Origin: an uncultured Persicobacter sp.
GTDB taxonomy: Bacteria; Bacteroidota; Bacteroidia; Cytophagales; Cyclobacteriaceae
Length of the DNA stretch: 64,000 nucleotides
Direction: 5' to 3'
Assembly: GCA_947498325.1 (NCBI GenBank)
Contig: CANMKE010000014.1
Location: 1 to 64,000, forward strand
Below, in pieces: positions 1 to 64,000 of the stretch. Both the position numbers and the translations under genes were made by a program. A model generated the notes under the pieces. It was not told where the DNA came from. It saw only the letters and a list, made by a program, of their open reading frames with translations, and did no database searches. Numbering within the stretch: the first letter of the stretch is position 1; each line of letters begins with the position of its first letter.

Positions 1-530
1 CGTGGCAAAAGCAATGATGAGCGTTCAAATGGCTGCTTAACTCGTGTACATGTTTTTTGAAAATATTCGACAGGCTACAGTAAGCCCCCAACCACGAGCA
101 TCTACCATTTCCCAAAGTCAACGCTTACCTTCCCGCTGAATCAAATCAAAAACCATAAGAAGATACAGCAAAACGTTTGTTGAGGAAATTATAAGATTTA
201 CTGAGAATCAATTACAAGGCGCTTATTTTCAGTACAAAGCAGATGTGAATTGTTTAGATATTGAAATGTATGAAGTTGCAAGTTCAAATTTGGCAGATGA
301 TCTACCAGCCATCTCAATAAATAGAAGCAACAACCATATTGGCATGGATACAACTACCCGAGGCATTTCAAATTCAGACCCAAGTTTCCTCAAAACGCCT
401 CGCTTAATGATTTTTCGGCCCCACCTATGGGTATCCAGACTACTCAAAAATTTCATTAATTCGGGCATATTCAGGACAGCTCATAATAGCACTCAGGTTA
501 AAACTCGCAGTGGTCATTGCAGAATTTGGC
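1..530. other. No confident gene
   Basis: I see no convincing coding region here. Positions 2-40 read in one frame as a short tail (VAKAMMSVQMAA then stop) that could be the C-terminus of a gene starting before the window, but it is too short to identify. Two overlapping open frames of 80-96 codons at about 229-535 lie on opposite strands. They have neither a recognisable domain nor a plausible composition. Confidence 0.4.
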
Positions 531-535
531 GATAA

Positions 536-565
536 AAAAGCCCACTACTTTTGCAGTGGGCTTTT
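536..565 (-). terminator. Intrinsic terminator of katG
   Basis: A perfect 11-bp inverted repeat (AAAAGCCCACT / AGTGGGCTTTT) encloses an 8-nt loop and ends in a T-run on the minus strand. It lies 23 bp past the katG stop codon, so it should end the katG transcript. Confidence 0.85.
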
Positions 566-588
566 CAGTATTTTAGCACAGGAGCAGC

Positions 589-2880
<2,292 letters not shown>

Positions 2881-2912
2881 TCAATTTTTTGGTGGCGCAG
2901 CGTGGTTTTTTA

Positions 2913-2954
2913 TGCTGAACTTCAGCAAGCCAACCTTTATTTATAACTTGTTAT
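2913..2954 (-). promoter_or_regulatory. Palindromes upstream of katG
   Basis: Two perfect palindromes lie about 120-160 bp upstream of the katG start. TGCTGAACTTCAGCA at 2913-2927 has 7-bp arms around one base, and ATAACTTGTTAT at 2943-2954 has 5-bp arms around two bases. Peroxide regulators of the Fur/PerR and OxyR types bind palindromes near such genes, but neither matches a consensus I can name. The assignment as operators is inference. Confidence 0.3.
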
Positions 2955-3731
2955 TTGGCCGTCATGTTATTATCACCGATGGATTTAATCCCCTCAAGAT
3001 GATTGATTTTATTGATCAGTCATCAATTTGGCACAGGAAGAAAAGGCATTGTGCTAATGGTGATGTAGGTAAGAGAAAGATCGCCTTTCAGGTTTGTCAG
3101 TAGCGGTGGAACTCCTAATTATTACCCGATTTGATATTGTCCGCAGATCATACAGATTTCCACAGATATTTTTGTTTCGTCAAGCGGATATCGCAAATCC
3201 AAAATCACTTTCTATTCTTTTGAATGAAGGTGCCTTTTTTGCGGGTTGTAGCGCGGAGTAGCCCTTGCTTTTCAATTTAAAAAATTCCTTTACGCTCATC
3301 AATCTTTGGACAATAAAAAATCAGGGAGTTTTCGTGGGCTCCACCATCCTGAAGCATTCTCAAAATTGACCTCCTCCTGCAAGGGACTTTTATAACAGAC
3401 CACCTGTTTATTCCATGGCAAAAGGCAAAGTGTTCACAGGTATTTTAGGATTTTCAGCAGAAGATGAAACGGGCTCAAGGCTATTATATCAGCATTGAAT
3501 TCGAAAAAAACAAGGCAAAAAGGATTTGTAAATCAGGAGATAATGTATATAACTTGCTGATTAAAAAAGCATTACGATTGCATGAGCTCAATATTGGTAT
3601 GGGGCGATGCCGCCAGGGTGCCTTCCGACTTTGAATTGGTTAAAAAGTAGGGGGGGACACGATATTTTTCGGAACATTAGTTAAGATTTTTTTAGCTCAG
3701 GGAGCACAAATAATTTTAATGATCTAATTCG
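2955..3731. other. Intergenic region upstream of locus A
   Basis: About 780 bp without a supportable gene. A 63-codon open frame at 2912-3103 overlaps the katG palindromes and looks like chance. The last 80 bases are AT-rich and should carry the promoter of the SusC gene, but I could not place a clear Bacteroidota TTG/TAnnTTTG promoter. Confidence 0.4.
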
Positions 3732-6700
3732 ATGAACAGAATTTTTAACCGACTCAATCTATTTTTTGCGATAGTCTTTTTTGGAATACTGCCTTCGGCA
3801 GGACTTTTCGGACAGTCGCTGACCATCACTGGGGTGGTCACCTCCAAAACCGATGGGGAACCCCTACCTGGGGCGATGATCCTGGAGAAAGGAACCAACA
3901 ATGGGGTAGTGAGCAGTTTCGATGGCCGTTATCAGCTTGAGGTCAGCAGTAGCGAGGCTTCGCTTGAATTCTCTTTCATGGGTTTTCTTGCGGAAACCGT
4001 GAAAGTGGGCTCGCAGCGGTCGATTAATGTGGGGTTGAAGGAGGATGTGCAATCGCTTGAAGAAGTGGTTGTGGTAGGTTACGGAACCGCCTCCAAAAAG
4101 CTGGCAACGGGAAATTACAATACGATCAAACCTCAAAACCTTGGGGATAAAATCAATACGAGTTTTCAGGAAGGATTGCAGGGAATGGCCGCAGGGGTGA
4201 ATGTTACTGGATCGAGTGGTGCAGTAGGGGGCGCTGTTAATATCCGTGTGCGGGGAACGGGCTCGCTCAGTAGTAGTTCCAATCCGTTATATGTGATCGA
4301 CGGGCTGCCGTTTACTTCCTATCCTACTGATGGTACGGGAAATTTTGGTACGGCCTACAATCCGATGACCAATATTAACCCAGATGATATTGAGAGCCTG
4401 ACAGTGCTAAAAGATGCCGAAGCTACGGCCATTTATGGTTCCCGTGGGGCAAATGGGGTAATTTTGATAAAAACCAAATCAGGGAAAAAAGGCAAAGCCA
4501 GCTGGACGCTGAACTATTCCGAGGGGGTGAAGCGGCCGACACACCGCATGCAGCACCTCAATGCCACAGACTGGATTAATTATACTGAAGAAGCATGGGA
4601 GAACTCCAGCGTGCCAGCCAATAAGCGGGTGTTGCCTTACACCGACCCGAATAGTTGGTACACTGAAGCGGAAGCACGAAATACCGATATCGATAAATAT
4701 GACATGGTGCTGCGACAGGCACGCATGAGAACAGCTTCTTTGGCGGTTTCTGGAGGTACGGATGGTTTTGTTTACCGCCTCAATGGTAGTTATGACATGA
4801 ATGAGGGGATTCTTCAGCAAAATGACAACGACCGCCTGGCGTTCAGTGCCAATGTGGGAATGAAAATCAGTGAGCGCATGAAGTTCAACCTCAATACCAA
4901 GATTTCCAACGTTAAAAACACCCAATACCCTACGAACAGCTACTTTCTGAATATTCGGGGCCACGGGAATGCTTTTACCAGTTACAGCAACCCGACGGGC
5001 TTTAATTTTATCAGGAATGGCTTGCCACAACTGCCCACACACAATCCCGACGGCACATTCTTCAAGCCGACGGCCTTGTTCAATGTAGCGACCACCCTCG
5101 ACGAGGAGTATTTCTACCATAAGTCGAATAACTTTACGGCCATCAATTCCGGGCAATTGATCTTCGATATTAACTCCAATTTCAGGGCAGAAGCCAACCT
5201 CAGCCTTAACTACACCGGGTATGAGCGCGAGGTTTGGTTTTCGCCACTGATTACCACCAAAGCGCAGGTTGGCCGAACGCAGGATAATTATGGCTATGCC
5301 GATGCCATTAAGCAGGCGCGTTTCTATACCAACATGAATGCCTTTGTGGAATACAATAAAGAGCTGGGCAAGCATGCATTTGCTACCACCGTCGGGACGG
5401 AATCCTACCTTGAAAATCAGCGATTCCTGAGCAATAAAGGGGTGGGCTTTCCGCAGACCAACTCCCTGAAGAATGTCGGCAGTGCCAACGAAATTGTGGA
5501 GTGGCGCGAGCGTGCTCAGGGAGCGGTATTTTATTCTGGGTTTGCACGGTTTAAGTATGGTTACGACAACCGCTATTTGTTCGGAATGAGCGTCCGTACC
5601 GATGGATCGAGCCGTTTCGGTGCACAAAACCGATGGGGAACATTCCCTTCTGCGTCGGTGGGCTGGAACATTTCCGAAGAGGCTTTTATGGCCAACAATA
5701 AGGTGGTCAATTACCTGAAGCTGCGCTCTTCTTATGGAATTTCCGGTAATGCTGAAATTGAACAAAATGCCGCTTTCTACAGCTGGCAGTTCATCAATTA
5801 TTCTTATGCCGGATCGCAAGGCCTGTCGCCATTAAGGCTGAAAGGTTCTACCGATAATATCGGCTGGGAAAAAGCCTATGCCTTTGATCTTGGAATGGAT
5901 TTCGAACTGTTCGAAGGCGTGCTGAAAGGGGATATCGCCTATTACAGCCGGACCAATTCCGACCTGTTGGCGAACCTGAGTTTGCCACCAACCGCCGGTG
6001 GAGGAAACTACATTACCAATAGCGGAAAACTTAGAAATTCTGGGCTGGAATTCTCACTCAATGCGCTGGTATTGCAAAATACCGACTGGAGCTGGAATGT
6101 CGGGCTGAATGGTGCCTTTCTGAAAAATGAGGTGGTGGAGCTGAGTGTTGATCCTAACATTCTGGCGCAGGAGGGAGGCGTTGCCCTGCCGAGCATCGGT
6201 GGAAGCGTGGCTTCTTACCGCATGGTAAAATGGCTGGGGGCGGATCCTGAAACGGGCAATGAACTTTTTGAGGACCCTGCCACTGGCGCACCTTTCCAAT
6301 TCGAGGATCCTGCCCGCCCTTCGAAAAAAGAAATGGAAGGACTCGTGCAGGATATCGACGGAAAAACAGGCTTGCCGACTTTCACGGGGGCCTTTAATAA
6401 CAGTGTCAGCTATAAAGGACTGAGCCTGTCTTTTAACTTCTATATCAATTATGGCAATTGGCTGTTTGATGAAGAAATTATGCGCACTTCCTATATGGCC
6501 ACCGGCAACCGGGTAACCAATGTGCCGCAGTTTGTTTATGATCAGCGATGGCAACAGCCCGGCAATCAGACTGATGTGCCTCGGGTTATTTACGACCACC
6601 CTTTTGCCGTAGGAACGCCGGACCTCGGAAGCCGATCCACCAGGTTTCTCTACGACGGTTCGTTTATCAGGCTGCAAAATGTGACCCTCGGCTATACTTT

Positions 6701-6920
6701 GCCGAAAGCACTTACTAGCCGCATAAAAATGAAGGAAATCAGGGTGTTTGCCAGTGGTTCCAACCTATGGACCATCACCAAATACCCGGGCTGGGATCCG
6801 GAGTCGGTGAACTCTAAAGCCAACTTCAGCTATATGGCAGGAAATATCGCCCCGGGGGTTATTCGTGGCAATCCGCCACAGGCGATGTCGCTCAAACTCG
6901 GGGTAAATCTTAAGTTCTAA
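3732..6920 (+). CDS. SusC-like TonB-dependent outer-membrane transporter (locus A)
   Basis: Outer-membrane beta-barrel that imports oligosaccharides with its SusD partner, powered by TonB. The 1062 residues fit the family. A signal peptide covers about residues 1-28, followed by a carboxypeptidase-regulatory-like beta-sandwich (about 30-100, motif DGEPLPGAMI). The SusC signature EVVVVGYG is at 111-118, then the plug (ending near AIYGSRGANGVILIKTK) and the barrel, which closes with the aromatic C-terminus LGVNLKF. The SusD gene starts 13 bp downstream, so the two are co-transcribed. The substrate cannot be read from the sequence. No glycosidase lies between this gene and the next regulator, so the enzymes must be elsewhere, possibly the GH97/sulfatase cluster at 14.7-18.2 kb. 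Confidence 0.97.
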   Translation: MNRIFNRLNLFFAIVFFGILPSAGLFGQSLTITGVVTSKTDGEPLPGAMILEKGTNNGVVSSFDGRYQLEVSSSEASLEFSFMGFLAETVKVGSQRSINVGLKEDVQSLEEVVVVGYGTASKKLATGNYNTIKPQNLGDKINTSFQEGLQGMAAGVNVTGSSGAVGGAVNIRVRGTGSLSSSSNPLYVIDGLPFTSYPTDGTGNFGTAYNPMTNINPDDIESLTVLKDAEATAIYGSRGANGVILIKTKSGKKGKASWTLNYSEGVKRPTHRMQHLNATDWINYTEEAWENSSVPANKRVLPYTDPNSWYTEAEARNTDIDKYDMVLRQARMRTASLAVSGGTDGFVYRLNGSYDMNEGILQQNDNDRLAFSANVGMKISERMKFNLNTKISNVKNTQYPTNSYFLNIRGHGNAFTSYSNPTGFNFIRNGLPQLPTHNPDGTFFKPTALFNVATTLDEEYFYHKSNNFTAINSGQLIFDINSNFRAEANLSLNYTGYEREVWFSPLITTKAQVGRTQDNYGYADAIKQARFYTNMNAFVEYNKELGKHAFATTVGTESYLENQRFLSNKGVGFPQTNSLKNVGSANEIVEWRERAQGAVFYSGFARFKYGYDNRYLFGMSVRTDGSSRFGAQNRWGTFPSASVGWNISEEAFMANNKVVNYLKLRSSYGISGNAEIEQNAAFYSWQFINYSYAGSQGLSPLRLKGSTDNIGWEKAYAFDLGMDFELFEGVLKGDIAYYSRTNSDLLANLSLPPTAGGGNYITNSGKLRNSGLEFSLNALVLQNTDWSWNVGLNGAFLKNEVVELSVDPNILAQEGGVALPSIGGSVASYRMVKWLGADPETGNELFEDPATGAPFQFEDPARPSKKEMEGLVQDIDGKTGLPTFTGAFNNSVSYKGLSLSFNFYINYGNWLFDEEIMRTSYMATGNRVTNVPQFVYDQRWQQPGNQTDVPRVIYDHPFAVGTPDLGSRSTRFLYDGSFIRLQNVTLGYTLPKALTSRIKMKEIRVFASGSNLWTITKYPGWDPESVNSKANFSYMAGNIAPGVIRGNPPQAMSLKLGVNLKF

Positions 6921-6933
6921 TTTTTTGACGATC

Positions 6934-8487
6934 ATGAAAATTTTTAATATATCCATTCTTTTTTGCCTGCTGCTGACAGTCAGTAGCTGCGTGAAGTTCG
7001 ATGAGTTTTACTCCTCAGAGGATTTTCCCGGGGATGAAATTGGCAGCAGCACTTATAACCTTGAACTGGTACTTTCGGAGGGTTACCGGTTCTGGTCGCA
7101 GGCCGTGGTGAAAGAACACCTTGCCGATGCCAATGTGATCTGTGATATTACCGAAGCGAACCTCGAAGGGGATTTCGTGGGGGCTTATCGTGCGAAATAT
7201 GATTATTCACGCCTTGATTTCAAGAATGATAACATGTGGGAAGATGCCTACAAGTCCATTAATCAGGCCAACCATATTTTGGCCATTACAGATGCCGACA
7301 ACCAAATTGATAATATCTTTGAAAGCCAGCGTGCCCGAATGCGTGGTGAGGCGACATTTTTAAGGGCCTACAATCATTTCATGTTGTTGCGCTATTATGC
7401 CAAGCAATATACCGCTTCGACGGCCAACACTGATGCCGGAATTATTCTGCGGACAACGCCCGCCGAGGATTTTTCCACGGGTGGCCGAAGCTCCGTTGCG
7501 GAAGGTTATGCGCTGGTCCTCGAGGATTTGGAGCTTGCAATAGCCTCTTTGCCTGAAAATTTCTCCAGCAATGATCACGGCACTTTTCCTGCCTATCAGT
7601 TTCGGGCCAATAAATTTGACGCCGTTTCGCTCAAAGCACGGGTGCTCCTGCAAATGAACGACATCGATGAGGCCCTTGAGGTAGTTTCTTCCCTGATCGG
7701 AAAGCCCAATACTGCTCCGGAATTTCCGGCATGGGCGCCGGCGGGCTTGAAAATGGCCACCGGCGACGGGGTGCTTGACCTGTTCCGCTCCGAAAGCCTG
7801 GCAGCAGGCAGTGAATTACGGACGTATGTCGCGAATTATGCGATTTCTGAGCCTTTCACCCTCATGGAAAGAATCAAACTGATGGCCAACGGTGTGCAAT
7901 CGTCCATTTATCTGAAGGATTCTTTTTCGGAAATGTACCTCGATGATAAAGGGGATTTCCTGAACAGCGATACCCTGCGCCTTCGCAATTTTATTAAAGA
8001 AGTGGTGGTGGAAAATGAGGCAGGCGTAGCGACCGATACGACCTTCATTTATCAGAAATTTTCCCTGACCACCGGCATCAACACCAACTGGCCAACCATC
8101 AGGCTTGCGGAACTGTTGCTGATGCGCGCAGAGCTGTTGGCGGTCCGTGGGGGGAGCTCCGCAGCACTAAAAGACCTCAACCTTTTGCGGTCATTAAGAG
8201 GAGCGCAAACTGTTGCGGGTGCGCCAAATCCAGCAGAGGTATTGGAGTTGGTGATCCGTGAACGCATGTTGGAGCTGGTGGGTGAAGGAGAACGATTTTT
8301 CCACTGGAAACGAATGGGCGCCTACAATGCTACCGTGTCTGATATTTACCCTGAGAGTGTATATGCACCGTTTTCAAGAACTGATCAGGCCGATATCCGC
8401 TGGGACAGCCCTCAAACGCTTTTCCGCTTGCCGGTCAATGAAATCAACCGTAATCCTGACCTTTCTGAGGCAGATCAAAACCCTTAA
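6934..8487 (+). CDS. SusD/RagB-like glycan-binding lipoprotein (locus A)
   Basis: Surface lipoprotein that caps the SusC barrel and binds the incoming glycan. About 517 residues. The start is the ATG of MKIFNISILF; an upstream in-frame TTG only adds MTI. A lipoprotein signal ends at Cys19 (LLTVSSC). Family landmarks are the TPR-like stretch with FLRAYNHFMLLRYYA near residue 145 and the C-terminal RxxELxxEGxRFxHWKR-type segment, seen here as ERMLELVGEGERFFHWKRMG. The gene follows its SusC partner and precedes a surface protein, the standard PUL order. Confidence 0.96.
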   Translation: MKIFNISILFCLLLTVSSCVKFDEFYSSEDFPGDEIGSSTYNLELVLSEGYRFWSQAVVKEHLADANVICDITEANLEGDFVGAYRAKYDYSRLDFKNDNMWEDAYKSINQANHILAITDADNQIDNIFESQRARMRGEATFLRAYNHFMLLRYYAKQYTASTANTDAGIILRTTPAEDFSTGGRSSVAEGYALVLEDLELAIASLPENFSSNDHGTFPAYQFRANKFDAVSLKARVLLQMNDIDEALEVVSSLIGKPNTAPEFPAWAPAGLKMATGDGVLDLFRSESLAAGSELRTYVANYAISEPFTLMERIKLMANGVQSSIYLKDSFSEMYLDDKGDFLNSDTLRLRNFIKEVVVENEAGVATDTTFIYQKFSLTTGINTNWPTIRLAELLLMRAELLAVRGGSSAALKDLNLLRSLRGAQTVAGAPNPAEVLELVIRERMLELVGEGERFFHWKRMGAYNATVSDIYPESVYAPFSRTDQADIRWDSPQTLFRLPVNEINRNPDLSEADQNP

Positions 8488-8617
8488 CAACAGGGTGCCT
8501 GGCGAATGGTGAACAACCCACAAGGGAAAGCCCCGCCAGCCACCTTCGGCTTTTGAGCGGCCATTTTACTGCACAACCAATAACGAAATAAACCGATACT
8601 TTTTAATTTTTTTTACT

Positions 8618-10672
8618 ATGACAAATAATACACTTAAACCAAAAGGCCTGTGCCTATGGATGATGGCTTTCCTTTGGGTGGCCACTTTTGCAAACTTGCC
8701 ACAGGCTAAAGCGCAAACGATCACAGAGATGACCCCGGCGCTATTGCCTGGGGCAACAGGTAACCTGATGGGTACCGACCTGGACCAGTTGACCGGTCTG
8801 AAGCTGAACGATGTTGCGCTGACCATTACCGCACAATCGGCTACGGAAGTTACCTTCGAGGTGCCCGAAACTTTCACCCCTGGCGGCGGAAAGCTGATGG
8901 TGCAGTTTAACGATGGCGATTATTCAGAAATTGATGAAGGTAATAAAGGGAAGCTCTATGTAGTCGACCGTGTTTCTCCTGCGGAGGTGCTGGTTTTTTA
9001 TGAGCCATTCGTCCACCCAATTTTAGGAAATACACCTAACGGTGAGCCGATTGACGGAAACTTTATCTTTGCCAACAATGGCACCCTGACAGCCACGGGA
9101 AGTGGTGCGGTACAGGTAGGTTTTACCCCTGCCGCGCAAGTGGGGGAGTATGGCGGCTTCTCTGGGCAACAATGTGTGCAGTTTAATATGCAGGGGGGCG
9201 AATCTGGTGAGTTTGTGCTTTCGGGCATTAATACTGAAGGGCTGGAAAATATCCGTCTGACTTACTCTTTAACAGGCCACAGTGGTGGCGCCCAGATTGG
9301 GGCAGCTGGCTTTACGGTTTCATACAAAGATGGAGATGGTGATTGGGTAAATATTGGTGGGATTGCTGGAGTTGCGGCTGTTTTCAAAAAAGTGAAACAG
9401 TGGAGAAATGCAAACCCACTGCCTGCAACGGATAACCTGAGTATTAAATTTGAGTTTACTGCGCGTGCGTCAGGGCGCCCAGCTTTATTGGATGATATCA
9501 ATATTACGGGTTACCCGGAAGGTTCTGCGAACATTTCGCATTTTGAGCCTGAAGCGCAGGTGGTCGGAAAGCAGGTAACTGTTTACGGTTCCCGCCTCGA
9601 TAATGTCACTGGGGTGAAAATTGGTGAGGTAGATATTACAGAATATTCAGTAGCGGAAAATAATAAGTTTATCACCCTTACGGTGCCTAAAGGGGCGGAG
9701 TTAATCAATGAGGGCGTGAAGAATCAGGAAGGTCTTGGCCGTATCGAGGTTATCCGTTCACAGGGCGGAAATGTGTATGCTGCCACACCGCTGAAAGCGA
9801 TGAGCGCAGATCCTGGCGTGCTTGGTTTGTCGCCAGTGGTGGCGCCTGCCTTGTCTTATATTTACATTTATGGTAGCAACCTGCACAATGCCACAGCGGT
9901 GAAATTCAATGGTGTGGAGGCTACGGATTTTATGGAGGTAAAAGAAGATACTTTGGAGGTGCTGGTACCTGAAGGCGTAACTGACGGCCCAATTTCCATC
10001 GCGACAGCCAATACGGATTCTGTAGCGGTATCAGATTTGACTTTCATGGTGGATGAGGACTTTCCATTGTTCGGCCTCGAATTGAGTGCTGAAGAAGGTA
10101 ATGAACTTGAGGAAACCGAAATTGATGTTTACCTGCAAGCCAATGCGGCAGCAGAATCAGCAACTTCTGTAGACATTGAAGTGAGCGGGGAAAATATTAA
10201 TGATGCGGACTATTCGCTGAGTAAATCAATGCTGACACTCGCAGAGGGTGAAACAATGTCGGAGATGGCAATGCTGAAAATTTTGAATGATGATGATGAT
10301 TACGAGGAGGAGGAAACGCTGATCATGACACTGACGAACCGTGATGGTGAAGGGGCTGTTTATGGACAAGGGCGCACTGCCGAGGTTCGTATTGTTCTTA
10401 AAACACCTCTTGATGCCCTTGAAGGAATCGCGAAAGATTTGTTGATTTATCAGCAGGCAGACCAGTTGGTGATCAACAGCGAGACCACTGATTTTACCAA
10501 TGCTGCTGTGGCGTTGTACAATTCAGCAGGTCGATTGGTACGCTTCAAGCAGGTGGCGTCTTCAGCTTCAACGGTTCGCCTTTCGACAGCCAATTGCACC
10601 ACAGGCGTTTATTTTGTACGTATTGCTGACCGAAATGGGGTAAGTGCGAAAAAAGTCATGATTGTAAAATAA
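8618..10672 (+). CDS. T9SS-secreted IPT/TIG-domain surface protein, SusE-position (locus A)
   Basis: Probable surface glycan-binding protein of 684 residues. A Sec signal peptide (about 1-33) has no lipobox cysteine. Next come an IPT/TIG-like Ig fold (35-110), a beta-sandwich of about 180 residues ending in ALLDDINITG (about 120-300), and two more IPT folds (about 302-395 and 400-482). A Calx-beta-like domain follows with an acidic DDDDYEEEE stretch (about 484-600). The last 80 residues are a type IX sorting domain (ALYNSAGRLVR ... GVYFVRI ... KKVMIVK). The position right after SusC/SusD implies a role like SusE/SusF. Carbohydrate binding is inferred from position and fold. The beta-sandwich resembles the four repeats of the giant protein at 18.8 kb. 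What is odd is the T9SS export in place of a lipid anchor, unlike the equivalents in loci B and C. Confidence 0.82.
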   Translation: MTNNTLKPKGLCLWMMAFLWVATFANLPQAKAQTITEMTPALLPGATGNLMGTDLDQLTGLKLNDVALTITAQSATEVTFEVPETFTPGGGKLMVQFNDGDYSEIDEGNKGKLYVVDRVSPAEVLVFYEPFVHPILGNTPNGEPIDGNFIFANNGTLTATGSGAVQVGFTPAAQVGEYGGFSGQQCVQFNMQGGESGEFVLSGINTEGLENIRLTYSLTGHSGGAQIGAAGFTVSYKDGDGDWVNIGGIAGVAAVFKKVKQWRNANPLPATDNLSIKFEFTARASGRPALLDDINITGYPEGSANISHFEPEAQVVGKQVTVYGSRLDNVTGVKIGEVDITEYSVAENNKFITLTVPKGAELINEGVKNQEGLGRIEVIRSQGGNVYAATPLKAMSADPGVLGLSPVVAPALSYIYIYGSNLHNATAVKFNGVEATDFMEVKEDTLEVLVPEGVTDGPISIATANTDSVAVSDLTFMVDEDFPLFGLELSAEEGNELEETEIDVYLQANAAAESATSVDIEVSGENINDADYSLSKSMLTLAEGETMSEMAMLKILNDDDDYEEEETLIMTLTNRDGEGAVYGQGRTAEVRIVLKTPLDALEGIAKDLLIYQQADQLVINSETTDFTNAAVALYNSAGRLVRFKQVASSASTVRLSTANCTTGVYFVRIADRNGVSAKKVMIVK

Positions 10673-10692
10673 ATTGCTGACAATCATTTAGG

Positions 10693-10759
10693 GCGTGTTT
10701 AAAACAAGCCAATCCTGTGGCCAATGCAGGTTCGTTAGGGGGCTATCTTTTAAACACGC
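10693..10759 (+). other. Structured element after locus A
   Basis: A 12-bp perfect inverted repeat, GCGTGTTTAAAA (10693-10704) and TTTTAAACACGC (10748-10759), encloses two smaller complementary pairs, AGCC/GGCT and CCTG/CAGG. It starts 21 bp after the stop codon of the surface protein. It lacks a following T-run, so it may stabilise or process the mRNA and not terminate it. A palindromic mobile repeat is the alternative. Confidence 0.5.
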
Positions 10760-10858
10760 GCTTTGTTACTGAATTTGTGAGGTCTGCCTTGCAATTTGAT
10801 AGATTCCCCCTTTTTGTGCTGTTAAATCAATAGGGTTATTTGAGACACTGTTCAATGG

Positions 10859-10885
10859 TAAAGGTGAGTTTCGGCTCACCTTTTA
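10859..10885 (+). terminator. Intrinsic terminator of locus A
   Basis: Stem TAAAGGTGAG / CTCACCTTTA with a 6-nt loop (TTTCGG), followed by TTTTA-type sequence. It lies between the surface protein gene and the AraC-type regulator gene and should end the locus A transcript. Confidence 0.75.
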
Positions 10886-11010
10886 CTGTTTATGAGCAAA
10901 AAAAGCGCATTTTTTATCCGATGTTTATCTATATTTTTAGGCTATCGATAAATATTTTGTATTTTAGGTTAACTTTTTCAATAGACATAATCAATCCTAT
11001 TATCAACTAA

Positions 11011-12126
11011 ATGACGACTATATTTTTTATCTGGTCTTCGGTTCAGAGTTTAATCACCGGCCTTTTGGTGCTCTTCATCAAGAAGTCGAAACTCAACTGG
11101 ACACTTGCCGCCACTTTTTTTGTTTCAGCCATTAATATTTATCATCAATATTTATTTCGGTTTACGGAAGCCAAATTCACCATGTCGCGCTTTATCGCTT
11201 TGCCCGACCTTTTTGACTTTGCCCTGCCCGCACTGATTTTCCTGTATGTCAAGTCTTACCTCGGCAAAAACAGCCCCAAAGACAAAGATTACCTGTATTT
11301 TGCCCCTGCGGCGATTTTCCTGGCATCGGCAGTCGCTTATGTCCTTTCCTTTGAGCATTTTACTTTCAATAATTATATCCGATCGACCTTTCACAGCGTC
11401 GTGTTAATTGCGCTGGTATTTTGGAAAGGCTATATTTTTACCCAACTTTCCTATTTAATCAAGGAGGTGAAGCAAGCCATTCCCGAGAAGCAACAGCAGC
11501 AGCTGGACTGGCCAAAAATTTTACACTATTTTGTAGGCGTGATCCTCTATACAGCAATTGTGCAGGCTATTTTCTTGCTGGTCATTATGGAACACTGGTC
11601 CTATGAGGTGATCAATGATATTCGTGTGATTTTCAACCTGAATTATATAATTTTTAATTCAAGTCTCATCATTGTTTCTCTATTTTTTGTGATTAAATAT
11701 CCGAAAATACTGGCAGGGAAATTATCGATAAAACAGGCGAGCAACCCACTTTCTGTAGCCATGAGTTCTTCCCTGCAACGGAAAATTGACAAACTGTTCA
11801 ATGTTGATAAAATTCATACCAATACGGAGCTCAATGAAGTGAAACTGGCCGAAGAGCTGGGTATTCAAAAGTATATGCTTTCCAAATATTTGAACGACCA
11901 GGTGGGAGTTACTTTTAATGAATTGCTGAATCAGAAACGGGTCGAGGAAGCACAGCGCATCTTCAAGGAATCCATTGATGAGGAAGTGAAGAATTTTGGA
12001 GTCGCCATTGACAGCGGATTTAAAACAGAGTCGGTCTTTTATGTCAATTTCAAAAAAATTACAGGCATGACACCCAATCAGTATAAAAAGCAGCTGCGTG
12101 ATGAACGAGAAGGCGTGAAAGCCTAA
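11011..12126 (+). CDS. AraC-family regulator with seven-helix membrane domain
   Basis: Membrane-anchored transcription regulator of 371 residues. Residues 1-235 hold about seven hydrophobic segments (for example FFIWSSVQSLITGLLVLFI, ALPALIFLYV, YLYFAPAAIFLASAVAY, LHYFVGVILYTAIVQAIF, SLIIVSLFFVIKY), an arrangement like 7TM receptor modules. Residues about 262-365 form an AraC-type double helix-turn-helix: LAEELGIQKYMLSKYLND is the first and FGVAIDSGFKTESVFYVNFKKITG the second. It should sense a signal at the cytoplasmic membrane and bind DNA directly. It lies after locus A on the same strand, separated by a terminator. It may control locus A or the GH97/sulfatase cluster, but nothing in the sequence proves either target. 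Confidence 0.85.
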   Translation: MTTIFFIWSSVQSLITGLLVLFIKKSKLNWTLAATFFVSAINIYHQYLFRFTEAKFTMSRFIALPDLFDFALPALIFLYVKSYLGKNSPKDKDYLYFAPAAIFLASAVAYVLSFEHFTFNNYIRSTFHSVVLIALVFWKGYIFTQLSYLIKEVKQAIPEKQQQQLDWPKILHYFVGVILYTAIVQAIFLLVIMEHWSYEVINDIRVIFNLNYIIFNSSLIIVSLFFVIKYPKILAGKLSIKQASNPLSVAMSSSLQRKIDKLFNVDKIHTNTELNEVKLAEELGIQKYMLSKYLNDQVGVTFNELLNQKRVEEAQRIFKESIDEEVKNFGVAIDSGFKTESVFYVNFKKITGMTPNQYKKQLRDEREGVKA

Positions 12127-12192
12127 ACGTAATTCACCGGGAGGAATGTTGATGTCATTAAGTTGTCAGTAATTAAAAGTTGACCTTATGAT

Positions 12193-12834
12193 ATGAAGTA
12201 TGCCATCTTAATTATAACTATGAGCATATTCAGCTATTTTTCAAAAAAGAATAATAAAACAGAATCTACAACTGCGAAATCTAAACTTGAAATTTTTCCT
12301 CCGAATTTAAGTTATGATGAGCAAATTAAAGTTTTTAAATCTTTAGGTTACGACTTTGCCAAAGGAGTAACTAAGGAGATGATTTTAAGGGATGCTTACG
12401 AAATGACCTGGGAAGAGGAAACTGAACAACATCTTGAAAACAACCCTTTTTCTGTACTTTACTATTTTTATGGATGGAGAGATTCAGCTGTATCAGGTTA
12501 TAATTACACAGATGAGTGCATTTGGTTTGATTTAGAATTCTTCGACCCAAATTCACAATATAAATGGTTCATGGAACGTATGGGGGTAATAACAAAAGGA
12601 GAACTATACTATTCGGAAATCGAAATAAGTGCAGACGATGAAAATTACGAATGGATTTCGTTTAAAGTCAATGGGCAATTAAAAAAATGGAAATTAGAAA
12701 AAGTTGGTTTTATTGATGATTCATTTGTTCAAAGATTTTCTTATTTACCTAAAGAGTTTGATACGAAGGGAAGGTATACATATTTTGATAATGGCGGACA
12801 ACAGAACTCAAAGATGGACATATACTTGGGATAA
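12193..12834 (+). CDS. Hypothetical protein, AT-rich islet
   Basis: 213 residues that I do not recognise. The N-terminus MKYAILIITMSIFSYFSKK could be a weak membrane anchor or signal. The body is acidic and rich in aromatic residues (EECT-free, with segments such as YYFYGWRDSAVSGYNY and YKWFMERMG), typical of a compact soluble domain. Base composition is clearly more AT-rich than the flanking PUL genes, which suggests recent acquisition. The stop codon overlaps the start of the next small gene (TAATG), so the two are probably translated together. Cargo of a gene cassette, such as an immunity-like or stress protein, is possible but unsupported. Confidence 0.7.
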   Translation: MKYAILIITMSIFSYFSKKNNKTESTTAKSKLEIFPPNLSYDEQIKVFKSLGYDFAKGVTKEMILRDAYEMTWEEETEQHLENNPFSVLYYFYGWRDSAVSGYNYTDECIWFDLEFFDPNSQYKWFMERMGVITKGELYYSEIEISADDENYEWISFKVNGQLKKWKLEKVGFIDDSFVQRFSYLPKEFDTKGRYTYFDNGGQQNSKMDIYLG

Positions 12835-13031
12835 TGGCTATTGAATACTTCATAATTCACTCGCTCGGATTTTATATTTATTGGGCGACGTCACTTAATT
12901 TCAGAAGTGACGGACAACTAATATTTGGTGCTGTGACAAGTTTTCCAGCAAGTAGCTCCGGATTTGTAACCTTAGGAATATTAATTGATTCAGTAAAAGA
13001 AAAACCTGTTGACAGGGGCAGAAATGAATAA
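12834..13031 (+). CDS. Small hydrophobic hypothetical protein
   Basis: 65 residues, rich in aromatic and hydrophobic amino acids (FIIHSLGFYIYWA, then FPASSSGFVTLGILI), so probably membrane associated. Its start overlaps the stop of the previous gene by one base (TAATG), a common sign of translational coupling. No family recognised. It shares the AT-rich composition of the islet. A chance open frame cannot be excluded at this length. Confidence 0.4.
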   Translation: MAIEYFIIHSLGFYIYWATSLNFRSDGQLIFGAVTSFPASSSGFVTLGILIDSVKEKPVDRGRNE

Positions 13032-13233
13032 AGAAAAAAAGAACGATTTAGCAATACGGTATATAGCAAATAAGGCGATCGGTGGTTTACGAAAGTTCAG
13101 AACTATTTACAAACACCGCCAAATCGTTGATGTGGTTTTTACAATGAATAATTTAAAAACAAAATACAACGACTTGGCTCAGTGCAAATTGGAAAGCTTA
13201 TCGCTTTCTACTGCCCTTTTTGCCATATATTAA
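13024..13233 (+). CDS. Doubtful small ORF overlapping an attC-like palindrome
   Basis: 69 codons from ATG at 13024 (MNKEKKNDLAIRYIANKAIGG). The first 40 residues are basic and plausible. The last 25 codons run through the imperfect palindrome at 13164-13242, which suggests that the tail, or the whole frame, is not selected as protein. It overlaps the end of the previous small gene by 8 bp. Confidence 0.25.
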   Translation: MNKEKKNDLAIRYIANKAIGGLRKFRTIYKHRQIVDVVFTMNNLKTKYNDLAQCKLESLSLSTALFAIY

Positions 13234-13242
13234 ACGTTAGCA
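13164..13242 (+). repeat. attC-like imperfect palindrome
   Basis: About 79 bp that fold into a long interrupted stem: AACG (13168) with CGTT (13235), TGGC with GCCA, CAGT with ACTG, and GAAAGC with GCTTTC around a TTATC loop. One arm has extra unpaired bases. The ends ATACAAC and GTTAGCA resemble the integron core sites RYYYAAC and GTTRRRY with one and two mismatches. Length and asymmetry fit an integron attC site. No integrase gene is visible, and the core mismatches leave doubt. Confidence 0.4.
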
Positions 13243-13274
13243 TTCTTGAAGTGTGTGAGTTAAGCAAGATTTAA

Positions 13275-14087
13275 ATGAATCAAATCGAAAAACCAATACA
13301 TAGAAGTTCTTTACGAAGAAAAATAGGACGAGAGTATTATATATTAAAAAGGAAAGTTGAATGGATTTTGGGAGATAAAATATATTCAAAAACAAAAAGT
13401 GACTTTAAATATAAAAATATCGTCTTTTCTCATAAGTCAGTAATTTTACGAAAACTTAAGGATGTTGATATGTATTTGCAAGATAATAAACGTAAAAATT
13501 TAGATATTGCTATAAATCATATTAATAAAATAATAATCAAGCCAGGTGAGACATTTTCAATATGGAGGCTAGTAGGACGTCCGACTAAAGCAAAAGGCTA
13601 CCAAGATGGGCTTGTTCTTATTCAAGGAGGAATTGGGAAAGATGTTGGAGGAGGATTGTGCCAATTAGGGAATCTGTTGTTTTGGATTTTTGCTCATTCT
13701 CCATTAGTAATAAAAGAACGATATAGACACGGATTTGATGTTTTCCCTGACGTAAATAGAAAAGTTCCATTTGGTGCAGGAGCAACCTTGTCTTATAATT
13801 ATATTGATTTACAAGTCAAAAATGAAACTGAGAATGTTTTTCAAATAAATCTTTGGCTTGATGATAAATATTTAAATGGGGAATTATTGAGTAAGGAAAA
13901 GATTAAAAGTAAATATCGGATAGAGGAACGAAATCATTCAATGAAACAACAATTTTGGGGAGGATATTCTCGACATAACCAGATTTTTCAAATAGAAGAT
14001 AATGAAGATGGAGAAAAAGAAAAACTTTTGGTTGAAAACCATGCAATAATGATGTATAATCCTTTCATCGAGAGCAAGAAGTTATAG
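13275..14087 (+). CDS. VanW family protein
   Basis: 270 residues with the VanW domain at about 85-195: the motif KPGETFSIWRLVGRPTKAKGY is followed by GGIGKDVGGGLCQLGNLLFW and the hydrophilic HGFDVFPDVNRKVPFGAGA segment. VanW was named from glycopeptide-resistance clusters, but its biochemical role is not established. Many non-resistance homologues exist. There is no signal peptide, and the N-terminal 80 residues are strongly basic. Composition is AT-rich like the rest of the islet. The gene begins 33 bp after the attC-like site and is followed at 14090-14098 by AATGCTAAC, the inverse of GTTAGCATT at 13236-13244, so it sits between 9-bp inverted repeats. Confidence 0.85.
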   Translation: MNQIEKPIHRSSLRRKIGREYYILKRKVEWILGDKIYSKTKSDFKYKNIVFSHKSVILRKLKDVDMYLQDNKRKNLDIAINHINKIIIKPGETFSIWRLVGRPTKAKGYQDGLVLIQGGIGKDVGGGLCQLGNLLFWIFAHSPLVIKERYRHGFDVFPDVNRKVPFGAGATLSYNYIDLQVKNETENVFQINLWLDDKYLNGELLSKEKIKSKYRIEERNHSMKQQFWGGYSRHNQIFQIEDNEDGEKEKLLVENHAIMMYNPFIESKKL

Positions 14088-14254
14088 CGAAATGCTAACT
14101 AATTATAAACGTTATGCGGGGTGAAGTGATTAATTTAGTTGAAAGTGAAATATACAACGATAGTGATAACTTGAAAGGAAAGTGGGTTGATACATGCCAC
14201 TAATCATATACAAACACGCTGGCCCCAATTGCTGATAAATACACTTTGAAATAG
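14088..14254. other. Spacer between VanW gene and HAD remnant
   Basis: This stretch contains AATGCTAAC and AAACGTTATGC within 30 bp. Both resemble the core-type ends of the attC-like site, but they are too close together to form a full attC. A 30-codon frame beginning at the ATG of GTTATGCGG has no recognisable function. Confidence 0.3.
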
Positions 14255-14474
14255 AAATCCCTCATTGTATTTGACATCGATGGAACATTAACTGATAGTG
14301 TAAATCAACAGCAGCAAGCCTTTTCTAAAACTTTGTTTGAAATCAGAGTTAGTGAAATATTTTCTGAAATTAAAAACATTCAAGCATCAAACAGATAGCT
14401 TCATTTCAAGTGAAATCTATGAGAATAATCTTGAGAGATCTTTCTGTAATTCTTTACGTCTAACACAATGCTGA
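14255..14474 (+). pseudogene. Frameshifted HAD-family hydrolase remnant
   Basis: From 14255 one frame reads KSLIVFDIDGTLTDSVNQQQ, the motif I of HAD phosphatases (DxDGT with the nucleophilic Asp), and continues to a stop at 14396-14398. From about 14379 the next frame continues as FKHQTDSFISSEIYENN and stops at 14472. No start codon precedes the first part (TAG directly upstream), and the cap and motifs II-IV are missing. This is a decayed 5-prime fragment, broken by at least one frameshift. It sits at the end of the AT-rich islet. Confidence 0.75.
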
Positions 14475-14637
14475 TTTCACAGGTTGTTCCCCTTGAAATA
14501 TTTAAATTGTTATGGGATTAGTTAGGGGTGATACCTCTTCAAGTATCCCAAAATCAGCGCAATGCTACCTTTAATCCTTGACTAAATTGGATCGGGAGTG
14601 TGCCATCTGTGCTTTTTCTTTGGCGTTTGATCCACAA

Positions 14638-14673
14638 AAAAATAGGCCATAGCATTAGCTATGGCCTATTTTT
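14638..14673 (-). terminator. Intrinsic terminator of sulfatase operon
   Basis: A 16-bp perfect stem (AAAAATAGGCCATAGC / GCTATGGCCTATTTTT) with loop ATTA lies 28 bp after the sulfatase stop. It has T-runs in both directions, so it may work on both strands. The 160 bp to its left (14475-14637) hold nothing I recognise. Confidence 0.85.
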
Positions 14674-14700
14674 AAACGGTCAACTTATTTTTAGGAGGTA

Positions 14701-16143
14701 TCAGTTGAGTAAGGGATTCATTTTTTTGCCATAATATGGGTAAGTGTCGAAAAGATGTTCGCCTTTATGGAGGGTCGGATCTTTTGTTTTTTCCCGCCAG
14801 TGGAGGAGTTGTTTGGCCATTGCTTTCACCGTCTTTTTGTAGGCGGGCAGATCTGCCAGATTATTGACCTGGTCGGGGTCGTCGGAAATATGGTAAAGCT
14901 CATATTTTGGACGTTTGCCCACGGCCCATTGGTAAATTTTGCGACTCGGTTCCATGTTCAGGAGCAGGTCTTTGGTGGGGCTGGCATCAATATCTCCGAA
15001 GCGGTTGCCATCCGTTAGGGGGGCGCCTGCGGGATAGCGGTCAGGGAACAGGTTTTCGATCAGCAAAAACGAGTGATTTCTGATGGCCCGCATTGGGTAG
15101 GCCAGGTTATGGTTCCGCACATAGGCGTGTCTTTCACGTTCAAGATAAATTTCCTCCCTCCGCTCAAAAGCCGTATTTTTTATCAGTGGCAAAAGGCTCT
15201 TCCCCTGGTAGCTCGCTGGAATATCAAGCCCTGCAAGTTCAAGAAAGGTTGGGGCAAGGTCAATCAGGTTAATAAAGCTATGCTCTGTTTTTCCTGCTGA
15301 ATGGAGGTCGCTGCCCATCGCCATGGCCAAGGGGACTTTCGTGCCACTATCGTAGCAATTGGCTTTACTCCGTGGAAAGGGCATGCCGTTGTCGCTGGTG
15401 ATGACAATCAGGGTGTTGTCGAGTAATTTCTTGCGCTGCAGCACTTCAAGGATACTGCCGATATCGTAATCAAACCGCTGGACTTCATAATAATAATCTG
15501 CCAGGTCACTTTTTACAATATCATCGTCAGGCAAAAAAGCGGGGACAGTAATGTCGGAAATGTTCATGCCAGCACGTTTGCCCATACCTTCGGTATAAGG
15601 CCGATGCGGATCACGGCTCCCGTACCAGAAACAAAAGGGCTGATTTTCGGGGAGATTTTCAAAGAAAGGTTTGAAATGATCTACCCGATGCCCAGCAGGG
15701 TTATGGGTATATCCCCCCTGGGTATGGTCGCCAGGAGCCCATCCTTTTTCTTGATAGGCGACGGCATAACCGGCCTGTTCAAGCAGGGCAGTGTAGGTTA
15801 CGAATGATTTGTTCAGGCTGCCCCACAAATTGGCACCTTCTTCCAGCCCGTGAACGTAGCGGCCAGTGAGGATTCCCGCTCGGGAGGGCGTGCAGGAAGG
15901 TGCCGCCACATAGGCTTCGCTGAAGAGTACTCCTGAGGAAGCTACACGGTCGAAATTTGGGGTTTTTACAGTTAGGTCGCCATAAATTCCCGCATGTGGA
16001 AACGACCAGTCATCTGCGAGGATCAGCAGGATGTTCGGCCGTTTGTTTTGTGGCTGTGCCTGTCCAAAATGGGGGAACAGCCACAGTGCAAGGGAAGCGA
16101 GCAACAGCCGCTGCAAGCTCCCTATTTTTGTGGAATGATTCAT
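14701..16143 (-). CDS. S1-family sulfatase
   Basis: Formylglycine-dependent sulfatase of 480 residues that would remove sulfate esters (or N-sulfate) from glycans. A signal peptide covers about 1-29 (LLLASLALWLFPHFGQAQ). The metal-binding start RPNILLILADDW gives Asp43/Asp44, and the maturation motif is Cys84-Thr-Pro-Ser-Arg. Cysteine in this motif needs an anaerobic-type or FGE-type maturase encoded elsewhere. The second metal site is in IVITSDNGMPF. The start is the ATG of MNHSTKIG, 4 bp after the GH97 stop. The longer upstream frame would overlap GH97. The pair is therefore one operon, which suggests a sulfated substrate for both enzymes. Overall it resembles sulfoglucosamine sulfohydrolase-like S1 members, but the subfamily is uncertain. 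Confidence 0.93.
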   Translation of the reverse strand: MNHSTKIGSLQRLLLASLALWLFPHFGQAQPQNKRPNILLILADDWSFPHAGIYGDLTVKTPNFDRVASSGVLFSEAYVAAPSCTPSRAGILTGRYVHGLEEGANLWGSLNKSFVTYTALLEQAGYAVAYQEKGWAPGDHTQGGYTHNPAGHRVDHFKPFFENLPENQPFCFWYGSRDPHRPYTEGMGKRAGMNISDITVPAFLPDDDIVKSDLADYYYEVQRFDYDIGSILEVLQRKKLLDNTLIVITSDNGMPFPRSKANCYDSGTKVPLAMAMGSDLHSAGKTEHSFINLIDLAPTFLELAGLDIPASYQGKSLLPLIKNTAFERREEIYLERERHAYVRNHNLAYPMRAIRNHSFLLIENLFPDRYPAGAPLTDGNRFGDIDASPTKDLLLNMEPSRKIYQWAVGKRPKYELYHISDDPDQVNNLADLPAYKKTVKAMAKQLLHWREKTKDPTLHKGEHLFDTYPYYGKKMNPLLN

Positions 16144-16147
16144 AGGT

Positions 16148-18187
16148 TTAATTCTTGGCAATAGAACGGTTAGCTGGGGATACAATGGCCGTGAATCCGC
16201 CTCCTTTCTTCATGGTGATGGAAAGGGGCGCTTCCTGGTTCATTGATCGGTTAGAAACGTGGCATTTTTCTGGCGACGAATCATAGTCGGTATCCTCGGC
16301 ATCGGCAAAAATATCGAGGTTCATCTTTTCTATGCCCAGTTCGGCAAGGGAAAGTTCCACGGTACGCTCCTGCTGGCTGTTGATTCCTCCGATAAACCAT
16401 TGGTCACCATGTTTTCGTGCCATCACAATATATTCCCCAAATTTAGCATCCAGCACTTTAACGTCCTCCCAAACAGTAGGAACTTTATTCAAAAATTCAA
16501 AGGCAGGGTTTCCTTCATAGTTCTCTGGCAGGTCGGCCAACATTTGCCACGGGCTGAAAAGCACCACGTACAAGGCCAGCTGATGGGACAGGGTGCTGTG
16601 AACACGTCGGTTTCTGCCATCATCCTTAGGGTGCCAGGGCGTCAGGTTTGGACGGTGCTTGTCGAGTTTGATATCAAAAATTCCCGGCGTATAATCCATA
16701 GGGCCTGAAAGCATACGTGTGTAAGCGACATCTACGGCATGGCCTACCGGCAAACCTTCCGACCAGGCTTCCATCTCCATTCCGCGTACCGCTTCAGCAG
16801 TAATATAGTTTGGATAGGTCCGTTCGGTACCCGAGGGCATAACGGGCTCATGAATATTGATCATGATTTGGTGCTTTTCCGCTTCCTCGAGCACCTTTAC
16901 GTGGTGTTGTGAAAGTCGCTGGCCATGTCGCCATTCTGTCATGGGGCCTGAATAGCCCGTTTTTATCGAACGGATGCCGAGGTCCTCACACTGTTGCATG
17001 GCTACGGCCATTTCCCGCTCATAGCGTTCATACATTCCAGCGGTTTCGTGGTGCATCATCAGTTCCACCCCACGATCCTGGGCATATTTCGCCACCGCCT
17101 TCAGGTCATAATCACTTGCTTGCTGAACAAAACTGTAGGCTTCAGCAAAGCCGTCTTTGCCATAGTGGTCCCAGCCCGTGTTCCAGCCTTCCACCAAAAC
17201 GCCTTCAATGCCATTGTCAGCGGCAAAATCGATCAGTGCTTTGGTGCGCTCAGTAGTGGCGGCATGTCGGTCGCCCTCATACCAGGTCAGGTAGCCAATA
17301 TGCATCTCCCACCAGATCCCGAGGTAGCGCATGGGCTTAATCCAGTCGGTATTTTTTATTCTCGAAGGCTCATTCAGGTTCAGTACCAGATGGGAGTCGA
17401 ACAATTGCTGTTCATCTTCGGCAATCAAGATCACCCGCCAGGGAGAAGAGAAAGGGAGCTGGTCCACTTTCACTTCACTGCCGTCCGCCCATGGCACAAG
17501 GTAGCCCTCGAGCAGTTCGTCGCCTGTTTTGCGGAGTTTCATGTCTGGGTAATTCAGGATACCGGCCTGCAGGATCGATACCAGTGGCCCATTTTGTGAT
17601 TTCATGGTCACGGGAATATGGGCAGAATCCATCTCGTTGATCGAGGTATGGTGGTATGTTTTCTGATATTGTTTATTATGTGCCTGCGTCCATAGCGTGG
17701 GCATATTTTCGGCAAAGTGAAAAGTCGCTTTCTCCGTGAGGTTGAAAGGCGTTTTTTCCTGCCATTGCTGAATGGTGTATTGGTAGGCAGCGCCGTCGTT
17801 GTAGACTTTAAAGGTAACGGCAACCTCGGACTGGTTGCTTAGCGTGTAGGTCAGTTTTACGGCATTGAAATGGTCCGTAACCAACGATTTACGACCCAAT
17901 ACGGGTTTCCATTCTTGGTTTTTGCTGAAATTTTCAACCTTCTTAAGCTTCCATTGCAAGTGTTGAGCCTCATTGATGTCGAAGGCCGAAGAATCCATCA
18001 GCAGGCTATTCTTCTTGTAAATTTTGTAAAACGGCTTCCCCTCTTTGTTGAGGTTGACCGATAGCTGTATGCTATTGTCTGGCGAGGCAAGATCCACGGC
18101 GGCATCATTTGGCGCATGAACAATACTGCAACCGCCAATGCTTAAGATTGCAAAAATAAGCAACAGGTATTTGCTGGTGTATTTCAT
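16148..18187 (-). CDS. GH97 glycosidase, inverting-type active site, lipoprotein
   Basis: 679 residues with a lipoprotein signal ending at Cys20 (ILSIGGC). An N-terminal beta-super-sandwich (about 30-285) is followed by a TIM barrel from YLGIWWEMHIGY (about 289) and a C-terminal beta domain, the GH97 architecture. Glu381 (MMHHET) and Glu447 (NIHEP) match the two base glutamates of the inverting SusB type. Glu471 (GMEMEAW) matches the general acid. Where retaining GH97 alpha-galactosidases carry a nucleophilic Asp, this protein has Gly411 (SIKTGYSG). By family knowledge that predicts an inverting alpha-glucosidase-type enzyme; the precise linkage is inference. The gene leads the operon with the sulfatase and is divergent from the giant T9SS protein, which shares its upstream region. 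Confidence 0.93.
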   Translation of the reverse strand: MKYTSKYLLLIFAILSIGGCSIVHAPNDAAVDLASPDNSIQLSVNLNKEGKPFYKIYKKNSLLMDSSAFDINEAQHLQWKLKKVENFSKNQEWKPVLGRKSLVTDHFNAVKLTYTLSNQSEVAVTFKVYNDGAAYQYTIQQWQEKTPFNLTEKATFHFAENMPTLWTQAHNKQYQKTYHHTSINEMDSAHIPVTMKSQNGPLVSILQAGILNYPDMKLRKTGDELLEGYLVPWADGSEVKVDQLPFSSPWRVILIAEDEQQLFDSHLVLNLNEPSRIKNTDWIKPMRYLGIWWEMHIGYLTWYEGDRHAATTERTKALIDFAADNGIEGVLVEGWNTGWDHYGKDGFAEAYSFVQQASDYDLKAVAKYAQDRGVELMMHHETAGMYERYEREMAVAMQQCEDLGIRSIKTGYSGPMTEWRHGQRLSQHHVKVLEEAEKHQIMINIHEPVMPSGTERTYPNYITAEAVRGMEMEAWSEGLPVGHAVDVAYTRMLSGPMDYTPGIFDIKLDKHRPNLTPWHPKDDGRNRRVHSTLSHQLALYVVLFSPWQMLADLPENYEGNPAFEFLNKVPTVWEDVKVLDAKFGEYIVMARKHGDQWFIGGINSQQERTVELSLAELGIEKMNLDIFADAEDTDYDSSPEKCHVSNRSMNQEAPLSITMKKGGGFTAIVSPANRSIAKN

Positions 18188-18776
18188 AGTTGAAAAAAGT
18201 GAATTGATAAAGTTTTTGAGTCAGCATGGATGGCCTTCAACCATTGGAGTGCTTTGCAGGCAGTTGAACAGTTCTTCATACTGATAGAAGCCACTTTAGC
18301 TTGGTGCGCTTCATTTACATTAGCGATGTTAAGAAAATAAGCCACGAAAGCACGACGGATCGTGGCATTTCGACTTCTTATAGGTTAATCAGAAGGTTTA
18401 GGGGTTTGGTTTTTTAGTTAAGTTCCTGAAATTTAGCGGGTTTGTGGGTCGGGCTGAAAAGGAGCATGACGGTACTTTTGTCGGTTACTGAGCAAGTTTC
18501 CCCCTCTTTGAATTGTTCATATTTTCTTTGATTCGACAAAAATTGACAAAAATAAAGGGCTTTCCATCGACTTTTTATTTTTTGGGATGATCCCACAGAA
18601 GGGGCTTGCGCTTATGGATTCGCAAATTCAGTGGGAGAAATCCAGGAAGAGAAGCATTCTAAACGGTGTGGGCATTAGTTTGAGTTAGCGATGCGCCGGC
18701 CTGCCTTCACTCTTGACCATTTGGTGATTGCGAAGGTTTGGAGGCTGCACTATTTTCAATTCAAAGATTTTTTAAT
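18188..18776. promoter_or_regulatory. Divergent promoter region, GH97 operon / giant T9SS protein
   Basis: About 590 bp between divergent genes with no supportable ORF. It contains a tandem direct repeat, GACAAAAATT-GACAAAAATA, at 18535-18554 with a 10-bp period (one helical turn), and a hairpin GCCACGA / TCGTGGC at 18341-18366. The tandem repeat is a candidate site for an AraC-type or similar regulator serving both directions. That role is inference. Confidence 0.4.
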
Positions 18777-21700
18777 ATGCGAAAATTGAACCCATTAATT
18801 TTGCTTGTGCTCTTACTTTGCCTTTGTACACAAGCGTTTTCTCAGGCTTGGCAAAGCATGAACCCTGGCGGTGGAGGGCAGATTCAGGACCTCTATTTTG
18901 ACCCTGAACACGAGGGCTGGATTTGGTTCAGCAGTGATATGGAAGGGACGTATCTTTCGAAAGATTACGGCGAAAGTTGGCAGTTCAACGGGCGGGAGCT
19001 GGCCCATGGAATGGCCTTTACGGTCTGTAAGGAACATGCCTCAGCGCAAGCCCGTCGGCGCCTGTACCAGGGGGGGCTTTTTGGGGCACATTACACCGAC
19101 GACGATGGTGCGCATTGGCGCCTGATCAACGAAACCAAGGGAGTGGCCATTGCTTCCATTGCCATATCCGCAGATAACCAAACCGTTTTGCTCGGGCCGG
19201 GTTGGCAAAATAAAGACCCACAGAAAGGGCAATATGCGATCATCGATCCTGTTCAACCCCTGACGGGCCCACGGACGGTTTTTATCTCCCATGATGCGGG
19301 GGCTTCCTGGCAGGAGGTGGGTTATGAGTCCACCGATGGTTACCATCAAATTTATGCCATGAACATCAACCCCGTTTCGGGGGATATTTACATCGCTGCT
19401 GCCGCAGGACTTTACATTTCCCGTGACCAGGGGCATAGCTTTAGTAGGATCAGTAACCCCGCCGGTACCTCAGCTGTAGCCAACGGAGGGATTGCCGCTA
19501 CCAGCAGGGAAGAGGGGGCCTGTCATGGTGTAGCCATTTCGCCCGATGGTCAGCAGCTTTATGCCATCTACCGGTTGGATGCCAACCATACCGCATTGCT
19601 GACTGTGGCCACGGAGGAAGCCAATGATCCCAATGCGTGGCGTAGCCTGATGGATGACAACATTTCGACACAGGCGGAATGGTATGATGTGAAGGTTGAT
19701 CCACGCTCGTCCGCAACAAATGTAAAATTACTCATCGGCACTGGCCGCACAAGTGCCGACGACCGCAAGGGATTATGGGAAGCAACGGTCGCCTATGCGT
19801 CGGGAGAATACCAGTCGCATCAATGGCAGCTGATTGCCGACAGGTCGGGATTTGATATGGAAGTGGGCTGGCAGGCGATACCTTTCGTTTCCCGCGCTTT
19901 TGACTATTCGCCACTGAGCTGGAGCGAACGGAAAATTGTAACCATGGGCGGGATGAACGTCTTTCTCGGCCATCCTGATGCCGCTGGCTGGCCGACTTCC
20001 GCAGAAAGCTGGACGAACATTTATTGTGACCCTTCGGAAGATAATTTTGGGCATCATACCACCTGGAGCCATAAGGGTTTTGCAAGTCCGTTCACCAACG
20101 ACGTCTGGGCTTATAAAAACTATGTAATTCAGGGTGGCGCTGACCACGGGGTGTTGGAAAGCTGGGATTATGGTAAAAGCTGGACTGACGAAACAGGGCC
20201 CGAAGGCAGTACCAATTCACAGGCGGTAGCCGTTGTGCCCACCTCACCAGCCATTATTTTGGCAGACAGCCGTGGGGGCTATGGCGCTGCGGCACCTGAT
20301 AAAGGGAAGTTGTATGCGAAAGTGATAGAAAATGATGCGCAGCAGAGCGAGAAATGGTTTCAGATTGGTGGTGGAGGAGAGCAGTTCAAAGGGATGCTGC
20401 CACGGCAGTTCCGCGCCATCGCTGTGGATCCACAGAATCCCGAGCGGGTGTATGTAGGAGCAAGGACAGTTTATGATATTGGCGGGATATGGACCACCGA
20501 GCAATTTACTGAACTGGTATTTGGCGATGGACAATGGACCAACATTGCCAACAGTGAACTGAATCAGCTTACGGTTGCGGATGTATGGGTCGATCCCAAC
20601 GATTCACAGGTGATCTGGGTGCTCGCAGGCGGGAAAGTTTTCCGTGGGCAGGAGCAGGAACCCATGGTGTGGTCATGGCGTGTGGTGGACCTTGACGCAA
20701 GAGATTTTTATGTCTGGGATAGAAATGGCCAAACGGCCCTCGTGGCGGCGGCGACCATCAATGGGGTCAATGCGATCTATTGGTTTGAAGCGGCAGCGGG
20801 AAAAAGCTGGGAGCAACTCAGTGATTGGCGCAATACAGGACTGACGATCGAACAAACCCTGGCTATTGATCCTCAGGAATGGGTGCAGGGGCTTGGCACG
20901 CATAAACTGGCCTTTAATGGTCTGGCGGCCCATGGCGATCATATTGTTGTGGGGACCGAACTGTTAAGACACAAAAAAGGCGTGGGCATCTTCCGTGCCA
21001 CCATCTCTGGCACCGATGTTTCCTGGGAGAACTGGGCCACTGATCCCACAGGGCAGCGGATGATCTATCCACGGGCAAGACAGGCACGTGTTCAGCTTGA
21101 TGAGTCCGGGAACCCATATTATTATATGGCCACCACCGGTACCGGCCCATGGAAGCGTTTACTGACCGCTACTGAGCAGCAAAATCCAATACAAACCGGC
21201 AGCACTTCGATCACCGATATTTGCCTGACGGAAAACAGCGCAGCAAACGTCGCACTGCCTTTTACCTATGAGGCTTCCATATTCTCTTCGGAAACGGTTT
21301 TTTCGGTAGAAATCTCTGACCCTCATGGGTTATTCGGCAATTCGACGATCGTCGGGACACTAACAAGCGATGGCAGCGGGCAGCAGGAAGCCGCAGTGAG
21401 CCTGCCGACCGATCTGCTTTCAGGAACCAACTATCGGCTCCGTGTGGTGGACCTGGAACAGCAAATTTTTGGAACAGAAAATGCCAATGGCGGATTGACG
21501 ATCATAAAAAATTCCGCAGAGGTTAAGGAAGTATCCGCAGAAATCACCGAAGGGGAAGTCCTCTTGCAATGGCAATTGCCCCAAGGATGTTTCGAGGAAG
21601 TTTGGGTAGTGGTGGCCGAAGAACAGCCGGTGGGCGCGAGCTCGGAACTTACAGGGATCGGCGAGGGATTTACAGCAAGTCCGATTTTTGGGGAAGGAAC

Positions 21701-24700
21701 GACCCTGCTGAACGGTTTTCTTGCTTATAAAGGGTTGGGCACTTCGGTAAAGGTGGAAAACCTCAGCCCTTTGAAAACCTACCACTTTCGGATATTCACC
21801 CGCAATGGTTCTTTTTATGCGGAAGGAATTGAAACCAGCAGCCTGTTTATCTTTCCGCCACAGGTGCAGCATTTTGTGCCGGCAACTGCGGCGGTGGGTG
21901 AGGTGGTGCGTGTGGAGGGGAAGTATCTTACCGACCTCACGGGCGTGAGCGTGAATGGTAAATCAGTGGAGTATCGCCTGCTGAACGATCAACAGCTGGA
22001 ATTGATCATCATGCCTGCGCATACCTCGGGCCCTGTACAGATAAGTGGGGCGCACGGCAGTACCCTTTCCGAGGTATTGCTTTACATAAACCCCAAGCCA
22101 CAGTATCCTCTTATTTTTTCGGTGGAACAAATGGATGGTGCAGATGCCTTTGCGGAACAGTCCATTACCGCCCATGCGCAACAAGGTGGTTTTGTCAATG
22201 ATTTTTTATTTGACGGTACAGCCTCCGTCATTAATAATGCCATCTCGGAGGGCTACGAAGGCGCCTCAGGAGCCAATAATGTGATGTTTGATGCCCCTGA
22301 GGAAACCTTTGTTATCAATAATATTCCTGTCGCTGATTTTCTGAATGTCAGCTTGCAGATGGGGCTTCGGAAAAATAATATTACAGACAATGGCGAGGGG
22401 ATGCTGGTGGAATTTAAAACCGGGGCGGATGACTGGCAGCCGCTGTTTACGCCTATGGTTACCGGACAGGGAACCGCCGACTGGCATGTGGTGGATGCCT
22501 ACGGTGAAATTCCCGAAGCGGAAAATTTGCAGATTCGCTTTCAGAAAAAAAATGAAACCAACTGGCGGCTGGATGATCTTCAGTTTCGGGGGCTGCCGAA
22601 AAACACCGGCGTGATCGACTTGCGGTCTTTCAGCCCTCAACAGGGGGCCAACCTCGATACCGTCCTGCTGCGTGGGCGCGGTTTCAGCAATGTGCATTCG
22701 GTGGCTTTTGGTGAGCGTTATGCTGAATTTATTAAAATTTCAGATACCGATTTGCAGGTGATTGTTCCTGAATATCTGACTCAAAATGCCTACATCCGTT
22801 TGCTTTCTGTGCAGGAAACGGTGTCGGAATCCCCCTTTTTGCTTCAGCAGCGAAAGCCCGTGATTTACAAAGAATCGCTGGAGGGGGGATATTCAGCAAA
22901 AGTGAATGTGCCCTTGCAGGAATTTGTGCAGGGTGGTGGCTTGGTGAACGACTGGCTGGCAGTTTCTGGGGAGGCGGTGGTCAGGAATAATTCTCAGCCA
23001 AGCGAAGGCTATCGGGGTGTAAGTGGCAATTATTGTTTGCTGATGGATCAGATGGGGCATTATTTTCAGGTGGATGGTATCGATAGCCGTGGCTTCACCG
23101 ATATGAAACTCCGCTTTGGTTTACGGAAAAATTTTGCTGTGGAAGATGGCAGTGGCTTACGGGTGGAGGTAAAATCTGCCGACGGGCCGTGGCAGGCATT
23201 ACAGATGCCCCTGCCGACGGATAAATCATCGAATGAAGGCTGGCTGGTCGCTTATACTTATGGCGACATTCCAGCGACGGATCAGCTTGCTATCCGCATG
23301 ACCAAAACCAATGATACCAATTGGCGGATTGATGATCTTCAGCTGCTGGGCATCAGTGGCGGTCAGGCGCCTGTAGTTAATGCTGTAAGTCATCAGCAAA
23401 TCTCTGCAGGCGATACCGTAACTGTTTCGGGGAATCACCTCACCACAGCTTCGGTCTATTTTGGCACTGTTCCCGCACCGGTACTCTTCAATAATAGTGA
23501 AACCGTTTCGGTGCTTGTGCCTGCTGGCGTGGAAACTGCCGAGGGGGTGCTGATTGCCAACGACGGACAAGTGAATCTTGGCCTTTTCGAAGTGCCACAG
23601 CAAGGGTTTGTACGGGAAACCTTTGATGGCAATTGTTCAGGAAACAGCAATATTTCGGATTATACCTGTTTTCAAAATGCGCTGAATTTTTCAGGAAGTG
23701 GACAAATCAACTATAATTTTCGGCAGGAAAGTGATTATGAAGGCGCTTCAGCAGGCTATAATGCGTATTTGCGTGCGAGTGGGGAAGATTTTGTGATGCA
23801 AGGGGTGGACCTGTCGAACACCATCGATCCGCTGTTGCAGTTTGCGGTGCGTAAAACGGATACGGAAGAAACGGGTACCCAACTTAAAGTTGAATTCAAA
23901 AGCGAGGGGGCCGACTGGCAGGCGTTGCCTTACACCCTCCCGTCTGGCAAGGGGTGGTTCCTGACCGACAGTATCGCTGGGCTTCCTTCAGAATTAATTG
24001 ACCTGAGGTTTACCGCCCTTTCCGCTCATAAATGGCGCATTGATGATATCAATATTATTGGTGAGCAGCGGGTGTCCGATCAAGCGCAGATGACCGCCTT
24101 TCTGCTCCCTTCCCTCGGGCTGTCGCTGGAGATTGATCAGGAATCAGGCTTAATTAGCGGGGAAGTGGCACACGACACCGATTTAAGTTCACTGACGGCA
24201 GAAATCAAAATGACCGCAGGTGCATATGCGAGCCCAAATCCACTTTTGCCACAAAATTTCGATCAGGAGGTGGTTTATGCCATTGTGGCTCCTTCGGGAA
24301 ACACCAAAGAATACCGGGTGCTCCTCAGCAGACTCCCCGCTCCCGAGCCTGAACCTAAGCCGGAGCCAGAGATCCTTCAGAACTTCCGTGCCGTGGAAAC
24401 TTTTGACCATCCCGAAGCACTGGATTCCCTTGCGGGAAATATCGATCACCCCTATTTTGTGAATGAAGATATTCATTTTAATGGAACGGTATCGGTCGTC
24501 AAGCAATCGAGCTGGGAGAGTGATTACCTGCATGCAAGTGGAGGCTATGCAGTGAAATTTTCTTCCGCAGGAGATTATCTTGAGCTGGGCAATATCAATA
24601 TTTCAGAAATGGAAGACCCCATTTTATACTTTGGCATTTATAAAAACACCATCACAGAGGATGGGTCAAATTTCGGGGTGGAAATCAGCGATGATCAGGG

Positions 24701-25142
24701 CGAGAGCTGGTTGTCGTATGCGGTAGATTTACCCGTGGGCAGTGGCAGCAGCAAGTGGTATTATTATCATTTGGAAGATACCCTGCCTGCCCGGGATCAA
24801 CTGTTGCTTCGCTTTACGGCAAAAAACAGCAATAAGTGGCGACTTGATGACCTGATGATCAGTGAGGGGCTTGATGAAAATCACCGTAGTTTAAAGGCCG
24901 ATGAAAGCCTTTCGCTGGTCCGTATTTTCCCCAACCCTGCCAAGGGTAGGGTAACGGTGAAATCCAATTTTGCCATCACGCACCTTTCGGTGCTGGACAT
25001 GGCCGGAAGAACGGCATTAGACCTTCAGCAAGGGGTAGGAAAACAGGTTAAGGTGAATTTGAAAACGCTCTTGCCGGGAATGTATTTGCTGAAAATTGTT
25101 ACCGATCAGCAGACTTTCTATCAGCGTTTGCTGGTCCAATAG
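18777..25142 (+). CDS. Giant T9SS-secreted beta-propeller protein, GH74-like
   Basis: 2121 residues. The ATG of MRKLNPLILL gives a clean signal peptide (1-23). Residues about 25-790 hold many BNR/sortilin-type blades (YLSKDYGESWQ, FISHDAGASWQE, YISRDQGHSF, ESWDYGKSWT), arranged like a double beta-propeller. The start GGGGQIQDLYFDPEHEG...SSDMEGTY resembles the GH74 opening, with Asp54 at the GH74 catalytic-base position. Asp456 (IQGGADHGVLES) sits 402 residues later, close to the spacing of the GH74 acid/base pair. Next are an FN3-like domain, IPT folds (about 1026, 1278, 1533) and four related beta-sandwich modules (about 1111-1275, 1364-1524, 1612-1761, 1868-2031), each ending in a W/R-x-DDL/I signature. 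A proline-glutamate linker precedes module four. The T9SS tail starts at RIFPNPAKG (about 2044). Enzymatic activity is a hypothesis; the protein could be purely binding. Confidence 0.85.
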   Translation: MRKLNPLILLVLLLCLCTQAFSQAWQSMNPGGGGQIQDLYFDPEHEGWIWFSSDMEGTYLSKDYGESWQFNGRELAHGMAFTVCKEHASAQARRRLYQGGLFGAHYTDDDGAHWRLINETKGVAIASIAISADNQTVLLGPGWQNKDPQKGQYAIIDPVQPLTGPRTVFISHDAGASWQEVGYESTDGYHQIYAMNINPVSGDIYIAAAAGLYISRDQGHSFSRISNPAGTSAVANGGIAATSREEGACHGVAISPDGQQLYAIYRLDANHTALLTVATEEANDPNAWRSLMDDNISTQAEWYDVKVDPRSSATNVKLLIGTGRTSADDRKGLWEATVAYASGEYQSHQWQLIADRSGFDMEVGWQAIPFVSRAFDYSPLSWSERKIVTMGGMNVFLGHPDAAGWPTSAESWTNIYCDPSEDNFGHHTTWSHKGFASPFTNDVWAYKNYVIQGGADHGVLESWDYGKSWTDETGPEGSTNSQAVAVVPTSPAIILADSRGGYGAAAPDKGKLYAKVIENDAQQSEKWFQIGGGGEQFKGMLPRQFRAIAVDPQNPERVYVGARTVYDIGGIWTTEQFTELVFGDGQWTNIANSELNQLTVADVWVDPNDSQVIWVLAGGKVFRGQEQEPMVWSWRVVDLDARDFYVWDRNGQTALVAAATINGVNAIYWFEAAAGKSWEQLSDWRNTGLTIEQTLAIDPQEWVQGLGTHKLAFNGLAAHGDHIVVGTELLRHKKGVGIFRATISGTDVSWENWATDPTGQRMIYPRARQARVQLDESGNPYYYMATTGTGPWKRLLTATEQQNPIQTGSTSITDICLTENSAANVALPFTYEASIFSSETVFSVEISDPHGLFGNSTIVGTLTSDGSGQQEAAVSLPTDLLSGTNYRLRVVDLEQQIFGTENANGGLTIIKNSAEVKEVSAEITEGEVLLQWQLPQGCFEEVWVVVAEEQPVGASSELTGIGEGFTASPIFGEGTTLLNGFLAYKGLGTSVKVENLSPLKTYHFRIFTRNGSFYAEGIETSSLFIFPPQVQHFVPATAAVGEVVRVEGKYLTDLTGVSVNGKSVEYRLLNDQQLELIIMPAHTSGPVQISGAHGSTLSEVLLYINPKPQYPLIFSVEQMDGADAFAEQSITAHAQQGGFVNDFLFDGTASVINNAISEGYEGASGANNVMFDAPEETFVINNIPVADFLNVSLQMGLRKNNITDNGEGMLVEFKTGADDWQPLFTPMVTGQGTADWHVVDAYGEIPEAENLQIRFQKKNETNWRLDDLQFRGLPKNTGVIDLRSFSPQQGANLDTVLLRGRGFSNVHSVAFGERYAEFIKISDTDLQVIVPEYLTQNAYIRLLSVQETVSESPFLLQQRKPVIYKESLEGGYSAKVNVPLQEFVQGGGLVNDWLAVSGEAVVRNNSQPSEGYRGVSGNYCLLMDQMGHYFQVDGIDSRGFTDMKLRFGLRKNFAVEDGSGLRVEVKSADGPWQALQMPLPTDKSSNEGWLVAYTYGDIPATDQLAIRMTKTNDTNWRIDDLQLLGISGGQAPVVNAVSHQQISAGDTVTVSGNHLTTASVYFGTVPAPVLFNNSETVSVLVPAGVETAEGVLIANDGQVNLGLFEVPQQGFVRETFDGNCSGNSNISDYTCFQNALNFSGSGQINYNFRQESDYEGASAGYNAYLRASGEDFVMQGVDLSNTIDPLLQFAVRKTDTEETGTQLKVEFKSEGADWQALPYTLPSGKGWFLTDSIAGLPSELIDLRFTALSAHKWRIDDINIIGEQRVSDQAQMTAFLLPSLGLSLEIDQESGLISGEVAHDTDLSSLTAEIKMTAGAYASPNPLLPQNFDQEVVYAIVAPSGNTKEYRVLLSRLPAPEPEPKPEPEILQNFRAVETFDHPEALDSLAGNIDHPYFVNEDIHFNGTVSVVKQSSWESDYLHASGGYAVKFSSAGDYLELGNINISEMEDPILYFGIYKNTITEDGSNFGVEISDDQGESWLSYAVDLPVGSGSSKWYYYHLEDTLPARDQLLLRFTAKNSNKWRLDDLMISEGLDENHRSLKADESLSLVRIFPNPAKGRVTVKSNFAITHLSVLDMAGRTALDLQQGVGKQVKVNLKTLLPGMYLLKIVTDQQTFYQRLLVQ

Positions 25143-25199
25143 CCTTCTCATTTTTGCAGAAAGCGACAGGCTGCCGTCCTTTTTGTATCCTAATAATTT

Positions 25200-25233
25200 G
25201 GCCACTTCATCGGTATGGAGTGGCCTTTTCTTT
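25200..25233 (+). terminator. Intrinsic terminator of giant protein gene
   Basis: An 11-bp stem (GGCCACTTCAT / ATGGAGTGGCC, one G-T wobble) with loop CGGT is followed by TTTTCTTT. It lies 57 bp after the stop codon. Confidence 0.85.
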
Positions 25234-25325
25234 GCTGAGATTACCATTTGCAATAAAATTTCAGCATTCAGCGGAAAGGCCAAAAGCGATGCAATACATT
25301 TACCTGAACATCCGTTAGGATAAAA

Positions 25326-26069
25326 ATGGAATTAGCAAAAAATCATATCCATCGGCCATTTTTGTATTTATCTGCGGGCCTGTTAATACTTATCAGCTAC
25401 ACTTCCCTGACAAGTATGCACATCCCTGCCGAAGATAATATCACCCTTTACCTGATGGTTTCGGATGCCGTCCTGACGATCCCCACCACTTTACTGACCA
25501 TCCTCTTTTGGGTGATTACAGCTTATAAATTCAAAAAACCGAAATTATTGTGGGGCATACCGCTGATGCTGTTCTTCTATGTGTCGGCCACTTACCTGAA
25601 TGAACTTTTCCTCAAAGAACAAATCGCTTCCCCACGCCCAAATATGGTTTGGATGATGGAACACCATTATCTCAATATGGAAGAATTCTACGAGCAACAT
25701 CCCACCAAAATTCTTCGACGTCAGGCTTTGGAGCCTGTGGTTAATCAAATAGATTCTAATATTGTCCCCTTGGCGCTGAAGTCACATTGGATTCATGAAA
25801 CCGGCTATTCCTTTCCTTCGGGCCACAGCGAACATGCCTGGATCCTTTGCAGCTCGCTCATTTTCCTTTTGTCTTATTTTTATAAAAGGGTCATGCTGTT
25901 CAATCTACTGTTGGTGGCCCTGGCGGTCGCCGTGAGCCTTTCGCGGGTACTCCTTTATGTGCACCGACCCATTGATGTTATCGTTGGCGCTTTGATGGGC
26001 GTTGTGCTCGGCTATGTGCTATTCCTGATCTTACAGGCCATCTTCCCCCATGAGCACCGAAAGGCCTGA
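25326..26069 (+). CDS. PAP2-family membrane phosphatase
   Basis: 247 residues with about five to six membrane helices. All three phosphatase signature motifs are present: K-x6-RP as KEQIASPRP, PSGH as FPSGHSEHA (about 168-172), and SR-x5-H-x3-D as SRVLLYVHRPID (about 209-220). PAP2 enzymes hydrolyse lipid phosphates such as undecaprenyl pyrophosphate, phosphatidate or phosphatidylglycerophosphate; the substrate here is unknown. The insert between motifs 1 and 2 (about 70 residues, MMEHHYLNMEEFYEQHPTK...) is longer than in short PAP2 proteins. The gene stands alone between two polysaccharide loci with no obvious operon partner. Confidence 0.93.
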   Translation: MELAKNHIHRPFLYLSAGLLILISYTSLTSMHIPAEDNITLYLMVSDAVLTIPTTLLTILFWVITAYKFKKPKLLWGIPLMLFFYVSATYLNELFLKEQIASPRPNMVWMMEHHYLNMEEFYEQHPTKILRRQALEPVVNQIDSNIVPLALKSHWIHETGYSFPSGHSEHAWILCSSLIFLLSYFYKRVMLFNLLLVALAVAVSLSRVLLYVHRPIDVIVGALMGVVLGYVLFLILQAIFPHEHRKA

Positions 26070-26451
26070 AAGTGAATGATAAACACACCTATTTAACATA
26101 ATGCTATTTGTTGAAGCTGATATCGTGTTAATGTGGAGGTAGAATGAGGGGGCGATAAGTTGTGCTCAAGGGTCAAAATGGTGCGCCTGATTTATCACTT
26201 CGGAAAAGGCCAACGCTTTCCTGTTCATTTGCTGAGGTGCCTAAGAGCAGCGGTATGGATAGCGCAAAATTCAAAATCAATTTCAATAATCCGAACTTGC
26301 AGTAGGATGGTAAGTTTGTAAACACGGGTTTAAGTGTGGAGGATTTTAGACTTGTCCATTTCTTACAAAAAGGGGGATATATCGTTCTGAGCGCCGTTTT
26401 GTATGATTTTGACAACCATTTGTAATGCATATCAAACTGTATTGGGGAGAG
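26070..26451. other. Upstream region of locus B
   Basis: About 380 bp with no supportable gene; an 85-codon leftward frame has no convincing features. This region should hold the promoter and the HTCS-binding site of locus B. Two similar short stretches, TTAATGTGGAGG (near 26127) and TTAAGTGTGGAGG (near 26331), recur but may be chance. Confidence 0.3.
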
Positions 26452-26496
26452 AATGCGCTAATTGGGGGTATCATTTTTATATTTCAATAGCGCATT
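26452..26496 (+). promoter_or_regulatory. Inverted repeat directly before the GH53 start codon
   Basis: AATGCGCTA (26452-26460) and TAGCGCATT (26488-26496) are perfect 9-bp inverted repeats with 27 bases between them. The second arm ends 2 bases before the ATG of the GH53 gene. In RNA, a hairpin here would bury the translation start. In DNA, the pair could be a dimeric operator. Either reading suggests control of the first gene of locus B. Confidence 0.5.
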
Positions 26497-26498
26497 AG

Positions 26499-27710
26499 AT
26501 GAGAAGACTTTTTTTACTTTTTGGAACATTGCTTTTTGTTTGTCCTCTGATTCAGGCATGCAATAAAGTAGTCGAGAACGGGCCTTCAAGACCCAAAGAT
26601 CAGTCAAAATATTATAAGGCTGAAGATTTTATTATGGGGGTTGATTTATCCTATGTTGATCAGATTTTAGACCATGGCGGTCAATATTTGGCGGGCGGGA
26701 AAACGGTCGATCCTTATGAGATATTTAAAGAAAAAGGCGCCAATATGGTTCGCCTTCGTTTGTGGCACAATCCGGATTGGGTGCAGGAGATCAATGGTGC
26801 AGACTCCAAATTGTACAGTGGATTCGAGCAGGTGAAAAGCGACATTGAAAAAGCCAAAGCCCACCAGTATGAGGTGAATTTGGATTTGCATTATTCTGAT
26901 AACTGGGCAGATCCAGAAAAGCAGGACCCGCCAAAAGCATGGCAAAATATCACGGATTTGAAGGTGTTGGTAGATTCGGTTTACAATTACACCTATGCTG
27001 TGTTGGACCAGCTCGGACAAGAAGATTTACTTCCTGAAATGGTGCAGGTGGGCAATGAGATTAATTGCGGAATGCTATCCACCAACGTGCCAGCAGGTTT
27101 CCCTGCGATGAAAATCTGTGATCAGGAAAACTGGGAAAATGCAGGAAAGGTAATCAATGCGGGTTTGCAGGCCGTGAGCGATATTGAGGCCAAATACAAG
27201 GTGTCGATTGAAACGATGCTTCATGTAGCAGATCCAAAAAACCTGGACTGGTGGTTTGGCAACATGATGACCAAAGGAAAAGTAACAGATTTTGATTTGA
27301 TCGGGCTGAGTTATTATCCTTTATGGCATAACAGTATTCCTTTTGAAAACATGGGGCAAACCCTTGCCGACCTGAAAACCAAATATAAAAAGCAGGTGGT
27401 TATTGCCGAGGTAGGTTACCCTTTTACCACTGAAACCAATGATGATTACCATAACCTTTTTGGCAGTCAGGAACCGGTGAAGAACTATCCATTTACCGTT
27501 AATGGCCAGCACCAGTTTATGCAGGATTTAACAAAACAAATGCGCGAACACCAGCTTCGTGGGGTGATGTACTGGGAGCCGGCATGGATTACTTCCGAGA
27601 TGAAAGACCAGTGGGGGCAGGGCTCTGCCTATGAAAACTGTGCATTTTTTGGCTACGATGGCCAGCTATTGCCGACAGTAAATTATATGCATTTTAATTA
27701 CGACAAATAA
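26499..27710 (+). CDS. GH53 endo-beta-1,4-galactanase, lipoprotein
   Basis: 403 residues, cleaving beta-1,4-galactan as in type I arabinogalactan or pectin side chains. A lipoprotein signal ends at Cys21 (PLIQAC), so the enzyme should be membrane anchored, probably on the cell surface. The GH53 start FIMGVDLSYVDQILDHGG and the segment ANMVRLRLWHNPDW are diagnostic. The acid/base is Glu187 (QVGNEINCGML) and the nucleophile Glu304 (VIAEVGYPF). Length fits the single-domain family. It is the first gene of locus B, 10 bp ahead of the GH2 gene. Together they imply endo-cleavage of galactan followed by removal of terminal galactose. Confidence 0.97.
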   Translation: MRRLFLLFGTLLFVCPLIQACNKVVENGPSRPKDQSKYYKAEDFIMGVDLSYVDQILDHGGQYLAGGKTVDPYEIFKEKGANMVRLRLWHNPDWVQEINGADSKLYSGFEQVKSDIEKAKAHQYEVNLDLHYSDNWADPEKQDPPKAWQNITDLKVLVDSVYNYTYAVLDQLGQEDLLPEMVQVGNEINCGMLSTNVPAGFPAMKICDQENWENAGKVINAGLQAVSDIEAKYKVSIETMLHVADPKNLDWWFGNMMTKGKVTDFDLIGLSYYPLWHNSIPFENMGQTLADLKTKYKKQVVIAEVGYPFTTETNDDYHNLFGSQEPVKNYPFTVNGQHQFMQDLTKQMREHQLRGVMYWEPAWITSEMKDQWGQGSAYENCAFFGYDGQLLPTVNYMHFNYDK

Positions 27711-27720
27711 CAAGGGAGCA

Positions 27721-30072
27721 ATGAGGGGGATTTTTTACGTCTTGCTGATGGCGCTGTGTGCATGTACCACAGCACGGACATCAGAGGGGTTTCAACCAGA
27801 TATTTTATTCAATGATGGCTGGCAGTTTCAGCGGCTGCCCGATGGGGAGTCCGCTCTTTCGGCCATCAACGAGCAGGCTTGGGAGCAGGTGAGTCTTCCG
27901 CATACGGCCAAGCAAGAACCGATGGTAATTACGGGTAAGCAGTGGCAGGGCAATGCGGTATATCACAAAACTTTCCACTTGCCAAAGGTCAGTACAAAGG
28001 AGATCATCAACCTTCATTTCGAAGGGGCGATGCAAACGGCAGATGTTTACCTGAATGGTCAGCACCTGGCACAGCACAAAGGCGGGTATTTACCTTTCGA
28101 TGTGGTGCTGAACCCTGCCTTGAAATATGGGGCCGCCAATGAGCTGTTGGTCATGGTGAACAATGAGGATGATGCTTCTATTGCTCCGGGAAAGCCGATT
28201 GCAGATCTTGATTTCAATATTTTCAGTGGAATCTACAGAAATGTTTGGCTGCAAATAAAAAAGCCGGTACACATCACCTCGCCACTGCACAGCGGAGTGG
28301 CCAAAGGGGGATTGTTTGTTACTTTTCCTGAAGTTACAGCACAACAGGCCACGGTCAGCACACAGGTAGAACTGGAAAATTCGGCGAATGAAAGTGCTGA
28401 AGTTTCCCTTGAAACGGTGCTGAGCCATGAGGGCAAAGTGGTGAGCAGAAACAGTAAAAAATTACAGGTTAAGGCAGGGGACAAACCGACATCGGTATTG
28501 AAAATGCAGGTCGAAAAACCTATGCTGTGGTCGCCGGATGCACCGAATTTATATCAGCTTACAGTATTGGTGCGTAACGCCAAAGGGCAGGTGCTCGATC
28601 GTCAGGAAACCAAGGTGGGAATCAGAACTTTCGAGATTAACAAAGATGGCGTTCTTCTGAATGGGAAATTGGTGCGTTTGCGCGGAACCAACCGCCACCA
28701 GTCGTACCCTTATATTGGTTATGCGATTTCCGACAATGCCAACTATCGTGACGCCTATAAAATTAAGGCGGCAGGTTTTAACTTTGTCAGACTCTCACAT
28801 TATCCACAAACCACTTCATTCCTTAAAGCCTGTGATGAACTCGGGCTGATCGTGATGGATTGTATTCCAGGATGGCAATTTTTTGGGGATGCTGAGTTCG
28901 AAAAAAATACCATTAACGATGTTCGCCAAATGGTGCGCCGTGACCGCAATCACCCTTCGGTAATGATTTGGGAGGCCTCTTTGAATGAATCGGGCATGAC
29001 AGAGGCGTTTATGAAAAAAGCCCATCAGGCTGTTCATCAGGAATTCCCTGGGGATCATGTTTATACTTCTGGCTGGCTCGAAGGTATTTATGATATTTAC
29101 TGCCCGGCACGTCAGCACGCCAAAGCACCAGATTACTGGAAGAAATACGACGGTTCGTCGCCAATTCTTATTGCCGAATATGGTGACTGGGAGTATTATG
29201 CACAAAATGCGGGCTTCAATCAAAAGGCCTATTCGGACCTGTCTGCCGAGGAAAGAACCTCAAGACAGCTCCGCAGTGATGGGCAGACGAGATTGCAGCA
29301 ACAGGCGATGAATTTTCAGGAAGCCCACAACGATAACCTTTATGGTCGTGCGGTTGGGGATGCCAACTGGCTGATGTTCGATTACAACAGAGGCTATGCT
29401 CCTGACCTGGAATCGAGTGGTATTATGGATATCTGCCGATTGCCTAAACTGGCGTTCTATTTTTATCAGAGTCAGCATAATATCCTCAAAAATCGCGATC
29501 AGCAACTGTACGGACCGATGATCAAAATTGGGACTTACCTGACGGACCCTACTGAACGACAAATCAAAATATACAGCAACTGCGAAGTGGTGGAGCTTTT
29601 TGAAGGGAGCCACAGTCTTGGCAAGCAATACCCTACCAAAAATGCCGTGGCCAACCAGCTCGAACATGCGCCTTTTATTTTCACTGTCAGTCAGTACCCT
29701 TCCACTTTGCGTGCCGTCGGGATGGTCGATGGGAAAGTGGTTTGTGAAGATGTGGTGAATAGGCCAACCGTTGCAAGCAAGTTGAAATTAGAGGTAGATC
29801 AGCAGGGAAAAGCTTTGGAGGCTGGCGTAAACGATGTCGTTTTTGTTCATGCCTACCTGACCGACGCCCGTGGCACAACCAATGTCCATAGCTCAAAAAC
29901 CATTCAGTTTAAAGTCAGTGGCGATGCGCAAATTATTGGCGACAATCCAGTAAAAGCGGAGGCCGGAATAGCTTCTGTACTTTTAAGAGCAGGATCGAAA
30001 GGTGGAATCATTAAAATTACGGCTGAGTGCAAAGGCTTGGCACCAACAACGATTGAAGTAACTCCTAAATAA
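27721..30072 (+). CDS. GH2 beta-galactosidase-type enzyme, lipoprotein
   Basis: 783 residues. A short lipoprotein signal (LLMALCAC, Cys13 or Cys15) is followed by the GH2 sugar-binding jelly roll (about 25-190), an Ig-like domain (195-305) and a TIM barrel (305-600). The acid/base is Glu423 (ASLNESG) and the nucleophile Glu486 (LIAEYGDW). A C-terminal Ig-like domain fills about 690-783. GH2 covers beta-galactosidases, beta-mannosidases and beta-glucuronidases. Beta-galactosidase is favoured by the GH53 neighbour and is inferred. The gene lies 10 bp after GH53 and 25 bp before the SusC gene, in one operon. The shortened signal suggests periplasmic or surface attachment by a lipid anchor. Confidence 0.92.
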   Translation: MRGIFYVLLMALCACTTARTSEGFQPDILFNDGWQFQRLPDGESALSAINEQAWEQVSLPHTAKQEPMVITGKQWQGNAVYHKTFHLPKVSTKEIINLHFEGAMQTADVYLNGQHLAQHKGGYLPFDVVLNPALKYGAANELLVMVNNEDDASIAPGKPIADLDFNIFSGIYRNVWLQIKKPVHITSPLHSGVAKGGLFVTFPEVTAQQATVSTQVELENSANESAEVSLETVLSHEGKVVSRNSKKLQVKAGDKPTSVLKMQVEKPMLWSPDAPNLYQLTVLVRNAKGQVLDRQETKVGIRTFEINKDGVLLNGKLVRLRGTNRHQSYPYIGYAISDNANYRDAYKIKAAGFNFVRLSHYPQTTSFLKACDELGLIVMDCIPGWQFFGDAEFEKNTINDVRQMVRRDRNHPSVMIWEASLNESGMTEAFMKKAHQAVHQEFPGDHVYTSGWLEGIYDIYCPARQHAKAPDYWKKYDGSSPILIAEYGDWEYYAQNAGFNQKAYSDLSAEERTSRQLRSDGQTRLQQQAMNFQEAHNDNLYGRAVGDANWLMFDYNRGYAPDLESSGIMDICRLPKLAFYFYQSQHNILKNRDQQLYGPMIKIGTYLTDPTERQIKIYSNCEVVELFEGSHSLGKQYPTKNAVANQLEHAPFIFTVSQYPSTLRAVGMVDGKVVCEDVVNRPTVASKLKLEVDQQGKALEAGVNDVVFVHAYLTDARGTTNVHSSKTIQFKVSGDAQIIGDNPVKAEAGIASVLLRAGSKGGIIKITAECKGLAPTTIEVTPK

Positions 30073-30097
30073 TTTTTTTATTTTTAATACGTAGAAC

Positions 30098-33091
30098 ATG
30101 TCAAATTTTTATGACCTACTTAGGTATGCCTTTACCTTGGTATTAATGCTGTGCTTTTCTCTCAGTATTCAGGCACAGAGTCTGATTAAAGGCGTCGTAA
30201 CTTCTGGGGCTGATGGCGAAACACTGCCAGGGGTGAATGTGCTCATTAAAGGAATGAGTACGGGAACGGTTACCTCTATTGATGGAAGCTTTGCTTTACA
30301 AGCGGCTCCGGAAGATATTCTTGATGTGAGTTTTGTGGGTTTTAAGTCTCAGCAAATCAAGGTGGGGGCGCAAACGAACATTAAAGTGGTACTGAAAAAT
30401 GATGTTACGGCCCTGAAGGAAGTCGTCGTGATTGGATACGGTACCTCAAAAAAATCTGACCTTACGGGTGCGGTAACGGCCATTAATGCCTCAGATTTTA
30501 ATCAGGGGGCCATTGCCTCTCCGCAGGAATTGCTGAACGGTAAAGTTTCGGGGGTGCGCATTACCACGGATGGTGGTGCCCCAGGTGCTGGCGCTTCTAT
30601 CCGGATTCGTGGGGGATCGTCCCTGTCGGCTTCAAACTCCCCATTGATCATTGTGGATGGTTTGCCGCTCGATTCCAAAGGGGTATCCGGTATGCCTAAC
30701 GGCCTGAGCTCGATCAACCCCAACGACATTGAAACCTTTACAGTGCTTAAAGATGCCTCGGCAACCGCAATTTATGGGTCAAGAGCCTCGAATGGTGTGA
30801 TTATTATCACGACAAAAAAAGGGGGGAATGATTTTCAGTTGAGCTATACGGGCAATGTTTCGGTGGCGACACCCGCTTCAAGAATTACTAACCTGAACAG
30901 CTTTGAGTATGAAAACCTGATCAATGAACGCTTTGGAGCCGACAGCGCCCCAGGCAGATTGATGGGCTATAATAATGCGCTTTATGATACCGATTGGCAG
31001 GATATGATCTTCAGAAATGCCATTTCTACGGAGCATAATATCTCCGTAGGAGGTAAAGTAATGAAGGTTTTGCCTTACCGTGCTTCGGTGGGTTATAACG
31101 ATAATCAGGGTATTTTGAAAGGCTCGGGAATGCAGCGAACCACCGCAAGCCTGAACCTGTCGCCAAAATTCTTCGACGATCATCTTTCGGTGAATGTGAA
31201 CAGTAAGTTTATGCACATGAAAAATGAGTTTGCCGACCAGAGTGCGATTGGTTCTGCAGTGGCTTTCGATCCTACCAAACCGGTTTTTATGGACAACCAG
31301 AAATACGGTGGCTATTACACCTGGCTCGATCAGTCGGGGAGTAAGATTATGCAGGCACCGGCCAATCCGCTGGCAATCCTTAATCAGCAAACCATTGGCT
31401 CGAATGTTAATCGTTTTATCGGAAATATTCAGCTTGATTATAAGTTTCATGCCATTCCGAACCTGAAGGCCAACCTTAACCTCGGTCTTGATCAGTCAGT
31501 AGGAAATGGCGAAGCCAACACCCATGCGGGTTCAGGGATTAACAATGAAATTTATGACCGCCAGGGGAAATTCTATAACTACCGCCAGGACAAGAAAAAT
31601 GAGCTACTGGATTTTTACCTGCAATACAACAAAGATTTGCCGGCACTGAAATCGCGTTTCGATGTGATGACGGGGTATTCGTGGCAACACTTCTGGTATA
31701 GCGAGTCGAATCATACCTCTTTTGGCGATGGCAATGAAAATGGCAAGACAGACATTGAGGTAAGATCAGAAAACTATCTGGTATCATTCTTCGGCAGGGC
31801 CAATTACAGTTTTATGGAGCGCCTGAACTTAACGGCCACTTTGCGTTATGACGGTTCTTCCCGCTTCAGTGAAAATAACCGATGGGGCGTTTTCCCTTCA
31901 TTTGCCGGTGCATACAATTTCAAAAAAGAGGCCTTCCTGAAAAACAGCGAGGTGGTTTCTACGCTGAAATTACGTGTGGGGTGGGGACTTACCGGCCAGC
32001 AGGATGTTGGCAATGACTACCCTTCGCAGGGTATTTATAAATTCAGTAATGAGCCGGCTTCTTTTGTCTATTATCGACAAGACGGCAGTATGGTGCATGT
32101 GCCTACTGTACGCCCAGAAGCTTATGACGAAACCCTGAAATGGGAAAGTACCGCCACCACCAACATTGGTATCGATTTTGGTTTTAAGGATGACAGAATT
32201 AATGGTAGCCTGGAACTGTATGAACGCAAAACCAACGATCTGCTGAATACCATTCCGGTTCCGGCAGGTTCAAATTTCCGAAATCATGTACTGACCAACG
32301 TAGGCTCACTTTCCAATAAAGGGATTGAACTTACCCTTAACGGCAAGGTAGTACAGACTTCTGCTTTCAACTGGAATTTGGCTTTTAATGCTTCAAGGAA
32401 CTGGTCGAAAATTACCAAACTGACCGCAGTGGATAATCCTGATTACCGTGGGGTATTGACGGGCAGCATTGGTGGCGGAACGGGAAACAACGTTCAGATC
32501 CACGCCGTAAATCATTCAGCCTTCTCTTACTTCTTGTATCAGCAAGTTTACGACCACGAAGGCAAGCCTGTTGAGGGGCAGTATGTGGACAGGAATGGCG
32601 ACGGGATTGTCAATGATGATGACCGTTATATTATGGATAAAAATGCGATTCCTGACTGGACGCTCGGCCTTTCGAGTAATATGACCTACAAAAACTGGGA
32701 TATGTCCATGTCTTTCAGAGCCAATATCGGAGTGTACAATTACAATGCTTCCGCTTCTGGATCCGGAACCTTCAATGAGATTATCACTGGTGGTGATTAT
32801 ATCAACAACGTGCATTCGGACGTGCTCAACACGCATTTCTCGAAATACAATCAGCTTTCAGATTATTACGTGCAACGTGCAGACTTCCTGCGCCTTGACA
32901 ACATTATGCTGGGCTACAATTTCAAGAACATCACCAAAAGCCACATGAGCGCAAGGGTGTATGCTTCCGTAAACAACCTGTTTGTCCTGACCCCATACAA
33001 AGGCATGGACCCTGAAGTTTTCAATGGGATTGATTCGGACTTTTATCCAAGACCACGCACATTTCTGATGGGCGTAAACCTCACTTTTTAA
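30098..33091 (+). CDS. SusC-like TonB-dependent transporter (locus B)
   Basis: 997 residues forming the outer-membrane import barrel of locus B, presumably for galacto-oligosaccharides. A signal peptide covers about 1-27 (CFSLSIQAQ), then the carboxypeptidase-regulatory-like domain (LIKGVVTSGADGETLPGVNV). The SusC signature EVVVIGYG is at 108-115, followed by the plug (DASATAIYGSRASNGVIIITT) and the barrel ending in MGVNLTF. The SusD ATG lies 3 bp after the stop. The order enzyme-enzyme-SusC-SusD-SusE puts the import genes third, so enzyme genes are read first. The substrate is inferred from GH53 and GH2. Confidence 0.97.
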   Translation: MSNFYDLLRYAFTLVLMLCFSLSIQAQSLIKGVVTSGADGETLPGVNVLIKGMSTGTVTSIDGSFALQAAPEDILDVSFVGFKSQQIKVGAQTNIKVVLKNDVTALKEVVVIGYGTSKKSDLTGAVTAINASDFNQGAIASPQELLNGKVSGVRITTDGGAPGAGASIRIRGGSSLSASNSPLIIVDGLPLDSKGVSGMPNGLSSINPNDIETFTVLKDASATAIYGSRASNGVIIITTKKGGNDFQLSYTGNVSVATPASRITNLNSFEYENLINERFGADSAPGRLMGYNNALYDTDWQDMIFRNAISTEHNISVGGKVMKVLPYRASVGYNDNQGILKGSGMQRTTASLNLSPKFFDDHLSVNVNSKFMHMKNEFADQSAIGSAVAFDPTKPVFMDNQKYGGYYTWLDQSGSKIMQAPANPLAILNQQTIGSNVNRFIGNIQLDYKFHAIPNLKANLNLGLDQSVGNGEANTHAGSGINNEIYDRQGKFYNYRQDKKNELLDFYLQYNKDLPALKSRFDVMTGYSWQHFWYSESNHTSFGDGNENGKTDIEVRSENYLVSFFGRANYSFMERLNLTATLRYDGSSRFSENNRWGVFPSFAGAYNFKKEAFLKNSEVVSTLKLRVGWGLTGQQDVGNDYPSQGIYKFSNEPASFVYYRQDGSMVHVPTVRPEAYDETLKWESTATTNIGIDFGFKDDRINGSLELYERKTNDLLNTIPVPAGSNFRNHVLTNVGSLSNKGIELTLNGKVVQTSAFNWNLAFNASRNWSKITKLTAVDNPDYRGVLTGSIGGGTGNNVQIHAVNHSAFSYFLYQQVYDHEGKPVEGQYVDRNGDGIVNDDDRYIMDKNAIPDWTLGLSSNMTYKNWDMSMSFRANIGVYNYNASASGSGTFNEIITGGDYINNVHSDVLNTHFSKYNQLSDYYVQRADFLRLDNIMLGYNFKNITKSHMSARVYASVNNLFVLTPYKGMDPEVFNGIDSDFYPRPRTFLMGVNLTF

Positions 33092-33094
33092 TTG

Positions 33095-34765
33095 ATGGAG
33101 ATGAAAAATTATTTTGCTAAGTGCCTGATCTTTTGTTGCCTGATGAGCATGGCGGGCTGTATCAACGACTTGAACGTAACCCCAATTGACCCCAATAAGC
33201 ACACCGCGGAGAAGGTCTACAAATCTGAGGAAGATTTGATGTCGGGGCTGGGGAAACTTTATAACGGATTGTCGCATACTGGGCAGTATGGCCCTGCTGG
33301 GGATCAGGACCTTGACGATGTGGATGAAGGGACTTCGAACTACTGGCGGACCTATTGGAATATTCAGGAATTGAGTACGGATGAAGCCATTAACGGCTGG
33401 AATGACAACGGCCTCGATGAGCTGAACTATGGACTGGTGAATGCCTCCAACCTGATTACCCGAGCGATGTACTATCGACTGGTTTATGAGGTGGTCCTGA
33501 CCAACGAGTTCATCCGCAAAGCGGAAGAGGTGCGCAAGCCCTCATGGAAAAACGTTCCACAGATGATCGCCGAGGCGCGTTTCCTTCGGGCATTGTCTTA
33601 TTATAATTGCCTGGAATTATTCGGAAATGGGGTGCCGTTTGTTACGGAGGCGGATCCTATCGGTTCATTTCTGCCCAAGCCTGCCGGCAAACAGTTCGGT
33701 CACGAGTTGTTTGATTATATCGAAAAAGAGTTGCGAGCGATTAGCGGTTTGGACGATAGCGATGCACAGCTTGCCGATGCCCGTCAGGGGTATATTGGCC
33801 GTGCTGACAAGGGAGCAGCCCTGGCGTTGCTGGCTAAATTATACCTGAACCATAAATCCTTCTTCTCTGAAGATGGGCAGGTGGAAAATGCTGATTATTA
33901 CCAAAAAGGAGCGCAGGTGATTGATTTGCTCACCAATGCCGGTTATGGCGTCGTAGCGAAAGCGGATTTGCCTGCCAATGCTAAATTCTCCGCTTATCAG
34001 TCTTTGTTTTTAGCAGACAACCAAAATCAGCAGAAAGAAATCATGTTTCAGCTCAGCTACGATGGTCGCTACATGCAATCGTGGGGTGGGGCGACATTCC
34101 TTACCTGTGGCGCGATTCTGAATAATATGAATGCGGCGTATTTTGGCGTGAATGAAGGATGGAACGGTACACGCGGATTATGGAATTTGTACCATAATTT
34201 TCATCAGAAAACAGACCTTAGAGCGCAGGCAGACAGCATCTTCTATACACAGGGACGACAAATTGACGGCCCGATAGACCTGAAAGATGCCAACACCGGA
34301 TTTGGCGTGGGTAAATTCAGAAATGTAAACATCGATGGGACACTGGCCACCAACGATGGCAAAAATGTGATGGTGGATGTCAATATTCCTGTCTTCAGAT
34401 ATGCTGACGTCATTTTAATGGCTGCGGAGTTTGACCTTCGACTGGGGAAATCGGTTTCCGCGAATCACCTTGCCCTGATCAACGAATTGCAAAAACGTGC
34501 CGGAAATCGCGAGATCAGCAGCAGTTCAGCCATTGACCTGGACTGGATTCTTCAGGAACGTGGCCGTGAATTGTACTGGGAGGGCTGTCGCCGTACAGAC
34601 CTGATCAGGTTCAACAAATACACCTCTGGCACCGCACCTTATGTATGGGCCTATAAAGGCGGGCAGGTAAATGGCCGCGCGTTGCCAATGCAGGCACGTT
34701 GGTTGCCTATTCCGGCATCGGACATTTCGGCCAATCCGAATATTATTCAAAATAAAGGCTATTAA
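33095..34765 (+). CDS. SusD/RagB-like glycan-binding lipoprotein (locus B)
   Basis: About 556 residues. Two in-frame ATGs (33095 and 33101) are possible starts; the second gives MKNYFAKCLIFCCLMSMAGC, an ideal lipoprotein signal, so the real start could be either. Family landmarks are the ARFLRALSYYNCLELFGNGVPFVTE segment in the TPR-like core, and the C-terminal ERGRELYWEGCRRTDLIRF signature. It pairs with the SusC 3 bp upstream. Confidence 0.96.
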   Translation: MEMKNYFAKCLIFCCLMSMAGCINDLNVTPIDPNKHTAEKVYKSEEDLMSGLGKLYNGLSHTGQYGPAGDQDLDDVDEGTSNYWRTYWNIQELSTDEAINGWNDNGLDELNYGLVNASNLITRAMYYRLVYEVVLTNEFIRKAEEVRKPSWKNVPQMIAEARFLRALSYYNCLELFGNGVPFVTEADPIGSFLPKPAGKQFGHELFDYIEKELRAISGLDDSDAQLADARQGYIGRADKGAALALLAKLYLNHKSFFSEDGQVENADYYQKGAQVIDLLTNAGYGVVAKADLPANAKFSAYQSLFLADNQNQQKEIMFQLSYDGRYMQSWGGATFLTCGAILNNMNAAYFGVNEGWNGTRGLWNLYHNFHQKTDLRAQADSIFYTQGRQIDGPIDLKDANTGFGVGKFRNVNIDGTLATNDGKNVMVDVNIPVFRYADVILMAAEFDLRLGKSVSANHLALINELQKRAGNREISSSSAIDLDWILQERGRELYWEGCRRTDLIRFNKYTSGTAPYVWAYKGGQVNGRALPMQARWLPIPASDISANPNIIQNKGY

Positions 34766-34832
34766 GCTATTTGATGCGGGCGTGTCGTGTCCAAAAGGCA
34801 TGCCCCATTTTTTCTTCTAAAACGATCTTTAT

Positions 34833-36236
34833 ATGAAAACATTTTTTAACATTCTATGCGTTTTCTTTGTCCTTGCGACCACCTCGTGCCAACAAGAGGA
34901 CAACCTGCAGCAACTCGCTGAAAATCCGTCGCCTGCCATTCTGAAAAATGAATTTCAGCAAGGATACACCCTTAATAAATCCGAGGCTGAAACGCCTTTT
35001 GAAACCCTCAGCTGGTCGAAAGCGGATTATGGGGTGCCTACGGAAGTGAGCTATACGGTGGAAGTAGCGACGAATGAGCGCTTTGAAAATCCTCAGCCCT
35101 TGCTCACGGTAAGTGGGGAAACTTCGGTAGTCGTTACCGTCGGTACACTGAATACTGTCGCCTTGGCATCGGGAATTTCGATGGACGGCGGTCAGCTGTT
35201 CTTTCAGCTGAAAAGCGAAATGCTTGATGATACAGGCATGCCTCAGGAATCTTCTTTGCAACTTGACCCCAACATCCACCAATGCTTTGTGAAGCCATAT
35301 GCATCACAGAAAAAAGTGATTTATAAAGTGGGTGACAGCAATGGATGGGATGATTATTCGCTGACATTGAGTGAAGAAGAGCCGGGTATTTTTGAAGGGG
35401 AATTTGATCTTCAGCAAGGCAAGAAGTTCAAATTATTGCCTGAAAAAGGGGACTGGGACAACGAGATTAGCACGGAAAACACGACAATCACAAGCCCGGA
35501 TCTGCTGGTGGATAATGAATCCAATTTTGATCTTGCTGGCGAGAATGGCCGCTACAAAATGGTGTATAACCAAAAAGAACAAAGCATTGGCATTACCTTA
35601 ATTTCGGCGACGGACCCTACGATCACTAAATTATTCAAAGTAGGGGATAAGCTTGGGGAAGATGATCGGTCTGAAGTTTTGCTTCCGGCTACCGATCAGG
35701 TGTTTCAAGGAGAATTCACGATGAAGCAAGGGGAGCAATTTAGCTTTGAAGCAGATTTGGAAGGCACCGACATTATTGATGCCACCAAACTGACCATCCT
35801 TGCCAACAGTCCTTTGGTGAAATCGGCCAATAATCATTTCGAATACACGGGGGCTGAGGGCGCTATCTATAAATTTACCGTAGATTTGAAGGCCAATACC
35901 ATTCAGCTGGAGGAAAAAGAAGTGGTAGTGTCCAAAGTGCTGTATCTGGTCGGCGACCGAAACAGCTGGACACCTGACCCGAATGGCGCCATTGCTGAAA
36001 CCGAAAATGGCCTGTTTGAATTTTCTGTGGATTTTACTGCATGGGAAAAATTCAAATTTCTGAAAGTGCTGGATAACTGGGATGATCTCGTGGATGCCAA
36101 TAGCTTCACGATCGTCGGTACCGATCTTTTAAAGGATTATCAGGACAATGGGAATTTCACCTATGCTTCTGATGATGCCTCCACGCAAACGGTTATTATT
36201 AATACCACTGAAAAAACCATCACGCTGAAGCAATAA
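34833..36236 (+). CDS. SusE/SusF-like surface glycan-binding lipoprotein (locus B)
   Basis: 467 residues. The lipoprotein signal ends at Cys19 (VLATTSC). An Ig-like SusE N-terminal domain (about 25-145, PFETLSWSKADYG) is followed by three related beta-sandwich modules beginning at VIYKVGDSNGW (about 155), LFKVGDKLGEDDR (about 262) and LYLVGDRNSW (about 370). Each has a conserved aromatic or acidic patch and a GKKFKLL/EKFKFL strand typical of SusE/F starch-binding-like modules. It should hold the polysaccharide at the surface for the enzymes and SusC/SusD. The middle module lacks the tryptophan of the other two, so it may bind weakly. It is the last gene of the operon. Confidence 0.85.
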   Translation: MKTFFNILCVFFVLATTSCQQEDNLQQLAENPSPAILKNEFQQGYTLNKSEAETPFETLSWSKADYGVPTEVSYTVEVATNERFENPQPLLTVSGETSVVVTVGTLNTVALASGISMDGGQLFFQLKSEMLDDTGMPQESSLQLDPNIHQCFVKPYASQKKVIYKVGDSNGWDDYSLTLSEEEPGIFEGEFDLQQGKKFKLLPEKGDWDNEISTENTTITSPDLLVDNESNFDLAGENGRYKMVYNQKEQSIGITLISATDPTITKLFKVGDKLGEDDRSEVLLPATDQVFQGEFTMKQGEQFSFEADLEGTDIIDATKLTILANSPLVKSANNHFEYTGAEGAIYKFTVDLKANTIQLEEKEVVVSKVLYLVGDRNSWTPDPNGAIAETENGLFEFSVDFTAWEKFKFLKVLDNWDDLVDANSFTIVGTDLLKDYQDNGNFTYASDDASTQTVIINTTEKTITLKQ

Positions 36237-36252
36237 TTGCAGCGCAGAAAAC

Positions 36253-36277
36253 CGAAGGGCAAACCGATTGCCCTTCG
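36253..36277 (+). terminator. Hairpin after locus B, no T-run
   Basis: A 10-bp stem (CGAAGGGCAA / TTGCCCTTCG) with loop ACCGA lies 16 bp after the SusE/F-like stop. No T-run follows, so it may protect the 3-prime end or weaken read-through and not terminate fully. Confidence 0.5.
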
Positions 36278-36410
36278 ATGCTACGGCCTTTTGCCATAAG
36301 GTAATGAACGCAAAAAATATTGATCAAGAAGCACGATTTCACTTACCGTCAGCAAGGAATGGCTTGCTGAACGGAAGATCATGAGGTCTAAATTGATGAA
36401 TATGAATACC

Positions 36411-36441
36411 AAAAACCTGCCTTATATAGGGGCGGGTTTTT
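36411..36441 (+). terminator. Intrinsic terminator before HTCS gene
   Basis: Stem AAAAACCTGCC / GGCGGGTTTTT (one G-T wobble) with a 9-nt loop, ending in a T-run. It separates locus B transcription from the HTCS gene, which then needs its own promoter. Confidence 0.7.
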
Positions 36442-36455
36442 GTATGATATAAAAC

Positions 36456-36470
36456 AGTGGTAATACCACT
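36456..36470 (+). promoter_or_regulatory. Palindrome upstream of HTCS gene
   Basis: AGTGGTAATACCACT has perfect 7-bp arms around one base. It lies 41 bp upstream of the HTCS start, within promoter distance. It is a candidate operator, perhaps for autoregulation, but I found no second copy upstream of the GH53 gene. Confidence 0.35.
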
Positions 36471-36510
36471 TTATTAGGCTAATTTTGCCCTCCCTCGGAA
36501 CGGATATATT

Positions 36511-39500
36511 ATGAGAAAATTACTGATTATTTTGACCTGTATTTTGTCCTGTATTTTGAATACGGCCGCACCAATTGCTGCTCAGCAACGGATGCGGGTC
36601 AATATCAGTCAGCTTAATGTAAGTGCTTTTCCCTCGGCCATTACCAATTCTATTGTGCAGGATGAGCAAGGCTTTATCTGGGTGGGTACCGATCAGGGGC
36701 TGTGCCAATTCGATGGTTACTCGGTGCGCACCTTCAGCAAAAGCCAATACCCACAACTGGCGAGCAACCGCATCAGTGCCCTCAACTACGACCGCAGCCG
36801 CAATATCCTGTGGATTGGAACCTGGCGCGGCCTTTCTTACCTCGACCTGAAACAGGAAAAAATTTGCAGGGTTGAAGCCTCCAAACAAGCGGCGGTGCGA
36901 AGCCTGATGCTGGATCAGCAAGGCCAACTGTGGGTCGGTAGCAATACAGGACTCGCCACCTATCAGTTTCAAAAGGGCCAACTTCTCCGAAACAACCTGA
37001 CCCAAAACCTGCCACATCATACCGTGCGATGTGTGGCTAACATCGATCAGAATAGCGTCTGGGTTGGTACATATGATGGTCTTTCTATTTATCATAATGC
37101 ATTGTGGGAAAAAGTAGAATTCCCGAAGGAAACCCTGAAAAATGCTATGACTATCGGCAATGACCTTATTTTGAGCATTTTGCCGATTATTTACAAAAAA
37201 CAACAAGCCGTAGCGGTCGGTACACAGACGGGCCTCCGTATTCTCGATGAAGCGGGGCATGAGCTGGCCTACTACAATCAGAAAAATTCGGCTTTAAGCA
37301 ATGAGGTGATAAAATCCATGCTTCCGCTGGAGAACAAGCTTTTGCTGGGCACAGATTTTGGGCTGAATATATTAGACCTGAACAGCGGTCAGGTGCAATC
37401 CTTCTATCATGATCCTGAGCAATTACACAGCCTGCCAAGCAATATTATCCGTGCCCTTTTTCAGGACAAATATGGGATGATCTGGCTGATGACTGACGAC
37501 GGCATCGGCTTGCTTCAACAACAGGATCCGGCCATTCGGTTTCATCCGGTATTGTATTCCGACCACGGGATTAAAAGTGGTAACCACATCAAAAGCATGG
37601 CCCTGATGAGTGGTAAATTGTGGATGGCCACAGAACACGGGCTCATCAGTGAAACCCTTGCCACCCACGAGCACCAATACCTCACGGCGGAGAAGGACAG
37701 CAGGGCACGGCTGAATCTCGATCAGGTTAATGTGGTCAGGAAGTCGCCAGCTGATCAACTGTGGATCGGCACCTCTGCCGGCATCAATATCTGGGATCCT
37801 GCCACAGAACATATGCAATCCATTCGGGCAGGAAAGGAAAACGGCTTGCAGTCCAATTACATTGCCGACCTGATGATCACGGCACAGGAACAGCTCGTCA
37901 GTGCGTGGGAGGGAGGGGTATTTTCCGCTCAAAAGGGGCAGAGGCACCTTTTTAAAAAGATCGGAGATTATTCCGGCGCGCAGTTCATTGCAACGCCATC
38001 ATCAAAATTGATTTTTCATGATCATGCCTATTACCAATATATTGATGGGCAGATTCAGCCGCTTGAATGGCTGAACAAATTACTGGCCGATGTTCCGGTA
38101 ACCTTTGCCGGAATTGCCCATAAAAATTGCCTTTATATTGGCAGCGAAGGGAAGGTTTACCAGTTTGACCTCCACCAAAAGCGCCTGTTGAAAATTATTC
38201 ATTACCCTTTGCCACAGCCCATGCCGATCATCAATTTGGCGATAGACCGACAGGGAGGACTCTGGGGGACCACCGCCCATGTTTTTTTCAAAGTGGAAGC
38301 CGACCATTGTGTGATTTTTCCTTTGGTGCAGGTGTATTCGGCGGTACATCTTCATGCCAATTGTGCGTTTATCAGCCCCGATAATATGATGTATATCGGT
38401 GGGAAAAATGGTTACCTTTCCATTGATATCGACCAACTGAATTATCCCAACAAAATTCCGCAGCTGAAAATTAGCCGGCTGAAAATTAATGGTAAAATGG
38501 ACCATGCCCGAACCACGGAAATCAATGATCACCGGAACATCACCTTACACCACGACGCGTCTTCCGTTAAAATTGAGCTGAGTAACTTTATGTTTGCCAA
38601 TCCGGCAAATCAGACTTTTACTTATCAGCTTGCCCCTCTTGACCAGCGGGCACATATTCTCAAGGATGGAGATAATGCCATTGCATACAGCCACCTGCCG
38701 GCGGGGAAATACCAGCTGAGCATCAATAGCTATAATCAATATGGGATTACCAACACCAAACCGATGGTCATCCAGCTGAGTATTTTGCCTCCCTGGTGGA
38801 AGTCCGTACCTGCATTGGCGGGATATTTCCTCCTTTTTCTGTTGTTGGCAGGAACAGGAATTTACATCTATCTGCGGGAAGAAAGGCTGAAAAATGCCAT
38901 GAAAATTGCGCAGCTAAATCAGCAACATATCCGGCAGGACCTTGAAAACCGGCAGACCTTTATGGTCAATATTTCCCATGAACTTAAAACTCCTTTGAGC
39001 CTCATTGGCCCTCCTTTGCGCAGTATTGTGCATGAATTGCCCCTGAATGATCAACAGCGAGAGTTGTTCAATATCAGTTTTAAAAACATTGACCGGCTGC
39101 AAAGTTTAAGCTCGCAAATTTTGGAGTATCAGATGGTTGAAAGTGGCGTTGCGCAATTAACACCCGTTCCTGTAGAGCTGGTGGCTTTTTTACAGACCCT
39201 CTTGCAGGCCTTCACCCATTTGGCCGATCGTAAGCAAATTCAGCTGAAACTCGACACAAACCTGCCGACCTTCTTTTGCGCCCTCGACACCCAAAAGCTC
39301 GAAACTATCCTGCTGAACTTATTGGGGAACGCAATGAAATTCACCCCACAGGGGGGAGCGGTTGTTTTGGGGCTTTCTGCCCAGCCCGCGGACCAACAAA
39401 TTACCCTGACCGTTACGGATAATGGCATCGGGATTGGGGAAGCACAGAAGGCAAAAATTTTCGACCTCTTTTACCAGACAGAAAAGGGGAAAAGTGTTGC

Positions 39501-40452
39501 GGAAGGTACCGGTATAGGCCTGGCGATGGTTCGGCAGTTCGTCCAATTGATGCAGGGCAGCGTGACCGTTACCTCTGAACAGGGGCAAGGGAGTTGTTTT
39601 AGTCTCCGTCTGCCCGTGGAGCTTAGCAAGCAGACGCACACTCGCACCGACAAGCCCGCAGGCACTTCGGTAATGCCAAATACTGAAAAACCAATGGGGC
39701 AAAAGATATTGCTGGTCGATGATAATGAGGACATTCTTTCGTTTTTGTCCCTTTCCCTGAAGGCGGACTATGAACTGCATTTTGCATACGATGGGCTGTC
39801 GGCGGTGGAGCAGGCCAAAACAATTCTGCCTGACCTTATTCTGATGGATGTAATGATGCCAATTATGGACGGCTTTGAAGCATGCGAAAAAATGCGGAAC
39901 ATCGCCGAATTACAGGCGGTTCCTATTGTGTTTCTCACGGCTAAGGGAGCCCCGGAGGACCAACTGAAAAGTGTGCTTGTGGGTGGCGACAGCTTTATTG
40001 CCAAACCCTTTGATTTACAGTTCCTGAAAGAGAAAATCAAGCGGATTTTACGGAAAGATCAGGCCGTGCGTGATTTTATGCAATCGCAATCCCAATCGCC
40101 CATACCAACCGTAGACCCTGCAAATAATCAGGATTATGAATTCATGCATACGGTTTTACATTTTATAGAGGAACATCTCAGCGAGGAAACCTTAAATGTA
40201 CAGTTGGTCGCCGATAAAATGAACATCAGCAGTACGCACCTCTACCGCAAGGTGAAGGACATTGACGGAAGAACACCCAAGGAGCTGATTACTGTTTATC
40301 GTATGGAAAAGGCAGGCGCGATGATTCGCAATAATGAAGGCAATATCACCGACATTATGTATGCGGTGGGTTTTTCTTCCCGATCCACTTTCTCAAAAAG
40401 CTTTAAAGCCTACTTCGGCCTTGCGCCATCAAAATACAAACAAGGGGAGTAA
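36511..40452 (+). CDS. Hybrid two-component system regulator (HTCS)
   Basis: 1313 residues combining sensor, kinase and DNA-binding regulator in one chain. The signal peptide spans about 1-24, and the periplasmic part (about 25-760) is two beta-propellers of reg_prop repeats (GFIWVGTDQGLCQFDGY, ILWIGTWRGLSYLD, DQLWIGTSAGINIWD) ending in a Y_Y_Y domain. A membrane helix lies at about 768-790. The histidine kinase has phospho-acceptor His823 (NISHELKTPLSLI) and ATP-binding boxes (NAMKF, DNGIGI, GTGIGLAM). The receiver domain starts near 1067 (ILLVDDNED), with phospho-acceptor Asp1113 (LMDVMMP). The C-terminus is an AraC-type helix-turn-helix (about 1211-1313). HTCS proteins sense a specific oligosaccharide and activate the adjacent PUL. 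Position after locus B suggests galactan fragments as ligand; this is inference. Confidence 0.97.
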   Translation: MRKLLIILTCILSCILNTAAPIAAQQRMRVNISQLNVSAFPSAITNSIVQDEQGFIWVGTDQGLCQFDGYSVRTFSKSQYPQLASNRISALNYDRSRNILWIGTWRGLSYLDLKQEKICRVEASKQAAVRSLMLDQQGQLWVGSNTGLATYQFQKGQLLRNNLTQNLPHHTVRCVANIDQNSVWVGTYDGLSIYHNALWEKVEFPKETLKNAMTIGNDLILSILPIIYKKQQAVAVGTQTGLRILDEAGHELAYYNQKNSALSNEVIKSMLPLENKLLLGTDFGLNILDLNSGQVQSFYHDPEQLHSLPSNIIRALFQDKYGMIWLMTDDGIGLLQQQDPAIRFHPVLYSDHGIKSGNHIKSMALMSGKLWMATEHGLISETLATHEHQYLTAEKDSRARLNLDQVNVVRKSPADQLWIGTSAGINIWDPATEHMQSIRAGKENGLQSNYIADLMITAQEQLVSAWEGGVFSAQKGQRHLFKKIGDYSGAQFIATPSSKLIFHDHAYYQYIDGQIQPLEWLNKLLADVPVTFAGIAHKNCLYIGSEGKVYQFDLHQKRLLKIIHYPLPQPMPIINLAIDRQGGLWGTTAHVFFKVEADHCVIFPLVQVYSAVHLHANCAFISPDNMMYIGGKNGYLSIDIDQLNYPNKIPQLKISRLKINGKMDHARTTEINDHRNITLHHDASSVKIELSNFMFANPANQTFTYQLAPLDQRAHILKDGDNAIAYSHLPAGKYQLSINSYNQYGITNTKPMVIQLSILPPWWKSVPALAGYFLLFLLLAGTGIYIYLREERLKNAMKIAQLNQQHIRQDLENRQTFMVNISHELKTPLSLIGPPLRSIVHELPLNDQQRELFNISFKNIDRLQSLSSQILEYQMVESGVAQLTPVPVELVAFLQTLLQAFTHLADRKQIQLKLDTNLPTFFCALDTQKLETILLNLLGNAMKFTPQGGAVVLGLSAQPADQQITLTVTDNGIGIGEAQKAKIFDLFYQTEKGKSVAEGTGIGLAMVRQFVQLMQGSVTVTSEQGQGSCFSLRLPVELSKQTHTRTDKPAGTSVMPNTEKPMGQKILLVDDNEDILSFLSLSLKADYELHFAYDGLSAVEQAKTILPDLILMDVMMPIMDGFEACEKMRNIAELQAVPIVFLTAKGAPEDQLKSVLVGGDSFIAKPFDLQFLKEKIKRILRKDQAVRDFMQSQSQSPIPTVDPANNQDYEFMHTVLHFIEEHLSEETLNVQLVADKMNISSTHLYRKVKDIDGRTPKELITVYRMEKAGAMIRNNEGNITDIMYAVGFSSRSTFSKSFKAYFGLAPSKYKQGE

Positions 40453-40468
40453 GGGCGTTCAACCGGCG

Positions 40469-40900
40469 CTACTGAATCGATAACCATAAAGCCAGTGCAA
40501 AACCGGCAATCAGCAGGCCGATCATCCTGCCCAAAGTTACCGAATAGCCACGGATCGTCAGTTGATGCTGCCGGTCCATTTGGCGGATCATCGGATACAT
40601 TCGCCAAAAGAAAGTAGTGATGGTGATGATCAATGCTGCCATGCTGAGCAGTTTTAGTTCCGAATCACCGGCAATGAGAATCACGAGCAACAGCACCACA
40701 AAAATTAATTTTGTGCCCGCCACCCAATTGATCAGGTAACGAATAAGCCAGTGCAGTTCCGGATGTTGTTTCGATGCCTCATAGGCCTTGAATACCCCCA
40801 AAGCATTGCCTTTGGTAGAACCTGGGAAAAAATACAACAGGATAATATTGAGGGTTTCAAAAATTAAAAATACCCCAAGTGCGATGGTCAAAACAGTCAT
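40469..40900 (-). CDS. Four-helix membrane protein of unknown function
   Basis: 143 residues from the ATG (an in-frame TTG two codons upstream is a weaker start). Four hydrophobic segments: LTIALGVFLIFETLNIILLYFF, YLINWVAGTKLIFVVLLLVILIAG, LLSMAALIITITTFFW and MIGLLIAGFALALWL. I do not recognise the family, and it has no catalytic motif that I can see. It converges on the HTCS gene with only 16 bp between the stop codons, and it is unlikely to belong to either PUL. Confidence 0.8.
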   Translation of the reverse strand: MTVLTIALGVFLIFETLNIILLYFFPGSTKGNALGVFKAYEASKQHPELHWLIRYLINWVAGTKLIFVVLLLVILIAGDSELKLLSMAALIITITTFFWRMYPMIRQMDRQHQLTIRGYSVTLGRMIGLLIAGFALALWLSIQ

Positions 40901-41121
40901 TGTCAAAAGGTGGTGGTTAACAACCCCAATATAGATTACTTAAAGATGATCTCATAGGCAGGCCAGCTGTTTTTAATGGTTTCAAGGTGCTGCGAGTTCA
41001 TGAATCACACCTCAAAATTTACTTGATTTTCTGTGGTTCACAGCAGGCAGAAATTCAAACAGGTTTTGCGGGGAGTGTAAATCGGTTATCGCGCTATGAA
41101 GTTGGCTGGGCGGTAAAACAA

Positions 41122-41152
41122 ATCAGCCTTTTGCGGTGTGCAAAAGGCTGAT
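41122..41152 (-). terminator. Intrinsic terminator of locus C
   Basis: A 13-bp perfect stem (ATCAGCCTTTTGC / GCAAAAGGCTGAT) with loop GGTGT, followed on the minus strand by TTGTTTT. It lies 37 bp after the last GH30 gene and should end the locus C transcript. The 220 bp to its right (on to 40901) hold only a 21-codon frame. Confidence 0.8.
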
Positions 41153-41189
41153 GCTTATTTTTCTCCCTTTTCAGGGAAGGAAATACTAT

Positions 41190-42659
41190 TTAATATATTA
41201 CCGACTGAATGCCGTGTGCAGGGATGCTAAGATCAATGGCCTGGTTTTCAATATACAAATGATAATCGATATCCATGTCGGATTGGTTCATTACCACGGT
41301 AACCATTTGCTCATCCTTGTTCAGGAAGGACGTACTCAGCAGGTGGCTTCTGCTGGAAACGGTACTGATTCGTTTGGCGCCTGGTCGGATAAATTTAGAA
41401 AAATGACCGATATAGTAATAGGAAGGGGTGAAGATCAGGCTTCCTTTTTGGGTGTCTGCGTGAACGGGGGCAAAGCAGAAGTTACCTACATGGTTTGGCC
41501 CACCATTTTCATCCAAAAGAATATTCCAGTCGGTCCATCCCGCAGTTCCACGGTTGAAATCATTGATCATCGATTTTCCATAGCGTTCAGCATTGCCCCA
41601 GAACTGGTATTTTTGAGGGTCAAAAGCTTCGTTACAGCCTTCCGTAAAGAGCAATTTCTTATCAGGAAAAGATTCCGACAGGTTGGTCAGGTTGCCCCAC
41701 ATCGGTTCTCCACCTGCCCAGTTTTCATACCAATGGAAACCTGTTCCCCAGGCATATTTCGCCGCTTCGGGATCTTCAAAGATGGTATTGGCCCGTTGGT
41801 TGATCAGGTCCCGGTTATGGTCCCAAACCACGATATTTTTATCTCCAAGTCCTTCATTTTCAAGGACCGGCCCGAGGTGATTTTTCAGGAAGTCTCTTTC
41901 TTGTTCAGCGGTATAAATACAAGACTCCCATCGCTGTACGGCCATCGGTTCATTCTGAATGGTAATTCCCCAAAGTGGGATGCCTTCCGCTTCGTAGGCT
42001 TTGATAAATTTGGCATAATATTTTGCCCAGCTATCGTAATATTCCGGCAACAGGTGCCCGCCTTGCAGCATGTTTTTATTGTCTTTCATGAAAGCAGGAG
42101 GTGACCACGGGCTCGCGTAGATCATCAGTGGTTCTTTGGCAGTGGCCATTGCCCGCTTGATGGTCGGCAATCGTAATTGCTTGTCTTTTTCAATGCTGAA
42201 AGTTTTCAGTTCTTTGTCCCCCTCCTGAATATAGGTATAGCTGTTGGAGCTGAAATCACAACTGTGGATTGTGGTTCGCAACAGGGAATACCGGATACCA
42301 TCTTCAGAATAATAGGCGTTGAGTAACTCTTGCTGCTTGTCTTCAGGGAGTTTGGCCAGTACTTCTGCAGAGGCATCGGTAATTGCGCCACCAATACCGA
42401 TAAACTCCTGAAATTGCTTTTGGGGGTTTACAAAAATATTGACACTCGCCTCGAGCGGTTGCGGCTCGGTATTGAAGGTCCGTTCGCCTTCAAAAGCCAA
42501 TCGCTGATCGGACTTTTGAGCGGTGGTATAAACTTTGGCCGTTTTGCCTGCCACCTTGAATTTGATGGCAGCATTAAGGGTCGCTTTATTTTCTTTGGGC
42601 TGGCAGCCAATCACTGCTGAACACAGCAACAGGGCAGCCCATAATTTAGGATATTTCAT
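41190..42659 (-). CDS. GH30 glycosidase, lipoprotein (locus C, last gene)
   Basis: 489 residues; the start is the ATG of MKYPKLWAALLL. A lipoprotein signal ends at Cys19 (SAVIGC). A TIM barrel with side beta-domain shows the GH30 hallmarks: QEFIGIGGAITDASAEVL at the start, ASPWSPPAFMKDN in the barrel, acid/base Glu237 (ITIQNEPMAV) and nucleophile Glu340 (LLFTEGCNE). GH30 holds beta-glucosylceramidases, beta-1,6-glucanases, xylanases and others. The segment WTDWNILLDENGGPNH resembles glucosylceramidase-like clades, whereas the next gene upstream looks more like subfamily 3. It may act as the exo-enzyme that releases glucose from oligosaccharides made by its neighbours; this is inference. Confidence 0.93.
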   Translation of the reverse strand: MKYPKLWAALLLCSAVIGCQPKENKATLNAAIKFKVAGKTAKVYTTAQKSDQRLAFEGERTFNTEPQPLEASVNIFVNPQKQFQEFIGIGGAITDASAEVLAKLPEDKQQELLNAYYSEDGIRYSLLRTTIHSCDFSSNSYTYIQEGDKELKTFSIEKDKQLRLPTIKRAMATAKEPLMIYASPWSPPAFMKDNKNMLQGGHLLPEYYDSWAKYYAKFIKAYEAEGIPLWGITIQNEPMAVQRWESCIYTAEQERDFLKNHLGPVLENEGLGDKNIVVWDHNRDLINQRANTIFEDPEAAKYAWGTGFHWYENWAGGEPMWGNLTNLSESFPDKKLLFTEGCNEAFDPQKYQFWGNAERYGKSMINDFNRGTAGWTDWNILLDENGGPNHVGNFCFAPVHADTQKGSLIFTPSYYYIGHFSKFIRPGAKRISTVSSRSHLLSTSFLNKDEQMVTVVMNQSDMDIDYHLYIENQAIDLSIPAHGIQSVIY

Positions 42660-42700
42660 GTTAAATCGTTTAAGTTGAATGAGCATTTTGTCTGGATCAT

Positions 42701-44143
42701 TTAAAAGACATAAGTGGCTACTGCACCGGGCAGCAGGCTGGTAACATAGGATTCGCCACCTACTGCTACATTAAAGTGTGTCTCTTCCTGGCTGTTGTTC
42801 ATCACTAATAGGACCACGCTTCCATCTTCATTTTCGAAAGCCACATTGGGCAGCTTATTCGAGGTGTTGGAGTTGATGCGGTAAGCCCCGGGACGCACAA
42901 ATTTTGATAAATGTGCAATGATATAGTAGGCGGGATTTCTGCTGACCTGATCGCCATTGATGGTCAGTGCACCAAGGCACTGATCGCAACCGCCTTCAGT
43001 GTGGGGTTCCAGGTTGGCATCGGCGGCCAGGTTCCATTCCAGGATCACCTCACACCAGTTTCTGCTTGCCCCGATGGTCACATTTTGGGTGTGCCATTGC
43101 AAATCTGCTGCAAAATCGCCCGGAGCACCCACCCATTGTTCTGTAAAATAGAGTGACTTTTGAGGAAAGGCAGCATGCAAACCTTCCAGCGCATTGATGT
43201 CGCCGGCGTACAAGTGGAATGCACTTCCTGCAACATATTTATTGGCCTCAGTATCTTTAAGAATATCCATTGGATAATCCATACGGTCGGCATTATGGTC
43301 ATAGACAATCAGTTTGGTTTTCAGTCCGGCGCGTTCAAAGGCAGGGCCGAGGCTTTGCTTAACAAAGGCTGCCTGATCTTCCGCCTCCATATACATACTT
43401 GGATTATTTCCAGGATGCAACGGTTCGTTTTGAATCGTGATGGCGTCAATGTCAATACCATTTTCTGCCATTTCTTCCACATATCTTTGCAGGTACAGCG
43501 CATAGGCATCGTAAAAAACGGGCAGCAGGCTACCGCCTTTGGAGGCTTTGTTGGTTTTCATCCATACCGGCGCCGACCACGGAGAGCTGAGAAACTTGAT
43601 CTCTGGGTTGATCTCCAGAATTTCTTTAAGCACTGGAATCAGGTATCGCTGGTCTTCCTTGAGGCTGAAATGACTCATGGATTCATCGGTTTGCCCTTCG
43701 GGGAGGTCATTGTAGGAGAATACTTTCTCGTCCAAATCCGATGCGGCAATACTCAGGCGCAGGTAACTAACACCTATGGCATTTTCTTCCTGTGGATCGA
43801 AAAGTTCCGTTAAAATGGCTTTTCTTTTTCCTGCCGACATTTTCATCAGGTGCATCGCACTCCCCCCGGTCATGGTATAGCCGAAGCCTTGCATTTGCTG
43901 ATAGCGCTCCTCTGCATGAATGTTGATGGTCTGAAAATTATTGTCTTTGGCAATATCAATCCCTGTTTCCTGTGGGCTGAACTGATTGGTTTGGTCAGGG
44001 GTGCTGAGGTAAAATTTTACCGACAAGGTTTCTGGTGGTGGCGGCAATATTATTGGCTCATCCTTCTGGCAGCCAAAATTGCCATAGCTTAAACAGCTGA
44101 ACAATAAAAAACTTAAAAACAAATTCATCTTTCTCCTCTTCAT
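42701..44143 (-). CDS. GH30 glycosidase, subfamily 3-like, lipoprotein (locus C)
   Basis: 480 residues. A lipoprotein signal ends at Cys25 (GNFGC) and is followed by a proline-rich linker. GH30 features: YQQMQGFGYTMTGGSAMHL, SSPWSAPVWMKTNKAS, acid/base Glu240 (ITIQNEPLHPG) and nucleophile Glu335 (LYFTEQWVG). The cysteine-containing GGCDQCLGALTI segment is shared with the 930-residue enzyme at 52.7 kb, so these two are the closer pair. Subfamily 3 includes endo-beta-1,6-glucanases, so beta-1,6-glucan is the likely substrate. It lies 41 bp ahead of the other GH30 gene and 147 bp after the SusE/F-like gene. Confidence 0.94.
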   Translation of the reverse strand: MKRRKMNLFLSFLLFSCLSYGNFGCQKDEPIILPPPPETLSVKFYLSTPDQTNQFSPQETGIDIAKDNNFQTINIHAEERYQQMQGFGYTMTGGSAMHLMKMSAGKRKAILTELFDPQEENAIGVSYLRLSIAASDLDEKVFSYNDLPEGQTDESMSHFSLKEDQRYLIPVLKEILEINPEIKFLSSPWSAPVWMKTNKASKGGSLLPVFYDAYALYLQRYVEEMAENGIDIDAITIQNEPLHPGNNPSMYMEAEDQAAFVKQSLGPAFERAGLKTKLIVYDHNADRMDYPMDILKDTEANKYVAGSAFHLYAGDINALEGLHAAFPQKSLYFTEQWVGAPGDFAADLQWHTQNVTIGASRNWCEVILEWNLAADANLEPHTEGGCDQCLGALTINGDQVSRNPAYYIIAHLSKFVRPGAYRINSNTSNKLPNVAFENEDGSVVLLVMNNSQEETHFNVAVGGESYVTSLLPGAVATYVF

Positions 44144-44219
44144 ATCATTAAAAATTGGGGTAGTGCAGGGATATTTTCAGTGGCCGCCAGTGTTGGGTTT
44201 TGTCAAAATTGATTTAAAA

Positions 44220-44250
44220 AACTATCACGAGAGAACCCCTCGCGATAGTT
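44220..44250 (-). terminator. Hairpin between SusE/F-like and GH30 genes
   Basis: AACTATC-CGAG pairs with CTCG-GATAGTT across one mismatch (44220-44250), around an AGAACCC loop. It sits 41 bp after the SusE/F-like stop. With little T-run it is more likely a partial terminator or mRNA-stabilising hairpin that lowers expression of the two GH30 genes downstream. Confidence 0.5.
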
Positions 44251-44290
44251 CTGATCTTGCATGGTCGTGCCAGCGAAAATACTTTACACC

Positions 44291-46021
44291 TTATTGTTCT
44301 GTGAATGCGTATTGACCTGTTTGGTAATCTTCAGCCACTACAATACTTACTTCGTAACTGCCATCTTTGGTAATGTTAAGGAAGTTGTTCCCCCCATTCA
44401 CCGCTGTACCAGAAAGCTCGCCTTCCTTCCCATCCTGAGCACCAAACTGAATGGCCCATGGGGAGTTGATTTTAGAATCGAAATTGGCACTCAGGTCAGT
44501 TGTTACCCTAAAAGTGAAAGGGTGGGAGTAGGTCATCACGGCTTCAATACGGTCGTCCCATCCGCTGTTGGCATCATCCCAGTGGAACAGTTTGAGGTTG
44601 TAATAAGACCAATTGAATTTGGATACCGAGAAGTCCAGCTCGAGCATATATGCCTGATCTCTTGCGACAGTCATGTTGGCTTCATCAGGAATCAGCGTGA
44701 TGCCCTTATTCACCCAGTCCGCCTCGGGCGTTTGCGTTTCGCCGATCATTTCCAGGATAGAATAGCCGTCGCCACTGCCATCTTCGGCAGCATTGATGGT
44801 GTAATTCACCCCTGTTTGCATTGCAATATATTGTGGTGCGGTGAAGGTGTTTTCGTCTTTGGTAAATTCAAATACTTTCACACCATCCGCAAAGAAATAC
44901 AAATTGTCTGGTGCAGGCATTGGGTCTCCGCCGTTAGGGTCACGTTCATAAGTATAGGTGAATCCGTCCCCCGAAAGATCTACCGTAAATATAAACGCGC
45001 CCTTAGCATCGAATGGAATATCCATAAATTCAAGACCCTGGCCCTCTGCGTCATTTTCCATGACCAGCTCATTCGCTGTACCGACCACCTGCTTTATCAG
45101 GTAATCCCAGTCGCCATTCAGACGGAACACAAAACCTGCTTTCTGTAAGATGTTTATTTTGCCTTTGAAAACGCCATTTCCTTCATAGGCGATCGGTTCG
45201 TCTCCGCCCCATCCGCCTTCGATCGCATCACCAACCACCGAGAGGTGCTCGACTTTCATCAAATCGTAAGTCATGCTTTCAAGGTCTACTTTTATGCGGT
45301 ACACGCCGCTTTCTGCCACCGTAATGCCGTTGCCCCCTTTTTCAAGCGTGCCATCAGCACCACCGAATGCTACGGCAGGCGCGGAATTTCTATTGTAAAA
45401 GAAGAAGGCTCCATCGGCATTGAGTTGATGATAAACCTCAAATTGATAACCAGGATTTCCGTCTGCTTCCTGCAGTCTTTTCAGGCTTGCTGCATTGGCC
45501 AATTTTTCTCCAACTTCTGTTGCTGTACCACCGATAAATAATTCGGTAGGCAGTTCTTCACTCACGAATCGCGTAAAGGTGATGGCCTTGCTGTCCATAC
45601 TGTTTTTGGACAGGGAAGAAGCTACGGCATACCAGGCAATTTTGGCTTCAGCTGCTACCGGAAATCCTGCAAGAGCGAGGGCATCGTCAATTTCCTTATG
45701 GGTTAATTTCAGGGAAAGGTCCGTGCCGGCATTGCCAGATTTCACGGCCAAAATTGGGTGGGATAAATCGCTACTTCCTGCGGTGTCGAGCACTACGCTG
45801 TAAGTGATGCCGTAGCCAGCGGTATTGCTTGCGGGTTCCCAGCTGAAATTGATCGCCGTGTTTGGGGTCTCCTCATTAAGGACAATTTTACTGTCGGCTT
45901 TTGGGCTGGAAGCCACAGGCTTGCTGAGGTCCCAGTTACCTACCGGATCCATGGTTTCTGTCGTACATGACAGCATCATGGTCATGGCGAGGAAATAAAT
46001 ATATATGATATGATTTCTCAT
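44291..46021 (-). CDS. SusE/SusF-like surface glycan-binding lipoprotein (locus C)
   Basis: 576 residues. The lipoprotein signal ends at Cys19 (TMMLSC). An Ig-like SusE N-terminal domain (about 45-150, AINFSWEPASNTAGYGITYSV) is followed by beta-sandwich modules starting near ELFIGGTATEVGEKL (about 165), LSVVGDAIEGGWGGDE (about 260), NLYFFADGVKVFEF (about 370) and YMLELDFSVSKFNWSYYNLKLF (about 450). The last module carries several aromatics that could stack on sugars. The position directly after SusC/SusD makes it the surface glycan-binding protein of locus C. Ligand inferred as a beta-1,6-glucan from the GH30 neighbours. Confidence 0.83.
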   Translation of the reverse strand: MRNHIIYIYFLAMTMMLSCTTETMDPVGNWDLSKPVASSPKADSKIVLNEETPNTAINFSWEPASNTAGYGITYSVVLDTAGSSDLSHPILAVKSGNAGTDLSLKLTHKEIDDALALAGFPVAAEAKIAWYAVASSLSKNSMDSKAITFTRFVSEELPTELFIGGTATEVGEKLANAASLKRLQEADGNPGYQFEVYHQLNADGAFFFYNRNSAPAVAFGGADGTLEKGGNGITVAESGVYRIKVDLESMTYDLMKVEHLSVVGDAIEGGWGGDEPIAYEGNGVFKGKINILQKAGFVFRLNGDWDYLIKQVVGTANELVMENDAEGQGLEFMDIPFDAKGAFIFTVDLSGDGFTYTYERDPNGGDPMPAPDNLYFFADGVKVFEFTKDENTFTAPQYIAMQTGVNYTINAAEDGSGDGYSILEMIGETQTPEADWVNKGITLIPDEANMTVARDQAYMLELDFSVSKFNWSYYNLKLFHWDDANSGWDDRIEAVMTYSHPFTFRVTTDLSANFDSKINSPWAIQFGAQDGKEGELSGTAVNGGNNFLNITKDGSYEVSIVVAEDYQTGQYAFTEQ

Positions 46022-46047
46022 GATTGAAAATCTTGGGTTGTGAAAAG

Positions 46048-46118
46048 GGCAGGGCGGTTCTTTGGTTCAGGCGGGAGGCTTGAACCAGAGAAAAGATGAA
46101 TATAAATCATGCCCTGCC
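46048..46118 (-). other. Nested hairpin between SusD and SusE/F-like genes
   Basis: GGCAGGGC (46048-46055) pairs with GCCCTGCC (46111-46118), and inside it TGGTTCA (46063-46069) pairs with TGAACCA (46081-46087). The element fills most of the 106-bp gap. Such intergenic hairpins commonly set the ratio of upstream to downstream mRNA; that role is inferred here. Confidence 0.55.
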
Positions 46119-46127
46119 TGAAAATTA

Positions 46128-47612
46128 TTAAAGCGGATTTTGCTCCAAAGCGGCATTTCTGTCCAATTCATTTTGCGGAATTGGCAGTAATACTTTGGCT
46201 TCGGTCATGTTGTAAGCAGTAGGTTTTCCTGTGCGAAGATCGATCTCCACCAAATTATTCATGGTAGAAACCAATTTCCCGAATCTCTGCAAATCGTACC
46301 AACGCTGACCTTCATGCGCAAATTCCAGTCTTCTTTCCAGCAAGATTGCCGCATTCATATTTTCCTTGCTCGACATATCATCAGCGGTAAGTTCGGGCAG
46401 ATTTACCCTCGCACGTACTTGGTTGATCTCCGCAGCGGCAGCACTGATGTTGCCCAGCGCATTGAAGGCTTCGGCTTTCAGCAGGATCACGTCCGCGTAG
46501 CGTAAAATATACTGACGGTCAGCACTTGCCCAGCCACTGGCATTTTTTCTGCGGTAAGCAAAGGGAATGCTGCTGTTTGGGGTGTTGAACCAGTATTCAT
46601 CCGACCAGCTGACTTCCTCGAAAAGTACCGTGTTGTTCTTGCGGATATCATCTCCCTGGGCATCATAGGCATTGATCAAATCATGGGATGGGGTTACAAA
46701 CTTGCGCCAGTCGTCGCCAGAGATTGATTTCGGCAGGTTCATTTGTGGCTCCCAGTTTCCGTCGGTTCCTTCAATAAACTGCACCTCCATAATGGACTCC
46801 TCATTGTTGAAATGCCCACCATCAAACAGGTGGTTAAAGTCGATAAGCTTATAGGCTGCTGCGCTGTTTTCTACCGTTTCGATGTACTTCAGCACCTTGT
46901 TGTAATCGCGGTTTGGGCTTTGTGCTTCGGCCTTTGCCGCAAGCGCTGCCGCCGCCCCTTTTGTCGCACGTGCTTTATCAATCATGGCACTTTCATAACG
47001 CTCAGGGAGCATATCAATGGCCATTTGTAAATCTGTCGCAATCTGTGCATAAACGTCTTCGGCAGAGGCACGTGGCAGGTTGGTCTTTTCCGGATCAGCG
47101 GATTTCGTCATCTCCAAAACCAAAGGTACGCCACCGTATAACCTCACCAAATTAAAGTAATGATAAGCACGGAGAAAGTAGGCTTCGCCCAAAATCTGAT
47201 TTTTACGCTCCTCGGATAATTTTGGATCCTCCACCTTTGGGGCATATTCCAAAACCACATTGGCTTTCAGAATGGCATTGTAGATTTCACTCCAGGCTTT
47301 GTTTACCCGCCCGTTGGTTGGGGAGGTCGTGAGCAGGTCGTATTCGAATACTTCAGGGTTGTCGCCTCCGGCATAGAAATTATCCGACCGAACATCACCC
47401 AAAAGGATGTTGTCCCATACGTAGTAATCGGTGGTCTGAAACGACTCGTAAGCACCGTTGAGTGCCGCCTCAATTTGCGGAGCGGAATTGTACCCGTTCT
47501 CTACGGTATCTTCGGAGATTGGAGTGAGCTCCAGGAAATCGTTACAAGAGGATGCTGAAAAAGCGATCAACAATCCTAAAAGATATGATTTAATAGGTTT
47601 CAAGTTCATCAT
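46128..47612 (-). CDS. SusD/RagB-like glycan-binding lipoprotein (locus C)
   Basis: 494 residues. The lipoprotein signal ends at Cys23 (AFSASSC), with two adjacent ATGs at the start. The TPR-like core shows EAYFLRAYHYFNLVRLYGGVPLV, and the C-terminus shows ERRLEFAHEGQRWYDLQRFGK and the LLPIPQNELDRN close typical of SusD. The gene lies 8 bp after SusC. Its role is to bind oligosaccharide over the SusC channel at the cell surface. Confidence 0.97.
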   Translation of the reverse strand: MMNLKPIKSYLLGLLIAFSASSCNDFLELTPISEDTVENGYNSAPQIEAALNGAYESFQTTDYYVWDNILLGDVRSDNFYAGGDNPEVFEYDLLTTSPTNGRVNKAWSEIYNAILKANVVLEYAPKVEDPKLSEERKNQILGEAYFLRAYHYFNLVRLYGGVPLVLEMTKSADPEKTNLPRASAEDVYAQIATDLQMAIDMLPERYESAMIDKARATKGAAAALAAKAEAQSPNRDYNKVLKYIETVENSAAAYKLIDFNHLFDGGHFNNEESIMEVQFIEGTDGNWEPQMNLPKSISGDDWRKFVTPSHDLINAYDAQGDDIRKNNTVLFEEVSWSDEYWFNTPNSSIPFAYRRKNASGWASADRQYILRYADVILLKAEAFNALGNISAAAAEINQVRARVNLPELTADDMSSKENMNAAILLERRLEFAHEGQRWYDLQRFGKLVSTMNNLVEIDLRTGKPTAYNMTEAKVLLPIPQNELDRNAALEQNPL

Positions 47613-47620
47613 CAGGAAGT

Positions 47621-50590
47621 TTAAAAAGTTACATTAAGACCAATGATCAGGCTTCGCGATTGTGGGAAAGTTCCGTAATCGATGCCCTGAACGGTATTGC
47701 TTCCGCCAAAGGCGTTCACCTCAGGGTCAAAGCCCGAGTAGTTTGTCCAGGTGAACAAGTTCTCTCCGGTAACATAGACTCTCAGTCCTGAGATACTTGC
47801 AGGGTCGAGCCATGATGCTGGGAAGTTGTAGCCTAAAGTCAGGGCTTTAATTCTCAGGTAAGAGGCGTCCTCCACAAAGCGGTCGGAAATTCTTGAATTG
47901 TCACGATTTCCCCATGATGCTTTCGGGATGTCTGTAATGTCGCCTTCTTTTCTCCAACGTCTTAATACCGCTGCGGTCTGGTTTTTAGGGTCCGTCATAC
48001 CTTCGGTATCAAATCGGGTAGCGTTGAGCATATCGCGTCCCTGCGCCCCTTCAATGAACATCATCAAACTCCAGCCCTTGTAGCTAACCGTGTTGGTCAT
48101 CCCGTAGATGAAATTAGGGTTGGCATCACCAATAATCTCCCGGTCTTCGGGGGTAGGGGTGAAGGTCGTTTCACCTTCTTTGGTGAGGTAATAGGCGTTT
48201 CCTGTTTTTGGATCTACGCCCGCATAGCGATAGCCATAAATGCTACCAAGCGGCAAACCTTCCTGTACAAGAATTGCGGCACCACGACCGGCAATTTGTC
48301 CTTCGTACATGTCATCGACCAGGGAGATGACTTCATTTCTGTTGAAAGAGATATTGAAATCAGTATTCCATCTTACAGCTTTGTCGATGTTCAGTGTACC
48401 GATGTTAAACTCAATACCCCTGTTTTGCAGTTGCCCAACATTGCGCCATGCGCTGTTGAAACCGGTACTGGTAGGCAGAGGACTTTGTAGCAACAGGTCG
48501 CGGGTGTCTTTCTGGTAAGCGTCTGCTGTAACTCTCAGGCGGCCATTGTAAAGGGCCAGGTCAAGTCCAACATTTATCTGCTCAGATTCTTCCCATTTCA
48601 GGGATCGATTTTCCAGCGATGAAGGGTAGGTACCCGGCTGTGAGCTTCCGCCAATAGGATAGCCATTGTTGGAAGAACCGATCAGTCCGCGAGATGCATA
48701 AGGGCTACCAATTTGGTCATTTCCTACAATACCCCAACCTGCACGAAGTTTTAGGTCAGAGATGACCTGTACATCTTTAAGAAAGGCCTCTTCGGAAATT
48801 CGCCAGCCTGCCGAGGCAGAAGGAAAATACCCCCAACGTTGGTCCTGACCGAAAATGCTTGATGCATCAGCTCTAAAGTTGACCGTTAGCAGGTAGCGGT
48901 CGGCAAAGCTGTAGTTTACCCGGCTCATCAAGGAGACATTGGATTTTTCAGATTTGCGGGCATCGGCAGCAGTAATGACGGCACCTGCGTTTGGCGTCTG
49001 GATGTTTCCTCCCGAGAATTTACGTCGTTCGATATGGGTGCTTTCCCAGTTCCATTTCTGAATGACTGAACCGGCAAGGAAGTCGAGCTGATGTTTCTTG
49101 ATGGAAGTGTTGTACTTCAGGATATTTTCAAAAGTGAAGTAACCATTATTGTTTGTTGAGTTAATCCCCTGACCTTCGAGTGCACGGCCATAGCTGGTGC
49201 TGAAGGGATCCAGGAAGTAATCGTAAACATCGTTATTATTGTCGATACCAAAATTCGTACGGAAGCTCAGCCCTTTTACCAACTGCAATTCGGCATACAC
49301 ATTGGCCAGCATGCGCTGATTACTGTAACCACGAACTGGCGCGTCGGTATGTGCCAACGGATTTTCCCAGTTCTGAAGGGGGTTACTGGTATAAGTGCCA
49401 TCGGGATTTTTCACACCGATGATGGGCGGCGTAGAAAGGCTCCCCAGAATGACCCCTCCCTGATTAACATCGAGGTTGTCCTTGACATCCACATCTGAAT
49501 AGCTCGTATAGGCCATTCTTGTACCGACCTTCAGCCATGAGGTAACTTCCTGATCGAGGTTGATTTTGAAGTTGGCCCGTTGCATTTCGGAGGTGCGCAC
49601 CACACCGGTCTGATCGAGGTAACCGCCAGAAAAGTAATAGTTGGTTTTATTGCTTTTTCCTGAAACCGATACCTGGTAGTTTTGGCTGTAACCTTTTTGA
49701 AAAACTTTGTTTTGCCAGTCGGTATTTTCCTGATATTTATCCCATTCGGTATTCTGCCCCATCTCCGTCATCAGGTCGCGGTATTGCTCACCGTTAAGCA
49801 CTTTCTGCATTTTCCACACTTCCGCCACACCGGCGTAGGTGTCAAATGTAACTTGCGGACGGTCGGTATTTCCTCTTTTTGTAGTGATTAAAACCACCCC
49901 GTTAGAGCCTTGCGAACCATAAATTGCTGCTGAAGAAGCATCTTTCAGTACCGTAACATTTTCGATATCTGCCGGATTCAGCGCGCGGGTGTCCTGTGTG
50001 GGTACACCATCTACTACATACAATGGCTCACTGCCAGCGTTAATCGAGTTCGTCCCACGAATACGAATACGGAAACCTTCAGAAGGCTTTCCCGAGCTGG
50101 ACAACACCTGAACACCAGGTGCTTTTCCCTGAATAAGGGCACCAATCTGGGTATTGGCACGGGCCTTCATATCCTCGGCGCCAACCATGGCAACCGCGCC
50201 CGTTACATCTTTTTTCGCCTGTGTGCCATAACCTACAACCACCACCTCGTTGAGTCCGATGACGCTGGTTTCCATTTTCACTTTTAATGAAAGCTGACCC
50301 GTGTAAGCTACTGTTTTTGTCTTCATCCCGATGGATGAAAAACGAAGACTGTCCCCCACTTCAAGCACTACAGGGAAGGTGAACTTCCCGTTCATGTCAG
50401 TGATGGTCCCTTCCGTATCGCCAATTTTCTGGATTGTAACGCCGGGTAATGCTTCCCCATTATTGTCGGTAACTTCTCCGTTTAATTTCGATTGAGCCCT
50501 AAGTAAAGAAGGCGCAAATAAAAGCGTAAGAAATAAATACGCCGCTATGCACCGCAAAAAATTTGGTGCTTTTATGGTAATCATCTCCAT
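47621..50590 (-). CDS. SusC-like TonB-dependent transporter (locus C)
   Basis: About 989 residues from the ATG of MEMITIKAP; the open frame extends 17 codons further but those do not look like a signal peptide. Signal peptide about 1-33 (LFAPSLLRAQ), carboxypeptidase-regulatory-like domain (KLNGEVTDNNGEALPGVTI), signature EVVVVGYG, plug (DASSAAIYGSQGSNGVVLITTKRG) and barrel ending in IGLNVTF. The promoter region to its right carries the GTAAAAGACTTTTAC palindrome and two AAAAGTGGAT motifs. It opens the operon SusC-SusD-SusE/F-GH30-GH30. Confidence 0.97.
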   Translation of the reverse strand: MEMITIKAPNFLRCIAAYLFLTLLFAPSLLRAQSKLNGEVTDNNGEALPGVTIQKIGDTEGTITDMNGKFTFPVVLEVGDSLRFSSIGMKTKTVAYTGQLSLKVKMETSVIGLNEVVVVGYGTQAKKDVTGAVAMVGAEDMKARANTQIGALIQGKAPGVQVLSSSGKPSEGFRIRIRGTNSINAGSEPLYVVDGVPTQDTRALNPADIENVTVLKDASSAAIYGSQGSNGVVLITTKRGNTDRPQVTFDTYAGVAEVWKMQKVLNGEQYRDLMTEMGQNTEWDKYQENTDWQNKVFQKGYSQNYQVSVSGKSNKTNYYFSGGYLDQTGVVRTSEMQRANFKINLDQEVTSWLKVGTRMAYTSYSDVDVKDNLDVNQGGVILGSLSTPPIIGVKNPDGTYTSNPLQNWENPLAHTDAPVRGYSNQRMLANVYAELQLVKGLSFRTNFGIDNNNDVYDYFLDPFSTSYGRALEGQGINSTNNNGYFTFENILKYNTSIKKHQLDFLAGSVIQKWNWESTHIERRKFSGGNIQTPNAGAVITAADARKSEKSNVSLMSRVNYSFADRYLLTVNFRADASSIFGQDQRWGYFPSASAGWRISEEAFLKDVQVISDLKLRAGWGIVGNDQIGSPYASRGLIGSSNNGYPIGGSSQPGTYPSSLENRSLKWEESEQINVGLDLALYNGRLRVTADAYQKDTRDLLLQSPLPTSTGFNSAWRNVGQLQNRGIEFNIGTLNIDKAVRWNTDFNISFNRNEVISLVDDMYEGQIAGRGAAILVQEGLPLGSIYGYRYAGVDPKTGNAYYLTKEGETTFTPTPEDREIIGDANPNFIYGMTNTVSYKGWSLMMFIEGAQGRDMLNATRFDTEGMTDPKNQTAAVLRRWRKEGDITDIPKASWGNRDNSRISDRFVEDASYLRIKALTLGYNFPASWLDPASISGLRVYVTGENLFTWTNYSGFDPEVNAFGGSNTVQGIDYGTFPQSRSLIIGLNVTF

Positions 50591-50712
50591 AAGATATAAT
50601 AGGTTTAGTAAAGCTTCAATGCAAAGTGTGTGCACAGTCACGCCGCATTGAAATTAAAAAATGAAGCAGGTCGAAGCGCGCTATGCTTCTTCTGCATTCG
50701 TCATGATCGAAG

Positions 50713-50727
50713 GTAAAAGACTTTTAC
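50713..50727 (-). promoter_or_regulatory. Palindrome upstream of locus C SusC gene
   Basis: GTAAAAGACTTTTAC has perfect 7-bp arms around a single base, 123-137 bp upstream of the SusC start. The neighbouring SusR-like regulator is the obvious candidate binder. No other copy was found in the window. Confidence 0.4.
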
Positions 50728-50751
50728 AGGCCAAATGGAGATGATGAACAA

Positions 50752-50838
50752 AAAAGTGGATAAATATTGAGCGTGTTAAATGTTAAGTGACTGAAAATAA
50801 ATAGGTTAGTGAAATGTTGCTCTGGTGTAAAAGTGGAT
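50752..50838 (-). promoter_or_regulatory. AAAAGTGGAT motif pair upstream of SusC (locus C)
   Basis: The 10-mer AAAAGTGGAT (ATCCACTTTT in the direction of transcription) occurs at 50752-50761 and 50829-50838. The same 10-mer occurs twice upstream of the 930-residue GH30 gene (55609-55618 and 55620-55629). I did not find it upstream of the other PULs. This suggests a shared regulator site, probably for the SusR-like protein encoded between these two regions. Confidence 0.5.
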
Positions 50839-50846
50839 GTCTTTCA

Positions 50847-52544
50847 TCAAAAAACAGCCACTTCTTTTTCCTTTTCGAGCGTGTTCGATGATTTTTTCGT
50901 GCCGATTTTCATAATTTCATCCTCAAAATTTTCTTTGGGCACCATGGTTTTCTTCTTGACCTTTGCGCGGTAGTTGTAAATCGTGTGAACGGAGTAGCGT
51001 AACAGCTTGGCGATTTTTCCGCTGTCCTGAATACCGAGGCGGATCAGGGCAAAAATGCGCAGCTCACTGTTGAGCTGCTCACCTTGCTTTGGTTCAAACT
51101 GATTTTCCGGAAGCATCAGTGCATTAAACTCGGTCACAAAATTGGGGTAAATCTTCAGGAAGGTGCGGTCAAAATTCTCATAAAAAGCTTTGATCTCTTC
51201 CTCAAGAAAATCCGGGTCGGAAAGCTCCCTCACAAGCTGGGCTCCTTTTTTATTGCTGACCAGTTTTTTGGCGTACTTGCGCTGTTCATCGAGCTTATCA
51301 ATGTAGTCGGAGCAAATTTTGAAAAAGTTGCCAATATACTGCTCTTTGATATGGTCAGATTCTGAAAGCGCTTCGAAAAGTTGGTTCAGGTGTTCGTTAC
51401 TTGCCGCCAAATCGTGGTTAAGCTGTTGCAGTCGTGCATTGGACCGCTCCAGTTTTTTCTTTGTCAGCCGAACTTTCCGAACCTGATAATAGAGCAACAT
51501 CAAAGCCGCACAGATGAGGGCGATCAAAAATATGGTGAGGTATAACATTTGGCGCAAGTGCTGCTTTTGCCGTTCAGTTTCGAGCTGATAGGCGGCAGAA
51601 ATCAAAGGCTCAATATTGGATACCTCCACCTGACGAAGCTTGGAATTAAAATATTCGGCATCTTTCAGGGAGCATTTAATCAGCTGATAGGCGAGTTCCA
51701 CGCGGCCTTCATTGAAATACAGGCCCGCCAGTGTAGCCATGGCGGCATTGTCCTTTACTGCTCCTTTAAGGTCTGAAATTGCCGACGCTATCAGGAAACA
51801 CTTTTGCTTTTCAGTATTCTGTTCCAGTTCATAACTCTGCGATCGCGTAAAAGCCGCCTTGGAATAGGCCCGACTGCCAGAATCAAACATTTTTAAAATC
51901 TGTGTATTGATCCTGCGGCAGTCCATGAGTTGGCGCGCATCGAGGTATTGTCCTTCTTGCACCACAAGGTAATCGTAGGAGGAAGGGCTCGCAAGTTGTT
52001 TCACACTGTCACCATACTGCAAATGCAGGGCTTCATAACGCTTTTTCTCTTCGGGCAGGTAGCCATAGAACCACAGGTCACCATAAATTTTATGGCAAAC
52101 TTTCAGATATTGAAGCCTGATCTCGGGATTGTCGGTTTGGCTATGGGTTCTTTTTACCACATTAAGGGCCTCCTGCGGACGGCCAGAAACGGCCAAAAGC
52201 ATGGCCAAATCGAGCTGTGCTTCTAAAATGCTGTTAGGGTCTTTGATCTGACTGGCCATGCGGTTGGCTTGCTGAACATAAACCATGGCCGAATCAAAAA
52301 CAAACGCTTCATAGGCCAAACCGATTTCTCGGTACAGCCAATATTGCTTCATGGGATGGTTGGTCCGCTCAAGACGCTGCTTGAGCAGGCCGATTTCACT
52401 GAGCTTCTGCAGCTCATATTTGGGCTGCTGATCCATGACTTCCAAAAGCTTGGGGAGCAGCTCTTCAGAGGATTGTGCCTGAACGGGAGAAAACATCAAT
52501 ACAGGACACAGGAGTAAAAAAAATAATTGTAGTTGCTTATTCAT
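50847..52544 (-). CDS. SusR-like membrane-spanning regulator (DUF6377 type)
   Basis: 565 residues. A signal peptide covers about 1-23 (CPVLMFSPVQAQ). Residues about 30-330 are alpha-helical TPR-like repeats, presumably the periplasmic sensor. A membrane helix spans LYLTIFLIALICAALMLLYYQ (about 336-356), then a coiled coil (KKKLERSNARLQQLNHDL). The cytoplasmic end carries a helix-turn-helix of the LuxR/NarL kind (FALIRLGIQDSGKIAKLLRYSVHTIYNY, about 492-520). This layout matches SusR, the activator of the Bacteroides starch locus, and the DUF6377 family. It should bind an oligosaccharide in the periplasm and activate locus C. The gene lies between SusC and the large GH30 gene, on the same strand. 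Confidence 0.9.
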   Translation of the reverse strand: MNKQLQLFFLLLCPVLMFSPVQAQSSEELLPKLLEVMDQQPKYELQKLSEIGLLKQRLERTNHPMKQYWLYREIGLAYEAFVFDSAMVYVQQANRMASQIKDPNSILEAQLDLAMLLAVSGRPQEALNVVKRTHSQTDNPEIRLQYLKVCHKIYGDLWFYGYLPEEKKRYEALHLQYGDSVKQLASPSSYDYLVVQEGQYLDARQLMDCRRINTQILKMFDSGSRAYSKAAFTRSQSYELEQNTEKQKCFLIASAISDLKGAVKDNAAMATLAGLYFNEGRVELAYQLIKCSLKDAEYFNSKLRQVEVSNIEPLISAAYQLETERQKQHLRQMLYLTIFLIALICAALMLLYYQVRKVRLTKKKLERSNARLQQLNHDLAASNEHLNQLFEALSESDHIKEQYIGNFFKICSDYIDKLDEQRKYAKKLVSNKKGAQLVRELSDPDFLEEEIKAFYENFDRTFLKIYPNFVTEFNALMLPENQFEPKQGEQLNSELRIFALIRLGIQDSGKIAKLLRYSVHTIYNYRAKVKKKTMVPKENFEDEIMKIGTKKSSNTLEKEKEVAVF

Positions 52545-52606
52545 AGGCGAAAAAATGAATTTGTATTTAAAAATAGTCTATTTTGATTAATCTCAAAGGA
52601 TATAAT

Positions 52607-52648
52607 AAAAAAAGGCCATAAATCGCTGGATGCAAATTTATGACCTTT
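52607..52648 (-). terminator. Intrinsic terminator of large GH30 gene
   Basis: AAAGG-C-CATAAAT pairs with ATTTATG-A-CCTTT across one mismatch, with a T-run on the minus strand. It lies 28 bp after the 930-residue GH30 stop, so that gene is probably transcribed separately from the regulator gene. Confidence 0.7.
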
Positions 52649-52676
52649 ACATAAAAATTAAACGATGTCGCAGGAT

Positions 52677-55469
52677 TTATATTGCAATTAGTTTTAAGGT
52701 GATTACGCTTCTTTTGTGGTGAATTTGAAGGTAGTACATTCCTGCTGCCAAAGGCGAGCGCAAGAAAATTTCCCGTTCTCCAGTAAGCAAGCATCCCTGG
52801 GTAACCTCCCGGCCGTGCTGGTCAAACAAAATATATTGGTTAAGCCCATGCGATAAATTGGTCAGTGTAATTTTTTGACCACGTATAGGGTTTGGGCTAA
52901 TCACCACAGGGTTACTTTCAGCGAGGCCTATTCTTAGGTTCTCCTCAACAGGCACGAGGGTAAATAATACCTGATCTGAAATGGTTGCTGGGCCAAGAAT
53001 GATGTTCGCGCCATTCTCATTGGCTTGCGGACCGATAAATCGGCCACTCTTGACGGCCAACAAAGTTACGAAATCACCTTCGGCCTGAATATCCCACTGC
53101 TGATTTTCATTATAGGAATCTGCCCATTGCTGAAGTTGATTCCCATATCCAATGCCTCCGTCTCGTACATCCAATGCCTTTCCGCTGTGGTGGGCAATGA
53201 TTTTGTAATGGCCGTCTGCCTGTTGGCTGACTTCCCACTGCTGGTTAGAATTTTGGCTATATTCCCATTGCTGAATACCAGCACCATCTTGAAGGGACCT
53301 ATCGCTAACATCAATTGCCTTGCCACTTTGTTTGCTGATAAAGGCATACAAACCATCTGGAATAGTGCCCGCAACGGGAGCCTGCAGGGTGCTTGCCTGA
53401 ATTTGGGGAGCCCAAGCGGAGTTCAGGCCATTGCGTTCAGTCCTTATTCTGAGTTCATAGGTGGTGGAGTGGGGGAGGCCGTTAATTTTGTGCGTGCTCA
53501 AACTCCCGCCAAGGTCAACACTTTGCCAACTGCCGCCCAATTCCCGATACTGAAGCAGGAAAGCATCTGCCTGGGTATGATCCCATACAAGGGAAAGGGA
53601 AGAAGAGGTTTGGCTCACTACCTGAAAATTTGAAGGGCTAATGGGGGCAGGAATAGTAACCTCAGAGGTGTGGAACTGAAACCAATTGAGATTTCCTATA
53701 CTGCTGCCACCTCGGAAAGTAAGGTAGAGGTCCTGCACTCCTTCGACCACCACGGAAGCTTCTACGGTTTGCCAGCTCTGCCAACTGCCCGTAGGCTTGA
53801 GCTCCACACTGCCAACTACTGGCCCATGGTCGCTGCCTGTTCTAAAATCCACCCATTTTCCATCCTCACTATTATTGGCATACCTTAAAGCAACTGAGGC
53901 AGCCCCATTGGCAAAATCCATTTTTTTATAATACAGAAAATCTCCCTCATCAAGGTACCCAACATTTTGGCCGCCGCCGACATCGGAGCAGGCTTCCAGT
54001 TGGGTCCCTTGCTGCTGGTCATACTGTTCAGACTCATTTTGCACAAAAGCATCCCTGATGATTTCCTCCTGATCCGTATCGCCGTCCCATTTGAAGCTGG
54101 CCACAGAATTGCCTTCGAGAATGTAACTGAAGTGTTTGTTGCCCCAAACGACCCGAATTGTTTTTGCCTGACTATGCCCATTATGCACCAGCAGCGCCTT
54201 GGTGCCATCGGGGTTTATCGCCCCAACGTTACTCAGTTGGCTGTCTTGTGATGACGAGTGAACGATTCTTGCCCCAGCATTCACCATCGTGGATATTTGG
54301 TGGATGATATAATAAGAAACATTTCGTTGGTATTGACCATCCTGGATCGTAACTGCACCGAGGCATTCTGTGCAACCTCCAGGGGTCCGGGGACCGTGAT
54401 CAGCAAAAGATGCCAAATTCCATTCGATAACCGTTTTGGCATAATTTCGCAGCGAACCAACGACAATATTCTGGGTATGCCATTTTAAATCTGCGGAAAA
54501 ATCCCCTGCAACATCCGTATATTGCTCGGTAAAATACACATTCTTATTGGTGGCATTGTGCACCGTCGACATGGCCGAGATATCCCCGCCATAAAGGTGA
54601 AAAGCCGCACCATCGACATAGCTGCTGCCATTAAGCACTGATATAGGGTAACTGGTGTTATCGCAATTATGATCAAAAGCAATAATCTTGGTATCGAGTT
54701 GATGAGCTGCCAGTTTTGGTCCCAAGTGGTGATCAATAAAATCAAGCTGTTGCTGTGCATTCATCAGCATGCTGGGCTCGTTCCACGGGTTTTCAGGCTC
54801 ATTTTGTGGCGTAATAGCCCAAACTTCTAAACCTTCCTGCTTCATCAACTGAAGGTACTTGACGAAATAATTTGCATAGGCGGCATAGTAATTTGATGCC
54901 AGTGAACCACCAATCCAGGCGCGATTGGTTTTCATCCAGGTGGGTGCGGTCCATGGCGTTGCTAATAGCTTTACAGAGGGCTGAATCAGCTTTATTTTTT
55001 TAAGAACAGGAAGCAGATACTGGGCATCAGGGCCTTGAAAACTGAAGTGATCCATATTGACATCACCATCTATTTCATTGTAAGAATAGGTAGAGTTGCT
55101 TAAATCAGAGGCGCCAATACTGATTCTGACCACCGTGTTGTTGCCCTGCTCAGGGCCGAAAAATTCCTCAAGTAAAGTCAATTGTTTATTCTCAGGAAGG
55201 CTCATGATCGCCTCTGCGCTTCCCTGGGTAAGCGCAAAGCCAAAACCATCAATCACCTGCTCCTGCTGTTGATCATTAACAGTAATGAGCTCATTTCCAC
55301 TTCCTTGTCCATCTTGAAAAGCAAGACTGAAATCAGCAAGTTCATGACTTCGGTTACCCGTGGTAAGGATACCCTGAACATTTTGAGCGAAACTGCGATG
55401 AGTGAGACAGCCAAGGAATGACAACGTGCAAAGCAGGTATAAGTAGAGATTTGTTAAAAAGTGTTTCAT
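52677..55469 (-). CDS. Multidomain T9SS-secreted GH30 (GH30-CBM6-FN3-ricin)
   Basis: 930 residues. A signal peptide (about 1-29) leads to a GH30 catalytic domain, subfamily 3-like (about 35-470): QVIDGFGFALTQGSAEAI, ATPWTAPTWMKTNRA, acid/base Glu224 (ITPQNEPENPW) and nucleophile Glu315 (VYFTEQYTD). Then come a CBM6-like beta-sandwich (about 480-620, EACSDVGGGQNVGYLDEGDF and a final NLNWFQF), an FN3 domain (about 625-715), and a ricin-type beta-trefoil (about 718-850, repeats of AIDVSDRSLQDGAGIQQWEY type). A T9SS tail ends the protein (VISPNPIRGQKITL). It is probably the released or surface-bound endo-enzyme that attacks beta-1,6-glucan first. It has its own promoter with two AAAAGTGGAT motifs and its own terminator. 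Confidence 0.94.
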   Translation of the reverse strand: MKHFLTNLYLYLLCTLSFLGCLTHRSFAQNVQGILTTGNRSHELADFSLAFQDGQGSGNELITVNDQQQEQVIDGFGFALTQGSAEAIMSLPENKQLTLLEEFFGPEQGNNTVVRISIGASDLSNSTYSYNEIDGDVNMDHFSFQGPDAQYLLPVLKKIKLIQPSVKLLATPWTAPTWMKTNRAWIGGSLASNYYAAYANYFVKYLQLMKQEGLEVWAITPQNEPENPWNEPSMLMNAQQQLDFIDHHLGPKLAAHQLDTKIIAFDHNCDNTSYPISVLNGSSYVDGAAFHLYGGDISAMSTVHNATNKNVYFTEQYTDVAGDFSADLKWHTQNIVVGSLRNYAKTVIEWNLASFADHGPRTPGGCTECLGAVTIQDGQYQRNVSYYIIHQISTMVNAGARIVHSSSQDSQLSNVGAINPDGTKALLVHNGHSQAKTIRVVWGNKHFSYILEGNSVASFKWDGDTDQEEIIRDAFVQNESEQYDQQQGTQLEACSDVGGGQNVGYLDEGDFLYYKKMDFANGAASVALRYANNSEDGKWVDFRTGSDHGPVVGSVELKPTGSWQSWQTVEASVVVEGVQDLYLTFRGGSSIGNLNWFQFHTSEVTIPAPISPSNFQVVSQTSSSLSLVWDHTQADAFLLQYRELGGSWQSVDLGGSLSTHKINGLPHSTTYELRIRTERNGLNSAWAPQIQASTLQAPVAGTIPDGLYAFISKQSGKAIDVSDRSLQDGAGIQQWEYSQNSNQQWEVSQQADGHYKIIAHHSGKALDVRDGGIGYGNQLQQWADSYNENQQWDIQAEGDFVTLLAVKSGRFIGPQANENGANIILGPATISDQVLFTLVPVEENLRIGLAESNPVVISPNPIRGQKITLTNLSHGLNQYILFDQHGREVTQGCLLTGEREIFLRSPLAAGMYYLQIHHKRSVITLKLIAI

Positions 55470-55523
55470 GAAAATTATTTTGGGTGAAAAAAATGTTTAC
55501 TGAAGATAGATGGATCCCTTTAA

Positions 55524-55629
55524 GGTATCAATGAGAGGTTGATACCGCTAAATAAATGGTGAACACTAAAGGCGGATTTTAAGGCGTGTTGAGCGATTTT
55601 CCACAAAAAAAAGTGGATCAAAAGTGGAT
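55524..55629 (-). promoter_or_regulatory. Promoter-region repeats of large GH30 gene
   Basis: AAAAGTGGAT occurs at 55609-55618 and again at 55620-55629, a tandem pair with 11-bp period, about 140-160 bp upstream of the GH30 start. An inverted repeat, GGTATCAA / TTGATACC, lies at 55524-55546 with a 7-nt loop. The tandem pair is shared with the SusC promoter region of locus C. Confidence 0.5.
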
Positions 55630-55759
55630 TTGAAGTTTAGCCTATCAGCAGTCTGTTGGCCAAAATAAAGGGACGAGCTGATTCCCGCTCAAGTCATGCT
55701 CCGAGGTAGCCTGTCAAAAATACGCCATCACCCCAATCAAAAACATAATTTCTACCTCC

Positions 55760-55787
55760 GTAGGGAAGTTGCATGCAACGCCCGTAC
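55760..55787. repeat. REP-like palindrome around GTTGCATGCAAC
   Basis: A perfect 12-bp palindrome, GTTGCATGCAAC (55768-55779), is flanked by GTAGGGAA and GCCCGTAC, which are partly complementary. Palindromes with this core recur as dispersed intergenic repeats in some Bacteroidota genomes as far as I recall; that is unchecked. The rest of 55630-55980 holds no gene I can support. Confidence 0.45.
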
Positions 55788-55980
55788 AGACTAAGCACAA
55801 GTTTACATCATCGGCATGTGCCACGATGGCTGATTTAAGAACGCCATAGCGGAAATCGCGGGTGGATGCTATATTAATGGAGAAGTACTTTTCATTGAGT
55901 GATAAAAAGCTATATTGCAATTGCTATTATTTTTCCGAAATACATTTAAATTTTTTCACTTTACAAGTTTTTTCTTTCCT

Positions 55981-56508
55981 ATGGCTACAACCTATAATAT
56001 ATCGGCAGATCAGGTTTCGAACTTTCTGCAACGAACCGGCAAGTTTCCAAAAATACTGATAGTATTGCTTGTTTCAGTGCTCTTGCTGGTTAATGGACAA
56101 ATGTACCTGATGCTTTCTGAATCAACGCCACCTTTGTTTTTAGCCTGTATGTTGAGCACCACCTCATTGCTGTCGATAGGCGTAGTGTGGGGCATCCACT
56201 TGAAGAAACGTGCAGCCTTGAGCCGTGTGGCAGCTGGTTTTTATGTGAAAATGACGGAAGATAAAATCATGACAGATTTTAGGGTTGAGGATGGTGAAGG
56301 TGGTTTCTATGCGGTAAATAATCGCAGTGCGCCCTTCGTTTCAAAAATTATCCCTTTGGATCGAATCAGTAAAGCCTCCATGAAGGATGGTAACCTCGTG
56401 TTGTCTGTAGATGGGGATTTAACCAGCAAAATGGTTATTCCGCAGGAAGTAACCGGCTTTGAGGAACTTGAAAAAATCCTGAAAAATGCAGCATTGCAAA
56501 CGGCCTGA
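55981..56508 (+). CDS. Membrane protein with two helices and cytoplasmic PH-like tail
   Basis: 175 residues from the ATG of MATTYNIS; an earlier in-frame ATG would add 22 residues translated from AT-rich promoter-like DNA. Two membrane helices (about 25-45, ILIVLLVSVLLLVNGQ; and about 58-78, FLACMLSTTSLLSIGVVWGI) are followed by a soluble beta-rich domain (about 85-170: FYVKMTEDKIMTDFRVEDG ... IIPLDRISKASMKDGNLVLSVDG). That pattern resembles bacterial PH-like membrane proteins, but I cannot name the family. It lies 36 bp before the SIMPL-like gene on the same strand, so the two may be co-transcribed. Confidence 0.8.
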   Translation: MATTYNISADQVSNFLQRTGKFPKILIVLLVSVLLLVNGQMYLMLSESTPPLFLACMLSTTSLLSIGVVWGIHLKKRAALSRVAAGFYVKMTEDKIMTDFRVEDGEGGFYAVNNRSAPFVSKIIPLDRISKASMKDGNLVLSVDGDLTSKMVIPQEVTGFEELEKILKNAALQTA

Positions 56509-56544
56509 TCTTGCAGGCGGGCAGTAAATCAAACTGAAAATAAG

Positions 56545-57246
56545 ATGAACAGAATATTCTTGACTTTGGCGGTAATTTTCACCTGTCAGTTAGCGAATGG
56601 GCAATCAAAAAATTTTATTGATCAGCCTTATTTAGAAACAACAGCAAAGGTGGATTCACTGGTTAAGCCTGACATCATATATTTAGATATATTATTAGAT
56701 GAAAAGGATAGTAAAAACAGAACTTCTGTAGAGGCACTTGAAAATTCAATGGCGGCAAAGTTATCGGATTTAGGCATTGACTTAGAGACGCAATTAACGC
56801 TATCTGATTTGGCAAGTAATTTCAAAAAGCATTTTTTAATGCAAAAGGATGTTTTAAAAAGTAAGGCCTATAAGCTTAAAGTTTTTGATGCTCAAACGGC
56901 TGGGAAAGTCATCGTCGAACTTGAAAATATTGGCATCTCAAATGTATCACTCGACAAAACAGAATTTTCTAAAATTGAAGCATTGAAACTGGCCTTAAAA
57001 TCAAAGGCAGTGCGTAAGGCTAAGCTTCAAGCCGAATACCTGGTAGCACCATTAAATCAAAAAATTGGTGGGGCTTTATTCATCACTGATAAATACGACT
57101 TAGATTATCAACGCACTTTGAACGAGGTTGTAGTAGTGGGATATAGTCCGAAGGGTAGACCCCAAAAAACACCGAAACCCGTAGCGATTGAATTTAAACC
57201 CATGAGAGTGGTAACAGAAGTAACCATTAAATTTAGAATTGATTAA
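56545..57246 (+). CDS. SIMPL/DUF541-like periplasmic protein
   Basis: 233 residues. A signal peptide covers 1-19 (FTCQLANGQ). The body resembles SIMPL (DUF541) proteins: LETTAKVDSLVKPDIIYLDILLDEKD at the start and ALKLALKSKAVRKAKLQAEYLVAPLNQKIG, the usual KA-x-xKA-helix segment, in the middle. SIMPL proteins sit in the cell envelope and their molecular role is poorly known. An odd feature is LNEVVVVGYSPKG near residue 196, almost identical to the SusC plug signature. Base composition is more AT-rich than in the PUL genes. Confidence 0.75.
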   Translation: MNRIFLTLAVIFTCQLANGQSKNFIDQPYLETTAKVDSLVKPDIIYLDILLDEKDSKNRTSVEALENSMAAKLSDLGIDLETQLTLSDLASNFKKHFLMQKDVLKSKAYKLKVFDAQTAGKVIVELENIGISNVSLDKTEFSKIEALKLALKSKAVRKAKLQAEYLVAPLNQKIGGALFITDKYDLDYQRTLNEVVVVGYSPKGRPQKTPKPVAIEFKPMRVVTEVTIKFRID

Positions 57247-57282
57247 AATACGCTTTACTATTTCCGTAAGCACAAAAAAAAC

Positions 57283-57315
57283 TTAACCCCTGCATTTTGA
57301 GGGGTTAATTTTTTT
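57283..57315 (+). terminator. Intrinsic terminator after SIMPL-like gene
   Basis: A 9-bp stem (TTAACCCCT / AGGGGTTAA) with an 8-nt loop is followed by seven T residues, 37 bp after the stop codon. Confidence 0.85.
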
Positions 57316-57669
57316 GTTCAGCGGGTAGAGATGGAAAAAACTTCCTGTCTTCGCCAATTCAATATTCTTAACTTAAATTAAAGCTGAAAGCGTGTTTTAA
57401 TCTTACTGCATATTCAGGCGATAGGAGTTGATTTTGAATTTTCATCATTCAACATACCCCTGCATCTGGGCTGTCGAATATTTCCGTCCCTACGGCGGTA
57501 GAAATCCTGTTTTTGATTAGCGTGATGGTATATTTCCGTCAGGCTTCATCTCTGCTACCATATGCCAAATTTTCGTTGTGAGTTTTAAGCGTGATTTGCA
57601 TCCTGATAGAAATAATAGGCGTTGCCATTTTTCATTATTTCGCATGCTGAATTTACTGAATGAGGGCTG
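57316..57669. repeat. Non-coding stretch with direct 11-mer repeat
   Basis: No supportable gene. ATATTTCCGTC occurs twice, at 57478-57488 and 57530-57540, with CCTACGGCGGTAG right after the first. This may be decayed repeat DNA. Confidence 0.3.
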
Positions 57670-57927
57670 CTAACGGTCGTATTGCCCATTTTTTGTCATC
57701 TGTTGTTCAATAGTTGAACAGCTTGCGCTAAGCAACACTTCGCCTTCCCTGATCAATTGAAACTGTTCCTGATCAGTCATTCGCATTTCTACCTCCTGAC
57801 GGTCAGGGGCGGTGGTTTCTACCAGAAAATGTACAGGGGAAAGGGTCAGTAAATGATAATTCTGTATTTGAAGATTCAACTTTTCTTCGATCAAATATTG
57901 CAGGTATGTTTTTAAAGGGAAAATCAT
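57670..57927 (-). CDS. Small hypothetical protein
   Basis: 85 residues, soluble, with an acidic C-terminal half and no signal peptide (MIFPLKTYLQYLIEEKLNLQIQ...). I do not recognise a family. The HLLTLSPVHFLVETTAPDRQEVEMRMTDQEQFQLIREGEVLLS stretch alternates hydrophobic and charged residues like a compact beta-sheet protein, which argues for a real gene. It lies downstream of the P450 gene on the same strand, but a strong terminator separates them. Confidence 0.5.
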   Translation of the reverse strand: MIFPLKTYLQYLIEEKLNLQIQNYHLLTLSPVHFLVETTAPDRQEVEMRMTDQEQFQLIREGEVLLSASCSTIEQQMTKNGQYDR

Positions 57928-58021
57928 TTGGTATCCTATTTTTGTTTCGATACAAATGTATTCTACCTAAGGGAAGTGTAATTGCACTGAGCCTTATCAA
58001 ACCCATAAAACCACCACCTTC

Positions 58022-58065
58022 AAAAAAAAGTGGCTGAGGATCAGACATCCTCAGCCACTTTTTTT
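58022..58065 (-). terminator. Bidirectional terminator after P450 gene
   Basis: A perfect 12-bp stem (GTGGCTGAGGAT / ATCCTCAGCCAC) with loop CAGAC is flanked by A7-8 on the left and T7 on the right. It works for the P450 transcript on the minus strand and could also stop rightward transcription. Confidence 0.92.
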
Positions 58066-58077
58066 AATTGATGTTGG

Positions 58078-59523
58078 TTATCCCTCCACGGTATCAGATT
58101 GTTGTTGGCTGATCAGTGAAATAGGCTCCCGTTTTTCAAGGTAAATCATCAGGTTTTCTGGGAAAACCGTGAAAGCAAAACGTTCGGTTACCGCCTCGGC
58201 AGGCACGGCCAAACCAATCTCAAAATTTTTGAGAATTGCCACGAGCGCCATACCAATTTCATAAATGGCGAGCTGTTTGCCAGGGCAGAATCTCGCCCCA
58301 GCGCCAAAGGTTTTGATCACCGAAGGGTCGTGCGTGCTGTGGTACGGACAGGTGCCGAGCCAGCGCACAGGACGAAATGCCTTCGCATCTGTAAAGTAAG
58401 TATCCGAAGTGTTGGCGACCTTGTTTTGCATCATTACGGTCATTCCTTTTGGGATAGTCAAGCCCTCGACCGTTACTTCCTCAAGCGCTTCCATATACAG
58501 GTTCGGAGTCACAGGCATCACCCGCAACGATTCCTGAATCACGGCATTCAGGTAGGGCATCTGATCGATTTGCTCCATGCTCACGGGCTGAGTTTCTTTG
58601 CCAAGGGTTTGGTCTATTTCATGAACGAGCTTCTGGAGATCATCAGGAGATTTCAGTAACTCAAAAATCGTCCATGAAATGGTGTTTGAGGTCGTGTCTT
58701 CGCCAGCCAGAAGCATGGTAAATACATTCCCGAAAACCTCTTCTTCAGTCATTTCAGCCTTGACCATCTGTTGGGCAATGAGGTTTTCCAGAAAATTTTG
58801 AGGATGCTCACAACGTTCTGGCTCATGCTCCATCAGGTGCTTTGTTTTACGGATCAGGCCATCGATATAAATTTTGAGTTCTTTTACAGCCTTATCAAGC
58901 TGTCGGTCTTTGCCCTGCTTGTAAATTTTCCAGAAGGGTAACGGACTGGTAATACGCTCATTGATCATCGGGAAGATGTGTTGCAAATATTGCTGAATCA
59001 CATCATCGGTATCTTCGAGGGTATTGCTGTCGTGGCCAAAAGCAATAATGGTGGTGATGTCAATGGTAAAACGCATCATCTCTTTTTGCAGATCGATGGG
59101 TTTCTGAGGGTCCTGCTTTGCCCATCGGTCCATGAGTCTTTGGGTGATTTTTTCCAACACAGGAAAATAACTTTTCACCGATTTCATGTTCAGTGCCTGA
59201 ACCGTCAGCCGCCTTTGCTTCCGCCACGGTTCGCCCTCAGCGGTGAATACCCCCGTAAGCCCCATTTCACCTACCACCTGGTCAATTTTATGGAATCTTC
59301 TGAAAAACCGAGGCCTGAGCTTCAGGATTTCGGCATTCATTTTTTCATTTGTACTGACGATAAACCACTGGTTGACGAGCCTTATCTTAAAGCATTCGCC
59401 ACTTTCAGCAGCCCATTGCTCAAGAATGAGGTGTTTATTTTCATCCTGAAATTCGGACATATTGCCCGTGAGCCAGTTGGATTTGGGCTGAGGAAGGTCC
59501 TTCCAAAAAATGGGGCTTGACAT
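58078..59523 (-). CDS. Cytochrome P450
   Basis: 481 residues, soluble bacterial-type haem monooxygenase. Conserved elements: the oxygen-binding I-helix AGEDTTSNT (about 277-285), the K-helix ExxR (ESLR, about 340), a PERF-like FRPVRW, and the haem loop FGAGARFCPG with the iron ligand Cys413. No ferredoxin or reductase gene is adjacent, so redox partners must be supplied elsewhere. The substrate is unknown; sequence features such as FTIDITTIIAFGHD recall fatty-acid or xenobiotic hydroxylases of the CYP102/CYP110-like sort. The divergent GntR gene shares its 185-bp upstream region but is probably functionally unrelated. Confidence 0.97.
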   Translation of the reverse strand: MSSPIFWKDLPQPKSNWLTGNMSEFQDENKHLILEQWAAESGECFKIRLVNQWFIVSTNEKMNAEILKLRPRFFRRFHKIDQVVGEMGLTGVFTAEGEPWRKQRRLTVQALNMKSVKSYFPVLEKITQRLMDRWAKQDPQKPIDLQKEMMRFTIDITTIIAFGHDSNTLEDTDDVIQQYLQHIFPMINERITSPLPFWKIYKQGKDRQLDKAVKELKIYIDGLIRKTKHLMEHEPERCEHPQNFLENLIAQQMVKAEMTEEEVFGNVFTMLLAGEDTTSNTISWTIFELLKSPDDLQKLVHEIDQTLGKETQPVSMEQIDQMPYLNAVIQESLRVMPVTPNLYMEALEEVTVEGLTIPKGMTVMMQNKVANTSDTYFTDAKAFRPVRWLGTCPYHSTHDPSVIKTFGAGARFCPGKQLAIYEIGMALVAILKNFEIGLAVPAEAVTERFAFTVFPENLMIYLEKREPISLISQQQSDTVEG

Positions 59524-59685
59524 ACTGTTATTATTTTAGGTTGGTGTTTAGTTGTTTGAATTTAGTCAAAATAAAAGCAAGTTCTATATAATTTTATTTT
59601 TTAGCCGCCAGCGGTACTTTCAGGGGGGAAAGGAAAAAATATCAAAAATTATTTCACAGAATCAAAAAAAATGCCCTACTTACCA

Positions 59686-59693
59686 TAGTACTA
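59686..59693. promoter_or_regulatory. TAGTACTA palindrome near GntR start
   Basis: The 8-bp palindrome TAGTACTA lies within ACCATAGTACTACATAGTGGT, whose outer ends ACCA/TGGT are also complementary. It ends 15 bp before the GntR start codon. GntR-family proteins often autoregulate from such sites. A poly-A tract sits just upstream. Confidence 0.3.
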
Positions 59694-59708
59694 CATAGTG
59701 GTTGGGTA

Positions 59709-60710
59709 ATGGAATATATCGAAGTAGCAGAAAATAGCGATCTGCCCAAGTATGCGCAGATCAAAAACAGTATAAAGCACGCCATTTATAAGGGGGAGCT
59801 GCAGCAGGGGGCAAAATTGCCTTCGCTGAATGCCATAAAAAAGGCACATGGAGTATCTCAGGATACTATATTGTTGGCTTACCGCCAGCTGATGAACGAG
59901 GGGCTGGTGGTGTCCACTTATGGAAAAGGCTACTTTGTAGCGCAGGACCACCGCCTTGGTCGAAAGATTTGTTTGATCTTCGACAAGCTGACACTCTACA
60001 AGGAGGAATTGTATGAATCGATCGTTACGCAGTTTGAAAGTCAGGATCAGGTGGATATCTTTTTTCATCACAACCAGCCATTGGCCTTTCAGTCTTTACT
60101 TGAAAAAATACATGGACAGTACACTGATTACCTGATTATTCCTTTCGATGATCCAGCTTTTGAATCGAGTATCGAACGACTCCCCCAAAAACGGGTGTTT
60201 CTGCTCGATCGCTTGCCGGGCAATCTGCAGCATCAGTATGGGGGGGTATTTCAGGACTTTCAGCAAGACACTCTCAATGCCTTGAACAGTATTGCCGATC
60301 CTATAAAAAAATACCAGCGGCTGGTTTTATTACTACCGCATCGTCAGTTGCAAATGGCGCAGATTATGGAGGGCGCACAAGCTTTTGCGCAGCAGGCCGA
60401 CCTTAAATTTAAGGTGGTCAGTTCAGCGGCTAAATACAAATTACAGGCAGGGGATCTGGTGATTGCCATTTATGACAAAGACCTGGCCGCTGTTATGCAA
60501 CAAATTCATTCCGAGGGCTTTACCCTGGCTCAGCAGGTAGGCGTGATCTCCTATAATGATACGCCACTGAAAGCCGTGATAGGTCAGGGAATTACCTGCA
60601 TATCCACGGATTTCGCCGCTATGGGTCAAAAGGTCAGCCAGTTGGTGAAGGAACAAAATCAAATACAACTCAAGAATATAGCTCAACTAATCATAAGAAA
60701 ATCTGTATAA
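59709..60710 (+). CDS. GntR-type regulator with LacI-like sugar-binding domain
   Basis: 333 residues. An N-terminal winged helix-turn-helix (about 10-78: YAQIKNSIKHAIYKGELQQGAKLPS and AHGVSQDTILLAYRQLMNEGLV) is followed by a periplasmic-binding-protein-like effector domain (about 88-330) as in LacI-type repressors (VGVISYNDTPLKAVIGQGITCISTDFAAMGQ). This hybrid layout occurs in sugar-responsive regulators of Bacteroidota. It opens the operon with phosphoglucose isomerase 2 bp downstream, so it most likely senses a sugar or sugar phosphate and controls its own operon. Confidence 0.93.
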   Translation: MEYIEVAENSDLPKYAQIKNSIKHAIYKGELQQGAKLPSLNAIKKAHGVSQDTILLAYRQLMNEGLVVSTYGKGYFVAQDHRLGRKICLIFDKLTLYKEELYESIVTQFESQDQVDIFFHHNQPLAFQSLLEKIHGQYTDYLIIPFDDPAFESSIERLPQKRVFLLDRLPGNLQHQYGGVFQDFQQDTLNALNSIADPIKKYQRLVLLLPHRQLQMAQIMEGAQAFAQQADLKFKVVSSAAKYKLQAGDLVIAIYDKDLAAVMQQIHSEGFTLAQQVGVISYNDTPLKAVIGQGITCISTDFAAMGQKVSQLVKEQNQIQLKNIAQLIIRKSV

Positions 60711-60712
60711 TT

Positions 60713-61273
60713 ATGGCACTTTTTAATCCGAAAGTATTTTTAACCTTGACCGAAGGAAAGTTAGAGGGGACGGAAATCAAGCAATCCTATAAGTATCTCA
60801 ATGCGCTTGCGGGTGTATTTAAAAATGAAACGGCACGTGCCGAGATGGATCAGGATGCCCTGATTTACGAAGTGCAGGCTTACATGCCTGTTGAGGAGGG
60901 GAAATCGGGCGGCCTGTTTTTCGGCAACTCTACCATTTACCCTGGGAAGGTGGATCAGGAGTATTTTATGACCCGTGGGCACTTTCACAGTAATTTCGAT
61001 ACCGCCGAATATTATTGGGGAGTTAAAGGGGAAGGATACCTGATTTTGATGGATGAAAATCGTAAAATCTGGGCCGAGAAGATGACCCCAGGTTCTGTTC
61101 ATTATATCCCTGGAAAGGTGGCTCACCGAGTGGCGAATACAGGAAACGAGCCATTGGTTTTTAATGCCTGCTGGCCCTCTGATGCGGGGCACGATTATGA
61201 GTCTATTGCCGAACATGGCTTTTCTGCCCGACTGCTTGAGGTAGACGGCGAGCCAAAACTGGTAGAAGAATGA
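60713..61273 (+). CDS. Cupin-type glucose-6-phosphate isomerase
   Basis: 186 residues of the archaeal-type (cupin) phosphoglucose isomerase family, interconverting glucose-6-phosphate and fructose-6-phosphate. The metal-binding residues are His90, His92 (TRGHFHS), Glu99 (TAEYYWG) and His138 (GKVAHRVANTG), the same pattern, shifted by two, as in the characterised Pyrococcus furiosus enzyme. The stop overlaps the ROK kinase start by 4 bp (ATGA). Co-location with hexokinase-type and mannose-6-phosphate isomerase genes fits entry of imported hexose into glycolysis. Confidence 0.93.
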   Translation: MALFNPKVFLTLTEGKLEGTEIKQSYKYLNALAGVFKNETARAEMDQDALIYEVQAYMPVEEGKSGGLFFGNSTIYPGKVDQEYFMTRGHFHSNFDTAEYYWGVKGEGYLILMDENRKIWAEKMTPGSVHYIPGKVAHRVANTGNEPLVFNACWPSDAGHDYESIAEHGFSARLLEVDGEPKLVEE

Positions 61274-62232
61274 GCGCGGTAATTGCCGCTGATTTGGGCG
61301 GCACCTTTGTGAAATTGTCCCTGGTAATCGGGGATCAGGTGAAGGAGGAAACCACTTTCCCTTCCAATTCAAAAGGGGACTTTACCGAGTTGATGTCGGC
61401 TGTAGCTACGGCGTGCCAGCAGCTATTATCAGCTAACCAATTGACCTTTTCCGATATTTTGGGAATAGGTTTTTCCATTCCTGGCATTGTGGATGTGGTG
61501 CAGGAGCGGGTCTTGTCAATCAATGAAAAACATGCCGGGGCGGTGGATTTTGATTTCCGTAGCTGGGCAGTGGCATTGGGGGTGAACCATATTGTGATGG
61601 AAAATGACGCCCGGGCAGCGCTTATTGGCGAGTGGCAATTTGGTGCTGCAAAAGGCTTTTCAGAAGTCAATATGATAACCCTCGGCACGGGGATTGGCGG
61701 GGCAGCGATGATCAACAATCAACTACTCTACGGAAAGCACTATCAGGCAGGTTGCCTCGGTGGGCATTTCGTCGTGGATCATCAGGGGGACCGTTGTTCC
61801 TGTGGGAATGTGGGATGTGTTGAGGCTGTTGCTTCGAGCTGGAAGTTGCCAGACATTATTAAGGGTCACCGATTATTTGAACAATCGACCCTTCAGCAGG
61901 CCGAGCAACTGGATTTCTACCACCTCTTTGAGGCCTACCGCACAAAAGATGTGGTCGCCATTGATTTGGTAGAACAATGCCTTTCGGCATGGAGTGCTGG
62001 GGTAATCACGATGATCCATGCCTACGACCCTGAAGTGGTGGTGATTGGCGGAGGAGTGATGAAAAGTCAGGACATCATCCTGCCCTATATTCAAAAACAG
62101 GTGGACCAGAGAGCCTGGACGCCCTGTGCAAAAGTATCAGTACGTGCAGCCGCCCTTGAAAATCTTGCCGGCTGCCTTGGAATCAATTATTTACTAAAAG
62201 AAAAGATAAAAAATGTCGAGCCAACAGTTTAA
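61270..62232 (+). CDS. ROK-family sugar kinase
   Basis: 320 residues. The ATP phosphate motif is AADLGGTFVKL (about 6-16), the catalytic Asp113 is in ENDARAALIGEW, and the ROK zinc site is His166 (GCLGGHFVVD) with Cys176, Cys178 and Cys183 (CSCGNVGCVEA). It has no DNA-binding domain, so it is a kinase and not a ROK repressor. Likely glucokinase or mannokinase/fructokinase activity; the specificity cannot be read from the sequence. It overlaps the isomerase gene by 4 bp and the next gene by 20 bp. Confidence 0.94.
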   Translation: MSAVIAADLGGTFVKLSLVIGDQVKEETTFPSNSKGDFTELMSAVATACQQLLSANQLTFSDILGIGFSIPGIVDVVQERVLSINEKHAGAVDFDFRSWAVALGVNHIVMENDARAALIGEWQFGAAKGFSEVNMITLGTGIGGAAMINNQLLYGKHYQAGCLGGHFVVDHQGDRCSCGNVGCVEAVASSWKLPDIIKGHRLFEQSTLQQAEQLDFYHLFEAYRTKDVVAIDLVEQCLSAWSAGVITMIHAYDPEVVVIGGGVMKSQDIILPYIQKQVDQRAWTPCAKVSVRAAALENLAGCLGINYLLKEKIKNVEPTV

Positions 62233-63955
62233 CCTTCAACCTGCCATCAAGCTGAAAAATCCATATGATGTGGCGATAGGATGGACGGCGATTTTTGAAC
62301 AGCTCAAAGCTGCCAATGCCAAAACGGTAGTCATCGAATGCTACAATGGGGTGTCGATGGACAGCCTGAAATCGGCCATCACCGAGCACCTTCAGCCTGC
62401 ATTGCTGATTGATGCCAAAAGTGGGATGAAATCCGAGGAAGACATTAAAGCGATGGTTCAGCCTGATGTAACTGACGACAGGATTTTTGGGTACCTGAGC
62501 CGATTGAAGATTGATGCCTATTTTGATGGTGAAAAGGTAGATGCCTTACAGCAAAAAATTGAAGCTGCCGAAGGTTTGGTTGTGGTATATGGCAGTGGGG
62601 CGAGCGTCATTTGTGAATCGCCTGCTTTGCTGGTTTATGCGGATATGGCCCGCTGGGAAATTCAGCAAAGAATGCGCAGAAATGAGGTGGATAGCCTGGG
62701 ACTGAGTAACCGCAATACGCCCGACTGGATGTTGCTTTACAAGCAGGGATTTTTTGTAGACTGGCGTGTGTTGGACCGACTGAAAAAAACGCTCTTCGAT
62801 AAAATTGATTTTCTGCTGGATACCAATAAGGAGGATCAGCCGAAACTGATCGCACATCAGGCGATTTTGGAGGCTTATGATCAGTCGGTAAAACAGCCGT
62901 TCAGCGTGGTGCCATTTTTCGATCCAGGGCCATGGGGTGGACAATGGATGAAAGAGGTCTGCGGACTTGATCCAGCACAGAAAAATTACGCCTGGTGTTT
63001 CAATGGGGTTCCCGAAGAAAACAGCTTGCTTGTGCAGGCAGGTGAGGAACTGATTGAGGTGCCGTCGATCAATGTGGTTTTCAGACACCCTGAAGCCCTT
63101 TTGGGATCGCCTGTTTATGGTCGATTTGGTGACGAATTCCCTATTCGTTTTGATTTCCTTGACACCATGGGCGGTGGAAATCTCAGTTTGCAGGTACACC
63201 CACTTACGCAGTACATTCAGCAAGAGTTTGGCATGCATTATACGCAGGACGAAAGCTATTATATTATGGATGCCAAGCCTGATGCGGAGGTTTACCTTGG
63301 CCTGAAAGAAGGCGTGGACCCTGAAGAATTTTTGGGAGATCTTAACCACGCGCAAGCGACCGGGGAGGCTTTCGATGACACCAAGCATGTTCAACGATTC
63401 CCCGCCAATAAACATGATCATTTCCTGATTCCTGCAGGTACGGTGCATTGTCAGGGGGCAGATTCTATGGTTTTGGAAATCAGTGCGACGCCTTATATTT
63501 TCACTTTTAAACTCTATGACTGGGGTCGTGTTGGAATGGACGGAAGACCGCGCCCAATCAATATAGAGCATGGAAAGCAGGTTATTCAGTGGAACAGAAC
63601 GACAGAATGGACCAAAAATAATCTCGTTAATCAGGTAACCGTTGTGGGTGAAGGCGACGGCTGGGTAGAAGAGCGCACTGGTTTGCATGAGGCCGAGTTT
63701 ATTGAAACCCGTCGCCACTGGTTCACAAAAACCACCACGCATGATACCCAAAATTCCGTGAACGTGATTTCTTTGGTGGAAGGGGCTCAGGTGGTCATTG
63801 AATCACCTACCAACGCCTTTGAACCATTCCTGCTGAATTTTGCTGAAGTGGTGATATTACCTGCAGCACTCGGACAATATACCGTCCGCCCAACAGAAAA
63901 AAGTCAGGGGAAAACCTGTGGAACCATGAAAGCATTTGTAAGAACACAACCATGA
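62213..63955 (+). CDS. Mannose-6-phosphate isomerase with N-terminal extension
   Basis: 580 residues. The C-terminal part (from about 225) is a type I mannose-6-phosphate isomerase: the zinc-site motif LQVHP at 326-330 (Gln327, His329), then ESYYIMDA, and the HDHFLIPAGTVHCQG metal segment. It converts mannose-6-phosphate to fructose-6-phosphate. The first ~215 residues are not part of standard ManA; they show a nucleotide-kinase-like alternating alpha/beta pattern (KTVVIECYNGVSMDSLKSAI, EGLVVVYGSGASVICE) without a clear Walker A motif. They may be a degenerate kinase-like or regulatory domain. Its start lies inside the ROK gene (20-bp overlap), which indicates translational coupling. Confidence 0.9.
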   Translation: MSSQQFNLQPAIKLKNPYDVAIGWTAIFEQLKAANAKTVVIECYNGVSMDSLKSAITEHLQPALLIDAKSGMKSEEDIKAMVQPDVTDDRIFGYLSRLKIDAYFDGEKVDALQQKIEAAEGLVVVYGSGASVICESPALLVYADMARWEIQQRMRRNEVDSLGLSNRNTPDWMLLYKQGFFVDWRVLDRLKKTLFDKIDFLLDTNKEDQPKLIAHQAILEAYDQSVKQPFSVVPFFDPGPWGGQWMKEVCGLDPAQKNYAWCFNGVPEENSLLVQAGEELIEVPSINVVFRHPEALLGSPVYGRFGDEFPIRFDFLDTMGGGNLSLQVHPLTQYIQQEFGMHYTQDESYYIMDAKPDAEVYLGLKEGVDPEEFLGDLNHAQATGEAFDDTKHVQRFPANKHDHFLIPAGTVHCQGADSMVLEISATPYIFTFKLYDWGRVGMDGRPRPINIEHGKQVIQWNRTTEWTKNNLVNQVTVVGEGDGWVEERTGLHEAEFIETRRHWFTKTTTHDTQNSVNVISLVEGAQVVIESPTNAFEPFLLNFAEVVILPAALGQYTVRPTEKSQGKTCGTMKAFVRTQP

Positions 63956-64000
63956 AAACAGCAGTAAGCACTTTTGATAGCGGGCTGGATATTCAGCCGG
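63952..64000 (+). CDS. Start of a further operon gene, cut by window end
   Basis: ATG at 63952 overlaps the previous stop by 4 bp (ATGA). The visible 16 residues (MKTAVSTFDSGLDIQP) are too few to identify. Placement suggests another sugar-metabolism gene of the operon. Confidence 0.7.
   Translation, partial: MKTAVSTFDSGLDIQP

Follow-up and report, generated by a model that had tools for sequence, protein, structure and literature searches.

The window, a 64,000-nt stretch of contig CANMKE010000014.1 from an uncultured Persicobacter sp., encodes a protein whose double beta-propeller belongs to a family that forms a clade separate from glycoside hydrolase family 74 (GH74). The propeller combines a GH74 fold and Asp pair with a separate phylogenetic branch, and the family has 13 copies in the host genome, some of them beside sulfatases; the protein is therefore probably a cutter of sugar chains with a target other than that of GH74. 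GH74 itself is known for xyloglucan cutting (PMC10317168). We consider it fairly likely that the protein is a secreted, T9SS-sorted, GH74-like glycoside hydrolase from a sister clade with another substrate, for which a sulfated polysaccharide of marine origin is the best candidate.

The open reading frame proved to be real, and its features are collected with those of its neighbours in Table 1. In the 2121-aa protein, Pfam recognized three stretches of IPT/TIG, along with DUF5018 and a T9SS tail; fn3 and BNR remained under their cut-offs. A sequence-only reading of this DNA had described a GGGG start and Asp-boxes in the propeller region, followed by four modules of ~155 residues and IPT domains. 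The former are present as described in the protein sequence; the latter were borne out by repeat comparison and Pfam.

Table 1. Features of the window gene and its two divergently oriented neighbours (positions in the window).
Feature	Position	Strand	Basis
Whole gene (ATG to stop), secreted multidomain protein, 2121 aa	18777..25142	+	ORF and sequence
Putative signal peptide, aa 1-22	18777..18842	+	Protein start, by eye
Double seven-bladed beta-propeller, aa 24-800, GH74-like, proposed catalytic domain	18846..21176	+	phmmer, AF2, fold matches
Asp54 codon, SSDMEG motif, aligned with GH74 TDIGG Asp	18936..18938	+	Alignment
Asp456 codon, GGADHG motif, aligned with GH74 GDIGG Asp	20142..20144	+	Alignment
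Fibronectin type III-like stretch, aa 918-1012	21528..21812	+	23 bits vs. Pfam cut-off 25
Beta-sandwich module 1, aa 1125-1276	22149..22604	+	Repeat comparison
Beta-sandwich module 2, aa 1373-1529	22893..23363	+	Repeat comparison; only module folded
IPT/TIG domain, aa 1532-1597, best of three TIG stretches	23370..23567	+	Pfam
Beta-sandwich module 3, aa 1611-1764	23607..24068	+	Repeat comparison
DUF5018 domain, aa 1756-1848	24042..24320	+	Pfam
Beta-sandwich module 4, aa 1870-2033	24384..24875	+	Weak CBM_6 match below cut-off
T9SS C-terminal sorting domain, aa 2050-2120	24924..25136	+	Pfam and NCBIfam
GH97, divergent neighbour of the window gene	16148-18187	-	Domain scan
Sulfatase, after GH97	14701-16185	-	Domain scan

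The C-terminal modules were compared with known carbohydrate-binding modules by profile and by fold. At E 0.01, Pfam gave no match in three of the four, module 4 matched CBM_6 at E 0.0088 (16.8 bits, cut-off 28.9), and none of the four reached a curated profile match to a known CBM family. The predicted structure of module 2, the one module folded, resembled CBM35, CBM6, meprin MAM, and reelin alike (Z about 10), a possibly carbohydrate-binding-like fold that is compatible with the earlier proposal of built-in binding modules. Bacillus Cry proteins were the top Foldseek rows for this module, which we read as a shared jelly-roll fold only.

The AF2 model of the propeller (aa 24-800; pLDDT 88.0, pTM 0.87) superposed on PDB 6p2k_A over 720 residues (Z 48.0, 2.4 Å) and on GH74 crystal structures over 605-619 residues (Z 26.6-28.4, 3.5-3.8 Å). 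Foldseek ranked the GH74 crystals after 6P2K, with E from 1e-23 to 4e-17. The superposition on GH74 structures placed the model among proteins with two seven-bladed propellers; between the two possibilities posed by the sequence-only reading, it supports a GH74-type double propeller over a single sortilin-like one. Since unrelated propellers also reached Z 26-27 (Elp2 at 5.3 Å; single WD40 propellers over 276-291 residues), the fold by itself is no proof of kinship. At the sequence level, 6p2k_A matched the window propeller end to end by phmmer (E 8e-62) and the family profile over the whole propeller (E 2e-246). AFV00434, which appears to be one and the same protein as PDB 6P2K, aligns over the whole propeller and shares both Asp residues and the SDMEG and ADNG motifs. 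By its homology over the full propeller and its SDMEG and ADxG motifs, the window protein belongs with this group. The two differ in that their propellers are only about 27% identical and in that the window protein has four additional sandwich modules, IPT domains, and a T9SS tail, with SusC/D genes close by.

The window propeller resembles GH74 xyloglucanases (6p2m, 6p2o, 5fkq, 2cn3, 6mgj) in its dual seven-bladed architecture and in two Asp positions. Asp54 and Asp456, which lie 402 residues apart, had been proposed to sit at the positions and spacing of the GH74 catalytic pair, and both indeed fall in the GH74 columns. When 27 family rows were aligned with five GH74s by hhalign (99.6%, E 5e-24), the two Asp columns were paired unforced. 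Among Cellvibrio (C. japonicus) GH74 crystals, Ala occupies the first position in 5fkq and the second in 5fkt, and Asp is kept at both in 5fkr. In a joint alignment, both residues were invariant in 39/39 family rows (four phyla) and 7/7 GH74 rows, and no other charged residue occurred among the 17 columns that both sets conserve (at least 36/39 family and at least 6/7 GH74 rows). Only these two of the 11 acidic positions invariant in the seven GH74s were kept in every family row; the other nine were present in at most 28/39. This full conservation on both sides, with no other survivors among the GH74-invariant acids, puts the pair beyond chance. A third, more distant branch (L016:831-4007) also seems to retain the Asp pair.

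A non-catalytic glycan-binding or scaffold protein, built on a GH74-like propeller and capturing polysaccharide at the cell surface, is an unlikely alternative. Four sandwich modules with a predicted CBM/MAM-like fold would suit such a role, Sortilin-Vps10 was the sole propeller-type Pfam match above cut-off, and no activity is known to us. Against this reading, the Asp pair persists at the exact GH74 columns in rows that share only ~25-44% identity with the window protein, in contrast to the nine other acids, and the pair would have no evident use to a binding protein.

The relation to GH74 was further assessed with a tree, in which seven GH74 and 39 family rows fell on separate sides with support of 100/100 and a branch of ~3.4 changes per column between them, the family rows lying outside the GH74 clade. 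The GH74 side comprised seven rows, each taken from a plasmid record, and the long branch L071 drew a warning from the tool. Neither the alignment nor the tree included fragments (the only form in which L060 was found) or the family rows of L047, which nearly duplicate those of L046. Of 76 GH74-invariant columns, 14 were kept in at least 36/39 family rows. The GH74 TDIGG motif reads SDMEG in the family, and the invariant Glu-Glu pair is mostly replaced, with A commonest at E424 (16/39) and S at E425 (33/39). In the host genome, a GH74 profile at E 1e-10 reached 0/13 of the copies; searched against the 39 family rows alone, it matched 28 and missed 11, with the window row at 36.5 bits. The family profile matched 5/7 GH74 rows. 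The similarity, earlier judged too remote for a family call by eye, can be reached by profile methods, although the GH74 profile alone missed the copies in the genome search. The suggestion of a divergent class is supported as far as a clade separate from GH74 goes, but "undescribed" was too strong because PDB 6P2K is already a solved full-length propeller relative; the family is not wholly new. Pfam and NCBIfam scans returned no dedicated family for these propeller proteins, and the NCBIfam candidate NF045728 (F510_1955 family glycosylhydrolase) was rejected, since its match, despite an E of 2e-16, scored 60 bits where 175 are required.

These results make an ordinary GH74 endo-xyloglucanase that diverged in sequence improbable, and we do not favour it. 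The fold and Asp pair are shared with GH74, and the title of PDB 6P2K calls it an ancestral GH74 enzyme, but the separate clade, the long branch, the lost invariant columns, and the replaced Glu-Glu pair all speak against it. In addition, none of the 10 window neighbours scanned was a GH31, GH35, or GH95, the partners named for a Xanthomonas xyloglucan locus in PMC8245568.

The only propeller-type Pfam match above cut-off, Sortilin-Vps10, passed narrowly (33.5 vs. 33 bits) in two stretches, the better covering 66/446 profile positions, and a single sortilin-like propeller was accordingly rejected in favour of the dual-propeller fold match. In the profile comparison proposed earlier, the family profile reached sortilin chains only at E about 1e-4, and its weak sialidase matches began at E 0.02. 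We regard it as very improbable that the protein is a hydrolase or lyase with one propeller, sialidase-like or other, and no relation to GH74. Asp-boxes also occur in sialidases, but the full-length matches are to dual-propeller GH74 folds and to a GH74 profile.

Literature searches pairing GH74 with AFV00434, with sulfatase and Flammeovirga, with dual seven-bladed, or with propeller and general acid Asp gave no match, nor did searches on 6P2K or on ADP-ribosylglycohydrolase with polysaccharide utilization and sulfatase. GH74, sulfatase, and xyloglucan had 0 mentions in PMC5385347 (Flammeovirga pacifica) and PMC5300873 (Persicobacter).

The GH97 and sulfatase genes noticed beside the window gene were both confirmed. 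At a Marinigracilibium locus (L043), a GH97 homologue (45% identical) lies about 4 kb upstream of a family member and is also followed by a sulfatase homologue (52% identical). In the Persicobacter genome, 5/19 sulfatases lay within 5 kb of a copy, with 0.49 expected (binomial P 1e-4; the test assumes that genes are independent, yet two of these five are neighbours). The 19 exclude three frames of 634-646 aa, which from their length are probably lipoteichoic-acid-type enzymes, and count two pieces on contig C24 as one. Restoring the three frames gave 5/22 (P 2e-4), and a 10 kb limit gave 5/19 (P 6e-4). Among external loci of the family, a sulfatase was present at 12/21, a raw count without background control; none was seen at the other nine, some of which are short contigs. 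ADP-ribosylglycohydrolase-like and nucleoside-hydrolase-like neighbours raised the possibility of a ribose or furanoside substrate.

The host is close to Persicobacter psychrovividus, and 11 of its 13 copies match plasmids of the type strain; no full-length copy was found in 58 sampled relatives. Copy numbers from the two genome searches, which scored only two and five candidates per genome, are lower bounds. The family was detected in Bacteroidota, Verrucomicrobiota, Planctomycetota, and one cyanobacterial MAG. In the viral_contigs set, 65 stretches fit a pattern and 0 encode a relative.

If the protein is a GH74-like hydrolase, the polysaccharide would lie in the groove between the two propellers, and by analogy with GH74 the glycan would be cut internally (endo action). 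The GH74 mechanism is inverting, and Asp54 and Asp456 would probably form the acid/base pair of such a reaction. The substrate is most likely a sulfated marine glycan, in whose breakdown the sulfatase and GH97 encoded next door would assist, with the C-terminal sandwich modules probably holding the enzyme on it.

More tentatively, though we find it plausible, 6P2K-type propellers may constitute a new GH family, sister to GH74, that applies the same Asp pair to sulfated marine glycans, with the 13 divergent and mostly plasmid-matching Persicobacter copies perhaps differing in the linkage or sulfation pattern that they recognize. With the GH74 Asp pair retained across four phyla and sulfatases at 12/21 external loci, such a sister clade would be an as yet unassigned tool for marine polysaccharides.

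Both profile and structure comparisons bore out the GH74-type fold that the sequence-only reading had proposed for the double propeller of the giant protein. In a plain sequence search with this protein, there was one strong match to a solved structure, 6p2k_A (residues 23–798, E 8e-62). A profile built from all 13 family copies of the window's genome improved this match to 2e-246 and recovered 11 GH74 chains (E 2e-18 to 2e-13) ahead of both sortilin (E near 1e-4) and sialidases (E 0.02 or higher). The AlphaFold2 model of the propeller (pLDDT 88.0, pTM 0.87) had 6p2k as its first-ranked Foldseek match (TM 0.85), followed by GH74s, and in VIA it matched 6p2k at Z 48.0 and GH74s at Z 26.6–28.4 (605–619 residues, 3.5–3.8 Å). 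Because unrelated propellers also reach Z 26–27 in VIA, namely Elp2 (590–612 residues, 5.3–5.5 Å) and single WD40 propellers (about 276–291 residues), the link to GH74 rests on sequence profiles and fold jointly. The family already has one solved relative, 6p2k, titled "AFV00434, an ancestral GH74 enzyme" in the PDB; the abstract of a 2019 paper reportedly describes AFV00434 as a distantly related dual propeller protein from a marine bacterium.

Asp54 (motif SSDMEG) and Asp456 (motif GGADHG) indeed fall, as had been suggested, at the positions of the GH74 catalytic pair. Plasmid records supplied the GH74 genes for comparison, of which alignment A3 contained five and alignment A4 seven. When 27 family rows were compared with A3 by hhalign (99.6%, E 5e-24), the two residues were paired, unprompted, with the Asp of RTDMGG and the Asp of ALGDQG, respectively. 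In Cellvibrio GH74 crystals, alanine replaces the first Asp in 5fkq and the second in 5fkt; D60A and D465N, positions unmapped onto Asp54 and Asp456, are named in the PDB titles of two other GH74s. The joint alignment contained 17 columns conserved in both sets, among which the two aspartates were the only charged residues (39 of 39 family members, 7 of 7 GH74s). The seven GH74s share 11 invariant acidic positions, and the nine besides these two were each found in no more than 28 of the 39 family members. Taken together, the hhalign pairing, the alanine sites, the complete conservation and the weaker retention of the other nine acids are strong evidence for a predicted catalytic pair retained in the family. 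The giant protein is probably a GH74-like enzyme by mechanism.

By clade and signature, the giant protein is not a member of GH74. A tree of 46 rows, its seven GH74s from plasmid records only, separated these from the 39 family members with support of 100/100, the dividing branch measuring about 3.4 changes per column (2.05 and 1.39 on either side of the drawn root). Only 14 of the 76 GH74-invariant columns were retained in at least 36 of the 39 family rows, and GH74s carry a Glu-Glu pair ahead of the second Asp, whereas the family mostly has A/S there. Searched against the 39 family rows alone, the GH74 profile matched 28 and missed 11 (window row 36.5 bits), and the family profile matched five of the seven GH74 rows, with E-values in both cases for tiny sets. 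When the window's genome was searched with the GH74 profile at E 1e-10, all 13 copies were missed, and the only match was a more distant propeller protein on contig C13 (L016; E 7e-50 to the family profile). This protein has Asp aligned at both dyad positions (VDVSG, YDNG) and may represent a third branch that shares the pair. A protein annotated as malectin on plasmid pPP5 (L071), flagged by the tree tool as a long branch, clusters with GH74.

Beyond the propeller, Pfam detected TIG in three stretches, DUF5018 and a T9SS sorting tail, the last being the only NCBIfam model above cut-off. Sortilin-Vps10 scored barely above its cut-off, its best stretch covering 66 of the 446 profile positions; fn3 and BNR stayed below theirs, and the NCBIfam glycosylhydrolase model NF045728 reached E 2e-16, yet only 60 bits against a cut-off of 175. 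The four repeated modules of about 155 residues that had been claimed were found in the C-terminal half (152–164 residues each). One of them folded to pLDDT 84.5, with near-equal VIA matches to reelin, meprin MAM, CBM35 and CBM6 (Z 9.6–10.4) and Cry proteins and CBM61 as top Foldseek rows (E about 1e-4), and sugar binding by these modules is possible.

Coordinates of the giant gene and of other features discussed in the text
Sequence	Coordinates	Feature	Remark
Window	18777–25142 (+)	Giant protein ORF	ATG start; 2121 aa
Window	8618–10672	T9SS protein adjoining SusC/D pair	One sandwich module resembling those of the giant protein
Window	13275–14087	VanW-like gene	Named by position
L016 (C13, same genome)	831–4007	More distant propeller protein	
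L071 (pPP5, type strain)	1366–5706	Protein annotated malectin	
G546:C2 (another genome of the order)	62609–65014	Family copy	In-frame TGA
L017	8337–9599	ADP-ribosylglycohydrolase-like gene	
L043, L049, L053, L059		ADP-ribosylglycohydrolase-like gene	
L009	6642–7709	Nucleoside-hydrolase-like gene	
L048	8828–9766	Nucleoside-hydrolase-like gene	
L053	8959–9912	Nucleoside-hydrolase-like gene	
L059	8982–9908	Nucleoside-hydrolase-like gene	
L017	5280–6719	Recurrent membrane protein	
L042	14961–16397	Recurrent membrane protein	
L045	19451–20887	Recurrent membrane protein	
L048	9976–11394	Recurrent membrane protein	

The other 12 copies in the genome were 27–44% identical to the window copy. The host is, judged by sequence, Persicobacter psychrovividus or very near it, since pPP1, a plasmid of the type strain of that species, encodes a propeller with 99.0% identity to that of the window. 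Eleven of the 13 copies matched type-strain plasmids (nine on pPP1, one each on NZ_AP025294 and NZ_AP025296), in agreement with the 11 places found on those plasmids; for the two copies on contig C1, the longest match to them was at most 44 bases. The 58 relatives searched comprised one congener, 35 genomes from the host's family and 22 from its order; no full-length copy was detected in any of them, and seven had short matches alone (E 2.9e-4 or worse). At E 1e-30, one of 395 genomes matched in the phylum sample (the window's own) and three of 194 in the order sample (the window's own plus two from a single other genus). A wider contig search yielded 21 external loci from Bacteroidota, Planctomycetota, Verrucomicrobiota and one cyanobacterial MAG. 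In the tree, Persicobacter copies were scattered among copies from Flammeovirga, Tamlana and Marivirga, a pattern that would suit transfer together with old duplications.

The GH97 and sulfatase genes said to neighbour the giant gene are both present and divergent from it, and homologues of the two (45% and 52% identity, respectively) lie as a pair upstream of the Marinigracilibium family member. Within the window's genome, five of 19 sulfatases lay at most 5 kb from a family copy versus 0.49 expected (P 1e-4); a sulfatase was present at 12 of the 21 external loci, a raw count uncorrected for background frequency. Further along are GH53, GH2, SusC/D/E (SusC assigned by cluster, this SusD by eye), a hybrid sensor and two GH30 genes, whose link to the giant gene is uncertain because a PAP2-like gene (by eye) intervenes. 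The VanW-like gene, whose pPP1 match was flagged as vanW by RGI at 39% identity, is probably not a resistance gene. A membrane protein recurs beside family members, three other sources being 53–58% identical to the own copy; it is permease-like by eye, and the two scanned had no Pfam match.

Four of the 21 external loci carry an ADP-ribosylglycohydrolase-like gene near the family member, and the sole such match in the window's genome sits between two family copies on contig C46. A nucleoside-hydrolase-like gene adjoins family members in two phyla (IU_nuc_hydro in the two scanned, the remaining ones assigned by cluster). Together, these two genes might point to ribose or a furanoside as a component. 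Our best guess for the candidate substrate is a sulfated marine glycan.
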